From positions 1 through 53,887 of the forward strand of contig JANYFE010000056.1 in assembly GCA_025362795.1 (NCBI GenBank): a DNA stretch of 53,887 nt, given 5' to 3'. Made by a program: the position numbers and the translations under genes. The notes below the pieces were generated by a model. That model was not told the DNA's origin, did not search any database, and was given only the letters and a program-made list of their open reading frames with translations. Positions 1 through 53,887 of the stretch are shown here, one piece after another. Positions within the stretch are counted from its first letter, which is position 1; every line of letters begins with the position of its first letter. The DNA is from Rhodobacterales bacterium (GTDB lineage Bacteria; Pseudomonadota; Alphaproteobacteria; Rhodobacterales; Rhodobacteraceae).

Positions 1-74
1 GCCACAGTCAGCCCGGCTTCCTGCTCCTTGATCATCCCAATGATCTGCGTCTCGGTGAAACGGCTCTTTCGCAT
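1..74 (-). CDS. IS3-family transposase OrfA, N-terminal fragment
   Basis: Only the first 24 codons lie in the window. They read MRKSRFTETQIIGMIKEQEA, then GLTV, the typical N-terminus of IS3-family OrfA proteins (IS407-like group): a helix-turn-helix DNA-binding protein that works with OrfB, normally through programmed frameshifting. AAGGAG sits eight bases before the ATG. The gene is cut by the window edge rather than visibly mutated, so it may be intact in the genome. Confidence 0.75.
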   Translation of the reverse strand, partial: MRKSRFTETQIIGMIKEQEAGLTV

Positions 75-140
75 TCGTCTGCTCCTTCAGGGTTGGGCAG
101 ACTCTACACCAGACTGAGGGAACTTCCGGGGGGCAGGTCA
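1..140 (-). mobile_element. Terminal part of an IS3-family insertion sequence
   Basis: This is the upstream end of an IS3-type element that runs off the left edge. Read on the minus strand it begins TGACCTGCCCCCCGGAAG, has an untranslated lead-in of about 65 bases, and enters a transposase orfA with a good AAGGAG ribosome site. The outer boundary at base 140 is inferred from the TGAC.. terminus; the other end and any target duplication are outside the window. The element ends 71 bases before the first chromosomal gene, so it may have displaced or supplied that gene's promoter. Confidence 0.7.
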
Positions 141-211
141 CCATCTCTGGCGGGGCTGTTGCCGCCTGCGGATTCTGCTAAGGCTGCGGCGGTAGTGTTG
201 GGGAGTGCGAC

Positions 212-1261
212 ATGACGCATCTTTGGGTGCGCGCCGAGCAGCGGGCGCATGAGGAACGGGTGGGGCTGACGCCGGAGGGGGCTGCTGCTTTGGTGAAGGC
301 GGGGTTGCGGGTGACGGTCGAGGAAAGCCATGTCCGCGCGATTCCGATTGACGGCTACCGGGCGGCAGGCTGCGAGATTGTGGTCGAGAACCTGTGGCCG
401 GAGGCGCCTGCGGATGCGATCATCTTCGGGCTGAAGGAGTTGCCGGAGGACGGCACGCCGCTGCGGCACCGGCACATCATGTTTGGGCATGCGTTCAAGG
501 GCCAGCCTGCCGGGCGGGTGTTGTTGCAGCGGTTCAAGGCCGGCGGCGGCGCGTTGTATGATCTGGAGTATCTCGTTGGCGAGGACGGTCGACGGGTGGC
601 GGCCTTTGGCTATTGGGCGGGCTATGCCGGCGCGGCGGTGTCGCTCAAGTGCTGGGCGGCGCAGCAGCGGGGCGGGATTTGCGGCCCGGTGACGCGGTAT
701 GATGGCAAGGCGGCGCTGCTGGAAAGTCTGGCTGCGGATTATGCCGGGTTGGGGCGGCCAAGGGCGATCATCATCGGGGCGCTGGGGCGGGTGGGCACTG
801 GCGCTGCGGACTGTCTGACGGCGATGGGGGTGGCGGTCACCAAGTGGGATATGGCCGAGACGGCGTCGGGCGGGCCGTTTCCGCAGGTGCTGGCGCACGA
901 GATTTTCCTCAACTGCATCCTCGCGCGGCCGGGCTGTCCGGTGTTTGTGCCGGCCAGCGCCAAAACGGACCCAAGGGCGCTGACGGTGATTGGCGATATC
1001 GCCTGTGATCCGACCTCGGACTTCTCACCCATCAAGGTCTATGACCGGGCGACCGATTGGGATGCGCCTGCGTTGCGGGTGGCAGAGGTGCCGCCTTTGG
1101 ATGTGACGGCGATTGATAATCTGCCGTCGATGCTGCCGGTGGAATCCTCACAGGATTATGCCGGGCAGTTGCTGGGATCTTTGTTGACGTTGGGGGCTTT
1201 GGACACAGACGTCTGGGGCCGGGCCAAGGCGGAATTTGACGCCCATGTGGCGGCGGTCTGA
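212..1261 (+). CDS. Saccharopine dehydrogenase (NAD+, L-lysine-forming type)
   Basis: The 349-residue protein matches the LYS1-type saccharopine dehydrogenase family (EC 1.5.1.7), which interconverts saccharopine with lysine plus 2-oxoglutarate. The N-terminal alanine-dehydrogenase-like half has the motif RAEQRAHEERVGLTPEGAAA, and the Rossmann half has a dinucleotide loop IIGALGRVGTGAAD near residue 190. Length is normal for the family. A GGGGAG site lies about eight bases before the ATG. It is followed after 13 bases by a second saccharopine-dehydrogenase-like gene, suggesting a two-gene lysine operon. In bacteria with this pair the direction is usually taken to be lysine catabolism; that is inference here. 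An IS end lies just upstream. Confidence 0.85.
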   Translation: MTHLWVRAEQRAHEERVGLTPEGAAALVKAGLRVTVEESHVRAIPIDGYRAAGCEIVVENLWPEAPADAIIFGLKELPEDGTPLRHRHIMFGHAFKGQPAGRVLLQRFKAGGGALYDLEYLVGEDGRRVAAFGYWAGYAGAAVSLKCWAAQQRGGICGPVTRYDGKAALLESLAADYAGLGRPRAIIIGALGRVGTGAADCLTAMGVAVTKWDMAETASGGPFPQVLAHEIFLNCILARPGCPVFVPASAKTDPRALTVIGDIACDPTSDFSPIKVYDRATDWDAPALRVAEVPPLDVTAIDNLPSMLPVESSQDYAGQLLGSLLTLGALDTDVWGRAKAEFDAHVAAV

Positions 1262-1274
1262 GGAGAAGATGATG

Positions 1275-2417
1275 ATGACGATACACTGGTGTGGCACGGG
1301 GCTGTCTTCGGGGCCGGGACTGCGCAAGCTGATCAAGGCCGGCCACGCGGTGGTAGTGTGGAACCGCACGGTCGCCAAGGCTGAGGAAGCGGTGGGGGAT
1401 ATCGCCCGCGATATCCGGGCGTATTCGCTGGACGCGTTGACGGCGGCGTTGCAGCCGGGGGACGTCGCGATTTCGATGCTGACGGTGGATCACCATGTGG
1501 GCATCGCCAAGGCCTGCCTTGCGAAGGGCGCGCATTTCGTGTCGTCGTCGTACATCTCGCCCGAGATGCGGGCGCTGGACGATGCGTTCCGCGATGCGGG
1601 GCTGGTGTCGGTCAATGAGGTCGGGCTGGACCCGGGGATTGACCATCTGATGGCGCATGATCTGGTGGCGCGGTATCGCGCAGCCAAGGGCTATAACGCC
1701 GACAACGTGCTGTCGTTCCTGTCGTATTGCGGCGGTGTGCCGAAGATACCAAACCCGTTCCGCTACAAGTTCTCGTGGGCCCCTTTGGGGGTGCTGAAAG
1801 CGTTGCGGTCGCCGTCGCGCAGCTTGAAGAACTTCACCGAATTGCGGGTGGCGCGGCCGTGGGATGCGATCACGCGGTATGACGCGCCGCTGCCCAGCCC
1901 GGAGAGTTTCGAGGTCTATCCGAACCGCGACAGCTATCCGTTCATGCTGGATTACCGGTTTGATGAAGCCTGGAAAGTCCGCGATTTCGTGCGCGGGACG
2001 ATCCGGCTGAATGGCTGGGCCGAGGCCTGGGCGCCGGTGTTCCGCGAGATCGAAACGCTGAGCGGGCCCGAGGGTGATACGCGGTTGGCCGAGATGGCGG
2101 CAGAGTTCGTGCGCGACAATTCCTATGCGCCGGGCGAACCGGACCGGGTGCTGCTGTTCGTCAGCCTGAAGGCGGAGCGCGAGGGGCGGATCATGTTCGA
2201 CCAGACCTGGGCGATGGACGGCTGGGGCGATGCGCGCGGCACGGCGATGGCACGGCTGGTGTCGACCCCGGTGTCGATGGCGGTGGAATCGATCCTGAAG
2301 CGCGAGATTGCGGTGGGGGTGCATGCCGCCCCGCATGACCCGAAGCTGATAGACAGCTGGCTCGGGCAGGTGCGCGGGTTGGTGCAGTATATGGAGCGGA
2401 TTGACCATCTGGCTTGA
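1275..2417 (+). CDS. Saccharopine dehydrogenase family protein (LYS9-like)
   Basis: This 380-residue protein is of the saccharopine dehydrogenase family that forms glutamate and 2-aminoadipate semialdehyde (EC 1.5.1.10-like). A GTGLSSGPGLRKLI nucleotide-binding turn sits at the N-terminus, followed by VVVWNRT, the end of the second strand of the Rossmann fold. The C-terminal half is the catalytic and dimerisation domain. Three ATG codons stand in a row (1269, 1272, 1275); GGAG at 1262-1265 is best spaced for the second or third, and the third begins MTIHWCG. It would take the product of the upstream enzyme one step further, giving a complete saccharopine route in two proteins. Related reductases act on carboxyspermidine, so the substrate is not certain. 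Confidence 0.8.
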   Translation: MTIHWCGTGLSSGPGLRKLIKAGHAVVVWNRTVAKAEEAVGDIARDIRAYSLDALTAALQPGDVAISMLTVDHHVGIAKACLAKGAHFVSSSYISPEMRALDDAFRDAGLVSVNEVGLDPGIDHLMAHDLVARYRAAKGYNADNVLSFLSYCGGVPKIPNPFRYKFSWAPLGVLKALRSPSRSLKNFTELRVARPWDAITRYDAPLPSPESFEVYPNRDSYPFMLDYRFDEAWKVRDFVRGTIRLNGWAEAWAPVFREIETLSGPEGDTRLAEMAAEFVRDNSYAPGEPDRVLLFVSLKAEREGRIMFDQTWAMDGWGDARGTAMARLVSTPVSMAVESILKREIAVGVHAAPHDPKLIDSWLGQVRGLVQYMERIDHLA

Positions 2418-2422
2418 TTTCT

Positions 2423-2457
2423 CGTAAGTCATGGCTTACGGTTAGTCATGGCTTACG
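2423..2457 (+). promoter_or_regulatory. Repeated palindromic element over the arsR-type start codon
   Basis: A perfect inverted repeat CGTAAG-tcatgg-CTTACG occupies 2423-2440. The 14-base string AGTCATGGCTTACG occurs at 2427-2440 and again at 2444-2457, with 17-base periodicity. The second copy contains the start codon of the ArsR-type gene; the first copy encodes a four-codon reading frame (Met-Ala-Tyr-Gly-stop). A dimeric repressor bound here would block its own transcription or translation, so autoregulation is the likely role (inference). Confidence 0.5.
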
Positions 2458-2756
2458 ATCTGATCCTTGACGCTTTGGGAGACCCGACGCGACGCCGGAT
2501 ATTGGAGGCGTTGCGGGCGGGGCCTATGGCGGTCGGCGATTTGGCCCGGACACAGGCGGTCAGCAGGCCTGCGGTGTCGCAGCATTTGCGGACATTGGAA
2601 AAGGCCGGCCTCGTCTTGGCAGCGCCGCTTGGCAACAGGCGGCTTTATGCCATTCGCCGAGAAGCGCTGGACGAATTGCGCAGCTATCTCGATGGGTTCT
2701 GGAATGAGGTTCTGGCGGCATACAGCGCGGAAATACAACGCAGATTTGGCAATTAG
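2448..2756 (+). CDS. ArsR/SmtB-family transcriptional regulator
   Basis: This 102-residue winged-helix repressor has the usual ArsR layout: an N-terminal LGDPTRRRILEAL helix, the recognition helix SRPAVSQHLRTLEKAGLV around residues 38-56, and a wing. It lacks the CxC metal site of ArsR or SmtB proteins, as expected for the large subgroup paired with AHSA1/SRPBCC proteins. The downstream gene, 11 bases on, is exactly such a protein, so the two form an operon of the ArsR-AHSA1 type. The start codon lies inside a duplicated palindrome that probably serves as operator. The inducer is unknown. Confidence 0.88.
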   Translation: MAYDLILDALGDPTRRRILEALRAGPMAVGDLARTQAVSRPAVSQHLRTLEKAGLVLAAPLGNRRLYAIRREALDELRSYLDGFWNEVLAAYSAEIQRRFGN

Positions 2757-2767
2757 GGAGCGATGAC

Positions 2768-3232
2768 ATGATAGCGCCGCTGATCAAGACCATCGATGTG
2801 CCATGTAGCCAGAAGAACGCCTATGATGTTTTTCTGACCAAGATGGACAGCTGGTGGCCATTGGGAAAGTTTACGGTGTCGGCAATGACCGGAACCCCGG
2901 CACGCGCGATCAGGGTTGATGTCAGGGTCGGCGGCGACATTGTCGAAGTGGGTGGCGACGGGGCCGAAGTGCTGTGGGGCACGATCAGGGTGCTGGAGCC
3001 GCATTCAAGAGTGACCATGGACTTTCACATTCCGCGACCCGGCGACATGGTGACCGGGCGGCCTTTGCTGGAGCTGGACTTTGAAGCCCTGGGGCCGAGC
3101 CAGACCCGGGTGACGTTGACGCAGAGCAACTTTGAGGCACTGGGCGAGATCGGAGCCTCGGTGCGGGGTGGCTATACCTTTGGCTGGCAGGTGATTTTCG
3201 AAGGTGGTTTCAGGGTGGCCTGTGGCGGCTAA
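2768..3232 (+). CDS. SRPBCC/AHSA1 domain protein
   Basis: The 154-residue protein belongs to the SRPBCC (START-like) fold, AHSA1 subgroup. It starts with the strand KTIDVPCSQKNAYDVF, has a central WWPLG motif, and ends in the long C-terminal helix GYTFGWQVIFEGGFR. These proteins have a deep hydrophobic pocket and bind small ligands; no enzyme activity can be assigned. AGGGAG lies before the second of two nearby ATG codons, the first of which (2763) opens only a two-codon frame. Co-transcription with the ArsR-type regulator suggests a shared ligand-response role. The gene ends directly before a palindromic intergenic repeat. Confidence 0.8.
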   Translation: MIAPLIKTIDVPCSQKNAYDVFLTKMDSWWPLGKFTVSAMTGTPARAIRVDVRVGGDIVEVGGDGAEVLWGTIRVLEPHSRVTMDFHIPRPGDMVTGRPLLELDFEALGPSQTRVTLTQSNFEALGEIGASVRGGYTFGWQVIFEGGFRVACGG

Positions 3233-3233
3233 A

Positions 3234-3330
3234 GCGGGATGAGTTTCAACGGAATCGGCATTCACTGCCTCTCGCCAAGGCTCGAACGCGAATTCCGATG
3301 TCCTTGTTTCCATGAAAACTCATCCTGCCC
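3234..3330. repeat. Imperfect 97-bp palindrome, MITE- or REP-like
   Basis: The outer arms are GCGGGATGAGTTTC at 3234-3247 and its near-complement GAAAACTCATCCTGC at 3314-3328. An inner pair, ATCGGCATTC at 3254-3263 and GAATTCCGAT at 3290-3299, differs at one position. Intervening bases also pair partially, so the whole segment could fold into one long hairpin. It lies between the SRPBCC gene and heparinase and carries no reading frame. The structure resembles short non-autonomous elements or repetitive palindromes; no second copy was noticed in the window. Confidence 0.55.
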
Positions 3331-3451
3331 TAAGCCGTGGGACGCCAAATTGCGCCTGCGGGCCAATGCCGTAATGACAGGCAGCGGGCGCGACGGTATG
3401 GTTGAACGCTGAACGACCCGGAACCGGGCGGCACAACAGGGCGCAGCGAGC

Positions 3452-5179
3452 ATGGTCAAAGGGCAGGAGCACGAACATTCGGGCGGCGTGATGGACCGCT
3501 GGGCGATGTGGCGTGCCTTCCGCGTGGCGCCGGCGGGTGGCTTTGTCTCGCAGCCCGAACCGCGCACCATCGGGCTTTATGCCCGGGGCAAGCAGGTGCT
3601 GGCAGGGAATTTCGTCGCCTCCGGCCAGGTGGTGGAACGGCCCGGCGTGCCGATCTGGGATGTCAGCTTTCCAGATCCCGCAATGCGGGCGGAGGTGCAT
3701 GGGTTCGCCTGGCTGGACGATCTGGCGGCGGTGGGCGACAGCAATGCCCGCAAACGGGCGCAGGGCTGGACCTTTGACTGGATCGCGCGGTTTGGCCTTG
3801 GGCGCGGGCCGGGCTGGACGGCGGACCTGACCGGGCGGCGGCTGATCCGCTGGATCAACCATGCGCTGCTGCTGTTGCAAGGTGCCGACAAGGCGCAGTC
3901 TGCGGCGTATTTCCGGGCTTTGTCGGCGCAGACCGCGTTTCTGGCCAAGCGCTGGCAAAAGGCCGCACCGGGGCTGCCCAGGTTCGAGGCGCTGACCGGC
4001 ATGATCTCTGCCGGCCTGGCGCTGGAAGGGATGCAAGGCCATGTCGGGCCGGCGCTGGCGGCACTGGCGCATGATTGCGAGATCGAAATTGATATCGAAG
4101 GTGGGATTCCGACCCGCAACCCCGAAGAATTGCTGGAGGTGTTCACGCTGCTGACCTGGGCCGCGCAGGCTTTGGGCGAGGCGGGGCATCTGGCACCGCC
4201 CGAGCATCTGGCGGCGATGGAACGGATTGCACCGACCTTGCGGGCGCTGCGCCATGCCGACGGTGGTCTGGCGCGGTATCACGGGGGCGGGCGCGGCATG
4301 GAGGGGCGGCTGGACAGCGCCCTGGCCAATGCCGGGGTGCGGGCCCTGCCCTCTGCCGGGCTGGCGATGGGCTTTGCACGACTGTCGGGCGGGCGGACTA
4401 CGGTGATCGTCGATGCGGCAGCACCGCCGGGCGGGCTGGCGGGGACCAAGGCGCATGCCTCGACCAATGCGTTCGAACTGACCTCGGGGCGCCGACCGGT
4501 GATCGTGTCCTGCGGGTCGGGTGCGCCATTCGGGCCGGAGTGGCGGCTGGCGGGGCGGGCCACGGCGTCGCATTCCACGCTGGCGGTCGATGGGTTTTCG
4601 TCGTCGCGTCTGGCGGGGGCGGCGGATCAGGCGCTGACCGACCGGGCCGAGGTGACGACGCTGCGGGTGATCGAGGGCGAGAACGGGGCCGGCGTGCATC
4701 TGGCGCATTCGGGGTGGTCGGCGACCCACGGGGTCAGCCATATCCGCGATCTGATGCTGACCAATGATGGCCGGCATCTGACCGGCATCGACAAGCTGTC
4801 GGCGATATCCACCCCGGAAAAGCGGCGGTTTGAACAGCTGATGGTGGACGGGCGGCTGAAAGGTATCAATTTCGCGCTGCGATTCCATATTCACCCCGAT
4901 GTCGAGGCGCGGCTGGATATGGGGGGCACGGCGGTTTCGCTTGCCCTCAAAAGCGGCGAAATCTGGGTGTTTCGGCAAGAAGGTGCCATGGAAATGGTCC
5001 TTGCCCCCTCGATCTATCTGGAAAAGACTCGCCTTCGCCCACGCCAGACGGTCCAGATTGTGTTGACCGCCCGTGCGATGGATTTTGAAACACGGGTGGG
5101 CTGGACCTTGGCGAAGGCGCAGGATACTCCGCTGGCGATCCGAGATCTGGACCGGGAAGACCTATCGGCCCAGATCTGA
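3452..5179 (+). CDS. Heparinase II/III family protein
   Basis: The 575-residue protein has the two-part build of heparinase II/III-like polysaccharide lyases: a helical toroid over about residues 1-270, then a beta-sandwich Hepar_II_III domain with KAHASTNAFELTSGRRP and SHSTLAVDG around residues 330-385. These lyases cleave uronic-acid-containing glycans by beta-elimination; the substrate here is unknown. No signal peptide is visible. An alternative start at 3491 (MDRWAMWRAF) is possible, as neither ATG has a strong ribosome site. It lies 27 bases before purH, an adjacency common in Rhodobacterales, so it may share that transcript. Confidence 0.85.
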   Translation: MVKGQEHEHSGGVMDRWAMWRAFRVAPAGGFVSQPEPRTIGLYARGKQVLAGNFVASGQVVERPGVPIWDVSFPDPAMRAEVHGFAWLDDLAAVGDSNARKRAQGWTFDWIARFGLGRGPGWTADLTGRRLIRWINHALLLLQGADKAQSAAYFRALSAQTAFLAKRWQKAAPGLPRFEALTGMISAGLALEGMQGHVGPALAALAHDCEIEIDIEGGIPTRNPEELLEVFTLLTWAAQALGEAGHLAPPEHLAAMERIAPTLRALRHADGGLARYHGGGRGMEGRLDSALANAGVRALPSAGLAMGFARLSGGRTTVIVDAAAPPGGLAGTKAHASTNAFELTSGRRPVIVSCGSGAPFGPEWRLAGRATASHSTLAVDGFSSSRLAGAADQALTDRAEVTTLRVIEGENGAGVHLAHSGWSATHGVSHIRDLMLTNDGRHLTGIDKLSAISTPEKRRFEQLMVDGRLKGINFALRFHIHPDVEARLDMGGTAVSLALKSGEIWVFRQEGAMEMVLAPSIYLEKTRLRPRQTVQIVLTARAMDFETRVGWTLAKAQDTPLAIRDLDREDLSAQI

Positions 5180-5206
5180 CCAACCGACCTGCGAGGGGAC
5201 ACCCGC

Positions 5207-6793
5207 ATGACAAATCTCGTCCCAATCGGCCGTGCGCTGATTTCGGTGTCCGACAAGACCGGGCTGATTGACCTGAGCCGGTCTTTGGCGGCGCTGGGGG
5301 TTGAATTGATTTCCACCGGCGGCACGTCGGGCATGTTGCGGGCGGCGGGGCTGGCGGTGCGCGATGTGGCCGATGTGACCGGGTTCCCCGAGATGATGGG
5401 CGGGCGGGTCAAGACCCTGCATCCGAACATTCACGGGGCGCTTCTGGCGTTGCGCGATGACGACGAGCATCTGCTGGCGATGGCTGCGCATGGGATCGAG
5501 CCGATCGACCTGCTGATTTCCAACCTGTATCCGTTCGAGGACACCGTGGCCAAGGGTGCCGACCCTGCGACCTGTATCGAGAATATCGACATTGGCGGGC
5601 CGGCGATGATCCGGGCTGCTGCCAAGAACCACCGTTTCGTGACCGTGGTGACCGACCCTGCGGATTACGGGGCGTTGTTGGACCAGTTGCAGGCGAATGA
5701 CGGGGCGACCGGGCTGGCCTTTCGCCAGAAGCTGGCGCTGGCGGCCTATGCGCGGACGGCGGCCTATGACACGGCGGTGTCGGGCTGGCTTGCCTTGCAG
5801 TTCAAAGAGCCGTTTCCGCGCCATCGGTCGTTTGCGGGAACATTGGCGCAGGGGCTGCGCTATGGCGAGAACCCGCATCAGGCGGCGGCATTCTATACCG
5901 ATGGCTCGCGGCGCGAAGGGGTGGCGACGGCCAGACAATGGCAGGGCAAGGACCTTAGCTACAACAATATCAACGACACTGATGCGGCCTTTGAACTGGT
6001 GGCGGAATTTGCCGCCGACGGGCCGACCTGCGCGATCATTAAACATGCCAATCCGTGCGGCGTGGGCAAAGGCGCGACCCTGCGCGAGGCGTATCTGCGG
6101 GCCTATGCTTGTGACCCGACCTCGGCCTTTGGCGGGATCGTGGCGCTTAACGCACCTTTGGATGCCGAGACGGCGGAGGAGATTGTCAAGATTTTCACAG
6201 AGGTTGTCATCGCGCCGGGGGCTTCGGAAGAGGCGCGGGCGGTGTTTGCGGGCAAAAAGAACCTGCGTCTCTTGACCACCAAAGCGTTGCCGGACCCACG
6301 CGCACCGGGGCTGGCGTTCAAGCAGGTGGCGGGTGGATTTCTGGTGCAGGACCGCGATTATGCCGGGCTGCCCGCGTCGGATCTGAAGGTCGTGACCAAG
6401 GTGCAGCCAACCGAGGCGCAACTGGCCGACATGCTGTTCGCCTGGAAAGTCGCCAAGCATGTCAAGTCGAACGCGATTGTCTATGTCAAGGATGGTGCGA
6501 CCGTCGGGGTCGGGGCGGGCCAGATGAGCCGGGTCGATTCGACGCGGATCGCGGCCCGCAAGGCCGCGGATATGGCCGGGGTTTTGGGGCTGGCGGTCAG
6601 TCCAACGGTTGGGTCGGTCGTCGCATCGGATGCGTTCTTTCCGTTTCCGGATGGTTTGCTGACGGCAGCAGAGGCCGGGGCGGTGGCGGTGATTCAGCCG
6701 GGCGGGTCGATGAATGATGCAGCGGTGATCGCGGCAGCGGATGCAGCGGGCCTGGCGATGGTGTTCACCGGCCAGCGGCATTTCCGGCATTAG
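5207..6793 (+). CDS. purH: Bifunctional AICAR transformylase/IMP cyclohydrolase
   Basis: The 528-residue enzyme catalyses the last two steps of de novo purine synthesis, formylating AICAR with 10-formyl-THF and closing the ring to IMP. The N-terminal MGS-like cyclohydrolase domain begins [20 protein letters not shown] and holds [10 protein letters not shown] and GGRVKTLHP. The C-terminal transformylase domain includes [24 protein letters not shown] and DPTSAFGGI. Length is standard. A GAGGGG ribosome site precedes the ATG. A strong GC hairpin follows about 35 bases after the stop. Confidence 0.97.
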
Positions 6794-6827
6794 GATGGTG
6801 GGGGTGGCGCCTTTGACTTCTGGCAGA

Positions 6828-6848
6828 GCGGGGGTTTCACACCCCCGC
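6828..6848 (+). terminator. GC-rich hairpin downstream of purH
   Basis: GCGGGGGT (6828-6835) and ACCCCCGC (6841-6848) form a perfect eight-pair stem around a TTCAC loop. No U-run follows, so intrinsic termination is uncertain. The hairpin plus the following CCTCGTGGAGTATTT resembles a short palindrome that recurs between genes in Rhodobacterales genomes; this is recollection, not a search result. It may stabilise the purH 3' end. Confidence 0.5.
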
Positions 6849-6916
6849 ACCCTCGTGGAGTATTTGCGCAAGGGTAAGGCGAAAGTTGAATCAACTGGGA
6901 AAGGGTGCGGGTTGTG

Positions 6917-7450
6917 ATGAAGCTGCCCTTAGTCCCCGTGGTGGCGCTGGCCACGATTGCGCTGGATCAGGCCAGCAAGCTGGCGGTGGTGTTCGGGTTG
7001 GACCTGCTCAATCGGGGCGAGATTGATGTGTGGCAGCCCTATCTGGTGTTTCGCATGGCGTGGAACCGGGGGATGAACTTTGGCCTGTTTGCGCAGAACA
7101 GCGACATCGGCCGCTGGCTGATGATTGCGGTCGCGCTGGCGATTTCGGTCTGGGTCTGGCTGTGGGTGCGGCGCGAGATGTTGGGGACACGGCCACAGAT
7201 TGCTGCGGGGTTGCTGATTGGCGGGGCTTTGGGCAATGTCATCGACCGGCTGGCGTATGGCGCGGTGGCGGACTTTCTGAATATGTCCTGTTGCAGGATC
7301 GAGAATCCCTTTGCCTTCAATCTGGCGGATGTTGCGATCTTTCTGGGGGCACTGGGTCTGGTGCTGTTTGCCAATGCCGCAGGCGGCGCGCCGCCAGCCG
7401 AAGTCAAGCCGGGGCCAGCCAAGGCCAAGTCGGGGCGAAAGACCCCGTGA
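6917..7450 (+). CDS. lspA: Lipoprotein signal peptidase (signal peptidase II)
   Basis: This inner-membrane aspartyl protease cleaves the signal peptide of diacylated prolipoproteins. The 177-residue protein has four hydrophobic segments, the LDQASK motif in the first (residues 16-21), an MAWNRGMNFGLF loop, and the catalytic aspartates in GNVIDRLAYGAVADFL (D119) and FNLAD (D138). GTG codons at 6905 and 6914 are in frame, but ATG at 6917 is chosen for its distance from AAAGGG. The tail after residue 155 is lysine- and proline-rich. The next gene encodes a lipoprotein, a likely substrate. Confidence 0.93.
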   Translation: MKLPLVPVVALATIALDQASKLAVVFGLDLLNRGEIDVWQPYLVFRMAWNRGMNFGLFAQNSDIGRWLMIAVALAISVWVWLWVRREMLGTRPQIAAGLLIGGALGNVIDRLAYGAVADFLNMSCCRIENPFAFNLADVAIFLGALGLVLFANAAGGAPPAEVKPGPAKAKSGRKTP

Positions 7451-7534
7451 CGCGGCAGGGCGTTTGCGCTAATACGGGCAAAAGTGCAGCCCCCGAAAGC
7501 GGGCGTGCGGAATAGGGCAGGGGGGTCAGGGCGG

Positions 7535-8065
7535 ATGACACGGGTGGTACTCGCAATTGCGGGCGCGGCGTTGTTGGCGCTGACGGCTTGCGGCGGTGGC
7601 ACCAAAACTCCGCATCTGATGAACCTGCGCTCCTCGACCGATGGTCCGGACGAATTCGCCATCCTGCCGCCGAAACCGCTGTCAACGCCGCCTGATCTGG
7701 CCGCGCTGCCCGATCCGACGCCGGGGGGTGAAAACCGGACTGACCAGCACCCGATGGACGATGCGGTGCTGGCGCTGGGTGGCAAGGTTCGTGCGCCGGC
7801 CACCGGGGTTCCTGCCGCGGATGGCGGACTGGTGAACTACGCCGACCGCAAGGGGGTTTCGGCGGATATTCGCGGCGTGATGGCGGCCGACGATCTGCAG
7901 TTCCGCCGCAAGCATCCCGGCAAATTGCTGGAGCGGGCCTTTGGCGTGAACGTCTATTACAAGGCCTATCACGATTACTGGCTGGACGCTTATGCCGAAC
8001 TGGCACGCTGGCGGCAGGCCGGGGTGGCGACGCCCTCTGCGCCGCCGCAAGACGCGGTGAAATAA
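7535..8065 (+). CDS. DUF3035 lipoprotein, BamF-like
   Basis: The 176-residue protein starts with a lipoprotein signal (hydrophobic stretch, then LTAC lipobox with cysteine near residue 19). The mature part is proline-rich and contains LRSSTDGPDEFAI followed by PPKPLSTPPDL, the hallmark of DUF3035. That family has been linked to BamF, an alphaproteobacterial accessory lipoprotein of the outer-membrane beta-barrel assembly machine; the link is from memory and should be treated as probable. The start at 7535 follows GGGGG/AGGGCGG. An in-frame extension to 7484 would bury the signal peptide and was rejected. It sits just after lspA. Confidence 0.75.
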   Translation: MTRVVLAIAGAALLALTACGGGTKTPHLMNLRSSTDGPDEFAILPPKPLSTPPDLAALPDPTPGGENRTDQHPMDDAVLALGGKVRAPATGVPAADGGLVNYADRKGVSADIRGVMAADDLQFRRKHPGKLLERAFGVNVYYKAYHDYWLDAYAELARWRQAGVATPSAPPQDAVK

Positions 8066-8153
8066 CCCTCGCATCCTGTCACAAGCGCGTGGACTGGGCT
8101 TGCATAGCACCGGCTGAAGCGTAGCTTGCGGCCAAGTGGTGTGGAGGGTTTGC

Positions 8154-9482
8154 ATGCGGCGCTTGGGATTTGGGCTGGCTTTGACATTGGCGGCGTGGCC
8201 GGTATGGGCGGATACTGTCAGCACCTTCAAGCTGGACAATGGCATGGATGTCGTGGTGATCGAGGATCACCGGGCCCCGGTTGTCGTGCATATGGTGTGG
8301 TACAAGATCGGCGCTGCGGACGAGACGCCCGGCCATTCCGGCATCGCGCATTTTCTGGAACATCTGATGTTTCAGGGCACCAAGGATGTGGCGCCCGGCG
8401 ATCTGTCCAAGATTGTGGCGGCACAGGGCGGATCGGACAATGCCTTTACCACGCTGGATTATACCGCTTATTTCCAAAGGGTTGCTGCGGACCGGCTGGG
8501 GCTGGTGATGAAGCTGGAATCCGACCGGATGCACAATCTAAACCTGACCGAGGATGACGTGACGACCGAGCGCAAGGTCATTCTGGACGAGCGCACCGAA
8601 CGGACCGACAGCAACCCCGGTGCCCTGCTGTCCGAACAGATGGCGGCAGCGCAGTATATGAACCATCCTTACGGCATTCCGGTGATCGGCTGGCGGCATG
8701 AGATGGAGGCCCTGTCACGGCAGGACGCCCTGGACTTCTATCACGCCAATTATGCGCCGAATAACGCCATTCTGGTGGTGGCAGGTGATGTGAAGCCGGA
8801 TGATGTGCTGGCGCTGGCCAAGCAATACTACGGTCCGATCCCGCCCTCGGACGCGATCAAGCCGCGCATCCGGCCAACCGAGCCGCCGCAACTGGCGGAA
8901 CGGCGGCTGGTTCTGGCCGATGCACGGGTGGCGCAGCCGTATGTGGTGCGCAGCTATCTTGCAACTGAACGCAACCCGGGGGATCAACGGCAGGCTGCGG
9001 CGATATCGCTTTTGGCCGAATTGCTGGGCGGCAGCGGCACGACTTCGGTTCTGGCCAAGGCTTTGCAGTTTGACACGCAGCGCGCCGTCTATGCCTCGGC
9101 CAGTTACGATGGCGTGTCGGTGGATGCCGACACGTTCAGTCTGGTCGTGGTGCCGGTGCCGGGGGAAAGCCTTGCCGATGCCGAAAAGGCGATGGACGAG
9201 GTGGTCGCCAAGTTCATGAAAGACGGGGTGAATGCCGCAGACTTTGCCCGGATCAAGACTCAGGTGATGGCCGCACAGATCTATGCCCGCGACAACACCC
9301 AAGGTCTGGCGCGGGAGTATGGTGCAGCTTTGGCGGTGGGGCTTTCGGTCAAGGATGTGCAGGACTGGCCTGACCTCTTGCAAAGCATCACCGCGGACGA
9401 GGTGATGGCGGCGGCGAAGCTGGTCCTGAACCGCCACAATGCCGTGACCGGCTACCTGACCACCGAGGAGGCGGCGCAATGA
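8154..9482 (+). CDS. M16 zinc metallopeptidase, catalytic member
   Basis: This 442-residue periplasmic insulinase-family peptidase has a signal peptide ending near PVWAD (residue 20). The inverted zinc motif HFLEH lies at residues 66-70, and the downstream glutamate lies in the ERKVILDER segment. The second domain (about residues 200-440) is the usual M16_C. A GGAGGG site precedes ATG 8154, so the upstream MVWRVC extension is dismissed. Its stop overlaps the next gene by ATGA. M16 proteases often work as pairs of one catalytic and one non-catalytic subunit, and this gene with its neighbour fits that. Confidence 0.92.
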   Translation: MRRLGFGLALTLAAWPVWADTVSTFKLDNGMDVVVIEDHRAPVVVHMVWYKIGAADETPGHSGIAHFLEHLMFQGTKDVAPGDLSKIVAAQGGSDNAFTTLDYTAYFQRVAADRLGLVMKLESDRMHNLNLTEDDVTTERKVILDERTERTDSNPGALLSEQMAAAQYMNHPYGIPVIGWRHEMEALSRQDALDFYHANYAPNNAILVVAGDVKPDDVLALAKQYYGPIPPSDAIKPRIRPTEPPQLAERRLVLADARVAQPYVVRSYLATERNPGDQRQAAAISLLAELLGGSGTTSVLAKALQFDTQRAVYASASYDGVSVDADTFSLVVVPVPGESLADAEKAMDEVVAKFMKDGVNAADFARIKTQVMAAQIYARDNTQGLAREYGAALAVGLSVKDVQDWPDLLQSITADEVMAAAKLVLNRHNAVTGYLTTEEAAQ

Positions 9483-10789
9483 CTCTGTTTCGCAGCATAT
9501 TTGTGCTGATCCTGCTGGCCTTGCCGGTGCATGCCGAGATTGCCATTCAGGAAGTGACCTCGCCTGGTGGGATCAAGGCTTGGCTGGTCGAGGAACATGG
9601 CATCCCGTTCACCGCGCTGGAAATTCGCTTTCTGGGCGGCACCTCGCTGGATGCCCCTGGCAAGCGTGGAGCTGTCAATCTGATGACCGCGCTGATCGAG
9701 GAAGGTGCGGGCGATCTGGACAGCCAGGGCTTTGCCACGGCGCGGGATGCGCTGGCGGCAGAGTTTCATTTCAGTTCCGATCAGGATGGTGTCGGGGTTT
9801 CGGCCAAGTTTCTGACCTCGAACCGGGATCAGGCTGTGGACCTGTTGCATCTGGCGCTGACCAAACCGCGGTTCGATGCGGATGCGGTGGAACGGGTGCG
9901 CGGGCAGGTTCTGTCAGGCCTCGCCTCGGACGCCAAAGACCCCGATTCGATCGGCGGCAATCTGCTGCGCAAGCGGGCCTACGGCGACCATCCCTATGGC
10001 ACGGTGGGCGACGGCACGATGGATTCGGTCAAGGCGCTGAGCCGGGATGACATCGTGGCCGCGTTCAAGGGGTCTGTGGCACGTGACCGCATCTATGTCT
10101 CGGCGGCCGGGGATATCACGGCGGCGCAACTGGGCGCGATGCTGGACAAGCTGTTGGGCGATCTGCCCGCCAAGGGTGCCGCACAACCCGGTCAGGCCGT
10201 GCTGAACACCAAGGCGGGCGTCTTGCGCCAAGATTTTCCGGGGCCGCAAACCGCGATCAGCTTTTATCAGGCCGGCATCCGGTTCGACGACCCGGATTAC
10301 TTTGCCGCAACGATCCTGAACGAGATTCTGGGCGGCGGCGGCTTTTCGTCGCGCCTGATGGACGAGGTGCGCGAAAAGCGTGGGCTGACCTATGGGATCG
10401 GCACCACTCTGGCGGATTTCGACCATGCCGAAATGCTGACCGGCTCGGTGGCGACGGCCAATGACAACGCGGCAGAGGCGATCAAGGTGATCCGCGATGT
10501 CTGGGCCGATGTGGCCAAGAATGGCGTCACCCAGAAGGAACTGGACGACACCAAGACCTTCATGACCGGGGCCTATCCGCTGCGGTTTGATGGCAATGGC
10601 CGGATCGCCAGCATTCTGGTCGGCATGCAGATTCTGGGACTGCCTGCGGATTATCCGGCAACCCGCAACCAGCGGGTCGAGGCGGTGACTTTGGCCGATG
10701 TCAAACGGGTGGCGGCCAAGTTGCTGACGCCGGATCAACTGGTGTTTGTGGTGGTCGGTGCGGCCAAGGGCGTCAAGGCGACCGAATAG
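9479..10789 (+). CDS. M16-family protein lacking the zinc motif
   Basis: The 436-residue partner of the preceding peptidase has a signal peptide (LILLALPVHA, cleaved near residue 19). The M16 fold is recognisable from TALEIRFLGGTSLDAPGKRG and, in the second half, LNEILGGGGFSSRLMDEVRE with REKRGLTYGIG. At the position of HxxEH it has NLMTALIEEG, so the zinc ligands are lost and it is probably a structural or substrate-holding subunit. It overlaps its neighbour by four bases, implying translational coupling and equal amounts. The substrate is unknown. Confidence 0.88.
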   Translation: MTLFRSIFVLILLALPVHAEIAIQEVTSPGGIKAWLVEEHGIPFTALEIRFLGGTSLDAPGKRGAVNLMTALIEEGAGDLDSQGFATARDALAAEFHFSSDQDGVGVSAKFLTSNRDQAVDLLHLALTKPRFDADAVERVRGQVLSGLASDAKDPDSIGGNLLRKRAYGDHPYGTVGDGTMDSVKALSRDDIVAAFKGSVARDRIYVSAAGDITAAQLGAMLDKLLGDLPAKGAAQPGQAVLNTKAGVLRQDFPGPQTAISFYQAGIRFDDPDYFAATILNEILGGGGFSSRLMDEVREKRGLTYGIGTTLADFDHAEMLTGSVATANDNAAEAIKVIRDVWADVAKNGVTQKELDDTKTFMTGAYPLRFDGNGRIASILVGMQILGLPADYPATRNQRVEAVTLADVKRVAAKLLTPDQLVFVVVGAAKGVKATE

Positions 10790-10833
10790 CGAATCTGTGG
10801 CCTCAGGGCGGCTGACCTGCTACAAATGGTGGT

Positions 10834-12639
10834 ATGACCCTGCATGACCCCAAGACCTACGATGCGCGCCCGGTGATCCGGCCTCTGGACGAGGCTGCGA
10901 TCAACCGGATTGCGGCGGGCGAGGTTGTCGAACGCCCCGCCTCTGCCGTCAAGGAACTGGTCGAAAACGCGCTGGACGCCGGGGCGCGGCGGATTGCCGT
11001 GGACTACTCCGCAGGCGGCAAGGTACTGATCCGGGTCACGGATGACGGCCATGGCATGGCGGGCGCGGATCTGCCCCTGGCGGTGGCGCGGCATGCGACC
11101 TCCAAGATTGACGGGTCGGATTTGCTGAACATCCGCAGTTTCGGGTTCCGGGGTGAGGCTTTGGCGTCCTTGGGGGCGGTCGGTCGGCTGGTGCTGACCT
11201 CTCGCGCCGAGGGGCACGACGGCGCGTCCTTGACCGTGGCAGGTGGGCGGATGGCGGCGGTGCGGCCTGCAGCGGCCACGCGCGGCACCGTGGTCGAATT
11301 GCGCGATCTGTTCTATGCCACCCCGGCGCGGTTGAAATTTTTGCGGTCGGACCGGGCCGAGGCGGGCGCGATTGTCGATGTGGTGCGGCGGCTGGCGATG
11401 GCGGAACCGCATGTGGGGTTTGTGCTGTCCGAGGTTGCGGACGGCGAAGCGCCCCGTGTCATCTTTCGCGCCGAACCCGAGAATGGCGATTTCTTTGACG
11501 CGCTGCACGGGCGGCTGACGCGGGTGCTGGGGGCGGAATTTACTGCCAATGCGCTGCGGATTGATGTGGATCGCGAGGGGTTGCGGCTGGTGGGTTATGC
11601 CGCGCTGCCGACCTATTCGCGCGGGTCGTCGGTGCAGCAGTTTGTGTTCGTGAATGGCCGCCCGGTGCTGGACCGGATGCTGCTGGGTGCGTTGCGGGTG
11701 GCCTATTTCGACTTCCTGTCCCGTGATCGTCATCCGGCGGCGGTGCTGAGCCTGATCTGCGATCCTGAACGGGTGGACGTTAATGTTCATCCGGCGAAAT
11801 CCGAGGTGCGGTTTCGCGAACCAGAGGCGGCGCGGTCGCTGATCATCACCGGGCTCCGAATGGCTTTGTCGGGGGCGGGGCACCGCGCGTCGTCCACCGT
11901 GGCCGATGCGACGCTGGCAGCGATGCGACCGGAAGCGCGGGTCTATCAGATGGACCGTCCGTCGCAGAACAGCCTGTCGCGGGCCTATGCGTTTCAGGCG
12001 CCGGGCTTTGCCGAGGCGCCGCAGGCGCGGGTCGAGCCGACTGTCGAGGTCGAAGAAGCCATGCCCTTGGGGGCCGCACGGGCGCAAGTGCACGAAAATT
12101 ACATCATCGCCCAGACCGCGACCGGCATGGTGATCGTTGATCAGCACGCAGCACACGAGCGGCTGGTCTACGAGCGACTGAAACGGCAGATGGCAGAGGC
12201 CGGGATCAAGGCGCAGGCGCTGCTGATCCCTGAAATCGTTGAGCTTTCCCCGTCTGATGCTGCGCGGTTGCTGGAGGTTTCGGACGATCTGGCGCAGATG
12301 GGCCTGACCATCGAACCCTTCGGCGGCAGCGCGATTGCGGTGCGCGAGACGCCCACCATTCTGGGGCAGGTGTCGGCTGCGGCGCTGTTGCGTGATGTGC
12401 TGGACGAGCTGGCCGATCTGGGTCATGCCCAAAGTTTGCAGGCCCGGATGGATGCGATCCTCAGCCGGATGGCCTGCCACGGTTCGATCCGGTCGGGGCG
12501 GCAGTTGCGGGCGGAGGAGATGAATGCGCTGTTGCGCGAGATGGAGGCCACGCCCCATTCCGGCCAGTGCAACCACGGACGGCCGACTTATGTGGAGCTG
12601 AAACTGCACGATATCGAACGATTGTTCGGCAGACGATGA
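10834..12639 (+). CDS. mutL: DNA mismatch repair protein MutL
   Basis: MutL couples MutS mismatch recognition to strand incision. The 601-residue protein has the GHKL ATPase motifs INRIAAGEVVERPASAVKEL, DAGA, DDGHGM and FGFRGEALASL in the first 110 residues. A variable linker spans about residues 330-410. The C-terminal dimerisation domain has DQHAAHERLVYE near residue 436, the DQHA(x)2E(x)4E metal motif of MutL proteins with latent endonuclease activity, as expected in bacteria lacking MutH. The rmuC start overlaps its stop by four bases. Confidence 0.96.
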   Translation: MTLHDPKTYDARPVIRPLDEAAINRIAAGEVVERPASAVKELVENALDAGARRIAVDYSAGGKVLIRVTDDGHGMAGADLPLAVARHATSKIDGSDLLNIRSFGFRGEALASLGAVGRLVLTSRAEGHDGASLTVAGGRMAAVRPAAATRGTVVELRDLFYATPARLKFLRSDRAEAGAIVDVVRRLAMAEPHVGFVLSEVADGEAPRVIFRAEPENGDFFDALHGRLTRVLGAEFTANALRIDVDREGLRLVGYAALPTYSRGSSVQQFVFVNGRPVLDRMLLGALRVAYFDFLSRDRHPAAVLSLICDPERVDVNVHPAKSEVRFREPEAARSLIITGLRMALSGAGHRASSTVADATLAAMRPEARVYQMDRPSQNSLSRAYAFQAPGFAEAPQARVEPTVEVEEAMPLGAARAQVHENYIIAQTATGMVIVDQHAAHERLVYERLKRQMAEAGIKAQALLIPEIVELSPSDAARLLEVSDDLAQMGLTIEPFGGSAIAVRETPTILGQVSAAALLRDVLDELADLGHAQSLQARMDAILSRMACHGSIRSGRQLRAEEMNALLREMEATPHSGQCNHGRPTYVELKLHDIERLFGRR

Positions 12640-13775
12640 TCCGGCTCTTCGGGCAGGTTTACGCGTGGAATGCCCCAGAGATACTGCTGCTGGGCGGCGT
12701 GACATTGGCGTTACTGGCGCTGCTTTTGTTAATCCTTCGCGCCGCCGGACGGGGTTCACAACCGATCATGCGGGAACTCGGCTGGCTGGCCAACCGGGTG
12801 CAGGGCCTGTCGGACGGGCAGGAACGACTGGCGGGCGGTCTGCATCATGTGTCAGAGGCGCAGACGGTCAGTCAGACGGCGATGCTGCGGCTGATGGAGC
12901 AGCGGCTGGCAGAGGTGCAGCGCGGTATGTCAGAGGCGTTGCAGGGCTCGTCGGTCCGGACAGCGCGCAGTCTGGGCGACCTGCATCAGCGGCTGGAGGT
13001 TATTGACAAGGCCCAGGCGAATATCGAAAAATTGTCAGGCAATGTGCTGGGATTGCAGGATATTTTGTCGAACAAGCAGACGCGCGGGGCGTTTGGCGAG
13101 ATCCAGCTGCATGACATTGTCGGCAAGGCTTTGCCGTCTGATGCCTTCACCATGCAGGCCACCCTGTCGAACGGCAAACGCGCCGATTGCCTGATCCACC
13201 TGCCACAACCGCCCGGCCCGATCGTGGTCGATGCCAAATTCCCGCTGGAGGCTTACGAGGCGCTGCGCCGTGCCGAAACCCCGCGTCAGGTGCAAGAGGC
13301 GGCGCAGTTCATGCGCAGCAGCGTGCGGGCGCATATCCGGGCGATTTCGGAAAAGTACATCCTCGAGGGCGAGACGGCAGATGGCGCACTGATGTTTCTG
13401 CCGTCGGAAGCCGTCTATGCCGAGTTGCATGCGAATTACCCGGATGTCGTGCGCGAGGGTTTTGCCGCCAAGGTCTGGATCGTGTCACCGACCACTTGCA
13501 TGGCGGTCCTGAACACGATGCGGGCGGTGCTGAAAGATGCAAGAATGCGCGAACAGGCCGGTGCGATCCGGCGGGAACTGGGCGAACTTTACAAGGACAT
13601 AGACCGGTTGGGCGAACGGGTCGGCAATCTGGACCGGCATTTCGGGCAGGCGGCGAAGGATATCGAGGAAATCAAGATATCCTCCGACAAGGCGGGTAAA
13701 CGGGCACGGCGGCTGGATAATTTCGACTTTGAGGAACTGGCGGCGGAACCGGCGGTTGTCAGGATCGCCGAATGA
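12636..13775 (+). CDS. rmuC: DNA recombination protein RmuC
   Basis: RmuC proteins limit recombination at inverted repeats and are presumed nuclease-like. The 379-residue protein begins with a membrane anchor (about residues 13-33, leucine-rich), then a coiled-coil stretch, then the RmuC core with RGAFGEIQLHDIVGKALP, IVVDAKFPLEAYEAL and FLPSEAVYAELHANYPDVV. The ATG overlaps the mutL stop as ATGA, so the longer in-frame extension into mutL is not used. Co-expression with mutL is consistent with a DNA-maintenance operon. Confidence 0.93.
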   Translation: MIRLFGQVYAWNAPEILLLGGVTLALLALLLLILRAAGRGSQPIMRELGWLANRVQGLSDGQERLAGGLHHVSEAQTVSQTAMLRLMEQRLAEVQRGMSEALQGSSVRTARSLGDLHQRLEVIDKAQANIEKLSGNVLGLQDILSNKQTRGAFGEIQLHDIVGKALPSDAFTMQATLSNGKRADCLIHLPQPPGPIVVDAKFPLEAYEALRRAETPRQVQEAAQFMRSSVRAHIRAISEKYILEGETADGALMFLPSEAVYAELHANYPDVVREGFAAKVWIVSPTTCMAVLNTMRAVLKDARMREQAGAIRRELGELYKDIDRLGERVGNLDRHFGQAAKDIEEIKISSDKAGKRARRLDNFDFEELAAEPAVVRIAE

Positions 13776-14287
13776 TCCGGCATCTGAGCGCTGCCGATTA
13801 CCGCACGATGCCCTGGGCCAACGGCCGCGGCGTGACGGTCGAGATGCTGCGGGTGGATCAGGATGGCGGACTCAAGTGGCGGTTGTCACGCGCCAGCGTG
13901 GTTGAAGATGGTGATTTTTCGATCTTTCCGGGGATTGAGCGGAACCTGACGGTGATTTTGGGGCCGGGGTTTGATCTGGTGGGGCCGGGGATCAGGCTGG
14001 CGGCGCGGCCATTGCTGCCAGTCACCTTTGCCGGGGACGCGGCGATCCGGGCAGAGGGCGTCACCGGGCCGTCGGACGATTTCAACGTGATGACGGCGCG
14101 CAGTCTGGCACGGCCCGAAGTGCGGGTGATGGATGCAGGTGATCTGCCGGCTGGGGGCACATTGGCGGTGTTTGCATTGGCCAAGGCAAAGGTCGCAGGG
14201 GTCGAGATGGTGCAGTATGATCTGATTCTGACGGATCAGGCGGCGCAGGTCGCGGGCTTGGTGATTGCCGTCCGGTTTAGGGGATAA
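13772..14287 (+). CDS. HutD/Ves family cupin-like protein
   Basis: The 171-residue protein matches the HutD/Ves family: RHLSAADYRTMPWANGRGVT at the N-terminus, WRLSRASVVEDGDFSIFPGI, and DDFNVMTAR in the second half. HutD proteins have a bicupin fold; in some bacteria they accompany histidine-use genes, but no hut genes are present here. It overlaps rmuC by ATGA and so is the last gene of the mutL-rmuC transcript. Function is unassigned. Confidence 0.85.
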   Translation: MIRHLSAADYRTMPWANGRGVTVEMLRVDQDGGLKWRLSRASVVEDGDFSIFPGIERNLTVILGPGFDLVGPGIRLAARPLLPVTFAGDAAIRAEGVTGPSDDFNVMTARSLARPEVRVMDAGDLPAGGTLAVFALAKAKVAGVEMVQYDLILTDQAAQVAGLVIAVRFRG

Positions 14288-14314
14288 GGTCCGTCAAATG
14301 ACGCACCCTACTGT

Positions 14315-14950
14315 TCAAATCCGGAACAGCGGCTGCAGCAGTCTTGGAATCAGACTGATGAACCGCAGCGGGGCGTCGGTGGCGGCAAGGCAGATGCAGG
14401 GCAGGCCAAGTTCGGCAGTGGGCGTGTGTTCCAGATCCTGACCGGCAATCTCCAGATCGCCGGGGCCGAAACGGTCGGTCGCGTCGCGAAACGCGCCTTG
14501 CAGCACCAAAGTCAGTTCGGTGCCGCGGTGGCCATGGTCCGGCACCGCCTGACCTGCCGGAATATACAGCAACCGGGCGGAGGCGCTGCGCGACGTGGGC
14601 AGGATCGCCTGCCGCACGCCCATGCCAAGGTTGCGCCATTTGACGGCAGCCAGATCGCCACCGACATAGTCGACCAGCGGGGCTGGGAAGATGCCACGGG
14701 CCGCGACGGGTTTGGCAGGCGCGGGTGTGGTCAGCCGGGCCAAGACCGCGTCAAGACTGCCTGCGGCCATCGGCACCGCCTTGGCATCTTCGACAATCGC
14801 ACCGCCCACCGTCTCGAACGCAGCAAGCCGGGCGCGGCAATCGTCGCACAGCGAGACATGGGTGGCTGTGACCAGCGCAAAGGCCTCGGGCAAATTGCCG
14901 GCCGCATAGGCCATCAACAGCGGGTCGGTCAGGTGGTGTCGGATGGTCAT
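14315..14950 (-). CDS. chrR: Anti-sigma factor ChrR
   Basis: ChrR holds RpoE inactive until singlet oxygen triggers its proteolysis. The 211-residue protein starts at the second of two adjacent ATGs, which puts the zinc ligands at H6, H31, C35 and C38 in HVSLCDDC, the numbering known for R. sphaeroides ChrR. The C-terminal cupin domain carries PDHGHRGTELTLVLQGAF and LEHTP, with the second metal site's histidines and glutamate. Its start overlaps the rpoE stop (TGATG), so the two are translationally coupled. Similarity to the R. sphaeroides protein looks high over the full length. Confidence 0.95.
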   Translation of the reverse strand: MTIRHHLTDPLLMAYAAGNLPEAFALVTATHVSLCDDCRARLAAFETVGGAIVEDAKAVPMAAGSLDAVLARLTTPAPAKPVAARGIFPAPLVDYVGGDLAAVKWRNLGMGVRQAILPTSRSASARLLYIPAGQAVPDHGHRGTELTLVLQGAFRDATDRFGPGDLEIAGQDLEHTPTAELGLPCICLAATDAPLRFISLIPRLLQPLFRI

Positions 14951-15498
14951 CATTGATTTTCCGTCAATTTAAGGCGCAAGCGGTCCAGAGCCAGCCTGAT
15001 CCGCGATTTGATTGTTCCCAGAGGCAAGCCGGTTTCGGCAGCAATTTCGGTGTGCGACAGGTCGCCATAGAACGCCCGCTGGATCAGGGTCCGTTGCTTG
15101 TCGGGCAGGGCGGCCAAAGCGCGGCTCAGGATGCGGGTTTCCTCGGCAGCCTGATAAATATCGGCCTGATCAGGCTCGTCCTGCGGCCCCCAATTCAGTG
15201 CCTCGGGCTCCGGGCGACGGTCGCGGCGGGCCATGTCGATCCGGCGGTTGCGGGCGATGGTGTAAACCCAAGTGGCCACCGAAGCCCGCGCCGGGTCATA
15301 CAAAGCCGACTTTTGCCATAGCGTCGCCATGACATCCTGTGCGCATTCCTCGGCCACGCTGGCCGGCGCGCCGGATTTCATCAGAAAGGCTTTGACCCGC
15401 GGGGCGAAATGCCGGAACAGCAGCGCGAACGCCGCACGGTCCTGTGCGTCGCGCACCCTGAACATCAGAGCCGCCCAATCTGCTGAATCGTCAGCCAC
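14950..15498 (-). CDS. rpoE: ECF sigma factor RpoE (singlet-oxygen response)
   Basis: This is a group-4 sigma factor of the ECF11/RpoE type. Region 2 contains FRHFAPRVKAFLMKSGA and TWVYTIARNRRIDMARR; region 4 contains ALPDKQRTLIQRAFYGDLSH and GTIKSRIRLALDRLR. The GTG at 15498 (182 residues) is proposed as start, with GGGGGA upstream; ATG 15465 would give 171 residues. A 520-codon open frame upstream is only a GC artefact. A TGATCC-N18-TAGAAG promoter stands about 100 bases ahead, implying positive autoregulation. The known trigger of this pair is singlet oxygen made by photosensitised pigments. Confidence 0.94.
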   Translation of the reverse strand: MADDSADWAALMFRVRDAQDRAAFALLFRHFAPRVKAFLMKSGAPASVAEECAQDVMATLWQKSALYDPARASVATWVYTIARNRRIDMARRDRRPEPEALNWGPQDEPDQADIYQAAEETRILSRALAALPDKQRTLIQRAFYGDLSHTEIAAETGLPLGTIKSRIRLALDRLRLKLTENQ

Positions 15499-15601
15499 TC
15501 TGAAATGGTCCCCCACGCCGTTGCATACCCGGCCAACATAGGGCGCGACAAAAGCGCGTCCATCGGCAATTGCAAAACTGGCGGCATCCATCAGCATGAA
15601 A

Positions 15602-15631
15602 CTTCTACGCTTTGCTTTGCGTAACGGATCA
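15602..15631 (-). promoter_or_regulatory. RpoE-type promoter for rpoE-chrR
   Basis: On the minus strand TGATCC (15631-15626) is followed by 18 bases and TAGAAG (15607-15602). TGATCC is the -35 element reported for R. sphaeroides sigma-E promoters, and the 18-base spacing equals that of the opposing promoter 20 bases away. It would start transcription near 15595 and give a leader of about 100 bases to the GTG of rpoE, allowing autoactivation. Confidence 0.72.
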
Positions 15632-15650
15632 CAAGGCCACTGCGGAAAGA

Positions 15651-15680
15651 TGATCCACAGACGGCCCCGCCGCGTATCAC
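15651..15680 (+). promoter_or_regulatory. RpoE-type promoter for the divergent FAD-protein operon
   Basis: TGATCC (15651-15656), 18 bases, TATCAC (15675-15680) on the plus strand. The expected start near 15687 leaves a short leader with AAAGGA before the ATG at 15706. It matches the -35 box and spacing of the promoter facing rpoE, so the same sigma factor should drive both directions. Confidence 0.75.
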
Positions 15681-15705
15681 TGTCAAAGCAGCAAAGGACC
15701 AGCCT

Positions 15706-16998
15706 ATGCCCTTCGAAACTTCTGCCCCGCCAGCCCGACGCATTGCCGTGATCGGGGGGGGGATTTCGGGCATGGCGGCGGCGCATCTGCTGGCAAGCGA
15801 TCATGCAGTGGTGTTGTTTGAGGCGGATCGGCGCCTTGGCGGCCATGCGCGGACCGTACTGGCAGGCAAGCGCGGTGATCAGCCGGTGGACACCGGGTTC
15901 ATCGTGTTCAACAAGGTCAACTACCCGCATCTGTTGGGCCTGTTCGAAAGGCTGGATGTGCCGGTTGTGGCCAGCAACATGAGCTTTGGCGCCTCGATCG
16001 GCGGTGGCTGGCTGGAATATGCATTGCGCGATCTGGACGGGATCTTTGCCCAGCGCAGCAATCTGATCAGTCCGCGCTTTTTGCGGATGATGCGGGACAT
16101 TCTGCATTTCAACGCCAAAGCAGAGGGTGCTTTGCGGCCCGGCATGACGATGGGCGATTTGCTGGCGGCGCTGGGCACCGGAGATTGGTTCCGTGACTAC
16201 TATATCCTGCCGATTTCCGGGGCGATCTGGTCGACCCCGTCGCAGGGCGTGCTGGATTTCCCGGCGGAAACCCTGATCCGGTTCTTCAAGAACCATGCGC
16301 TGATGACCGTCACGGCACAGCATCAATGGTACTCGGTGCAGGGCGGATCGGTGCAATATGTCAACCGGTTGCAGGCTGCGATGCAGCGGCAGGGCGTCGA
16401 CATCCGGCTTGGTACCCCGATTGCCGGGGTCAAGCGCACCGCCGGGGGCGTGCTGGTGCGGGCGGTCGGCGGCGAGTGGGAGATGTATGACGAGGTGGTG
16501 TTTGCCACCCATTCGGATGACACGCTGCGCTTGTTAGCTGATGCGTCACCCGCCGAACGCGCCGCATTGTCGGCGGTCCGGTATCAGCCCAATCGGGCGA
16601 TCCTGCATGCTGATGCGTCGCAGATGCCGCGCAGTCGCAAGGCCTGGGCAAGCTGGGTCTATACCGAACCGAAAGGTCCAAGGCCCGACCGCATTGACCT
16701 GACCTATTGGATGAATTCGTTGCAGCCGATCCCGCTGGATGACCCTCTGTTTGTGACGCTGAACCCCAACCGCCCGATCCGCGAAGACTTGATCCACGAC
16801 GTGGTGACGTTTCGCCATCCGGTTTATGATCAGGCGGCGATTGCGGCGCAGGGGGCCATTCGGGCGACTAACGGGCAATCTTCGACTTGGTTCTGCGGCG
16901 CCTGGTTGCGCCATGGCTTTCATGAGGACGGCTTCGCGACCGCCGTCGATGTGGTGACGGCGATCAAGGCCCAGATTGGCCAAAGGGCCGCGGCATGA
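15706..16998 (+). CDS. FAD-dependent amine-oxidase-like protein of the RpoE regulon
   Basis: The 430-residue flavoprotein has an N-terminal FAD-binding turn IAVIGGGISGMAAAHLLA (from about residue 13), a second motif RLGGHARTV, and a C-terminal WFCGAWLRHGFHEDGFATA flavin-binding end. It corresponds in position and type to R. sphaeroides RSP_1091, which is divergent from rpoE and involved in fatty-acid modification linked to singlet-oxygen signalling (from memory). It is the first of three genes joined by four-base overlaps. The exact substrate is not stated here. Confidence 0.88.
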   Translation: MPFETSAPPARRIAVIGGGISGMAAAHLLASDHAVVLFEADRRLGGHARTVLAGKRGDQPVDTGFIVFNKVNYPHLLGLFERLDVPVVASNMSFGASIGGGWLEYALRDLDGIFAQRSNLISPRFLRMMRDILHFNAKAEGALRPGMTMGDLLAALGTGDWFRDYYILPISGAIWSTPSQGVLDFPAETLIRFFKNHALMTVTAQHQWYSVQGGSVQYVNRLQAAMQRQGVDIRLGTPIAGVKRTAGGVLVRAVGGEWEMYDEVVFATHSDDTLRLLADASPAERAALSAVRYQPNRAILHADASQMPRSRKAWASWVYTEPKGPRPDRIDLTYWMNSLQPIPLDDPLFVTLNPNRPIREDLIHDVVTFRHPVYDQAAIAAQGAIRATNGQSSTWFCGAWLRHGFHEDGFATAVDVVTAIKAQIGQRAAA

Positions 16999-17744
16999 GC
17001 AGGGTTGATCATATTGCCGGTCAGACCTTTCATGGCCGCAAGGGCGCGGTGGCGAACGCGTTCCGGTACAATGTCGATTATGTCCTGCTGGACCCTGACA
17101 TTGCCGTCGGGCCGACACTGTTTTCGCACAATAGCGGCAATCTGACCTCGCTGTGGGATACCGATCACGGCGGGGCACCAAAGGCGGGGCGTGGCGTGCC
17201 GTGGGTGCGCGAGGTTCTGGCGGCGCATGGCCTACCCGGCACCCGGATTGAACTGCTGGCGCAGCCAAGGGTGATGGGCCATGTCTTTAACCCGGTCTCG
17301 TTCTGGCTGATTTCCGATGCGGCGGGTGCCTTGCGGGTGGTGATTGCCGAGGTGACAAACACCTATGGCGACCGGCATTCCTATCTGTGCCACCGGGGCG
17401 ACCTGGGGGCGATCACGCCAGAGGATCACCTGACGGCGCAGAAACTACTGCATGTCTCGCCGTTTCAGCCAGTGGCCGGGGGCTATGTGTTCCGGTTTGA
17501 TATCAGGGCCGACCGCATCGGCATCTGGATCGACTTTACGGCGGGCAATGGCGGGTTGATCGCCACGTTGACCGGGCGTCGCAAGCCGTTGACCAACGCG
17601 GGTATCGTGAAGGCCTGCCTGCGCCGCCCGTTCGGGTCGCGGCGGGTGCTGGCGCTGATCCATTGGCAGGCGCTGAAACTGTGGTGGAAAGGCGCGGCCT
17701 TCCGGGTGCGCCCGCTGCCGCCACCAGACGAGGTGACGCGGTGA
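16995..17744 (+). CDS. DUF1365 family protein
   Basis: The 249-residue protein has the DUF1365 hallmarks: HGRKGAVANAFRYNVDYVLLD at the start without a membrane segment, RIELLAQPRVMGHVFNPVSF, and VTNTYGDRHSY. DUF1365 genes usually accompany the upstream FAD protein and cyclopropane-fatty-acid-synthase-type methyltransferases. This one is the likely counterpart of R. sphaeroides RSP_1090 in the RpoE regulon. It overlaps both neighbours by four bases. No cfa-type gene is present in the window. Confidence 0.87.
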   Translation: MSRVDHIAGQTFHGRKGAVANAFRYNVDYVLLDPDIAVGPTLFSHNSGNLTSLWDTDHGGAPKAGRGVPWVREVLAAHGLPGTRIELLAQPRVMGHVFNPVSFWLISDAAGALRVVIAEVTNTYGDRHSYLCHRGDLGAITPEDHLTAQKLLHVSPFQPVAGGYVFRFDIRADRIGIWIDFTAGNGGLIATLTGRRKPLTNAGIVKACLRRPFGSRRVLALIHWQALKLWWKGAAFRVRPLPPPDEVTR

Positions 17745-18487
17745 ACTGGGCTGGCAAACGCTATTGGCTGGTCGGCGCGTCCGAAGGTTTGGGGCTGGCG
17801 CTGGCCCATCAGATACACGCAGCGGGGGCAAAGCTGGTGCTGTCAGCCCGCTCGCCAGAGCGTCTGGCCACCGCCTGTCTGGATTTGCCGGGGGCGCAAG
17901 CGGTGGTCTGCGACGTCGCCGACGCGGTCTCGGTAACACAAGCGGCAGCAGAGGTCGGCGCGGTCGATGGCGTGGTCTTTCTGGCGGGTGTCTACTGGCC
18001 GATGAGCGGACTGGCAGTCGACGCGGTGCAGCTGGAGGTGATGTGCAATGTCAATTTCACCGGCTGCGCCCGGGTGATCGGCGCGGTGCTGCCCGGCATG
18101 GTGGCGCGTCGGGCGGGGCATGTGGTGATCACCGGGTCATTGTCGGGCTTTCGCGGTCTGCCGGGGTCGGTCGGCTACAGTGCCAGCAAGGCCGGGGTGA
18201 TGGCTTTGGCCGAAAGCCTGTATGCTGATCTGCGCGGCACCGGGATCCGTGTGCAGCTGGCCAATCCGGGCTTTATCGAAACGCGGCTGACCGCGAAGAA
18301 CGACTTCAACATGCCGTTCCTGATGACGGCAGATGCGGCGGCGGCGGCAATGTTTGCCCATATGGACCGGGGCCGCTTCAAGCACAGCTTCCCAACCGTG
18401 TTTTCCTGGGTGTTCCGCCTGTCGCAATTCCTGCCGGACTGGGCCTATTACCGCCTGTTCGCACCTACCGCGTCACGCAAGCCATGA
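17741..18487 (+). CDS. Short-chain dehydrogenase/reductase of the RpoE regulon
   Basis: This 248-residue SDR has the cofactor turn GASEGLGLALAHQ (residues about 12-24), the catalytic serine in ITGSLSGF, and YSASKAGVMALAE (YxxxK) near residue 145. It starts with GTG in a GTGA overlap with DUF1365, so translation is coupled. R. sphaeroides has an SDR at the end of the equivalent operon, but there a transporter and a DUF3833 gene lie between; here those are absent, giving a compact three-gene version. The last 23 bases overlap the convergent rsmB gene. Confidence 0.87.
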   Translation: MNWAGKRYWLVGASEGLGLALAHQIHAAGAKLVLSARSPERLATACLDLPGAQAVVCDVADAVSVTQAAAEVGAVDGVVFLAGVYWPMSGLAVDAVQLEVMCNVNFTGCARVIGAVLPGMVARRAGHVVITGSLSGFRGLPGSVGYSASKAGVMALAESLYADLRGTGIRVQLANPGFIETRLTAKNDFNMPFLMTADAAAAAMFAHMDRGRFKHSFPTVFSWVFRLSQFLPDWAYYRLFAPTASRKP

Positions 18488-19706
18488 AAAATCCGTCCAT
18501 CCCGCCGGTGTCCGCCCAATAATCCGGCCGCAACCGCAAGCCACCTTGGTCGGTATACCAGAAGTCGGGGACGCCCGCCAAAGTGGGCTTCAGGGCCCGC
18601 AGATCGGCATGGCGTACCAAAGCGGCGGCCAGTTGCGCCTCGCCTTCGTCAGGCAGCAGCGAACAGGTGACATAGACCAGCCGCCCGCCGGGTTTCAGAA
18701 AGGTCAGCGCCCGGTCAAACAGCTGCTCCTGCAATGCGACCAGACCCGGAAGGTCCGAACCATCCTTCCCGAACGGCAGGTCGGGGTGGCGACGGATCGT
18801 CCCCGTGGCAGAGCAGGGCGCATCCAGCAGCACGGCGTCAAACAGGGCGTCAGGCTGCCAGTGCAGCGCATCCGCCGTGACCAGCTTCGCCGACAGCCCG
18901 GTCCGCGCCAGATTTTCGGCCACCCGCGCCATGCGGGGACCGGAGATGTCCAGCGCCGTCACATCCGCACCACCTGCCGCAAGCTGCAATGTCTTGCCAC
19001 CTGGCGCGGCGCACAGGTCCAGAACGCGCTGCCCCCGCACATCGCCCAGCATCGGCACCGCCAGGGCGGCAGCAGCATCCTGCACCCACCAATGTCCCTC
19101 GGCATAGCCCGGCAGCACGGAAACCTGGCCCTGCTCTTTCAACCGCAAGGATCCCGACGGCATGGCCCGCCCCTCGGGCCGCAGCGCCCCGTTCAGCGTC
19201 AGATCAAGCGGCGGCACCCCGGCCTGCACCGCCTCGATCGCGCTGACAGCGTCGCGGCCATAGGCGTGGACCATCGGTTGCCGCAGCCAGCGCGGCAGAC
19301 GCTGGGCAGGCACCGCCAGCACAGCGCCCACAGGCACGGCCCTCAGCACGGCATTGATCAGCGCGGCAAAACTGCCGGTCCGCTTGCCGCGTTTGGCGAT
19401 TTCGACCGCCGAATTGATCACGCCATGCGCCGCGGCGCCGTCATTCAACTCGGTCACGGCCAGCCGCAGGATGTTCATGATCTCCAGCGGCGGGGCCTTG
19501 CGCAACAAGGGCTGAAGCAAACGGTCCACCGGTTCGACCTGCCGCAAGACCTGTGTGGCCAGCCGCTGCGCCCGGGCGCGGTCCGCCGGGGTCAACAGTG
19601 CCATCGGCCCTTGTGCGGCCAAAAGGTCGGACAAAGGTTGCCCCTCGCCCATCACGCCCATCAGCAGGCCCAATGCCGCCTGCCGTGCCACCAGACCTTC
19701 TGCCAT
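18465..19706 (-). CDS. rsmB: 16S rRNA m5C methyltransferase, RsmB/NOP family
   Basis: The 413-residue enzyme methylates a cytosine of 16S rRNA using S-adenosylmethionine. An N-terminal NusB-like domain spans about residues 1-135. The Rossmann methyltransferase domain has VLDLCAAPGGKTLQLA, DAPCSATGTIRRHPD (cysteine near 297) and VTCSLLPDEGE (cysteine near 348), the two catalytic cysteines of this class. ATG 19706 with AAGGG upstream is preferred to a GTG at 19736. The target base cannot be read from sequence; C967 is the RsmB default. Confidence 0.88.
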   Translation of the reverse strand: MAEGLVARQAALGLLMGVMGEGQPLSDLLAAQGPMALLTPADRARAQRLATQVLRQVEPVDRLLQPLLRKAPPLEIMNILRLAVTELNDGAAAHGVINSAVEIAKRGKRTGSFAALINAVLRAVPVGAVLAVPAQRLPRWLRQPMVHAYGRDAVSAIEAVQAGVPPLDLTLNGALRPEGRAMPSGSLRLKEQGQVSVLPGYAEGHWWVQDAAAALAVPMLGDVRGQRVLDLCAAPGGKTLQLAAGGADVTALDISGPRMARVAENLARTGLSAKLVTADALHWQPDALFDAVLLDAPCSATGTIRRHPDLPFGKDGSDLPGLVALQEQLFDRALTFLKPGGRLVYVTCSLLPDEGEAQLAAALVRHADLRALKPTLAGVPDFWYTDQGGLRLRPDYWADTGGMDGFFMACVTR

Positions 19707-19772
19707 CGTCAACCCTTGCTGCTTGAGCGACGGCACTTATATGACTGGGGCAGGAATGCCAAGGAACGCCCG

Positions 19773-19943
19773 ATGTCTGATCAGCCCGACGTGCCCGCCG
19801 CCGCAGTTCGCGCCCTCGCCGAGGCGGCAGAGCGCCGCAAACTTGCCAAACTGGCGCCTGCGCCAGAATTGGGCGGGCGCGACGGGCCGGAGCCGGTGCG
19901 CTATGGCGATTGGGAGAAAAAGGGCCTGGCGGTGGACTTCTAA
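19773..19943 (+). CDS. DUF1674 protein, SDHAF4-like assembly factor
   Basis: This 56-residue protein ends with RYGDWEKKGLAVDF, the defining tail of DUF1674, the bacterial relative of the mitochondrial succinate dehydrogenase assembly factor SDHAF4, which helps flavination or protects the flavoprotein subunit. The N-terminal part is alanine-rich and helical. The gene is too short for many gene callers. It is divergent from rsmB, and its stop is followed by three near-identical hairpins. No sdh genes are nearby. Confidence 0.85.
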   Translation: MSDQPDVPAAAVRALAEAAERRKLAKLAPAPELGGRDGPEPVRYGDWEKKGLAVDF

Positions 19944-19950
19944 ACCCGAC

Positions 19951-20051
19951 GATTTTTCTGCGAAAAATCCAGCAGAACGAATTCTCTGCGATAATTCAGG
20001 GCGGCGTTTTTCGCAGAAAAATCGGTCTGGCGTGATTTTTCGCAGAAAAAT
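19951..20051. repeat. Three copies of a short A/T-armed hairpin between convergent genes
   Basis: Copy 1 is GATTTTTC-TGC-GAAAAATC (19951-19969). Copy 2 is TTTTTC-GCA-GAAAAA (20007-20021). Copy 3 is ATTTTTC-GCA-GAAAAAT (20035-20051). A degenerate TTCTCTGCGATAATTC lies between copies 1 and 2. Each stem has T-runs on both strands, so the set could act as bidirectional terminators for the converging DUF1674 gene and dapB. Three near-identical palindromes in 101 bases is unusual and resembles a small repeat family. Confidence 0.7.
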
Positions 20052-20057
20052 AGTGGG

Positions 20058-20867
20058 CTACAGTCCCAGCACGTCCATCATGTCATAGCGGCCCGGCTTT
20101 TGGCCCTGACCCCACAAAGCCGCGCGGAGCGCCCCCCGCGCAAAGACCTGCCGGTCAGTGGCCAGATGGCGCAAGATGATCCGCTCGCCGTCGGCCGCAA
20201 AGATCACGTCATGCTCGCCCACCACATCGCCGCCGCGAATTGCCGAAAAGCCGATGCTGCCCGCCACCCGCGCCCCGGTGATGCCATCGCGGCCCGATAC
20301 CTTCGCATCCTCCAGCCGCACATTCCGCCCGGCCGCCGCGGCCTGACCCAGCATCAACGCAGTGCCAGAGGGCGCGTCGACTTTCATGCGGTGATGCGCC
20401 TCGACAATCTCGATATCCCAGTCGACATCCAGCGCCTGCGCCACCTTTTGGGTCAGACGGGTCAACAGGTTGACGCCCAGGCTCATGTTGCCAGCCTGAA
20501 TGATCACGGCGTGATGGGCAGCAAGGTCCAACTTGCGGTGATGTTCGGGTTCCAGCCCGGTGGTGCCCACGACATGCACAGCGCGGGCCTGGGCTGCCAA
20601 AGCGGCAAATTCAACCGAAGCGGCGGGCGTAGTGAAATCGACGACGGCCTGGGCAATCGCAAACGCCTCCAGCGGATCGTCGGTGACTTTGACGCCCAAA
20701 GCTGGACCACCCATCGCCTCGCCCACATCGCGGCCGATCCACGCATGGCCCGCCCGTACGACGCAACCGACCAGCCGCGCCTTGTCTGACGCGGTGATCA
20801 TGCCCACCAGCATCCGGCCCATCCGGCCCGATGCACCCGTCACCACGATCCCCGGCAGGTTTCCCAT
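20058..20867 (-). CDS. dapB: 4-Hydroxy-tetrahydrodipicolinate reductase
   Basis: DapB makes tetrahydrodipicolinate in the diaminopimelate/lysine pathway. The 269-residue protein has the NAD(P) motif [19 protein letters not shown] (residues about 6-24), the VDFTTP turn, VGTTGL, and the catalytic [18 protein letters not shown] 20867 lies after AGGGAG; the six-codon GTG extension is not used. With the saccharopine genes at the left edge, the window holds parts of both lysine synthesis and lysine breakdown. Confidence 0.96.
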
Positions 20868-20961
20868 CGCACGCTCCCTTTTCACGCAGCCTTTACCGCC
20901 TAACGCGCCGTCCCGAAAGCCCGCCGTTGCAGCCCGCGTTATTTCGGCTTAAAGCACCGCG

Positions 20962-21387
20962 ATGGCAAAAAACACCTCTTCCACCGGTCCGCATCAGCGC
21001 CAGCTTCGGGTTGGCGAGATGATCCGGCGCAACTTGTCCGAGATTCTGGCGCAAGGCGAGGTGCATGACACCTCATTGAACGCCATGTCGATTACCATTG
21101 GCGAAGTGGTGATGTCATCCGATCTGCGGGTCGCCACGGTGCATGTGATGCCGCTTTTGGGCGGGGCCTCGGTTACGGATGCCATCGCCGCGCTGGCCCG
21201 CAACACCTATCACCTGCGCCGGATGGTGGCGGGGTCGATGACGCTGCGCTACGCGCCGGAACTGCGGTTCCGCCCCGACGAGACTTTTGACCGGCTGGAC
21301 CATGCGCGCAAACTGTTCGCCGATCCGCAGGTGCAGCGCGACATCGCCGCCAAGGACGAGCCAGAGGCAGAGCCCGGGGTCGAGTGA
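20962..21387 (+). CDS. rbfA: 30S ribosome-binding factor A
   Basis: RbfA binds immature 30S subunits and helps 16S 5' end maturation. The 141-residue protein has a single KH-like domain: RVGEMIRRNLSEIL near residue 17, SDLRVATVHVMPL around 54, and LRYAPELRFRPDETFD around 95. A charged, acidic tail follows. It starts a tightly coupled run with the phosphodiester glycosidase and truB, as its TGA overlaps the next ATG by one base. The usual nusA-infB neighbours are not in the window. Confidence 0.95.
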   Translation: MAKNTSSTGPHQRQLRVGEMIRRNLSEILAQGEVHDTSLNAMSITIGEVVMSSDLRVATVHVMPLLGGASVTDAIAALARNTYHLRRMVAGSMTLRYAPELRFRPDETFDRLDHARKLFADPQVQRDIAAKDEPEAEPGVE

Positions 21388-22115
21388 TGCGGTTGCTGAT
21401 CTTTTTGGGTGCTGTGCTGACCAGCCAGACCGCCGGGGCCACCTGCCGCGAGACCGCCTTCGAAGAGGTGCCCTATACCGTATGTGCTGCGCAATCCGGC
21501 GACGACCTGCGCCTGTTTCTGAACGGGGCGACTGGTGCCTATGGTGGATTTGCGGCGGTCGATGCCGATCTTGCGCCGCAAGGCCTGGCTTTGGCCTTTG
21601 CGATGAACGCCGGCATGTTTCAGCCCGACCTGTCGCCGGTCGGCCTGTATGTTCAGGATTTCAAACAGCTGAAATCGATCGTGACTTCGGATGGGCCGGG
21701 GAATTTTGGCTTGCTGCCCAATGGCGTTTTTTGTATCGGCGACCGGTTTTCGGTGGTGGAAAGCCGCAGCTTTGCCAAGACCAAGCCCGACTGCCGCTAT
21801 GCCAGCCAGTCCGGCCCGATGCTGGTGATCGACGGGATGGAACATCCGCAGTTCCGGCCCGGCTCGGATTCGCTTCACATCCGCAATGGCGTGGGCGTCA
21901 GTGCCGATGGCAAGACCGCCTATTTTGCCATTTCGGATCAAACGGTCAATTTCGACAGTTTTGCCCGGTTTTTTCGCGATGCCCTGAAAACACCCAATGC
22001 GCTGTATTTTGACGGCTCTGTGTCGCGGCTCTATGCGCCGGAACTGGGCAGGTCAGGAGCCGGGTTTGGCATTGGGCCGATCGTCGGGCTGGTCGTGGCC
22101 AAGGGGGTGAACTGA
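21387..22115 (+). CDS. Phosphodiester glycosidase (NAGPA/DUF2233) family exported protein
   Basis: The 242-residue protein has a signal peptide ([17 protein letters not shown]). Family motifs are [50 protein letters not shown] and [12 protein letters not shown]. These match the NAGPA domain, related to the enzyme that removes N-acetylglucosamine from phosphodiester-linked glycans. The bacterial substrate is unknown, possibly cell-wall or exopolymer phosphodiesters. It is wedged between two translation genes with one-base overlaps at both ends (TGATG), so its synthesis is coupled to rbfA and truB. Confidence 0.83.
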
Positions 22116-23017
22116 TGGCGCGAGGCAAGAAGGGCCGGGTGGTGTCGGGCTGGCTGGTGGTGGACAAACCGGCCGGAATCACCTCCTCCGCGGTGGTCAA
22201 CAAGGTGAAATGGGCGTTTTCCGCCCAAAAAGCCGGCCACGCGGGCACGCTGGACCCCGCCGCGACGGGTGTTCTGGCGGTGGCGTTGGGCGAGGCCACG
22301 AAAACCGTGCCCTATGTCACCGATGCGCTGAAATGCTACCGTTTCACCGTGAATTTCGGGGCCGCGACGACGACCGATGATGCCGAAGGCGCGGTCATTG
22401 CAACATCGGCCAGCCGTCCATCAGATGGTGAAATTCAGGCGGCGCTGCCGGCGTTTCGCGGCGATATCCAGCAGGTGCCGCCGCAGTTTTCCGCCGTGAA
22501 AGTCGATGGCGAGCGGGCCTATGATCTGGCGCGCGGCGGCGAGGAGATGGACCTTGTGGCGCGCGCGTTGTGGGTCGATCGGCTGGAGATGACCGCGCGG
22601 CCCGATGCTGACCATGTCGAGCTGGAGATGGTCTGCGGCAAGGGCGGCTATGTGCGGTCGATTGCCCGCGATCTGGGGCGGGTGCTGGGCTGTCTGGGCC
22701 ATGTCCAGGTGCTGCGCCGGGAATGGTCGGGGCCGTTCACGGCGGCACAGGGCATCAGCCTGGATGAGATCGACCGCCTGGCCAAAACCGACGAGCTGGA
22801 TGGCTGGCTGAAGCCGCTGGAACTGGGACTGGGCGATCTGCCGGAAGTGCGGGCGACACCGGAAGGCGCGGTCCGGCTGGGGCATGGCAATCCGGGCATG
22901 GTGATTGGCACCGGCCTGACCTACGGCGACGAGGCCTGGGCGTCATATGAAGGTCGCGCGATTGCCGTCGGTACCTATCGCGGCGGCGAGTTGCATCCGG
23001 CGCGGGTGTTCAACTGA
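22115..23017 (+). CDS. truB: tRNA pseudouridine(55) synthase
   Basis: TruB isomerises U55 in the T-loop of nearly all tRNAs. The 300-residue protein has [15 protein letters not shown], the catalytic aspartate D47 in [29 protein letters not shown], and [14 protein letters not shown]-terminal PUA-like domain follows from about residue 245. The start overlaps the upstream stop. It belongs to the conserved rbfA-truB-rpsO-pnp series, but two other genes now separate it from rpsO. Confidence 0.96.
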
Positions 23018-23138
23018 CCTGATGCGGGGGCCGGGCTTGGCGGCCATCGAGGCCACCGCGTCTGGTTTGGCGATGGGCTTGCGGCGTGGCACAAGTTGCA
23101 GACAGGATGCGCCGCGCGGGGATATTTCCGGTCAGAAA

Positions 23139-23654
23139 ATGGCGAAGGCATTGATCACACGACAGCACCAGAAGGGCGATGCGGCCAGTGTGGCGGTTTA
23201 TTCGTCCTGCGAACGCTATCGGTATTTGTTGACGAGGGTCTGGGCGCAGGGGCCACGGGTGGGCTTTGTCATGCTGAACCCGTCGACCGCGACAGAAGTG
23301 CAGAATGACCCGACTGTGGAACGCTGTGAACGCCGGGCGCGGGCCTTGGGCTATGGCAGTTTTGCCGTCGCAAATATCTTTGCCTTCCGCGCCACCGACC
23401 CGCGCGTCATGCGGGCCGAGGTCGATCCGGTCGGACCGGGCAATGATGCGACGATTCTGGAACTGGCGTGGCAGGCGGACCGCCTTGTCTGTGGCTGGGG
23501 CAGTCACGGCGTGCATCTGGGGCGTGGTGCGCAGGTCGAGGCGCTGTTGCGCGGCACCGGGCGCCCGCTGCATCATCTGGGGCTGACGCTGGCCGGTGCG
23601 CCAAAGCATCCGCTGTATATCGGCTATGATCGCCAGCCGAAGCTGTGGGGCTAA
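23139..23654 (+). CDS. DUF1643 domain protein
   Basis: This 171-residue cytosolic protein has the DUF1643 core: VGFVMLNPSTATEVQNDPT, RCERRARALGYGSFAVANIF, and a C-terminal HPLYIGYDRQPKLW. The family is widespread and of unknown function. The start at 23139 (MAKALITRQ) is chosen because upstream in-frame codons lack a plausible ribosome site. Its stop overlaps that of the RTX gene on the other strand by three bases, so the two converge with no terminator space. Confidence 0.8.
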   Translation: MAKALITRQHQKGDAASVAVYSSCERYRYLLTRVWAQGPRVGFVMLNPSTATEVQNDPTVERCERRARALGYGSFAVANIFAFRATDPRVMRAEVDPVGPGNDATILELAWQADRLVCGWGSHGVHLGRGAQVEALLRGTGRPLHHLGLTLAGAPKHPLYIGYDRQPKLWG

Positions 23655-24667
23655 GCCGCTTTCAGGATGAAATCACCGGCGGTCAGGCCCGCACCGCCCT
23701 GCACATTGGCCACCGCCACCCCGTCCAGCATGACGGTCGCATCGGTCGATCCGTCTGGCGTGTGCACGGTCAGTTCCGGCTCTGGGTGCTGGGCATGGTC
23801 GTAAAGAACCACCAGCGAATCCTCCTGCGGGTTGTAATCGGTGATCTGCGCCACCGGGTCGCCGTGATGGATATCGTCCAGCACGAACTGATCCGCGCCG
23901 GTGCCACCATTTCCGTAATCACCCGCCCCCAGTCGCAACAGGTCATCGCCCGCGCCGCCGTTCAGAAAATCTGCGTCATGGTCGTCGCCGCCCGCCGTAT
24001 CCTCGCCCCACAGCGTGTCATTGCCGTCGTTGCCGTCGATCGTGTCCGACCCGGCCCCGCCTGCGGTCAGATCGTCGCCCAAGCCGCCTGCGACCGCATC
24101 GGCCCCATCGCCGCCACTTAACGTGTCGTAGCCGTCGCCGCCGATCAGGCTGTCATCGCCAGTGCCGGCCTCAAGTCTGTCGTTACCACTGTCGCCCGCC
24201 AGCGTGTCATTACCATCACCGCCCGACAGGCTGTCGTTGCCGTCCTCGCCGTGCAGATCGTCCCGCCCGGCATCGCCGGTCAGTGTGTCGTCGCCGTCCC
24301 CGGCGTGCAGCCAGTCCTCGCCGTCGCCACCCTCCAGCGTGTCATCGCCTGCCCGCCCGCCCAAAAGATCGTCGCCCCCGGCCCCGGACACCGCATCGTC
24401 GCCGCCCTCGCCCGTCAGAATGTCGTCGCCGCTGGCCCCGGTCAGCGTTTCATCCGGGTCAACCGGGTCGAGCGCATCATTTGAGTGCGGCATGCCGGCA
24501 TGCAGGTCGTCCAGAAGCGAGCCGCCATCCGATAGCGGCGCCGCATCGTCGGGTGCATCCGGGTCGGCATCCTCGACGTTGTGGTCGGCACCATGATCGG
24601 TGGACATCAGTGTATCCGCCACGACACCGGCAAAAAGAGCGCCAAACAATCCCAGAAGTCCCAGCAT
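23651..24667 (-). CDS. RTX-type calcium-binding protein with N-terminal membrane segment
   Basis: The 338-residue acidic protein begins with a hydrophobic segment (MLGLLGLFGALFAGVVADT), an aspartate-rich spacer, then about 15 nonapeptide repeats of GGxGxDxUx type over residues 75-240 (for example GGDGNDTLAGDSGNDRLEAG), which form a calcium-filled beta-roll. A small beta domain follows with DQFVLDDI and ITDYNPQEDSLVVLYD. AGCGGGAG lies ahead of ATG 24667. It may be membrane-anchored or exported through type I secretion; no secretion genes are nearby. An 18-base palindrome lies just upstream. Confidence 0.85.
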   Translation of the reverse strand: MLGLLGLFGALFAGVVADTLMSTDHGADHNVEDADPDAPDDAAPLSDGGSLLDDLHAGMPHSNDALDPVDPDETLTGASGDDILTGEGGDDAVSGAGGDDLLGGRAGDDTLEGGDGEDWLHAGDGDDTLTGDAGRDDLHGEDGNDSLSGGDGNDTLAGDSGNDRLEAGTGDDSLIGGDGYDTLSGGDGADAVAGGLGDDLTAGGAGSDTIDGNDGNDTLWGEDTAGGDDHDADFLNGGAGDDLLRLGAGDYGNGGTGADQFVLDDIHHGDPVAQITDYNPQEDSLVVLYDHAQHPEPELTVHTPDGSTDATVMLDGVAVANVQGGAGLTAGDFILKAA

Positions 24668-24986
24668 CCCCACACTCCCGCTTGACGCCACCCACCTGCG
24701 GCGTTAACAAGTGTTAACGTCAACCCATTGGCGTTACGTGATAATCCTGAAAACAGCCTGCCAGAAAAAGCGCCCTAGATCCAGCAGGACTGGCGGTTCA
24801 ACTGGGGAAATCCCGCGCTTGGGTTAACCGGACCTTACCGGAGCAGGCTGCAAGCCTCTGCGCTTTCCGGCCTTTCCTTTTCGTGCCAGACCTCCTATAC
24901 GCGCGCATCCACCGCAACGTGGAACCAAGGGCCTTGCTGGACGACATCCCGGCTTGTGCCGTCACACCAACCGCAAGGAGACACCG
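24668..24986. other. Divergent intergenic region between RTX gene and rpsO
   Basis: This 319-base gap must carry the promoters of the leftward RTX gene and rightward rpsO. It holds a perfect palindrome next to the RTX start and a GGGTTAACC box near 24822. Before rpsO, TATACG at 24896-24901 could be a -10 hexamer, but no convincing -35 was found. No gene or RNA is evident. Confidence 0.5.
24702..24719. promoter_or_regulatory. 18-bp palindrome upstream of the RTX gene
   Basis: CGTTAACA-AG-TGTTAACG is a perfect inverted repeat with eight-base arms and a two-base centre, 35 bases before the RTX start codon. It contains two TTAA boxes six bases apart, one base short of the TTAA-N7-TTAA CtrA consensus. 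It is most simply a dimeric operator for the RTX gene. Confidence 0.5.
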
Positions 24987-25256
24987 ATGTCGATCACTGT
25001 CGAAGTCAAAGCCCAACTGATCAAGGACTATGCAACCAAGGAAAATGACACCGGTTCGCCGGAAGTTCAGGTTGCCATCCTGTCGTCGCGCATCGCCACG
25101 CTGACCGAACACTTCAAGGGCCACAAGAAAGACAACCACTCGCGCCGTGGTCTGTTGATGATGGTCGCCCAGCGCCGCAAGCTGCTGGACTACCTGAAGT
25201 CCAAGGACGAAAGCCGCTACCAGTCGCTGATCACGCGCCTGAGCCTGCGCCGCTGA
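24987..25256 (+). CDS. rpsO: 30S ribosomal protein S15
   Basis: S15 binds 16S rRNA and forms part of the platform of the 30S subunit. The 89-residue protein has the family sequence [37 protein letters not shown] and a final [15 protein letters not shown] lies six bases before the ATG. In most alphaproteobacteria it directly follows truB and precedes pnp; here an RTX gene on the opposite strand sits on either side of it. A strong terminator follows. Confidence 0.98.
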
Positions 25257-25277
25257 TTTTTCCCCTTGGGGATGTGG

Positions 25278-25308
25278 AACGCCCGCAGCGTCAAGCTGCG
25301 GGCGTTTT
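25278..25308. terminator. Intrinsic terminator after rpsO
   Basis: AACGCCCGCAGC and GCTGCGGGCGTT form a 12-pair GC stem around a GTCAA loop (25290-25294), followed by TTTT. It is well placed to end rpsO and, read from the other strand with its AA-start, to serve the convergent RTX gene. A smaller CCCC-TT-GGGG hairpin lies at 25262-25271. Confidence 0.85.
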
Positions 25309-25325
25309 GCTGGGCGATGCGGCGT

Positions 25326-26729
25326 TCAAACCACAAGGAAATCATCAATCGTCAGCAACGCATGGTTGGCGATAATGGCAAACAGCACCGGCGGCGCAGA
25401 GGCGGCACCGTTCAAATTGCCATCGGGATCATACATCAGCCTGCCGCTTGCCGGGTCATAAAGGATGCGGTCATCGCCATCCAGCGCTGCGCCACCATAG
25501 ATGAATTCCTGCGCGTCCAAAGCTGCGTGAACCTCGGAAAACGTGGCGCTTGCCAGCCCGATCTTGTCCTCGCCATGCGCGAAATCGGTGATCTTGTCGA
25601 CATTCGACGGGCCGGTGTCGCGGAACAGGAAGACGTCTTTTCCGGCTTCGCCCGTCAGCGTGTCCTTGCCTGACCCGCCCGCAAGCAGATCGTCGCCATC
25701 GCCACCCAGCAACTTGTCGTTGCCCTGACCGCCGGACATATCATCGGCCGCAAGTCCGCCCCACAGCGTATCATTGCCGTTACCGCCGCTCAGGGTGTCG
25801 CTGTCCCCGCCGCCATTGATGGAATCGTTACCGTCGTCGCCGGTGATGTCGTCGGTGCCGTAAAAGCCATTGATGCTGTCGTTGCCACTGTCGGCCTGGA
25901 CGGTGTCGTTTCCGGCCCCGCCCGAAATGGAATCCGACCCGAAGCCACCGTAGATCTTGTCGTCGCCGTTGCCGCTGTCCAGCCTGTCATTCTCGGACCC
26001 GCCATACATCAGATCGTTGCCGTCGTTGCCGTAAACGGTATCGGCTTCTGAATCGCCAAAAAGCGTATCCTGACCGTCACCACCAAAGATCAGGTCACCG
26101 CCGGTCAGGCCATGAACAAAGTCATCGCCCGCAGCCCCCCGCAACGTGTCGACAAGGTCGCCGCCACTGAAAACATCGCCAAACTGGCCGCCTTTGATGT
26201 TGACCGCGAAAAAGTCAGGGGCCGTGGTGAATTCTTCGATCAGCAGGGCGTCTGTGGACGAGAAGCTCCCCAGTTTGCCGCCCAGGTCGCTGTATGCGCA
26301 AGCGCTGGCCCGGAATTCATTGGTCATCACGTAGTTGAACCAATCGTCCAGCGCCGTACCGTAGGCGTTGATGTCCAGCGTCGATTGGTCAACGGCGGCA
26401 TCGCCGGTATAGGCGGCTTTGACATAATTCTCCCATATTGGCATGCCATTAACCGGAATGTCGAACCGCAGGACCTCTTTTTCGAACAGATTGATCAGGT
26501 CGAACTGGCTGCTGTGCGGGGAATGGCCGACGAAAAACTTCGGCACGCCTTCTGTGCCTTCGCGGGCCGGAATGGTGTCAACCGTACCGTTGGTATAGGT
26601 CAGCACAACTGCCGCCTCCGGCTCACCTTTGCCATTCCACCCGAAGGGATCGCGCACCAGGATGGGCCGCAGGTCATTTTCCGTGATGCCGCGGTAAGAG
26701 GACGTAAAATCCAAGGTGATCGTCGTCAT
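25326..26729 (-). CDS. RTX calcium-binding protein, serralysin-C-type end
   Basis: The 467-residue acidic protein lacks an N-terminal signal. Residues 1-180 form a non-repeat domain without recognised motifs (TLDFTSSYRGITENDLRP at the start). From about residue 185 to 385 there are some 20 RTX nonapeptides such as GGDGQDTLFGDSEADTVYGN. The end, with DVFLFRDTG, VDKITDFAHGEDKIGL and a hydrophobic DDFLVV tail, resembles the serralysin C-terminal secretion region recognised by type I systems. AAAGGGG precedes the ATG. It is probably secreted and calcium-folded outside the cell; no transporter genes are in the window. Confidence 0.88.
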   Translation of the reverse strand: MTTITLDFTSSYRGITENDLRPILVRDPFGWNGKGEPEAAVVLTYTNGTVDTIPAREGTEGVPKFFVGHSPHSSQFDLINLFEKEVLRFDIPVNGMPIWENYVKAAYTGDAAVDQSTLDINAYGTALDDWFNYVMTNEFRASACAYSDLGGKLGSFSSTDALLIEEFTTAPDFFAVNIKGGQFGDVFSGGDLVDTLRGAAGDDFVHGLTGGDLIFGGDGQDTLFGDSEADTVYGNDGNDLMYGGSENDRLDSGNGDDKIYGGFGSDSISGGAGNDTVQADSGNDSINGFYGTDDITGDDGNDSINGGGDSDTLSGGNGNDTLWGGLAADDMSGGQGNDKLLGGDGDDLLAGGSGKDTLTGEAGKDVFLFRDTGPSNVDKITDFAHGEDKIGLASATFSEVHAALDAQEFIYGGAALDGDDRILYDPASGRLMYDPDGNLNGAASAPPVLFAIIANHALLTIDDFLVV

Positions 26730-27073
26730 TGCAAGGCCCCTTTGATCACAATTTCAGTGAAACCTGCGCCGCAAACCGGCTAATTTGACCATAAAACACC
26801 ATTATATATGGCACCATTAGTCTTTTCGCGGCCCGTAGTCAAATTTTCGCGCCGATCCGAAGGCCTGCTTGCGCCGTATCCCGGTGGAGTGCCGGGCCTC
26901 GGACAGAGTGTTCAAATTCATACCCTTCCCCTATCCCCCCTTTTCCTGTATCCGCCCGCCATCTGTGACGTGCGGCCCTACCCCCGGGCACATGCGAAGG
27001 ATTGGGGGGGCGGCAATGGGGCCGCCAGATCGGGGAACCCGGAACGCCGGGCAGACCCCAGAGGACATGATAA
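26730..27073. other. Divergent intergenic region and pnp leader
   Basis: This 344-base gap separates the RTX gene from pnp. On the minus strand TATAAT (26806-26801) is a -10 candidate for the RTX gene, within a pair of CACCATTA direct repeats (26797-26804, 26812-26819). Toward pnp there is a GC hairpin region at 26856-26903, then a pyrimidine-rich stretch at 26931-26955. No reading frame in it looks coding. Confidence 0.5.
26856..26903 (+). ncRNA. Candidate structured leader of the pnp transcript
   Basis: TCCGAAGGCC (26856-26865) can pair with GGCCTCGGA (26895-26903), and within it CCCGG (26880-26884) pairs with CCGGG (26892-26896) around TGGAGTG. The two stems share bases, so they may be alternatives. 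In enterobacteria pnp controls its own mRNA through an RNase III-cut leader hairpin; a similar role here is inference. It begins about 170 bases before the pnp start. Confidence 0.4.
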
Positions 27074-29203
27074 ATGTTTAACGTTACGCGAAAATCCATC
27101 CAGTGGGGCAATGAGACCCTGACACTGGAATCGGGCAAGGTTGCCCGTCAGGCGGATGGCACGGTCATCGCCACGGTTGGTGAAACCAGTGTCATGGCCA
27201 ACGTGACCTATGCGCGCAGCCCGAAGCCGGGGCAGGATTTCTTCCCGCTGACCGTGCACTACCAGGAAAAATACTACGCAGCGGGCAAGATTCCCGGCGG
27301 TTTCTTCAAGCGTGAAGCGCGACCGTCCGAAAAGGAAACGCTGACCTCGCGGCTGATCGACCGTCCGTGCCGCCCGCTGTTCGTCGAAGGCTTCAAGAAC
27401 GAAGTCCTCGTCATGGCGACCGTGCTGTCGCATGACCTGACCAACGACCCGGATATCGTGGCGATGATTGCCGTGTCGGCCGCACTGACGATTTCCGGCG
27501 TGCCGTTCATGGGGCCGATTGGCGCTGCGCGCGTCGGCTTCTCCAAGGGGGCCTATGTCCTGAACCCGTCGGTTGACGACATGCAGGGTCTGCGCAACAA
27601 CCCGGATCAGCGGCTTGATCTGGTCATCGCGGGCACCAAAGACGCCGTGATGATGGTCGAATCGGAAGCCTACGAGCTGACCGAAGACGAAATGCTGGGT
27701 GCGGTGAAGTTTGGCCATGCAGCGATGCAGCCGGTGATCGACCTGATCATCGACTTTGCCGAACTGTGCGCCAAGGAACCGATGGACTTTTCCCCGCCGG
27801 ATTATTCCGCCTTGTATGCCAACGTCAAAGCGGCAGGCGAGGTGCAGATGCGAGCCGCATTCGCGATCCGTGACAAGCAGGAACGCACCACCGCCATCAG
27901 CGCCGCTTCTGCCGCGATCAAGGCGACCTTGTCTGCCGAAGATCTGGCTGATGCGAACCTTGGTTCCGCGATCAAAAAGCTGGAATCGTCGATCCTGCGC
28001 GGTGACATCATCAACGGTGGTGCCCGGATCGACGGTCGTGACAACAAGACCGTCCGCCCGATTTCGGCGGAAACCGGCATTCTGCCGCGCACCCACGGTT
28101 CGGCCCTGTTCACCCGGGGTGAGACGCAGGGTCTGGTCGTGACGACGCTCGGCACTGGCGAAGATGAGCAGATCATCGACGCCTTGCACGGCAATTCGCG
28201 GTCGAACTTCCTGCTGCACTATAACTTCCCGCCCTATTCGGTTGGTGAAGTGGGTCGTGTAGGCTCACCCGGCCGTCGCGAGATCGGTCATGGCAAGCTG
28301 GCATGGCGGGCGTTGCAGGCGGTTCTGCCTGCGGCTACCGACTTCCCCTACACGATCCGGGTTGTCAGCGAGATCACCGAATCCAACGGGTCATCCTCGA
28401 TGGCTTCGGTCTGCGGTGGGTCGCTGTCGATGATGGACGCGGGCGTTCCGCTGAAATCGCCGGTCGCGGGCGTGGCGATGGGTCTGATCCTGGAAGAGGA
28501 TGGCCGCTTTGCCGTTCTGACCGACATTCTGGGTGATGAAGATCACCTGGGCGACATGGACTTCAAGGTCGCAGGTACGGCCAACGGCATCACCACGATG
28601 CAGATGGACATCAAGATTGCGGGCATCACGCCCGAAATCATGGCGCAGGCATTGTCGCAAGCGCGCGATGGCCGCCTGCACATTCTGGGCGAGATGAACA
28701 AATCGCTGAGCGCCCCTGCGGGCTTCAGCGAATACGCGCCCAAGATCGAAACGCTGTCGATCCCGACCGACAAGATCCGCGAAGTCATCGGGTCCGGTGG
28801 CAAGGTCATCCGCGAAATCGTGGAACTGTCCGGTGCCAAGGTCGATATCAACGACGATGGCATGATCAAGATCGCGTCCAACGACGCGGCGGCGATCAAG
28901 CGGGCCTATGACATGATCTGGTCAATCGTGGCAGAGCCGGAAGAAGGCAAGGTTTACACCGGCAAGGTCGTGAAACTGGTTGATTTCGGGGCCTTCGTGA
29001 ACTTTTTCGGCAAGCGTGACGGTCTGGTGCATGTCAGCCAGATTGCAAACAAGCGCCTGAACCACCCGAACGAGGCGTTGAAGGAAGGTCAGGAAGTGAA
29101 GGTCAAACTTCTGGGCTTTGACGACCGTGGCAAGGTGCGCCTTGGCATGAAGATGGTCGATCAGGAAACCGGCCTGGAAATCGCGGAAAGCGCCGAGGCG
29201 TAA
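27074..29203 (+). CDS. pnp: Polyribonucleotide nucleotidyltransferase
   Basis: PNPase is the trimeric 3'-5' phosphorolytic RNase of the degradosome. The 709-residue protein has two RNase PH domains (the first with [20 protein letters not shown] and RPLFVEGF; the second with [21 protein letters not shown] and [11 protein letters not shown]). A KH domain lies near residue 567 ([17 protein letters not shown]) and an S1 domain near 625 ([17 protein letters not shown]). Length and order are normal. A clear terminator follows 20 bases after the stop. Confidence 0.98.
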
Positions 29204-29224
29204 ATCTGGCGAAACCAACAGAAA

Positions 29225-29252
29225 GGCCCCGGTGGAAACGCCGGGGCTTTTT
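29225..29252 (+). terminator. Intrinsic terminator after pnp
   Basis: GCCCCGG (29226-29232) pairs with CCGGGGC (29241-29247) around TGGAAACG and is followed by TTTTT (29248-29252). It separates pnp from the glycosyltransferase gene, whose start is only 15 bases further on, so that gene needs its own promoter or read-through. Confidence 0.88.
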
Positions 29253-29266
29253 GGTTATGCAGGCGC

Positions 29267-30121
29267 ATGGATGACCTGACCGCCATTTCCGTCGCCTATA
29301 ACAGCCATGCCGTTTTGCCGGGGATGGCAGACTGCCTGCCTGCCGGAACCCGGCTGATCGTGGTCGACAACGGTCCCGACGATGGCTTGCGCGACTGGGC
29401 GGCGGGGCGGGGTGTCAAGCTGTTGATCCCCGGCGAAAACCTTGGCTTCGGGCGGGCGTGCAACCTTGGCGCTGCGGCGGCGGACAGCACGTTCCTGCTG
29501 TTCCTGAACCCCGATGCGCGGCCTGCGCCTGATGCCATCGCACATCTGCTGGCGGCGGCGGCCCGCCACCCGACTGCGGCGGCCTTTGGCCCGGTGCTCA
29601 TAAACGCGGGCGGTCAGGTTCGTTACAAGCGCAATTCGTATTTGCTGCGCCGCGCGGCCAAACCCCCGCGTGATCCCGGCCCAGAGGATCGGGCGGTTTC
29701 CGTGCTGTCCGGCGCGGCCCTGATGGTACGCCGCGATGCGTTTCAGAAGGTCGGCGGCTTTGACCCCCGCATTTTCCTGTATTTCGAGGATGACGACCTG
29801 TGTCTACGGCTGCGCCAGTTCGCCGGTCCGCTGATCCTGGTGCCTGCGGCGCGGGTCGGTCATGCGGCGGGCACCTCGTCCACACCTTCGGCGGCGTTGT
29901 CGCGGTTCAAGGGCTATCACTGGGCGCGCTCGCGGGTCCATGTGGGGCGCAAGCATGGCGTGCGTCTGCCTTGGCTTGGCGGGCTTTGGGACGGGATTTC
30001 CCATCTGGCCTCGCCCAAATCATGGTCAGATGCCGCGCACCGCGGCGAAGCCTTGGGTCGGGTGCAGGGCGCACTTTCCATGTGGCGCAGCCAGATGTTA
30101 GAACGGGCGACAGCCCAGTGA
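29267..30121 (+). CDS. Family 2 glycosyltransferase
   Basis: This 284-residue GT-A enzyme resembles rhamnosyltransferase-type GT2 proteins: ISVAYNSHAVLPGM at the N-terminus, IVVDNGPDDG, ENLGFGRACNLGAAAA, FLNPDARPAPDAI around residue 85, and the acceptor-side motif VGGFDPRIFLYFEDDDLCLR near 160. It would transfer a sugar from a nucleotide donor during surface polysaccharide synthesis, with donor unknown. It opens a three-gene cluster with two FkbM methyltransferases; its stop overlaps a possible GTG start of the next gene. Confidence 0.87.
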   Translation: MDDLTAISVAYNSHAVLPGMADCLPAGTRLIVVDNGPDDGLRDWAAGRGVKLLIPGENLGFGRACNLGAAAADSTFLLFLNPDARPAPDAIAHLLAAAARHPTAAAFGPVLINAGGQVRYKRNSYLLRRAAKPPRDPGPEDRAVSVLSGAALMVRRDAFQKVGGFDPRIFLYFEDDDLCLRLRQFAGPLILVPAARVGHAAGTSSTPSAALSRFKGYHWARSRVHVGRKHGVRLPWLGGLWDGISHLASPKSWSDAAHRGEALGRVQGALSMWRSQMLERATAQ

Positions 30122-30132
30122 ACGGACCCCGC

Positions 30133-30879
30133 ATGTTCAAATATTCTGACCTGAAATATCTGCGCCGCCGCGTGTTTCTTGACCTGCATGACCGTGTTTT
30201 CGGGTCCGGCTACCGGATGGACGGCGCAAATTTCAGTATGCCACTGGGCAGCCACCCTTCACCGCGCCGTGCTATCCTGCGCGGCACCTATGAAGAAAAC
30301 GAACGGGCGCTGATCAAGGCGCATCTGCCGCAGGACCTGCCCGCGATCGAGCTTGGCGGGTCTTACGGCATCGTGTCGCATGCCATTCGCCGGGCACTGT
30401 CCCCCGGGTCGCAGCTGGTGGTGGTCGAGGCGAACCCGAATCTGATCGCAACCTGCCGGACCAATGTCAGTCTGGGCGGTGCGGTGGACCGGACGACCGT
30501 CGTGCAGGCAGCTGTGGCCTATGGCGGGGCTAGGGTGCGGTTCAAGCTGACCAAAAATGTCCACACCTCGCATCTGGTTTTTGATGACGTCCCCGGCGAA
30601 GGCATCGTCGATGTGCCTTCCGTCACCTTGCAAAGCCTGCGGGTGGCGCAGCAGATATCCGGCCCGTTCAGCCTGATCTGCGACATCGAAGGCGCCGAAC
30701 TGCTGGTGTTGCGCAACGATGCCGCCGCGCTGGCCGACTGTGCGATGATCATCATGGAAACCCATCCGCCGGCCTATGCCACGATGGGCGGCTCGATGGA
30801 CGAAGTGCTGTCCCGGCTGTCTGACTTGGGCTTTCACATCTTCGACCGGCGCGCCGAGGTGATTGCCGCCCGCCGATGA
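30133..30879 (+). CDS. FkbM family methyltransferase
   Basis: The 248-residue protein has an S-adenosylmethionine fold of FkbM type: AIELGGSYGIVSHAIRR near residue 72, VVVEANPNLIATCRTN near 98, a central VHTSHL, and LICDIEGAELLVLRND with MIIMETHPP. FkbM enzymes O-methylate sugars or polyketides. GTG 30118 is an alternative start that would overlap the upstream stop. The domain is a close paralogue of the C-terminal half of the next protein. Motif identity between the two is high, pointing to a tandem duplication. Confidence 0.88.
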   Translation: MFKYSDLKYLRRRVFLDLHDRVFGSGYRMDGANFSMPLGSHPSPRRAILRGTYEENERALIKAHLPQDLPAIELGGSYGIVSHAIRRALSPGSQLVVVEANPNLIATCRTNVSLGGAVDRTTVVQAAVAYGGARVRFKLTKNVHTSHLVFDDVPGEGIVDVPSVTLQSLRVAQQISGPFSLICDIEGAELLVLRNDAAALADCAMIIMETHPPAYATMGGSMDEVLSRLSDLGFHIFDRRAEVIAARR

Positions 30880-30946
30880 CCGGCCCGGTCGATTGACGCG
30901 ATCCTGGCCAGCGACTAGGCCATTGCCACTGCCACAGGAGACTTCG

Positions 30947-32488
30947 GTGTCGCACAACTTTCCGGCTTTTGCCAAAAACATCGCTGACGCCGGACCAACC
31001 GGGCCGACCTACAGTTTTTGTACTTTGGTCTCGCAACCCCATATGTACGCGCAAATGCTGGAGTCTTTTGTCGCAGCGGGTTTCACAGCGGCAGATTGTG
31101 AATATCTCTACATCGACAACAGCACGACCAATCAGGGTGACGGCTTTCGCGGCCTGAATCGTCTGATCACACAGGCCAGCGGCAAGTTTGTCGTGCTGTG
31201 CCATCAGGATTTGCTCGCCATCGACCCGCGCAGCGTGCTGGATGCCTGTCTGGCGGACCTTGACCGCGTTGCACCGGATTGGGCTGTTGCGGGAAACTCC
31301 GGGCACAATCGCAGGGGCATGCGGGTGGAACGGCTGACGGACCGGCATGGCTACGGCACCTCATTGGGAAAGTTGCCGGGTCAGGTTGTCAGTCTGGACG
31401 AGAATTTCCTGCTGATCCGCCGCGCAGCAGGCCTGGGTCTGTCCGATGATCTTGCGGGGTTTCATCTGTATGGCACCGACCTTGTGACGCAGGCCGGTTT
31501 GCGCGGGCGCAGCGCCTGGGTGATCAGCTTTCACCTGGAACATCTGGGGCTTGGCCGGCTGGATGCCGGTTTCGCCACCAGCCTTGCCGCTTTTTCCCGA
31601 AAATATCGCCGCGCCTTTCGGAAGCGCCGCGTGACAACGCCGACGGTGGCCCTGCAACTGGGCGGCCTTGATCTGGCCGCGCGGTTCCGGGCCTACAAAC
31701 TGCAGCGCACCAAGGACGGCAAAAAGCCGTTTGCAGTGGCACGGGCGGCAACCCGCTGGGTCAAGGCGCTGCCGTTCGTCCTCCACGAATGGCGCAACGG
31801 CCCGCGCTATGCCGTGGATGGCACGGTGTTCACCATTCCCGACAAATCACCCCTGGCGGCCCGCAAGGCATTGCGCCGGGGCCAGTACGAGGGGCCGGAA
31901 CGGCGGATGATTACCAAATGGCTGCCAAAGACCTTGCCGGTGATCGAACTGGGCGGCTCTTACGGCATTGTCAGCCATGCGATTCGCCGCCATATCGCGC
32001 CGGACCTTGACCTGATCATCGTCGAGGCGAACCCCGACCTTCTGGCCACCTGCCGCGCCAATGTGGCACTGGCCGGGATGCCAGCCGAACGCACGCAGGT
32101 CATCGGCGCCGCTTTGGCTTACGGTGCGCAAACCGTGCGCTTTGCCGTGACCAGCGGCATTCACACCTCACATGTCGCTGGCGCGGACGAGGGTCTGACC
32201 GGCCAGCGCATCGTCGAGGTGCCGGTGGCCAACCTGACCGGGCTGCTGAGGGACGCCAAAATCACCGGTGACTACGCTTTGGTCTGCGACATCGAGGGCG
32301 CGGAATATGATCTTTTGCACAACGACAGCGCCATGTTGGCCCGTTGTGCGGTGATGATCATGGAAATTCACCCTGACACATTCATTGACCGTGGCAGCAG
32401 CGTCACCGAATTTCTCCGGATGCTGAATGCTGCGGGTTTCGACATTGTGGATCACGAAGCCCAGGTCATCGTCGCCCGTCGTCGCTGA
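30947..32488 (+). CDS. Fusion of glycosyltransferase-like and FkbM methyltransferase domains
   Basis: The 513-residue protein has two parts. Residues about 20-240 look like a GT-A glycosyltransferase (TYSFCTLVSQPHMYAQML, LYIDNSTTNQGDGFRGLNR, and VVLCHQDLLAIDPRS with H86-Q87-D88, as in the Glyco_tranf_2_5 group). A basic linker (KYRRAFRKRR) follows. Residues about 325-513 are an FkbM methyltransferase (VIELGGSYGIVSHAIRR, IIVEANPDLLATCRAN, CDIEGAEYDLL). GTG 30947 is chosen because CAGGAG lies six bases upstream. The fusion would allow sugar transfer and O-methylation by one polypeptide, perhaps for capping a chain (inference). Confidence 0.83.
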   Translation: MSHNFPAFAKNIADAGPTGPTYSFCTLVSQPHMYAQMLESFVAAGFTAADCEYLYIDNSTTNQGDGFRGLNRLITQASGKFVVLCHQDLLAIDPRSVLDACLADLDRVAPDWAVAGNSGHNRRGMRVERLTDRHGYGTSLGKLPGQVVSLDENFLLIRRAAGLGLSDDLAGFHLYGTDLVTQAGLRGRSAWVISFHLEHLGLGRLDAGFATSLAAFSRKYRRAFRKRRVTTPTVALQLGGLDLAARFRAYKLQRTKDGKKPFAVARAATRWVKALPFVLHEWRNGPRYAVDGTVFTIPDKSPLAARKALRRGQYEGPERRMITKWLPKTLPVIELGGSYGIVSHAIRRHIAPDLDLIIVEANPDLLATCRANVALAGMPAERTQVIGAALAYGAQTVRFAVTSGIHTSHVAGADEGLTGQRIVEVPVANLTGLLRDAKITGDYALVCDIEGAEYDLLHNDSAMLARCAVMIMEIHPDTFIDRGSSVTEFLRMLNAAGFDIVDHEAQVIVARRR

Positions 32489-32502
32489 CGCGGGTTGCCC
32501 AC

Positions 32503-32856
32503 CTATTCCGGTGTCAGAATCTCGGTTCCCACGGCGTTGACACCTGCCACGGTCCAGGTGCCCTCCAGCGTGCCGTCGTCCTGCACCAGATAGATCACCA
32601 GCCCTACTTTGCCGTTCAGTTCATAGCCCGCGGTAAACGCGTTGCCGTCGCGCATGCAGATGCCGTCAGAGGTGCTGCCGCCGGTCCGCCAGACAATCTC
32701 GCAGGTGTATTCGCTGGTCTTGGTGATCTGGGCGTCGCCCTCATAGATCGTGCCGTCCAGATTGGTGCCTTTCACCCGATAATGCCCGCCAATGTCCTGT
32801 GCCAGGGCCCAGGGTGCCGACATCAGCAAAAACCAGACTGTCAGGAATAGCTTCAT
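32503..32856 (-). CDS. Small exported protein of unknown function
   Basis: The 117-residue protein has a signal peptide (MKLFLTVWFLLMSAPWALA, cleaved before QDIGG) and a mature part of about 98 residues built from beta strands: GGHYRVKGTNLDGTIYEGDA, TCEIVWRTGG, LEGTWTVAG and VGTEILTP. Two cysteines may form a disulfide. The pattern of G-x-Y-x-V-x-G-x-N-x-D-G resembles small periplasmic lipocalin-like repeats, but no family is claimed. GGGAG precedes ATG 32856; the ORF extends further upstream without a better start. It converges on the GT-FkbM gene. Confidence 0.7.
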   Translation of the reverse strand: MKLFLTVWFLLMSAPWALAQDIGGHYRVKGTNLDGTIYEGDAQITKTSEYTCEIVWRTGGSTSDGICMRDGNAFTAGYELNGKVGLVIYLVQDDGTLEGTWTVAGVNAVGTEILTPE

Positions 32857-33021
32857 CTTGCATCTCCCAGTTTGCGACGCGCCTTTTCTAGCGCAATTTT
32901 GGTCTGGCCCATAGCAAATCAAACAACCGCATTCTGCGATGCGATGGTGGTTTCTGCGGTCTGTCTTGAATTTTGTCGAATAAATCATCGACTTTAATCA
33001 GATATTAGAATATAGTTTGCG

Positions 33022-33036
33022 ATAATTGATCATTAT
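33022..33036. promoter_or_regulatory. AT-rich palindrome upstream of dadA
   Basis: ATAAT-TGATC-ATTAT lies about 75 bases before the dadA start, inside a distinctly AT-rich stretch (about 32985-33060). DadA genes are often controlled by Lrp/AsnC-type regulators, which favour such A/T-rich imperfect palindromes. The regulator is not encoded here, so the role is inference. Confidence 0.35.
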
Positions 33037-33109
33037 TAGGGATATTTTGCTAAGAAACGCCACCAAAAATCCCTATCCTGCGGGCAAAGGTGCGCACAGG
33101 AGACGGCAA

Positions 33110-34408
33110 ATGCGTGTGGTGATTCTGGGGGCTGGCGTGATCGGCGTAACCTCGGCCTGGTATCTGGCCCAGGCCGGGCACGAGGTGACGGTGTTTGACC
33201 GCCAAAACGCCCCGGCCATGGAAACCAGCTTTGGCAATGCCGGTGAAATCTCGCCCGGTTACGCCTCGCCCTGGGCCGCACCGGGCATTCCGATGAAGGC
33301 GCTGAAATGGCTGTTCATGCATCACGCGCCCTTGATCGTGCAGCCGCGGCCCGATCCGGCCAAGATCAAATGGGTGTTGCAGATGTTGACCAACTGCACT
33401 GCGGGGGCCTATTCGGTGAACAAAAGCAGGATGGTCCGGCTGGCCGAATATTCGCGCGATTGCCTGATGGACCTGCGGGCCACCACCGGTATTACCTATG
33501 ACGAACGCACCCAAGGCACGCTGCAACTGTTCCGCACCCAAAAGCAGGTCGATGCGGCGTACAAGGACATCAAGGTGCTGAAGGCCGATGGCGTCCCGTT
33601 CGAGGTGCTGACGCCGGAACAATGCGTCTTTGCCGAACCCGGCCTTGCCCCCAATTTCAACAAGATCGCCGGGGGTCTGCGCCTGCCGGGGGATGAAACT
33701 GGCGATTGCTTCAAATTCACCAACCGGCTGGCCGAAATGGCCCGTGCGGCGGGTGTGACGTTCAAGTTTGGCGTGTCGATCACGGCGCTGGACAAGCAGG
33801 GCGACAAGATCGTCGCGGTTGAAACCTCGCAAGGCCGCATCACCGCCGAGGCATTCGTTCTGGCGCTTGGCAGCTATTCTCCGATGCTGGCCAAGCCGCT
33901 TGGCCTGACCCTGCCGGTTTATCCGGTGAAGGGCTATTCGATCACCGTTCCGATTGTCGACGAAAGCCGCGCCCCGGTGTCCACCATCATGGATGAAACC
34001 TACAAGATCGCCATCACCCGGCTGGGTGACTGCATTCGGGTCGGCGGCATGGCCGAGATTGCGGGCTTCGACAACACGCTGCATGCTAAACGGCAGGAAA
34101 CCCTGACCCATTCGGTTGAGGATCTGTTTGGCGGCGCGGGCGATCAGACCCGCGCCGCCTTCTGGTGCGGCTTGCGTCCGATGACGCCGGACGGCACACC
34201 GATTCTGGGCCGGTCCGGTCTGGCGAACCTGTTCCTGAACACCGGCCACGGTACACTTGGCTGGACGATGGCGGCAGGCTCGGGCAAGGCGCTGGCCGAC
34301 ATGGTGTCGGGCCGCGCGACGGATATCGACACCGCAGACCTTGGGCTGGCCCGCTATGCGCGCACCCGTCGCAGTGTCGCCACCGTTCCCGCGCTAAAGG
34401 CCGCCTGA
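33110..34408 (+). CDS. dadA: D-amino acid dehydrogenase
   Basis: This 432-residue flavoenzyme deaminates D-amino acids (classically D-alanine after racemisation), passing electrons to quinone. The FAD-binding turn [19 protein letters not shown] is at residues 3-21, followed by [26 protein letters not shown] and the C-terminal [18 protein letters not shown] are typical of DadA. CAGGAG precedes ATG 33110, and an in-frame extension is discarded. No alanine racemase (dadX) or dadR is adjacent, so the gene stands alone between a convergent secreted-protein gene's upstream region and corA. Confidence 0.9.
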
Positions 34409-34478
34409 CACCGATACCGGGGTTGACAGAACCCGTCCCGCCCTGCTTTGCCATGCCAATAATCACAGGAGGGCGGCC

Positions 34479-35780
34479 ATGTATCTCGAACCGGTGCGCG
34501 AACTCCTAAGAAAGCAGAAGCTGGTGGAAGGGCTGGTGAAAAACCAGAACACGCCCTATCAGATTCTGGTCGAAAGCATGGTCGAACGCCAGCATCTGGT
34601 CGAGCTGGAGGCGTTCATGGCCAAGCTTGCCGTGGCCGACATCGTCGAAATCCTGCAGGCTCTGCCCCCGGACGAGGCCGCAATGCTGTGGCCGCGCGTG
34701 CCGGCCGGTCGGTCGACCGATGTGCTGTGGGAAGTCAGCGACGATCTGCGCGAAAGCCTGGAAGAGGTGGCCGGGCCGCGTCTGGCCGAAAGCCGGGTCA
34801 ATGTGTTCGAACTTATCGGCGGGCGCATCCGGCAAAGCCCCATCAAGGGCCGCAAGGATCTGGAGGGGAAAAAGCCGATCTGGATCGATCTTCTGAACGC
34901 CTCGCCCACCCAGCGCGCCTATATTGGCGAGTTTTATCGGGTGGAACTGGCCGATCCGGGCGATGAGACCGATCTAGAGGTGTCCAACCGGTTCTTGATC
35001 GAGGAAAACGCCTCGCTGAACCTTCATTCCAACTTCCTGCTGGATCGCGGCGGCAAATCCCGCTCGGTACCGGTGGCGTTCATCCTGCACAAGGACATCC
35101 TGTTTTCCCTGCGCAACGAAGACCTGCCGGTTTTTCGCCTGCAACGCCGCCGGGTTGAAACCGTTCCGGGCTATGCGACGGATTGCTATGACCTTTTGCT
35201 GAACCTGTATGGGCTGGATGTGGAATATTCTGCGGACAGCCTTGAGGATATCTACAAAACCCTGTCCCGCGTTGGCAAACACGTCCTGTCCGAAACCATG
35301 ACAGATGAAGAGGCGGCCACCGTCCTCTCCGACATCGCAGAGGAGGAAGACCTGAATGGCCGCGTCCGCAACAACATCATGGACACCCAGCGCGCCATTG
35401 TTTTCCTGATGCAGGCCAAGGTTCTGGGCGAGGCGCAGGTGTCAGAGGTCAAACAGGTCTTGCGCAACATCGACAGTCTTAACAGCCACACCGCCTTCCT
35501 GTTCGACAAGATCAACTTCCTGATGGATGCCACCATCGGTTTCATCAACATCAACCAGAACCGGCGCGTGACGCAGCTGACGATGTTCAGCCTCGTGGCC
35601 TTGCCGATCAACATTCTGGCGGGGATCGGCGGCATGTCGGAATATTCCGCGATGACCGCGGGCATTCCGATGCCGCTGGCTTATGCAGCCTTTGCGGTGA
35701 TCGCTGGCGGGTTGGGCTGGCTGACCTACCGCTACGTCCGCCGCGCGGATCGCAAGGCGCGTCGGGCATCGGCCAAGTAG
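34479..35780 (+). CDS. CorA-family divalent cation channel with MgtE_N-like domain
   Basis: The 433-residue protein joins an MgtE-type N-terminal helical domain (residues about 30-105: DIVEILQALPPDEAAMLWPRV and WEVSDDLRESLEEV) to a CorA domain. The CorA part has a long stalk helix and two transmembrane helices at the C-terminus (about 367-392 and 397-418). At the conserved CorA loop the sequence is GIGGMSEYS, so GMN is replaced by GMS at residues 385-387. The short loop to the second helix and basic tail are as in CorA. It probably carries Mg2+ or a related metal; the variant makes ion selectivity uncertain. AGGAGG precedes the ATG. Confidence 0.85.
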   Translation: MYLEPVRELLRKQKLVEGLVKNQNTPYQILVESMVERQHLVELEAFMAKLAVADIVEILQALPPDEAAMLWPRVPAGRSTDVLWEVSDDLRESLEEVAGPRLAESRVNVFELIGGRIRQSPIKGRKDLEGKKPIWIDLLNASPTQRAYIGEFYRVELADPGDETDLEVSNRFLIEENASLNLHSNFLLDRGGKSRSVPVAFILHKDILFSLRNEDLPVFRLQRRRVETVPGYATDCYDLLLNLYGLDVEYSADSLEDIYKTLSRVGKHVLSETMTDEEAATVLSDIAEEEDLNGRVRNNIMDTQRAIVFLMQAKVLGEAQVSEVKQVLRNIDSLNSHTAFLFDKINFLMDATIGFININQNRRVTQLTMFSLVALPINILAGIGGMSEYSAMTAGIPMPLAYAAFAVIAGGLGWLTYRYVRRADRKARRASAK

Positions 35781-35787
35781 GCCGGGG

Positions 35788-36801
35788 TCAGAAGGTGATG
35801 CAGTAACGTCCCTGCGCCCGGCCCTCTGCCAAGGCGGCCAGCGCGTCCGACGCATCCTCCAGCCGGATTTCCGCGACGGCGGCCTGCAACGGGGCGGCGG
35901 CATGCAGCGCCATCAGATCGCGCATCTGTGCCCGTGATCCGACCGACGTGCCGGTGATCGTCACTCCCGTCCACGTCAACCATTCCTGCACCAGAGGCAC
36001 CGGTTCCGACACCATCGCCGCCGCCACGATGCGGCCCAACGGGCGGGTCGCAGCCAGCATCGCCGGCCATGTCCGCGTGGTCGGGGCAAAGTTGATCGTG
36101 GCATGGGCGCGGTGGTCATCCTGCCACGCCTGCGCCAAATCCAGACCGGCCAGGACCGTCGCCTGTGCCCCGAAACGCTGGGCCAGCAGCAGTTTCGCGG
36201 GGTCGCTGTCGACCGCCACAACCCTCGCCCCCCGCCGTGCAGCCAGTTGCACGGCATAAAGACCAAGCCCGCCGCAGCCGAAAACCGCGCAGGTCTCGCC
36301 ATGTTGCACCTGTGCGCGCTCCAACGCCCCAAACGCCGTCAGCCCGGCGCACATCAACGGGGCCAGCCCAGCGGCTCCACCCGCCGGCAACCGCACCGTA
36401 AAGGCCGCTTTCGCAATGACATATTCGGCAAAGGTGCCCGGCACGTGAAACCCATGCGCCCGCTGGTTGGGACAGAAATTTTCGTTCTGACTGATGCAAA
36501 GCTCGCAGACCCCGCAGGTGTCATGCAGCCAGGCCGCCCCGGCCCGGTCCCCCACCTGCCAGTCGGTGACACCCGGCCCGCAGCCGGCCACGACACCCAC
36601 CCCTTCATGGCCCAGAATATAGGGGTCCGGCGGCGGGCTGGCGACACTTTCGCCCTTCCAGACATGGACATCGCTGTGGCAGACGCCACTGGCCTCCAGC
36701 CGGATCAAAAGTTCGCCAGGGCCTGGCACCGGCACCGGCAGTCGGATCAGCCGAAGCGGCTGGCCATAGCCATCAAGGACGGCAGCCCGCATGCTGTCCA
36801 T
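35788..36801 (-). CDS. Zinc-dependent alcohol dehydrogenase (MDR family)
   Basis: This 337-residue medium-chain dehydrogenase has catalytic zinc ligands C41 (GVCHSD) and H65-E66 (GHEG), structural zinc cysteines C96, C99, C102 and C110, and an NAD-binding loop VFGCGGLGLYAVQLA. LMCAGLTAFGAL carries the third catalytic cysteine. It resembles the AdhP/AdhA class of primary alcohol dehydrogenases. The ATG directly follows the choX stop, so they form an operon; the alcohol may come from choline-derived or other aminated substrates, but this is inference. Confidence 0.9.
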   Translation of the reverse strand: MDSMRAAVLDGYGQPLRLIRLPVPVPGPGELLIRLEASGVCHSDVHVWKGESVASPPPDPYILGHEGVGVVAGCGPGVTDWQVGDRAGAAWLHDTCGVCELCISQNENFCPNQRAHGFHVPGTFAEYVIAKAAFTVRLPAGGAAGLAPLMCAGLTAFGALERAQVQHGETCAVFGCGGLGLYAVQLAARRGARVVAVDSDPAKLLLAQRFGAQATVLAGLDLAQAWQDDHRAHATINFAPTTRTWPAMLAATRPLGRIVAAAMVSEPVPLVQEWLTWTGVTITGTSVGSRAQMRDLMALHAAAPLQAAVAEIRLEDASDALAALAEGRAQGRYCITF

Positions 36802-37734
36802 TCACTGTGCCAGCGCTGCCTTGACGGCCGCCAGTCCCGGTTGGCCATCCAGCGTCGTCACATCCTTCAGCCAGCCGTCCAGCAATTCAGGCCGCAGCGC
36901 CAGCATCGCCTTGACCGCTGCCGGATATTCCATTCCCTCGCCCATGACCTTCTGCATGCCGACGTTTTCGTAATTGATGTCATAGACCAGATTGCTGAAC
37001 AACTTGGCGACGTTCGGGCATTCTTGGGCATACCCTTTGCGCGCCAGCGTGTAGACCGTGGACCCGCCAAAATCCGGGCCGTAATCTGCGTCGCCCCCCG
37101 TCAGATACGTCAACTTGTAGTTCAGGTTCATCGGATGCGGTTCCCAGGCCAGAAAGGCGATCCACTCCTTTTTGGGCACGTCCCGCGCGACCTGCGCCAG
37201 CATCCCCGCCTCGCTGCTTTCGACAATCTCCCAACCCTTCAGGCCATGCCGGTCGGCGGCAACCATATCCAACAGCGGCTGGTTTGACCCCGGCTCGATC
37301 GCATAGATCTTTGATCCGAATTCGGCGGCATGCGCGGCCAGATCGTCATAGCTTTTCACCCCGGCCTCGGCCACGTAGTCGGGCACCGCCAGCGTGTATT
37401 TCGCCCCGGTCAGGTTCTGCGTCAGCGCCACGACAGAGCCATCGTCAAAAAACGCCTTGTACTGTTCGTTCTGGATTGGGCGCCAGTTACCCTGAAAAAT
37501 GTCAATATCGCCGCGCTGCATCGACACGAAGGTCACGTCCAACCCCAGCAAGGTCTGCGTCGGCTGATAGCCCAGCGCGGTCAGGATCGTCTCTGCGGTG
37601 GCGTTTGTCAGGCCGATATCAGTCCATCCCAGATCAGATATCCGCACCGCCGCACAACTGGCCGGGTCCGCCGCCTGCGCACTCCCGCCTGCCAGAACCG
37701 TTGTGATCAGCATCGCCACCAATGACTTCATCAT
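36802..37734 (-). CDS. choX: Choline/betaine ABC transporter substrate-binding protein
   Basis: The 310-residue periplasmic protein has a signal peptide (LVAMLITTVLAGGSAQA) and the OpuAC/ProX-like fold: VRISDLGWTDIGLTNATAE, FVSMQRGDIDIFQGNWRP, GSKIYAIEPGSNQPLLDM and FLAWEPHPMNLNY. The pattern of aromatic residues matches ChoX, which binds choline in an aromatic box. ChoX normally sits with choW and choV permease and ATPase genes; here only an alcohol dehydrogenase follows. GGAGGAGG precedes two adjacent ATGs (37734, 37731). The divergent betI-type gene suggests choline-responsive control. Confidence 0.85.
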   Translation of the reverse strand: MMKSLVAMLITTVLAGGSAQAADPASCAAVRISDLGWTDIGLTNATAETILTALGYQPTQTLLGLDVTFVSMQRGDIDIFQGNWRPIQNEQYKAFFDDGSVVALTQNLTGAKYTLAVPDYVAEAGVKSYDDLAAHAAEFGSKIYAIEPGSNQPLLDMVAADRHGLKGWEIVESSEAGMLAQVARDVPKKEWIAFLAWEPHPMNLNYKLTYLTGGDADYGPDFGGSTVYTLARKGYAQECPNVAKLFSNLVYDINYENVGMQKVMGEGMEYPAAVKAMLALRPELLDGWLKDVTTLDGQPGLAAVKAALAQ

Positions 37735-37773
37735 CCAGCCTCCTCCGGGGTTTTGCTTAGCCTGCCATAGATT

Positions 37774-37793
37774 ATTTATACGTCAATATAAAT
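37774..37793. promoter_or_regulatory. Inverted repeat between choX and betI
   Basis: ATTTATA-CGTCAA-TATAAAT is a 20-base inverted repeat with seven-base perfect arms in the 101-base divergent gap, close to both start codons. A second AT-rich half-site, CGTTCAAATAAA, lies at 37805-37816. The TetR-type BetI regulator encoded next door probably binds here and represses both genes until choline is present. Confidence 0.6.
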
Positions 37794-37835
37794 TATTGTA
37801 TGTGCGTTCAAATAAATGCTGCTTTATACAAAATC

Positions 37836-38465
37836 ATGGTCAGAACTCCCCCACGCACCCAGCCAGCCCGAACCCGGATCGAAGACCTGCGCCGTGGCGA
37901 GCTGATCGCGGCGGCGCATCGGGTGTTCATGCAGCACGGCTTGGGCGGCATGACGACCAAACGGATTTGCGAAGAAGCCGGCATGTCGCCCGGCATCCTG
38001 TCTTATTATTTCAAGGGCAAGGATGACGTGCTGTTTGCCATGGTTCGCATGAACAACCGCCTGCTGGTCGAGGATGTGCTGGTGCGGCTGAACCAGTCTG
38101 CCACCCGCTGGGACCGGCTTCTGGCGGTGATCGAAGGCAACTTTCCCGCCGCCGTCTACGAACGCAATGTCGCCACGGCCTGGCTGTCAGTGGTGGCCGC
38201 CTCGCCCGGCAACCCGCGCTATGCCAGGCTGCAATCGCTGTTTTACGCGCGGATGCGGTCCAATCTGGCCTCGGCGTTTGCGGGCATTCTGCCGCCGGTG
38301 CGCTTTGCCGGTATGGCACGGACCATCACCACGCTGGTCGATGGTTTTTGGCTGCAAAAATCCGCAGGCGAACCCGTCAGCCGCGACGAGGCGGTGACGC
38401 TGATCGTCACCACCGTCGCGGCCCTTTTGACACCGGACGAACGCGCCGCGCTGCAAAGCCGCTGA
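37836..38465 (+). CDS. betI: TetR-family regulator, BetI type
   Basis: The 209-residue repressor has a TetR helix-turn-helix in residues about 15-62 (RRGELIAAAHRVFMQHGLGG, MTTKRICEEAGMSPGILSYYF) and a C-terminal ligand domain with TAWLSVVAASPGNPRYARLQ, characteristic of BetI. BetI controls choline-to-betaine genes in response to choline. ATG 37836 is chosen over the longer frame, as the domain begins soon after. betA, betB and betC are absent in the window. It is divergent from choX with a palindrome between, and its stop lies one base from the convergent peroxiredoxin stop. Confidence 0.87.
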   Translation: MVRTPPRTQPARTRIEDLRRGELIAAAHRVFMQHGLGGMTTKRICEEAGMSPGILSYYFKGKDDVLFAMVRMNNRLLVEDVLVRLNQSATRWDRLLAVIEGNFPAAVYERNVATAWLSVVAASPGNPRYARLQSLFYARMRSNLASAFAGILPPVRFAGMARTITTLVDGFWLQKSAGEPVSRDEAVTLIVTTVAALLTPDERAALQSR

Positions 38466-38466
38466 T

Positions 38467-39123
38467 TTACTGCGGCGCCTTGGCAAAGCGCAGATAGGGC
38501 AGCTTGATATCCAAGGCGCCAAACCGCTCGGTCGCCTGTTCGTTGTTCAAGGCAAGTGCCACGATTACATCCTGCCCCACCTGCCAGTTGGCGGGCGTCG
38601 CCAGCGGCTTGCCATCAGTCAGCTGCACGGCGTCCAATGCCCGCAGAATCTCGGCAAAGTTGCGACCCACCGTCATCGGATAGGTCATCGACAGCTTCAC
38701 CTTCTTGTCCGGCCCGATGATATAGACGGTGCGCACGGTCGAGGAATGCGCCGGGGTGCGGCCTTCGGTCGGCAGGTAATAGTCGGCCTCCAGCATGTCA
38801 TAGGCCTTGGCCACGGTAAGCGATGAGTCGTCGATGATCGGGAAATCGGCGGGGGCACCGCCAAACGCCTCGATATCCCGCTTCCACTTGTCATGGTCCG
38901 CGACCGAATCGACCGACACGCCGATCACCTTGGTCTTGCGCTTGGCGAATTCAGCCGACAGCTGCGCCACCGCGCCAAACTCGGTCGTGCAGACCGGGGT
39001 AAAGTCGCGCGGGTGGCTGAAGATGATGGCGTATTGGCCGCCAAGCCAGTCGTGGAAACGGATCTCTCCGGCGGTCGAGGCGGCGGTGAAATCGGGGGCG
39101 ATATCGTTGATGCGGATCGACAT
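38467..39123 (-). CDS. 1-Cys peroxiredoxin (Prx6 type)
   Basis: The 218-residue thiol peroxidase has its peroxidatic cysteine C45 in FSHPRDFTPVCTTEFG. It has the extended C-terminal domain of the Prx6 class (MTYPMTVGRNFAEILR, LPYLRFAKAPQ) and no resolving cysteine at the usual 2-Cys position. It reduces H2O2 and alkyl hydroperoxides in the cytosol. It is transcribed alone, convergent with betI. No TGATCC-N18 promoter was seen upstream, so RpoE control is not indicated. Confidence 0.92.
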   Translation of the reverse strand: MSIRINDIAPDFTAASTAGEIRFHDWLGGQYAIIFSHPRDFTPVCTTEFGAVAQLSAEFAKRKTKVIGVSVDSVADHDKWKRDIEAFGGAPADFPIIDDSSLTVAKAYDMLEADYYLPTEGRTPAHSSTVRTVYIIGPDKKVKLSMTYPMTVGRNFAEILRALDAVQLTDGKPLATPANWQVGQDVIVALALNNEQATERFGALDIKLPYLRFAKAPQ

Positions 39124-39249
39124 GACGGGTTCCTTGCTTAGGGCTGCTTACACATAGCCGTAACGGAAGAATATTTCATCCCCTTGGGTGCGCCGGCGTC
39201 AAACAAGAACGGCATTGCGGCGGACCTTCCCAAGGCGGTCGAATTTCCC

Positions 39250-40110
39250 TCAGTCTGCCGGAACCTTGCGGACAATCCCGTTCTCTGTCCAGGTCTTGCC
39301 CGTGCTGCGCGCCGCGGCAATCATCTCGCGGTTGTGGCGCTGCATCGCCGGGTCCACATAGCCGCGCTTGTGGTCCAGATGATACAGCGGTGCCGAATAG
39401 CGCAGCGTCACGCCCTTGATCCCGGCATTGCCAAGGCGGATGCCAAACTCCTTGTCTTCGCCGCCATAGGCCATGTCTTCGTCAAACCCGTTCACTTTCA
39501 GGATATTATCCCGCGACGTCGCGGCATTTCCCCCCGCCCAGCTTTTGCGGATCGGCGACAGTGCATCCAGAACCCCCATCACGCCGGGCGACAGCGGCAT
39601 CGACTTCAGCCGTTCAGACAGCCCAGTCGCCTTCCAGCCCGGCAGCCGCCCCCGCTGCCAATCCACCCGGCCCGCCGCCATCAACCGCTGCGACAGCGCC
39701 GCATCCAGCCGGATCACACTGCCCGTCACAAAACAGTCGGGCCGGGCCAGCCTGACATGCCGTTCGATGAACCTTGGATGCATCAGGCAATCGTCGTCGA
39801 TGAACACCAGGTAGTCAGCCTCCGAACTCTGGATGGCTTTGTTCACGATCGCGGTTTTGCGAAAACCCTGATCTGCGTGCCAGACATGGCGCAGGGGCAG
39901 GTCGGCAAATTCCGCCAGAACCGCCGCGGTCCGGGCATCCGATCCGTCATCCGCGATACAAACCGCGTCTGGCAGCCGCCTCTGCTGGCGCACGGCGGAC
40001 AGCGCGAGCCGCAGATACTCCGGTTTCTGATAGGTCGCAATGACCAGCTCAACCCGCAAAGTCCGCCGCCCGTTCCAGAAATGCCAGGGCCGCCCGGTCC
40101 TCGACCTCAT
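39250..40110 (-). CDS. Family 2 glycosyltransferase with galactosyltransferase-like C-terminus
   Basis: This GT-A enzyme has VELVIATYQKPEYLRLALSA, ADDGSDARTAAVL, a DxD-like LVFIDDDCLMHPRF, and the C-terminal motif KVNGFDEDMAYGGEDKEFGI that is typical of galactosyltransferase-type GT2/GT7 ends. The start is uncertain: ATG 40110 after GAGG overlaps the upstream gene by 62 bases, while TTG 40059 would cut overlap to 11. With the preceding GT92-like gene it forms a two-gene operon, probably for a surface glycan. Confidence 0.83.
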   Translation of the reverse strand: MRSRTGRPWHFWNGRRTLRVELVIATYQKPEYLRLALSAVRQQRRLPDAVCIADDGSDARTAAVLAEFADLPLRHVWHADQGFRKTAIVNKAIQSSEADYLVFIDDDCLMHPRFIERHVRLARPDCFVTGSVIRLDAALSQRLMAAGRVDWQRGRLPGWKATGLSERLKSMPLSPGVMGVLDALSPIRKSWAGGNAATSRDNILKVNGFDEDMAYGGEDKEFGIRLGNAGIKGVTLRYSAPLYHLDHKRGYVDPAMQRHNREMIAAARSTGKTWTENGIVRKVPAD

Positions 40111-40948
40111 CCGCCTCTATATTCGCAACCTTCCGCATCACCCGCCGCAGATGGTCGGCGTCGGGCGTCGTCAGGTTCGGCCCCCGTGCGATCTTGGCCC
40201 GCAACTCCGCGTCCGATCTTGTGTAATAATGGTTCAGCTGGATACGGTCCGTCGCGTAAAACCCCCGCCCCTCACGCCCTTTGTTGCTGAACCGCTCGCC
40301 CCGGTCGTTGCAGGTGTCACTCGACCCGTCGGTTTCCACGACATGCACCTTGATCGCCGTCACATGGCAGGGGTCCACGATCATCTTGAAATTCCGCAAA
40401 CCCTTGACCCCGCTCATCGGGTCCGGATTGCGCTTTGTGTAATTGGCGACAACCCCGCCCACCGGCACCTCCATTTGCCCCGAACGGCCGAACATATGCC
40501 ACGGCAAGGATATGTTGCGGCACCCTTCCAGCCCCGCCAAAGCCTCGTCCAGCCCCACGCCTTTCGGCACCAGAAACTCATCAGCATCCAGATAGCTCAT
40601 CCAGCGAAACCGCCCGCCAAAGTTGCGCGTGGCATGGGCATAGGCCAGCACCTGATTGTGAATCTCATGCCCGCTTGCGGCATCGCGGAACTTCTGATCC
40701 CAAGGCACCACCGTCAGCGCCTCGCCCAGAAACGTCAACGCCGCAATCGTGCCATCGGTGCAGCCGTTGTCATACACCACAAAATGCCGCACGCCCGCCA
40801 GCCGATGGAACCGCGCCCATTCGGCGATGTGCCGCACCTCGTTGCGCACAATCAGCACCAGCGCCAGACCGGCACGGCCCGGCTGCGGCGCAGGCGGATC
40901 AATCGCGATCTTGGTGATGCTTTGCGCGCGCGCCAGAAACCCGAACAT
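40049..40948 (-). CDS. Glycosyltransferase family 92-like protein
   Basis: The 299-residue protein matches the GT92 (DUF23) layout: ALVLIVRNEVRHIAEWARFH, GVRHFVVYDNGCTDGT, RWMSYLDADEFLVP (DxD around residue 120), and a C-terminal segment FYATDRIQLNHYYTRSDAEL. GT92 enzymes add hexoses, often galactose. The sequence is predicted cytosolic and may act on lipid-linked glycans. It is the first of two glycosyltransferase genes on this strand, separate from the GT2-FkbM cluster 8 kb away. Confidence 0.82.
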   Translation of the reverse strand: MFGFLARAQSITKIAIDPPAPQPGRAGLALVLIVRNEVRHIAEWARFHRLAGVRHFVVYDNGCTDGTIAALTFLGEALTVVPWDQKFRDAASGHEIHNQVLAYAHATRNFGGRFRWMSYLDADEFLVPKGVGLDEALAGLEGCRNISLPWHMFGRSGQMEVPVGGVVANYTKRNPDPMSGVKGLRNFKMIVDPCHVTAIKVHVVETDGSSDTCNDRGERFSNKGREGRGFYATDRIQLNHYYTRSDAELRAKIARGPNLTTPDADHLRRVMRKVANIEADEVEDRAALAFLERAADFAG

Positions 40949-41068
40949 GCCCTCCTATAGCAGTGCCATTTCCGCGCGGAAAGCGCCCGAAAATTTGATC
41001 AAAAGTTGCAAGCGCCCTTGCCCCAGACCCGCCGCAGTGCGATCCTGTGACGAAAGTAGGAGCCTGCC

Positions 41069-42526
41069 ATGATCACGCGCCGCGAATTCTATATCAACGG
41101 AGGCTGGACCCAGCCCGCCACCCCGCGTGACTGCGCGGTGATCGACCCCTCGACCGAAGAATCCTGCGCTGTCATCTCTCTTGGCTCTCAGGCCGACACC
41201 GATGCCGCCGTCGCCGCTGCAAAAGCCGCCTTTCCGTTGTGGGCCGCCACACCGCATGCGGAACGCCGCGCCGCTGTGGTCCGCATTCTGGAACAGTACA
41301 ACGCCCGCGTGCAGGATCTGGCAGAGGCGATTTCGATGGAAATGGGCGCACCCATCGACATGGCTTTGACCAGCCAGGCGCCGTGCCTGCCGTGGCACCT
41401 GAACAATTTCCTGACCGCATTTGATGCAATGGAATGGGTTCGCCCGCTTGGCCCGCACGCTCCCAATGACCGCATCACACTGGAACCTATCGGTGTCGTC
41501 GGGCTGATCACGCCGTGGAACTGGCCGATGAACCAGATTGCGCTGAAGGTAATTCCGGCCATTCTGGCAGGCTGCACCTGTGTACTGAAACCATCCGAGG
41601 AATCCCCGCTCAACGCGATGATCTTTGCCGAATTCTGCCATGATGCCGGCCTGCCACCCGGTGTGTTCAACCTTGTCAACGGCGACGGTCCCGGCGTCGG
41701 TGCGCAACTGTCGCTGCATCCGGATGTCGAGATGATTTCCTTCACCGGCTCGACGCGGGCGGGCAAGGCGATTTCGGCCGCCGCTGCACAGACCTTGAAA
41801 CGCGTCACGCTGGAACTGGGCGGCAAGGGTGCCAACCTGATTTTTGCCGATGCCGACGACAAGGCCGTCGAACGCGGCGTCCGTCACCTGATGAACAACT
41901 CTGGCCAAAGCTGCAACGCGCCGTCCCGCATGCTGGTGGAACGCCCGGCTTACGAACGCGCGGTTCGGGTCGCGGCAGAGGTCGCCAGTTCGATCAAGGT
42001 CGCCTCTGCCCACGACCACGGCAAGCATATCGGCCCGGTGGTGAACAAACGCCAGTGGGACCAGATTCAGGGCTACATCCAGAAGGGCATCGACGAAGGC
42101 GCGCGGCTGATCGCCGGTGGTCTTGGCCTGCCCGATGGCTTCAATCGCGGCTTCTACGTCAGGCCTACCGTCTTTGCCGACGTCACCCCCGGCATGACGA
42201 TTGAACGCGAAGAAATTTTTGGCCCGGTCCTGTCGATCATCCCGTTCGACACAGAGGCAGAGGCGGTCCGGATCGCCAACGACTCGCCCTTCGGTCTGGC
42301 GAACTATGTCCAGTCCCAGGATGGTCCCCGGCGCAACCGCCTTGCCCGCGCCCTGCGGTCAGGCATGGTCGAAATGAACGGTAATTCGCGCGGCGCAGGC
42401 GCACCGTTTGGTGGCGTAAAAGCCTCGGGCCGTGCGCGTGAAGGCGGGATGTTCGGCATCGAGGAATTCCTCGAATCCAAAGCAATCTCGGGCTGGGATT
42501 CCGGGGCTGACATCGCTGCCGAATAA
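41069..42526 (+). CDS. NAD(P)-dependent aldehyde dehydrogenase
   Basis: The 485-residue ALDH has TPWNWPMNQIALKVIPAILA, cofactor loop FTGSTRAGKAI, general base E249 in LELGGKGAN and nucleophile C282 in NNSGQSCNAP. The context NSGQSCNAPSR differs from BetB, so a betaine-aldehyde role is unlikely; broad aldehyde oxidation is more probable. GTAGGAG precedes the ATG. It lies 140 bases ahead of a flavin oxidoreductase gene; an N-demethylation product could be a shared aldehyde, but that is speculation. Confidence 0.9.
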   Translation: MITRREFYINGGWTQPATPRDCAVIDPSTEESCAVISLGSQADTDAAVAAAKAAFPLWAATPHAERRAAVVRILEQYNARVQDLAEAISMEMGAPIDMALTSQAPCLPWHLNNFLTAFDAMEWVRPLGPHAPNDRITLEPIGVVGLITPWNWPMNQIALKVIPAILAGCTCVLKPSEESPLNAMIFAEFCHDAGLPPGVFNLVNGDGPGVGAQLSLHPDVEMISFTGSTRAGKAISAAAAQTLKRVTLELGGKGANLIFADADDKAVERGVRHLMNNSGQSCNAPSRMLVERPAYERAVRVAAEVASSIKVASAHDHGKHIGPVVNKRQWDQIQGYIQKGIDEGARLIAGGLGLPDGFNRGFYVRPTVFADVTPGMTIEREEIFGPVLSIIPFDTEAEAVRIANDSPFGLANYVQSQDGPRRNRLARALRSGMVEMNGNSRGAGAPFGGVKASGRAREGGMFGIEEFLESKAISGWDSGADIAAE

Positions 42527-42665
42527 AACCGGCTACCGGGATGAACCGACTTGCGGCAGCATTGGCGACGCCGCAGGTCGCTTACGGATCGGAAATTCCG
42601 GGGCGTCAGGTCTTTGATTGCGTAGAGACGCAAAGAAGACGCCGGCAAGACGGGTAAAAGACACC

Positions 42666-44642
42666 ATGATTCCGCACCGCCACCTGCTATCCCCCCTGCA
42701 ACTGCGCGGCCAGACCCTGCGCAACCGCATTGTGTTCGGGGCTCATACCGCCAACATGTCCGACAACGGAATTCCGGGGCCAAGGTTCGGAAAATACCTT
42801 TTAGAACGGGCACTTGGCGGGGCTGCAATGATTGTGGCCGAACCGATGCCGGTGCACCGGACCGGCGTTCTGACCCGCGGGAACTTTCTGGTCGGGACGG
42901 ACGAAGTTATCAAGCCTTTTCAACGCATTACGGATGAAGTGAAGGCGGCAGGTTCGGTCATCCTGCAACAACTTTACCACATCGGCGCCCACGGCGACAG
43001 CGACCTCAGTTTTGCCCCGCACTGGTCGCCCTCCGGCATGCCCAGTTACCACGATTCCGACGGCTCCCATGCCATGACCGAATCCGAAATCGAAGAGCTG
43101 TTAGAGGCCCACGCCGCCGCCGCATACCGCAGTAAACTGTCAGGATTTCAAGGGGTTGAGGTCTGGGCCGCCTATCATTCCCTGGTCGATCAGTTCTGGA
43201 CGCCCTGGTCAAATACCCGCGCCGACAAGTGGGGCGGAAGCCTTGAAAACCGCACCAGATTCTCTCGCCTGCTGATCGAAAAAATTCGCAAAACCTGCGG
43301 CGAAGATTTCATCATCGGCCTTGCAATCTCCTACTCGACCGCGTTCTCAGTCACGCTAAGTGCCGAAAATATTTGCGAAATTGTCGCGATGCATGACGCG
43401 ACCGGCCACGTCGACTACGTGACCTGTGGCTACGGCAGCTACTTGGATTTCGAAGGCATCATCCCCGCCTTTACCGAAGCCGAAAAGCTGACAACGCCAA
43501 TGACAACTTTGCTGAAGAAAATTGCCAAACATGCAGTGATAACGTCGGAAGCTGGTATCAGAACGCCGGAAAACGCCGAAACCATCATCGCCAGCGGCGA
43601 AGCCGATCTGGTTTCCATCGTCCGCGGCCAAATCGCCGACCCGCATCTGGCACGAAAAACCAGCGAAGGTCGCGCGGACGACATTCGCGGCTGCATTTCC
43701 TGCAACCAGATGTGCTGGGGCCGCCGCAGCCGCGACTACTGGATTTCCTGCCTGATCAACCCGTCTGCCGGACGCGAGTTTGAATGGGGCGGTGATCGGT
43801 TTGTTACGGCTCCAAAGGTTAAGAATGTCTTAATCGTCGGCGCCGGTCCTGCCGGTCTGGAAGCCGCCCGCGCCTGTGCAGAGCGCGGCCATCTTGTTGA
43901 AATTGTTGAAGCTTTACCGGTGATTGGGGGGCAATTTCGGCTTGCGGGACTGCAGCCTCGCCGTGCCCAGATCCTTGATCTGATGGATTGGTATGAAAGG
44001 CAGTTGGTCAAACTTGGTGTGCCATTGCGTCTGAACACCTACCTCGATGCAACCGAAATCGCGGCCCATCCCGCGGACACGATCATTCTTGCGACGGGGT
44101 CGCTGCCCGACGAATCCGGTTTTCAACGCTGGCTGCCGCACGAGCCGCGCCTGCCAGGTATCGACCTAGAGGGCGTCTGGTCGCCCGAAGCGGTTTTGCG
44201 GCGTGAAGCGCGGTTGGGCGATGCGGTGGTGGTTTATGACGAAGGCAGCAATTGGCGGGGCGTAGGCACAGCCTGGGCGTTGGCGGAACAGGGCAAGCAC
44301 GTGACGATCGTGACACCCGAAGCCTTTGTCGGTAAGGAAATCGCCCGCACCGCCGCCGATGGCGCCGCGCGGCGCAAGATGGCGCGACTCGGAGCGAAAT
44401 TCCTGACGGAACACTGTCTGACCCGTTGGCACGGCAACGGCGTCACCGTGCGTAACCTGTTGACGGGGCAAGAGGAAACTATCCCCGCCTCTGGTCTTGT
44501 CATGGCCACCACCAACCGTGCCTTTGACCCGTTTCCCGAAACATTCACCGACAAATCTACCCATCGCATCGGCGATTGCACCGCCCCAAGGTTGGCGGCC
44601 TATGCCTTCCATGAAGGGCGAAAGCTGGCGCTTTCGCTGTGA
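42666..44642 (+). CDS. Old-yellow-enzyme/[4Fe-4S]/FAD oxidoreductase
   Basis: The 658-residue protein has the trimethylamine dehydrogenase and 2,4-dienoyl-CoA reductase architecture. An FMN barrel spans residues 1-330 (LRNRIVFGAHTANMSD, ILQQLYHIGAHG). The [4Fe-4S] cysteines are C343, C346, C350 and C362, and an FAD/NAD module begins VLIVGAGPAGLEAARACAERGH near residue 390. Relatives demethylate N-methylated amines or proline betaine, or reduce enones; the substrate cannot be told. ATG 42666 is used. Codon usage is visibly less GC-biased than neighbours, hinting at possible transfer. Confidence 0.85.
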   Translation: MIPHRHLLSPLQLRGQTLRNRIVFGAHTANMSDNGIPGPRFGKYLLERALGGAAMIVAEPMPVHRTGVLTRGNFLVGTDEVIKPFQRITDEVKAAGSVILQQLYHIGAHGDSDLSFAPHWSPSGMPSYHDSDGSHAMTESEIEELLEAHAAAAYRSKLSGFQGVEVWAAYHSLVDQFWTPWSNTRADKWGGSLENRTRFSRLLIEKIRKTCGEDFIIGLAISYSTAFSVTLSAENICEIVAMHDATGHVDYVTCGYGSYLDFEGIIPAFTEAEKLTTPMTTLLKKIAKHAVITSEAGIRTPENAETIIASGEADLVSIVRGQIADPHLARKTSEGRADDIRGCISCNQMCWGRRSRDYWISCLINPSAGREFEWGGDRFVTAPKVKNVLIVGAGPAGLEAARACAERGHLVEIVEALPVIGGQFRLAGLQPRRAQILDLMDWYERQLVKLGVPLRLNTYLDATEIAAHPADTIILATGSLPDESGFQRWLPHEPRLPGIDLEGVWSPEAVLRREARLGDAVVVYDEGSNWRGVGTAWALAEQGKHVTIVTPEAFVGKEIARTAADGAARRKMARLGAKFLTEHCLTRWHGNGVTVRNLLTGQEETIPASGLVMATTNRAFDPFPETFTDKSTHRIGDCTAPRLAAYAFHEGRKLALSL

Positions 44643-44643
44643 A

Positions 44644-45294
44644 CTAGAACGGGCAGGGGGCGAAAAAACTGACAAGCTCGCCCGTTTTCGGATGGTGCAG
44701 CGACAGGGTTTCCGCATGCAGCATCAGGCGGGGAAAATCTTGGGCGGCACCCGTGGCATAGATCGGATCGCCCAGGATCGGGTGGCCTAGTGCCAGCATA
44801 TGCACCCTGAGTTGATGGCTGCGGCCTGTCAGCGGATGCAGACGGATGCGCGAATCGGTGTCAGTGCGGGCGATCACCTTCCAGTCGGTGATCGCTGAAC
44901 GGCCGTTCACAGCGTCAACCATCTGGCGCGGGCGGTTGGGCCAGTCGCTGCCGATCGGCAAATCGACCTGGCCACTGTCTGGGCCCATTTGCCCCCAAAC
45001 TCTTGCGACATATGTCTTTTTTGTTCGCCTCTTTTCAAACTCCTGTCCCAGAAAGCCCTGTGCCAACTTGGTGCGGGCAAAGATCATGACGCCGGATGTG
45101 TCACAATCCAGTCGGTGCACCAGCAACGTGTCCCAAAACGCGGTGCGCAGCCGCGTTTCCAGGCAATCCTTGCGACCTTCGATCTTGCCGGGTACCGAAA
45201 GCAGGCCTGCGGGCTTGTCCACGACGATGATCGCATCATCTTGATAAATAATGGTTAACGGTGCGTCCGGCGGATTGTATTGGAATTCGATCAT
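44644..45294 (-). CDS. RluA-family pseudouridine synthase
   Basis: This 216-residue enzyme converts uridines in rRNA or tRNA to pseudouridine. The catalytic aspartate is D63 in LLVHRLDCDTSGVMIFAR. IIVVDKPAGLLSVPG and LHPLTGRSHQLRVHMLALGHP are typical RluA motifs. It has no S4 domain, so it resembles the short RluA/TruC forms (23S U746 and tRNA U32) more than RluC/D. ATG 45294 overlaps the stop of the homocysteine methyltransferase gene by ATGA. It is the last gene of that run. Confidence 0.88.
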   Translation of the reverse strand: MIEFQYNPPDAPLTIIYQDDAIIVVDKPAGLLSVPGKIEGRKDCLETRLRTAFWDTLLVHRLDCDTSGVMIFARTKLAQGFLGQEFEKRRTKKTYVARVWGQMGPDSGQVDLPIGSDWPNRPRQMVDAVNGRSAITDWKVIARTDTDSRIRLHPLTGRSHQLRVHMLALGHPILGDPIYATGAAQDFPRLMLHAETLSLHHPKTGELVSFFAPCPF

Positions 45295-46187
45295 ATGATC
45301 CGGTGCCCGGCGGCGACAAGGCGATCGGCGAGTTGGCGGATGTGCGCTGGACCAACCTCGCAACAGCCTCCGACAATCGTTGCGCCCTGGTCAACCCAAG
45401 CCATTGCGAAGTCAGCATATTTTTCGGGGGTGAGGTCGTGCCGATGGGTCAATTCGCGCACCGTTGGCGCATCTTTCAGGAAGTTGCCAGAAATATGCGT
45501 GAACCCGTTTGCATAGGCGCCGAACGGCAGGCCGAGTGATTTCAATTCATCAAGGGCCGAATCCATTGCCTCGGGGACCGAGCAATTGGCAAGAATGGCT
45601 TGCGGTTTGTATTTGTAAATCAATGGCTTAAGGTCAGAGATCGCATCACCTGAGCGCAGTTTGCGGCCGTCGTGATCATCTACAGTGATCGAAAGCCAGA
45701 CGGGCTTGCCCGCGGCCTGCGCTCCCTCCAATGCGCCTTCGCATTGCGTCAGGGTGGCCTGAGTTTCAATCAATATCAGGTCGACCTCTGGTCCCAAAAT
45801 GCGGGCAATTTCGGCGAATTTTGGCGCGGCTTCGGCGACGGGCAGGGACACGTCATCGCGGTAAGAGGCGACCAGCGGCCCCATTGAACCGGCGATGCGG
45901 CCAGATCCGTGGGCGGAGCGGGCCTCTATCGCCTGCGACAACGCCCTGCGGTGCAGGGTTTCAAAAAGGTGATCTTTGCCAAAGCCTTGCAGGCGGTCAT
46001 GATGAATGGCGTAGGTGTTCGTGGTGGCAATCGTGGCCCCCGCGGCGAAATAATCTGCATGGATTTGGCGCACGACGTTGGGGTGGTCAAGCATCACTTG
46101 GGTGGCCCACAAGGGCGTCGGTTCGTCGCCGGTGCGGGCCAGCAATTCCTGTCCCATGCCGCCGTCCAGAAGGGTGATCATAGCCAT
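45291..46187 (-). CDS. Homocysteine S-methyltransferase family protein
   Basis: The 298-residue barrel enzyme has LLDGGMGQELL at the start, TTNTYAIHH, NCSVPEAM, and the zinc cysteines in GGCCEVGP (C275, C276) with a further ligand in the NCS segment. This is the methyl-transfer fold of BHMT/MmuM and MetH N-terminal domains, able to use S-methylmethionine, betaine or SAM-type donors with homocysteine. AAGGA lies before ATG 46187. It precedes a rluA-like gene with ATGA overlap. A separate gene upstream lies 18 bases away, so a longer operon is likely. Confidence 0.88.
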   Translation of the reverse strand: MAMITLLDGGMGQELLARTGDEPTPLWATQVMLDHPNVVRQIHADYFAAGATIATTNTYAIHHDRLQGFGKDHLFETLHRRALSQAIEARSAHGSGRIAGSMGPLVASYRDDVSLPVAEAAPKFAEIARILGPEVDLILIETQATLTQCEGALEGAQAAGKPVWLSITVDDHDGRKLRSGDAISDLKPLIYKYKPQAILANCSVPEAMDSALDELKSLGLPFGAYANGFTHISGNFLKDAPTVRELTHRHDLTPEKYADFAMAWVDQGATIVGGCCEVGPAHIRQLADRLVAAGHRII

Positions 46188-46205
46188 CGGGTCGTCCTTA
46201 CATGT

Positions 46206-46949
46206 TCAGTCCCAGCCGAGGAATTGCGGCAGGCCATCGGTGAGCGTGTAGTAGTCGCCTTTTTCGGAAGTGAATATGTGGCTTGCCAGGTGGCCGCCGG
46301 TCGGATTGTCGATTGCGCCGGCTTCGACAGAGAAGATGCCGTCAGGTGCGCGGAAATAGAGGCTGCTGCCGCAGGTCGGGCAAAAACCGCGCAGACTGCC
46401 CCCTGCGGCGCGGCGCACTTGGATGGACTTGCGCGACCACTCTAGGTCAGTTTCAGCAGCGTCAAACGAGGCTGAGAAATGTCCGGACGTTTTGCGGCAT
46501 TGGCTACAATGGCAAGCGGTGACTTTGCCCATCGGGCCGGGCAGGGTGAAGTGATTGGCACCGCAAAGACAGGATCCTGTCAAGACTTCAGTGGCTTGCG
46601 GCGTAGTATAGTAATCACCGGCGTCTTTAGAGAAGATAACTTGTGCCGTGACCAACCCGGACAGTCCGTCCAAGGAGCCGCCAGAAATTGCGATCCTGCC
46701 TTCGGCGCCTGGTTTCCAGAACAGACTGGATCCGCAGTCCCCGCAAAAACCCCGCTCGGCCTCAGACGAGGAGCGGAACCAACGTAGTCCGCCGGTTTCG
46801 ATCAAGTGAAAACGGTCAAGCGGGACGGAAGTTGCCGCCCAAAAATGGCCACTGCTTTTGCGGCATTGAGTGCAGTGGCAAGCGATGACGGAACGCAAGG
46901 GTTCGTCGGCAACAAAAGTGACAGCACCACACAAACAAGATCCTCGCAT
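46206..46949 (-). CDS. Tandem GFA/CENP-V domain protein
   Basis: The 247-residue protein is two GFA (glutathione-dependent formaldehyde-activating type) domains in series. Domain 1 (1-120) has C5, C7, C24, C26, C29, C69 and C72; domain 2 (125-247) repeats it with C127, C129, C146, C148, C151, C190 and C193. Both carry GSCLCGA, ACHCxQCRKxSGHF and FCxxCGSSL, so both zinc sites look intact. The usual length is 110-190 for a single domain. It overlaps the upstream fRMsr gene by ATGA. The biochemical role is unknown. Confidence 0.88.
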   Translation of the reverse strand: MRGSCLCGAVTFVADEPLRSVIACHCTQCRKSSGHFWAATSVPLDRFHLIETGGLRWFRSSSEAERGFCGDCGSSLFWKPGAEGRIAISGGSLDGLSGLVTAQVIFSKDAGDYYTTPQATEVLTGSCLCGANHFTLPGPMGKVTACHCSQCRKTSGHFSASFDAAETDLEWSRKSIQVRRAAGGSLRGFCPTCGSSLYFRAPDGIFSVEAGAIDNPTGGHLASHIFTSEKGDYYTLTDGLPQFLGWD

Positions 46950-47401
46950 CACTCGGCCTTTTCGAAGACTTCCGCAAGGAGCGGAACCAGCCAAGCTTCA
47001 TCGGCTTTTGTGAAGGCGGCCGGGGTGTTGCTGTCGATGTCGAGCACGCCCAAAAGCCGTCCTTGACCGCTCCAAACCGGCAGGACCAGTTCGGATTTGG
47101 TGGAGGCTGCGCAGGCAATGTGACCGGCGAAAGCTTCGACGTCGGGTACGTTCTGGGTCAGTCCTGTTCTTGCGCAGGCGCCGCAGACGCCGCGCGAAAA
47201 CGGGATGACAAGGCAGCCGTGGCCGCCTTGATAGGGGCCGATTTTCAAAGTTTCTTTTGCGGTTACGCGGTAGAAACCAGTCCAGTCGGCGAATGGATGG
47301 GCGTGGTGAATTTCACAGACGACGGTGGCCATCAGGGAAATTGTGTCAGTTTCGCCGTGGGTCAGGGCGCGAATGCTGGCGGTGATTTCGGGGTAGTCCA
47401 T
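46949..47401 (-). CDS. msrC: Free methionine-(R)-sulfoxide reductase (GAF domain)
   Basis: The 150-residue GAF protein matches fRMsr, which reduces free L-methionine-R-sulfoxide with thioredoxin. The three reactive cysteines occupy the expected places: C63 in GGHGCLVIPF, C73 in GVCGACA, and C97 in GHIACAAS; C76 is additional. The catalytic relatives have the same GxCG, HIAC and SELVLPV order. It overlaps the tandem-GFA gene by four bases, with gamma-glutamyltransferase upstream, forming a leftward run that links sulfur metabolism and oxidative repair. Confidence 0.88.
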   Translation of the reverse strand: MDYPEITASIRALTHGETDTISLMATVVCEIHHAHPFADWTGFYRVTAKETLKIGPYQGGHGCLVIPFSRGVCGACARTGLTQNVPDVEAFAGHIACAASTKSELVLPVWSGQGRLLGVLDIDSNTPAAFTKADEAWLVPLLAEVFEKAE

Positions 47402-47402
47402 C

Positions 47403-48974
47403 TCAATATCCTATCGCACAGCCGTCTTTGCGCGGGTCTGAGGCCCCGATCAGAATGCCGCCTTCGTCGATCAGGATGTTCTGAGCGCCACCCAAGGGTA
47501 TTTCCGGGATCGACACTTGGTGGCCCATTTGCGCCAGTTCGGCCCGCACTTTTTCGGGATAGCCGCGCTCGACCTGCATGCCTTCGGATCCGGAAAAACT
47601 GCGTGGGGCGTCAATTGCGGCTTGCTGGTCCATTCCGTAGTCAAGAAGATTGCTGACAAACCGGGCATGGCCGCAGGGTTGGTAACTGCCACCCATCACA
47701 CCGAAAGGCATTGTGATGCGGCCCGCTTTGCCCAACATGGCGGGAATGATGGTATGCATCGGGCGTTTGCCGCCTGCCAGTTCGTTTGGGTGGCCCCGCT
47801 CCAGGGTGAAACCTGCGCCGCGGTTCTGGAAGTTGATGCCGAATTTGGCAGAAGCCAACCCGGAACCAAAGCCGTCGAATATCGAATAGATCAGCGAGAC
47901 AGCCATGCGGTCACGGTCCACAACAGTGATGTAAACGGTTTCCTTGTGGACTGCCTCGGTCAAAGGCGCGGCAGTGGCCAACGCGCATTTGGGGTCAATC
48001 AGGGCGGCAAGCCGGGCGGCGGTTTCCGGTGACAGCATATGGTCAAGGCGCGGCGTGGTTTCTGCAATGAACCGGTTGCGCGCGTCATAGGCAAGCTTGG
48101 CGGCTTCTGCCTCGATATGGGCGCGGAGTGTGCCGAACGGCTCCAGCGCGGCAAGGTTAAAATGTTTGAGGATATTCAGCATCAGAATGGCAGTCGCACC
48201 CTGACCGTTTGGTGGGTGTTCGTACAGGCTGTGGTCCCGATAAATACCTTGGACGGGGTCGCCGTAGGTGCAGGCCGTGGACGCAAGGTCATCCAGCGTG
48301 TGATTACCACCCAGGGCTTGCAACGAGGCGATCACATCTGCGGCAACTTCGCCGTCGTAAAAGCCTTTGCGGCCGAGTTTGGCGATGCGGCGCAACACTT
48401 CGGCCTGACCGGGGGCACGAAAGATCTGGCCGGGGCGGGGGAGCTTGCCGTCAAACAGGAAGAAGCGACGGGCGTCGCCGGTCAGTGCAGAGACGTTGTC
48501 GGCCCAATCGGCGGTCACTCTGGGGGCTGTTGGAACACCTTCTTCGGCATAGCGGATCGCTGGCTGCAAGATACGCTCTAGCCCCAAACTGCCATAATCC
48601 GCAGAAAGGCGGCAAAAGGCGTCCACGGCACCAGGCAGAGTTACCGCGTCAATTCCGCGTTCCGGCACTTGGGTCAAGCCTCGGTCCCGCAGCATCGCCG
48701 CCGACGTGGCTTTGGCGGCGCGGCCAGAGCCGTTCAAGGCCACGACAGTCTCTGAACCGGCCGGTTTCACAAGCACGAAACAGTCACCGCCGATGCCGGT
48801 CATCTGCGGCTCGCAAATCCCCAAAAGGACGGCTCCGGCGATGGCGGCATCAACCGCGTTGCCGCCAACTTGCAAAATGTCGACTGCAACTTTCGCGGCC
48901 AAAGGGTGTGACGTGGCGCAGAGCCCGTTTGCCGCATAGACGGCCGAACGGCCTGTGGTCTGGAAATCGCGCAT
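47403..48974 (-). CDS. Gamma-glutamyltransferase family protein
   Basis: This 523-residue Ntn hydrolase-like protein has GNAVDAAIAGAVLLGICEPQ, MTGIGGDCFVLV, a mid-protein KETVYITVVDRDRMAVSLIY where the nucleophilic threonine of self-processing lies, and the small-subunit PMHTIIPAMLGKAGR with GVMGGSYQPCGHARF. Unlike periplasmic Ggt there is no signal peptide, so it belongs to the cytosolic-type group of acylases or peptide hydrolases. It stops one base before the fRMsr start region, so the two are likely co-transcribed. Glutathione or a gamma-glutamyl compound is the probable substrate class. Confidence 0.87.
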   Translation of the reverse strand: MRDFQTTGRSAVYAANGLCATSHPLAAKVAVDILQVGGNAVDAAIAGAVLLGICEPQMTGIGGDCFVLVKPAGSETVVALNGSGRAAKATSAAMLRDRGLTQVPERGIDAVTLPGAVDAFCRLSADYGSLGLERILQPAIRYAEEGVPTAPRVTADWADNVSALTGDARRFFLFDGKLPRPGQIFRAPGQAEVLRRIAKLGRKGFYDGEVAADVIASLQALGGNHTLDDLASTACTYGDPVQGIYRDHSLYEHPPNGQGATAILMLNILKHFNLAALEPFGTLRAHIEAEAAKLAYDARNRFIAETTPRLDHMLSPETAARLAALIDPKCALATAAPLTEAVHKETVYITVVDRDRMAVSLIYSIFDGFGSGLASAKFGINFQNRGAGFTLERGHPNELAGGKRPMHTIIPAMLGKAGRITMPFGVMGGSYQPCGHARFVSNLLDYGMDQQAAIDAPRSFSGSEGMQVERGYPEKVRAELAQMGHQVSIPEIPLGGAQNILIDEGGILIGASDPRKDGCAIGY

Positions 48975-49182
48975 CGAAGGCTCCCCTAGCGGGAACGAGC
49001 CTAATGGGGACGGCGAAGGAAGCCAAGCGCAGTAGAACCTCGGCGCCGCGAACTGGGTGGGGGCTGTTATTCACGGCACCGAGGGAAGCTATGCAGCTAC
49101 CCCTACCATATCGACGGTGCACTAGGCGGAATTTAGCGCGAATTCTGGCGTTTTTTTGTCAGTTTTGCCTCTTTCGAAACAA

Positions 49183-49653
49183 TCAGGCGATTTCCGGCGG
49201 ATCGTTCGCGCTCAGGCTGAAACTGAGAAGGTTGGTGCTGCCCTGTCTGCGATAAGACAAGTCTCTGGACAAACTCCGAATCAGAAACCAGCCAAAACCA
49301 CCTTCTGGGAGGTCGGTTCCTTCCAGCGTTTCGTGCAAGATACCAGCCGGTGGCCCCGCCGCAGGCATTGGCAGGCCGGCATCCGAAATGTCGCACTGCA
49401 ATCGATCATCCCGGAAGGAGAGCGACACAGCAATCTTGCCGGGAAACAGGGCATAAGCGTGTTCGACAATGTTGTTTAAAACCTCGGCCAGCACGACTTC
49501 TGCCGTGCTGAGGCTATCCTTGGTAAGACCAGACATCAGCTCACTTGAAAGGAGGTAGTGCAAACCGTCGCGCACTGCGAGCATGTCGCTGTCGATGACC
49601 ATATGTGCGATGTCAGGCGGCAGTGGCACGTGTGCGCACCGTTTAGCCCGCAT
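49183..49653 (-). CDS. rbaW: ATP-binding anti-sigma kinase, RbaW-like
   Basis: The 156-residue protein has the HATPase_c_2 fold: N box AEVVLAEVLNNIVEHAY, then DISDAGLPMP (G1) and GGFGWFLIRSLS (G2), as in RsbW-type serine kinases that bind sigma factors and phosphorylate an anti-anti-sigma partner. The STAS gene upstream overlaps it by 11 bases. The arrangement equals rbaV-rbaW of Rhodobacter capsulatus, which affects gene transfer agent production and stationary-phase viability. No cognate sigma factor or PP2C phosphatase is in the window. Confidence 0.78.
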   Translation of the reverse strand: MRAKRCAHVPLPPDIAHMVIDSDMLAVRDGLHYLLSSELMSGLTKDSLSTAEVVLAEVLNNIVEHAYALFPGKIAVSLSFRDDRLQCDISDAGLPMPAAGPPAGILHETLEGTDLPEGGFGWFLIRSLSRDLSYRRQGSTNLLSFSLSANDPPEIA

Positions 49654-49978
49654 GCCGCAATCCTTCCGGCAGGGTTTTGTGGATGAGGAAAACCGAATCC
49701 ATGCGGGTCAACCTGAATACCTTTTCCACAGTCGTGGTCAGGCCTGAAAGTTCCAGCCGGCGGATCGGGCCAAGCGCCTTCATCACTGAAACCACAGCGC
49801 CAAGGCCCGAACTGTCAAGAAAGCCGATGTTGGACATATCCAGAACCACGCGGGCACTGGGTTCTTCGATGATTTCGCGCATCCTATCCTTGAACTGTAT
49901 GGCCCCCGCCGCGTCGATGCGGTCGTCCATCACCCGTATAACAATGATCTCGCCCCGGCGTTCACTTACCAATTTCAT
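49643..49978 (-). CDS. rbaV: STAS anti-anti-sigma factor, RbaV-like
   Basis: The 111-residue STAS-domain protein has VIRVMDDRIDAAGAIQFKDR and the phospho-switch loop NIGFLDSSGLGAVVSVM, with the second serine (S57) at the position phosphorylated in SpoIIAA. It would bind the downstream kinase when unphosphorylated and free its target. The overlap with the kinase gene ensures matched synthesis. Homology to R. capsulatus RbaV is inferred from order and motifs, not alignment. An AT-rich inverted repeat GTAACC/GGTTAAC lies about 35 bases upstream. Confidence 0.8.
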   Translation of the reverse strand: MKLVSERRGEIIVIRVMDDRIDAAGAIQFKDRMREIIEEPSARVVLDMSNIGFLDSSGLGAVVSVMKALGPIRRLELSGLTTTVEKVFRLTRMDSVFLIHKTLPEGLRHAG

Positions 49979-50054
49979 AGCACTCTCCGTTCCTGAGGAT
50001 TGACCTACAAGTTAACCGCGAGAGGTTACGGATAAGTAAGCGGCGCCTGCGCCG

Positions 50055-50381
50055 TCAGTTCAGTTGAAATTGCAGCGGATAGCGGCCATCTTCAAAATCG
50101 CCAAACAAATCGGGCAAATCGGGATGAGACACGGGTTCGCCGGTTTCGTCAGGCACCAGGTTCTGTTCAGAGACATAGGCCACGTAGTAGCTTTGATCAT
50201 TTTCTGCCAGAAGATGGTAAAATGGCTGGTTTTTGGAGGGGCGGCTTTCCTCGGGGATGTTCTGATACCAGTCTTCGGTGTTCGAAAACATCGCATCCAC
50301 GTCAAAAACAACGCCGCGGAACGGATGCTTGCGATGACGCAGCACCTGCCCGATGTGATACTTCGCGGCCGTTCTCAGCAT
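50055..50381 (-). CDS. hspQ: Heat shock protein HspQ (YccV-like)
   Basis: HspQ in enterobacteria binds hemimethylated DNA and delivers substrates to Lon. The 108-residue protein has AKYHIGQVLRHRKHPFRGVV, FDVDAMFSNTEDWYQNIP, PFYHLLAENDQSYYVAYVSE and a final acidic region. ATG 50381 gives the standard length and follows GGGGGAG; an ATG 18 bases upstream is less likely. A sigma-70-like TTGCAA-N17-TACTAA promoter stands close by. It is divergent from a lytic transglycosylase gene. Confidence 0.9.
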   Translation of the reverse strand: MLRTAAKYHIGQVLRHRKHPFRGVVFDVDAMFSNTEDWYQNIPEESRPSKNQPFYHLLAENDQSYYVAYVSEQNLVPDETGEPVSHPDLPDLFGDFEDGRYPLQFQLN

Positions 50382-50404
50382 CCTGCAGCGCTCCCCCATA
50401 TCGC

Positions 50405-50433
50405 TTAGTATGCCTGTCCGGCGCATTTTGCAA
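50405..50433 (-). promoter_or_regulatory. Candidate hspQ promoter
   Basis: On the minus strand TTGCAA (50433-50428), 17 bases, TACTAA (50410-50405). The spacing is ideal for a housekeeping sigma factor, and the predicted start at about 50398 leaves a leader of roughly 17 bases to the hspQ ATG. No alphaproteobacterial RpoH consensus was apparent in the same gap, despite the heat-shock name. Confidence 0.5.
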
Positions 50434-50612
50434 ATCTCGAGGGCACGCAGAAGGGAAACAGTCTGTCGCCTTAGACTTACCCAAGTCGCAGTGAGCGGGG
50501 AGGTGCCGATGGCCCACAGTTGCGGAATTGTGACCGCACAGCGTGACCTTACCCATTTCCCACCCGATGTTTTTCGCCTACACTTTTGCAAAAGACCAAG
50601 CACGAGGGGCAA

Positions 50613-51194
50613 ATGAGCAGACTTCTCCGTGCGTCGATCCTGTTTTTGTTCCTTGCGTCTTGTGGCGGGGGCAACTTTTCGGCGCCTCGCGATCTAGACG
50701 ACGCCTGTTCTATCATTAGGCAGCGCCCGCAGTATCTGTCTGCCATGCAGACGGCACAGCGGAAATGGGGCGTACCGGTTTACGTTCAGATGGCGATGAT
50801 CCATCAAGAAAGCAAATTCGTCGGCAACGCCCGAACGCCGCATCACTATGCGCTGGGCGTGATTCCGATGGGGCGGCAAAGCTCTGCCTATGGCTATAGC
50901 CAGGCTTTGGACGGCACTTGGGAGGAATACCAGAAGGACCAGCACCGCGGCGGTGCACGGCGCGACAATATCCGCGATGCGACGGACTTCATGGGATGGT
51001 ATGTAGACGGATCATCGGCGGCACTCGGAATCTCCAAGACGGATGCAGAAAACCAGTACTTGGCTTATCACGAGGGACGCAGCGGTTACGCCAACCAAAG
51101 CTACCTGGCAAAAGGCTGGCTGGTTGATGTCGGAAACCGGGTCGGTGCGCGGGCCGCGATGTATCGTGATCAACTGCAAGGTTGCCGGCACTAA
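50613..51194 (+). CDS. Lysozyme-fold (SLT) lipoprotein
   Basis: The 193-residue lipoprotein has lipobox LASC (cysteine 17) followed by a lysozyme-like lytic transglycosylase domain with catalytic glutamate E66 in MAMIHQESKFVG. Further motifs are ALGVIPMGRQSSAYGYSQALDGTW and YHEGRSGYANQSY. Such enzymes cut peptidoglycan between N-acetylmuramic acid and N-acetylglucosamine. GAGGGGC precedes ATG 50613. It is divergent from hspQ and convergent with lolA, which would carry its acyl-anchored form to the outer membrane. Confidence 0.85.
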   Translation: MSRLLRASILFLFLASCGGGNFSAPRDLDDACSIIRQRPQYLSAMQTAQRKWGVPVYVQMAMIHQESKFVGNARTPHHYALGVIPMGRQSSAYGYSQALDGTWEEYQKDQHRGGARRDNIRDATDFMGWYVDGSSAALGISKTDAENQYLAYHEGRSGYANQSYLAKGWLVDVGNRVGARAAMYRDQLQGCRH

Positions 51195-51235
51195 CCCATC
51201 AAGGCTTTAGGTGACCGTTTTGAGCCGGGTCTGCT

Positions 51236-51853
51236 TTAGGGGCTGTTACCCTGCCGGCGACGTTTCGCTGTCTCAAGGTCGATGGAAAATGTGCTTGAGG
51301 GGTAAGTTTTGCCATCCACAAGATCGCCCAAAGTCACGGAAGTCTGGTTGCCGATGTCATCGGTGATGATCCACTGGGTCAAGGCGACCGGGTTCTCGCT
51401 GAAAACCAATTCGATTGTGCCATAATCCGGATGTTTGGGGTCTTGCGCAAGAACACGGGTGGTTGTGCCCACCTCGCGGTGGCCGATCACCATTTTGGCC
51501 ACTGACAAGTTGACCTCCTTTGCAAGGATCAAATTCAGCGGGGTGCGCGCCAGCGGATATTGCTCGGGTGGTTGGTTCGACTTGGCATCAAAGATAGCAA
51601 CCATCCCACCTGAAGCGAGGACCAAACTGTCATCCGGTGCGGCATAGTCAAACCGAGCGCGTCCGGGACGCTGGATCGAAATTGTGCCCTTGGCTTTAGA
51701 TCCATCGGCATTGACCTGCACAAAGCTCGCTTCCACCGCAGCTAGGCCATTGAGATAGCTGGACAATGTGTCCAGAGAAGTCTCCGTCGCCGCGGCGGGC
51801 AGAGAAAGGGCTAACAGTGTAAGCGGGGCCAGAACGGCATGCGACATGTTCAT
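51236..51853 (-). CDS. lolA: Outer-membrane lipoprotein carrier LolA
   Basis: LolA shuttles lipoproteins through the periplasm from LolCDE to the outer membrane. The 205-residue protein has a signal peptide (LAPLTLLALSLPAAA), then a beta-half-barrel with the sequence EASFVQVNADGSKAKGTISI, RPGRARFDYAAPDD, and YPLARTPLNLIL. ATG 51853 is preferred, ATG 51847 also possible; neither has a strong ribosome site. It is flanked by two lytic transglycosylase lipoprotein genes, which are likely cargo. The usual ftsK neighbour is not present. Confidence 0.85.
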   Translation of the reverse strand: MNMSHAVLAPLTLLALSLPAAATETSLDTLSSYLNGLAAVEASFVQVNADGSKAKGTISIQRPGRARFDYAAPDDSLVLASGGMVAIFDAKSNQPPEQYPLARTPLNLILAKEVNLSVAKMVIGHREVGTTTRVLAQDPKHPDYGTIELVFSENPVALTQWIITDDIGNQTSVTLGDLVDGKTYPSSTFSIDLETAKRRRQGNSP

Positions 51854-51978
51854 AAGATGAATATAGTCGAAGTAAGTGCTCGCTGCATCCCTGCGCCACT
51901 TCACATGGCAGAGAGGTGCCGATGGGACTGGTGGCGCTGCGCCTGAATCGGCTAGGTTTGGTGGATTAACTTGAGGGT

Positions 51979-53217
51979 ATGTTCATGAAAATGACTCGTC
52001 GGGCGGTTGTGTTGGGTATTCCTGCCGTACTTTGGGGTTGTTCTGCCGGGCCAAGCGTTCGGCAGCCAGCGCAACAGGTGACATTTTCGGCTGTTCCCAA
52101 TGCCGGATTCGATGCTTGGGTCGAGGGGTTCAAGTCTCAGGCTGAGGCGCAGGGTGTTTCGGCCCTAGCGGTCGAGTCTGCATTCCGGTCGGTAGGGTAT
52201 CTGCCCGGCGTGATCGAAAAGGACCGCAACCAGACGGAGTTTGCACGCAGTTTACAAGACTATCTTGCGATCACTGCCTCGGATGCGCGGATAGCGATGG
52301 GTCGCCAAGTGCTACAACAGTATTCCGGGCTGTTTTCGGCTGTTGAGGCGAAATATGGCGTGGAAAAGCAATTTGTCGCAGCGATTTGGGGCGTTGAAAG
52401 TTTCTATGGCGCCAAGCGTGGGACGGTACCGGTGGTCTCGGCGCTAGCAACCTTGGCATATGACGGGCGCAGGCGGCAGTTCTTCGAAGGGCAGCTGGTG
52501 GCGGCGCTGAAAATCTTGCAAAACGGGGATGTTGGTGTTGCTGGCATGACAGGGAGTTGGGCCGGCGCAATGGGGCATACGCAGTTTATTCCCACCTCGT
52601 ATCTTGCTTATGCGGTTGATTTCAACGGCGATGGGCGACGTGATATCTGGTCAGATGACCCCGAGGATTCTTTGGCTTCGACTGCGAGCTATCTTTCCAA
52701 AGCCGGTTGGCGTTTTGGGCAGCCCTGGGGCGTTGAGGTCAGGCTTCCGGGTGTATTTGACCCAGGCCTGGTGGGAAAATCGACGGCGCGGGCCACCTCT
52801 GACTGGACCGCGTTGGGCATCGCAAGTGCTGACGGCGGCAGGTTGGCGGATCACGGCGATTCCGCGGTGATCCAGCCTGCTGGCTCGGCTGGTCCGGCGT
52901 TCCTGATCTATCACAATTTTGAGGTGATCGGGCGGTATAATAATGCTGACAACTACATCATCGGCGTCGGGCATCTTTCAGACAGGTTGGCGGGTGGTGG
53001 CGCTTTGCAGGCCGCGTTTCCGCCCGATGCCAACGGGATGCGCCTCAGTGACCGCGTTCGGTTGCAACAAAGGCTGACCGCTCTGGGCTTCGACACAGGC
53101 AGCATGGATGGCGTTCTTGGGCCGAAAACAGCGGCAGCAATCAGCGAGTTTCAGGCGAAGCGGGGTATGACTGTAACCGGCATAGCGACGCTCGATCTCC
53201 TGTCGGCGTTAACTTGA
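51979..53217 (+). CDS. mltB: MltB-family lytic murein transglycosylase with PG-binding domain
   Basis: The 412-residue lipoprotein has a signal with a twin arginine and lipobox LWGC (cysteine 21 from ATG 51979). The SLT_2 catalytic domain includes the active glutamate E140 in AAIWGVESFYG, plus YDGRRRQFFEGQLVAAL and MGHTQFIPTSYLAYAVDFNGDG. A peptidoglycan-binding domain covers about residues 350-410 (LQQRLTALGFDTGSMDGVLG, EFQAKRGMTVTG). ATG 51985 is an alternative start. It probably acts at the inner face of the outer membrane during septation or recycling. Confidence 0.9.
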   Translation: MFMKMTRRAVVLGIPAVLWGCSAGPSVRQPAQQVTFSAVPNAGFDAWVEGFKSQAEAQGVSALAVESAFRSVGYLPGVIEKDRNQTEFARSLQDYLAITASDARIAMGRQVLQQYSGLFSAVEAKYGVEKQFVAAIWGVESFYGAKRGTVPVVSALATLAYDGRRRQFFEGQLVAALKILQNGDVGVAGMTGSWAGAMGHTQFIPTSYLAYAVDFNGDGRRDIWSDDPEDSLASTASYLSKAGWRFGQPWGVEVRLPGVFDPGLVGKSTARATSDWTALGIASADGGRLADHGDSAVIQPAGSAGPAFLIYHNFEVIGRYNNADNYIIGVGHLSDRLAGGGALQAAFPPDANGMRLSDRVRLQQRLTALGFDTGSMDGVLGPKTAAAISEFQAKRGMTVTGIATLDLLSALT

Positions 53218-53219
53218 GC

Positions 53220-53360
53220 CTAGCCGTTTGCAAGCTGCAACTTACGCCCTTTTCTCATCAGACCTCCAACCTTGCGCATTGCCGGGCCTAGAACACTGAC
53301 TTTGAGCGCCCATAAACGCGCGGCCAGCGCCGCGCTCTTTTGACCGCCGTTGTCCCACAT
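53220..53360 (-). CDS. Possible small basic protein
   Basis: A 46-codon frame starts at ATG 53360 and reads MWDNGGQKSAALAARLWALK followed by VSVLGPAMRKVGGLMRKGRK and a short LQLANG tail. An in-frame TAA stands six bases before the ATG, with AAAGG directly upstream. The product would be strongly basic and amphipathic, with alternating hydrophobic and lysine/arginine residues. It converges on mltB and is below the usual size cut-off. No homology is recognised, and it could be a chance frame. Confidence 0.3.
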   Translation of the reverse strand: MWDNGGQKSAALAARLWALKVSVLGPAMRKVGGLMRKGRKLQLANG

Positions 53361-53477
53361 CCTTTAAGGGGTGTCAGGCGGGGGTCGACCAGGATCCGGC
53401 CTAGCGTCTGACGGTGTTTGCGTGATACTTCCGCATAGCTTTCGGTTGAGCGGAACGCTGCCAATCCAAATAGGAAT

Positions 53478-53746
53478 ATGACCATGACGGGACATTCAGC
53501 GCGGCGCGCGCTTTGGGCGCTTCTGTTTGGTAATCTTGTGATCGGGACCGGGGTTTTGCTGCCTGCTGGGTTGCTGACGGCGCTGATGGCTGATTTGACA
53601 GTGCCCGCAGGGACGGCGGGGTTGCTGGTGACTGTGGGAGGGCTGGTCGTCGGTTTTGGCGCACCTCTACTGGCCGGATTGACGTCAAAGATTGACCGGC
53701 GGTTGCTGTTGGCGCTAGCACTGGGACTTTATGTGGTCGGACATGT
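53478..53746 (+). pseudogene. MFS transporter N-terminus, cut by an insertion sequence
   Basis: About 89 codons of a major facilitator permease remain: helix 1 (LWALLFGNLVIGTGVLLPAG), helix 2 (TAGLLVTVGGLVVGFGAPLLAG), the loop with KIDRRLL, and helix 3 (LALALGLYVVGHV). It resembles the DHA-type aromatic or drug exporter group. After the GHV codons the frame runs into unrelated sequence and stops at 53795. The rest of the gene is beyond the window or lost, so the transporter is most likely inactive. MTMTGHS may start at 53478 or 53484. Confidence 0.75.
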
Positions 53747-53887
53747 GCGGTGTTTGTCAAACAAGTTGTCCGCTGATTTCATGCGGCGTCTCTGATTTCG
53801 GAGGCGCGGGTGTCGCGTTCCGGGTTCAGCCAGACGGGTCCGGCGGGCAGCCAGTTGCGCGTTTTTCCTGACCACCGTTCCGGGGTT
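53744..53887 (-). mobile_element. 3' terminal part of an insertion sequence
   Basis: Sequence from about 53744 (TGTGCGGTGTTTGTCAAAC..) has no relation to the MFS gene and contains the C-terminus of a transposase. The transposase runs into the terminus, as in many insertion sequences. The family is not identified with certainty. The window ends inside it, so its other end and size are unknown, and the border may be off by a few bases. Confidence 0.65.
53779..53887 (-). CDS. Transposase, C-terminal 35 residues
   Basis: The visible codons read TPERWSGKTRNWLPAGPVWL followed by NPERDTRASEIRDAA and a stop. The ERWSGxTRNWxPxGxVxLNPE pattern is one I associate with DDE-type transposases of alphaproteobacteria, but the catalytic core lies outside the window. 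The gene points away from the interrupted MFS gene's reading direction. Completeness cannot be judged. Confidence 0.6.
   Translation of the reverse strand, partial: TPERWSGKTRNWLPAGPVWLNPERDTRASEIRDAA

Follow-up and report, generated by a model that had tools for sequence, protein, structure and literature searches.

A majastridin-type glycosyltransferase fused to an FkbM-family methyltransferase, beside a paralogous methyltransferase, downstream of pnp in a Rhodobacterales genome

The islet and its protein domains

Three plus-strand genes follow pnp in the window (the whole stretch of DNA that was analysed, 53,887 nucleotides of a Rhodobacterales genome, G000 in what follows): a GT2-family glycosyltransferase of 284 amino acids (29267..30121; PF00535, E 5e-16), a stand-alone FkbM-family methyltransferase (MT) of 248 amino acids (30133..30879), and a 513-amino-acid fusion (30947..32488) in which a majastridin-type GT-A glycosyltransferase (GT) domain (residues ~18-240; 30998..31666) is followed by an FkbM methyltransferase domain (residues ~279-513; 31781..32485). 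The fusion is delineated by domain searches and by full-length homologues in three other genomes (G007, G196 and G136). Its gene starts with GTG, preceded by AGGAGA, and is separated by 67 bases from the MT gene, which lies 11 bases downstream of the GT2 gene; the GT2 gene also accompanies the MT/fusion pair in G007 and G196. The G+C content of the islet (0.632) gives no sign of foreign composition when set against 3.2 kb stretches of the window, which average 0.620 (sd 0.023). A G+C-rich hairpin with a T tract, 3' of pnp (29226..29252, no strand assigned), is a weak feature read by eye that possibly marks the end of the pnp transcript and the upstream edge of the islet. A terminator scan flagged its stem on the minus strand only; the promoter and terminator scan gave no excess over shuffled sequence (4 terminator-like sites vs a shuffled mean of 3.9). 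On the other side of pnp, two repeat-rich proteins of the GGxGxD type, RTX-like by eye, are encoded on the minus strand (23651-24691 and 25326-26729), flanking a short gene (24954-25256); similar proteins are found near pnp in some other genomes.

The stand-alone MT and residues 279-512 of the fusion are 50% identical (116/234 identities, E 2e-72 in BLASTP), a resemblance far beyond chance by alignment, and both copies contain the motifs ELGGSYGIVSHAIRR, VEANP and CDIEGAE. Both also exceed the curated cut-offs of the family: for PF05050 (Pfam, cut-off 22.7 bits) the stand-alone copy scores 46.1 bits and the fused copy 33.7, and for TIGR01444 (NCBIfam, cut-off 37.7 bits) the scores are 55.7 and 57.4. 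By profile, the two are thus FkbM-family methyltransferases, with SAM-dependent O-methylation as the predicted activity, and an earlier note on this DNA, which had remarked on the shared motifs and on the family, is borne out in both respects. The acid of VEANP we take to be the SAM-site acid, and we presume a role for the DIEGAE-type motif likewise. The two copies are the closest pair within their own genome; BLASTP at E 0.01 matches neither of them with the third FkbM gene, which is on contig C84. Distant relatives of the 248-residue protein are widespread (164 of 394 genomes of the family match it at E 0.001, with low identity), and matches at E <1e-30 beyond its own genome are confined in that set to G196 (56%), G345 (50%), G209 (37%) and G043 (35%).

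What precedes the fused MT is less readily named, as a Pfam scan of the fusion finds FkbM as its only family. A phmmer search of the PDB returned two sequences, 2nxv ("Structure of the 6th ORF of the Rhodobacter blastica ATPase operon; Majastridin") and 2qgi ("The UDP complex structure of the sixth gene product of the F1-ATPase operon of Rhodobacter blasticus", public since 2008 by its PDB release date), at E 1.4e-34, aligning residues 18-240 of the query with 14-243 of the chain. In an AlphaFold model most ten-residue blocks between residues 21 and 200 have pLDDT values of 80-95, and a Foldseek search with this GT model again gives 2nxv and 2qgi as the best matches (TM 0.85 on the target); the MT half is modelled at low confidence (pLDDT ~30-65, from an alignment of eight sequences, two of them with the MT). 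The HQD triplet (H86-Q87-D88), present in 4/4 fused proteins, aligns with HED of 2nxv. By sequence and by model, the N-terminal half of the fusion is accordingly assigned to the majastridin family of GT-A glycosyltransferases, for which UDP binding and sugar transfer are predicted; the aspartate of HQD, to judge from the GT-A fold, would hold the metal and UDP. The earlier note's GT-A-like domain with an HQD motif has in this way acquired a family, and the structure prediction that it proposed has yielded a fold for one half of the protein. Majastridin itself differs from the fusion in that its solved chain has 249 residues and no methyltransferase domain. We know of no natural function for it, and none was found in the open-licence literature searched. 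Falsiroseomonas oryziterrae has two majastridin-type GT genes in tandem (L021:7941-9599), the second with RQD in place of HQD.

Distribution and history

Is the fusion real? The earlier note had considered that absence from other strains would point to an assembly error. Three other genomes encode homologues of the whole protein (68, 58 and 40% identity) with the same architecture, and the idea that two genes were joined by chance or by faulty assembly, for which no support was found, is therefore rejected as next to impossible. Among G000 and 40 relatives (41 genomes) there is one further full-length match, in G007 (68%), which belongs to the same genus; within the genus, 2/16 genomes carry the fusion, G000 included. 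Across the family (394 genomes, from 393 genera) the GT half finds a match in 32 genomes (33 matches, 30 of them with a locus). A search of loci L001-L137 (phmmer E 1e-5) for frames that contain the GT and the MT half together gives those of G000, G007, G196 and G136. At the level of the class, 39 of 385 genomes have some match, full-length in G000 only, with no more than three candidates scored in each genome. Stand-alone relatives of the GT half that can be named come from a Roseomonas MAG, F. oryziterrae (the two copies just mentioned), Roseivivax and two further MAGs. A viral or plasmid origin was also considered and rejected: neither query has a relative in IMG/VR (by pattern scans that reach close relatives only), and 3 of 72,556 plasmid records give matches, all partial and below 60% identity.

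The order of the cassette is GT2-MT-fusion in G000 and G007 and GT2-fusion-MT in G196, where a 401-residue gene, Fic-like by eye, lies between pnp and GT2 (L056:8741-9946; it has an HPFEDGNGR motif, and its translation includes a short run of X). In G345, G043 and G209, pnp is followed by GT2 and then by one MT of the same type, and the fusion is absent; the simplest reading is that this arrangement of pnp, GT2 and a single MT is the ancestral state.

The site after pnp is variable. The pnp gene was located in 22/22 genomes, and the genes lying up to ~1.5 kb from it (or as far as a nearby contig end allowed) were matched against those of the window at E 1e-8. In four of these genomes (G002, G007, G008, G011) the site is empty, a homologue of window gene 32503-32988, which in G000 directly follows the islet, coming directly after pnp. 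GT2 together with an MT follows pnp in G345, G043, G209 and G000; the related GT2 that comes after pnp in G009 is at a contig end, and no islet-type MT was seen there; G003 has a divergent FkbM-like frame (31%). The remaining 12/22 genomes show no islet gene in the pnp flank; in G196 the islet lies beyond the flank, and in G014 the contig ends. The cassette of G007 is on another contig (4,142 bases), away from pnp, where it adjoins homologues of window genes 39250-40110 (71%) and 40049-40948 (87% over 79 amino acids, at the contig end). These comparisons suggest that the islet has probably been gained and lost among relatives. The states of the site (window 29203-33026, loci L138-L160) can be listed as empty, GT2 without MT, GT2 with MT, GT2 with MT and fusion, and divergent FkbM.

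The earlier note had proposed a tandem duplication with domain capture, and had expected the two MT domains to be each other's closest relatives. Within G000 they are the closest pair, as already described; across genomes they are not, the nearest relative of each being its counterpart in G007. In a tree of 21 MT rows, in which 4/18 inner branches are well supported, the stand-alone MTs of G000 and G007 pair (99/98) and are joined by that of G196 in a clade (96/99); the fused MTs of G000 and G007 likewise pair (90/87). Constraining the two window copies to be sisters is rejected by the AU test (p-AU 9.8e-40), as is monophyly of the four copies from G000 and G007 (p-AU 5.4e-5); the groups tested were defined after inspection of the tree. 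With each window copy nearer to its G007 counterpart and sisterhood rejected, the duplication must be older than the split between the two species, and a recent tandem duplication within G000 is rejected on the MT tree and these post hoc AU tests.

The deeper order of events is harder to read. The single MT of G345 groups with the stand-alone copies (88/87), and G196 fused MT, the fused pair of G000 and G007, and the stand-alone group with G345 meet in an unresolved fork, so placed that the three intact fused MTs form no resolved clade; the MT half of G136 is a long branch outside the other groups. A six-copy clade that excludes G345 is not rejected (p-AU 0.109), nor is a clade of all four fused MTs, that of G136 included (p-AU 0.11). 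The GT half is more decisive: in a tree of 38 rows (36 distinct) the four fused GT domains constitute one clade (100/99), which argues for one fusion event. By these comparisons the fusion is an inherited architecture. Duplication and capture thus stand in outline, given the single-MT relatives, the one GT clade and the recurring fusion; it is the recent origin that falls, the history being older and more complex than the note had it.

Both halves of the fusion have been maintained by purifying selection between G000 and G007, as has the stand-alone MT: NG86 values of dN/dS are 0.224/0.854 for the stand-alone MT, 0.269/1.49 for the fused GT and 0.230/0.995 for the fused MT, a comparison that covers these three and in which dS is high, making the ratios rough. 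G136 presents a different picture. Its fused MT keeps 33/63 of the positions that are invariant in the seven other MTs and has lost the VEANP acid, the DIEGAE motif and ~35 residues, while its GT half keeps 42/49 of those that do not vary among seven other GT domains, of which three come from fusions; leaving out each of the seven intact MTs in turn gives 89-98%, figures that are flattered by the way the positions were chosen. By this count the MT half of G136 has decayed and the GT half has been kept, and with the acid and DIEGAE gone the fused GT there would do without an active MT half. The fused MTs of G000, G007 and G196 retain DIEGAE and the acid, the motif reading VEAIP in G196. The gene for the G136 fusion (L057:9083-10489) overlaps an upstream DUF5672 gene, and a gene that by eye looks atpB-like lies ~2.5 kb away; majastridin, too, takes its name from a gene of an atp operon.

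Related systems

The earlier note knew of no system for such a fusion, which was too strong a statement. The closest tested precedent for its logic is, by analogy and by the description in PMC9614988, found in chlorovirus PBCV-1: A064R is reported to add two rhamnoses and a 2-O-methyl group on the terminal rhamnose, and A061L, a separate MT, to follow with a 3-O-methyl group, for which the 2-O-methyl is a prerequisite (PMC9614988). Like the islet, the PBCV-1 pair combines a protein in which GT activity is joined to a C-terminal MT with a second, free-standing MT, which in PBCV-1 works on the glycan that the fusion modifies; G000 has that layout of a GT-MT fusion and a separate MT. The likeness is one of description, and as described (PMC9614988) A064R differs in being viral and in having two GT domains, the first with a GT34-like fold.

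In the O7 antigen of Klebsiella, a multidomain protein with MT, kinase and GT functions is described as helping to build the chain and ending it (PMC11231755). An MT within a multidomain protein that ends a glycan chain is common ground with ORF6-O7 and WbdD, which by the same account (PMC11231755) differ in making methyl-phosphate caps with their kinase. A Pfam scan of the window fusion, with matches accepted up to E 1, shows no kinase family. Pfam would miss a kinase that has diverged as far as the ORF6-O7 one, but the GT (18-240) and MT (279-512) of the fusion are separated by a short linker only, too short to house such a domain; a methyl-phosphate terminator of the WbdD/ORF6-O7 type was accordingly rejected. 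In Ochrobactrum, an FkbM gene in an O-antigen cluster has been suggested to control chain length, by the account in PMC10888714.

Other FkbM-glycosyltransferase proteins also exist nearer home. Among the loci in hand there are seven further MT-bearing open frames of >450 amino acids, of which five have FkbM ahead of GT92/GT2_4, one has FkbM behind GT61, and the last, which comes from another family, shows no GT; in one of the five, at L091, the FkbM score is 19.6, below the cut-off of 22.7. The proteins from the same family resemble the window fusion in joining FkbM and a glycosyltransferase in one frame, and differ in their GT types and in that the MT is N-terminal in 5/6. Fusions of GT with MT, and of GT with FkbM, are thus known and recurrent as such. 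The novelty lies in the combination of FkbM with a GT of the majastridin type, which Pfam misses, one MT copy being tied to this GT and its paralogue standing beside it; no description of a majastridin-FkbM fusion was found in the open-licence papers searched. A further frame, in G163 (L047:436-2304), has a majastridin-like GT stretch (127-267) followed by a sulfotransferase domain (394-566), and so is, by its domains, another GT tied to a decorating enzyme.

What the islet may do

Our preferred reading, to which we give a probability of about 0.6, is that the islet is a small glycan-decorating unit, gained and lost among relatives, whose fusion would transfer a sugar from its UDP donor to the glycan and O-methylate the growing end. 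The GT2, the majastridin-type GT and the two FkbM MTs would act in the cytoplasm on a nascent surface glycan, candidates for which are lipopolysaccharide core, O-chain or exopolysaccharide. The majastridin-type domain would add one sugar, its HQD aspartate holding the metal; the tethered FkbM domain would O-methylate the newly added sugar or its neighbour; the stand-alone paralogue would methylate a second hydroxyl or else the sugar added by the neighbouring GT2. The product would be a methylated, probably terminal, sugar, varying from strain to strain because the islet is gained and lost. That sugar transfer and methylation cap a glycan in one step, as the earlier note suggested, is plausible. 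No genes for a sugar-nucleotide pathway, flippase, polymerase or exporter were recognised beside the islet (Pfam, 9 window genes), and glycosylation of a secondary metabolite or of protein is a possible alternative to a surface glycan.

How might the two MTs share the work? They may be dedicated to different sugars, with the stand-alone MT modifying the residue that GT2 adds and the fused MT the one that comes from the majastridin-type GT. The GT2 and single MT found after pnp in G345, G043 and G209 suggest an old partnership of that kind, and the fused copy is tied to a GT of its own; on the other hand, pnp of G009 is followed by a related GT2, and no islet-type MT was seen there. We hold this division of labour tentatively, at somewhat less than even odds. 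Both MTs might instead act in sequence on one terminal sugar and make a di-O-methyl cap, in the manner of A064R followed by A061L, an order that was demonstrated experimentally for the PBCV-1 pair according to PMC9614988. The co-occurrence of fusion and stand-alone MT in G000, G007 and G196 and the constraint on both MTs between G000 and G007 are in keeping with that order of action; a fusion with a decayed MT in G136, and an MT without fusion in G345, G043 and G209, tell against it, and we consider it rather doubtful. It can be elaborated into a transferable capping islet, in which an MT was duplicated, a majastridin-type GT captured one of the copies, the paralogues build a di-O-methyl terminal sugar in fixed order, and the surface cap is switched between strains as the fused MT is gained, is lost or decays; this we judge unlikely, and worth stating since, if true, the ordered di-O-methyl cap would be a first function for a majastridin-type protein.

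The fusion could also be an accidental merger of genes with no catalytic coupling, its MT half a passenger or scaffold. That is how the G136 protein might be read, with its unequal retention of MT and GT positions, and it is poorly reconciled with the DIEGAE and VEANP acid kept in the fused MTs of the three other genomes, or with a fused MT about as constrained as the stand-alone one; as a general account we find it distinctly improbable.

Returning to the glycan-decorating unit, the fusion links the majastridin type of GT to a methylating partner and so suggests UDP-sugar and SAM as the components of an assay. Single MT, duplicated MT, fusion and decayed fusion together make a compact example of the rise and erosion of a glycan-decorating enzyme. 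If the product is a surface cap, the presence of the islet might also predict strain-specific glycans and phage sensitivity. Elsewhere in the window, the minus-strand genes at 39250-40110 and 40049-40948, whose homologues adjoin the cassette in G007, are of GT2 and GT92 type and perhaps belong to the same glycan pathway as the islet.
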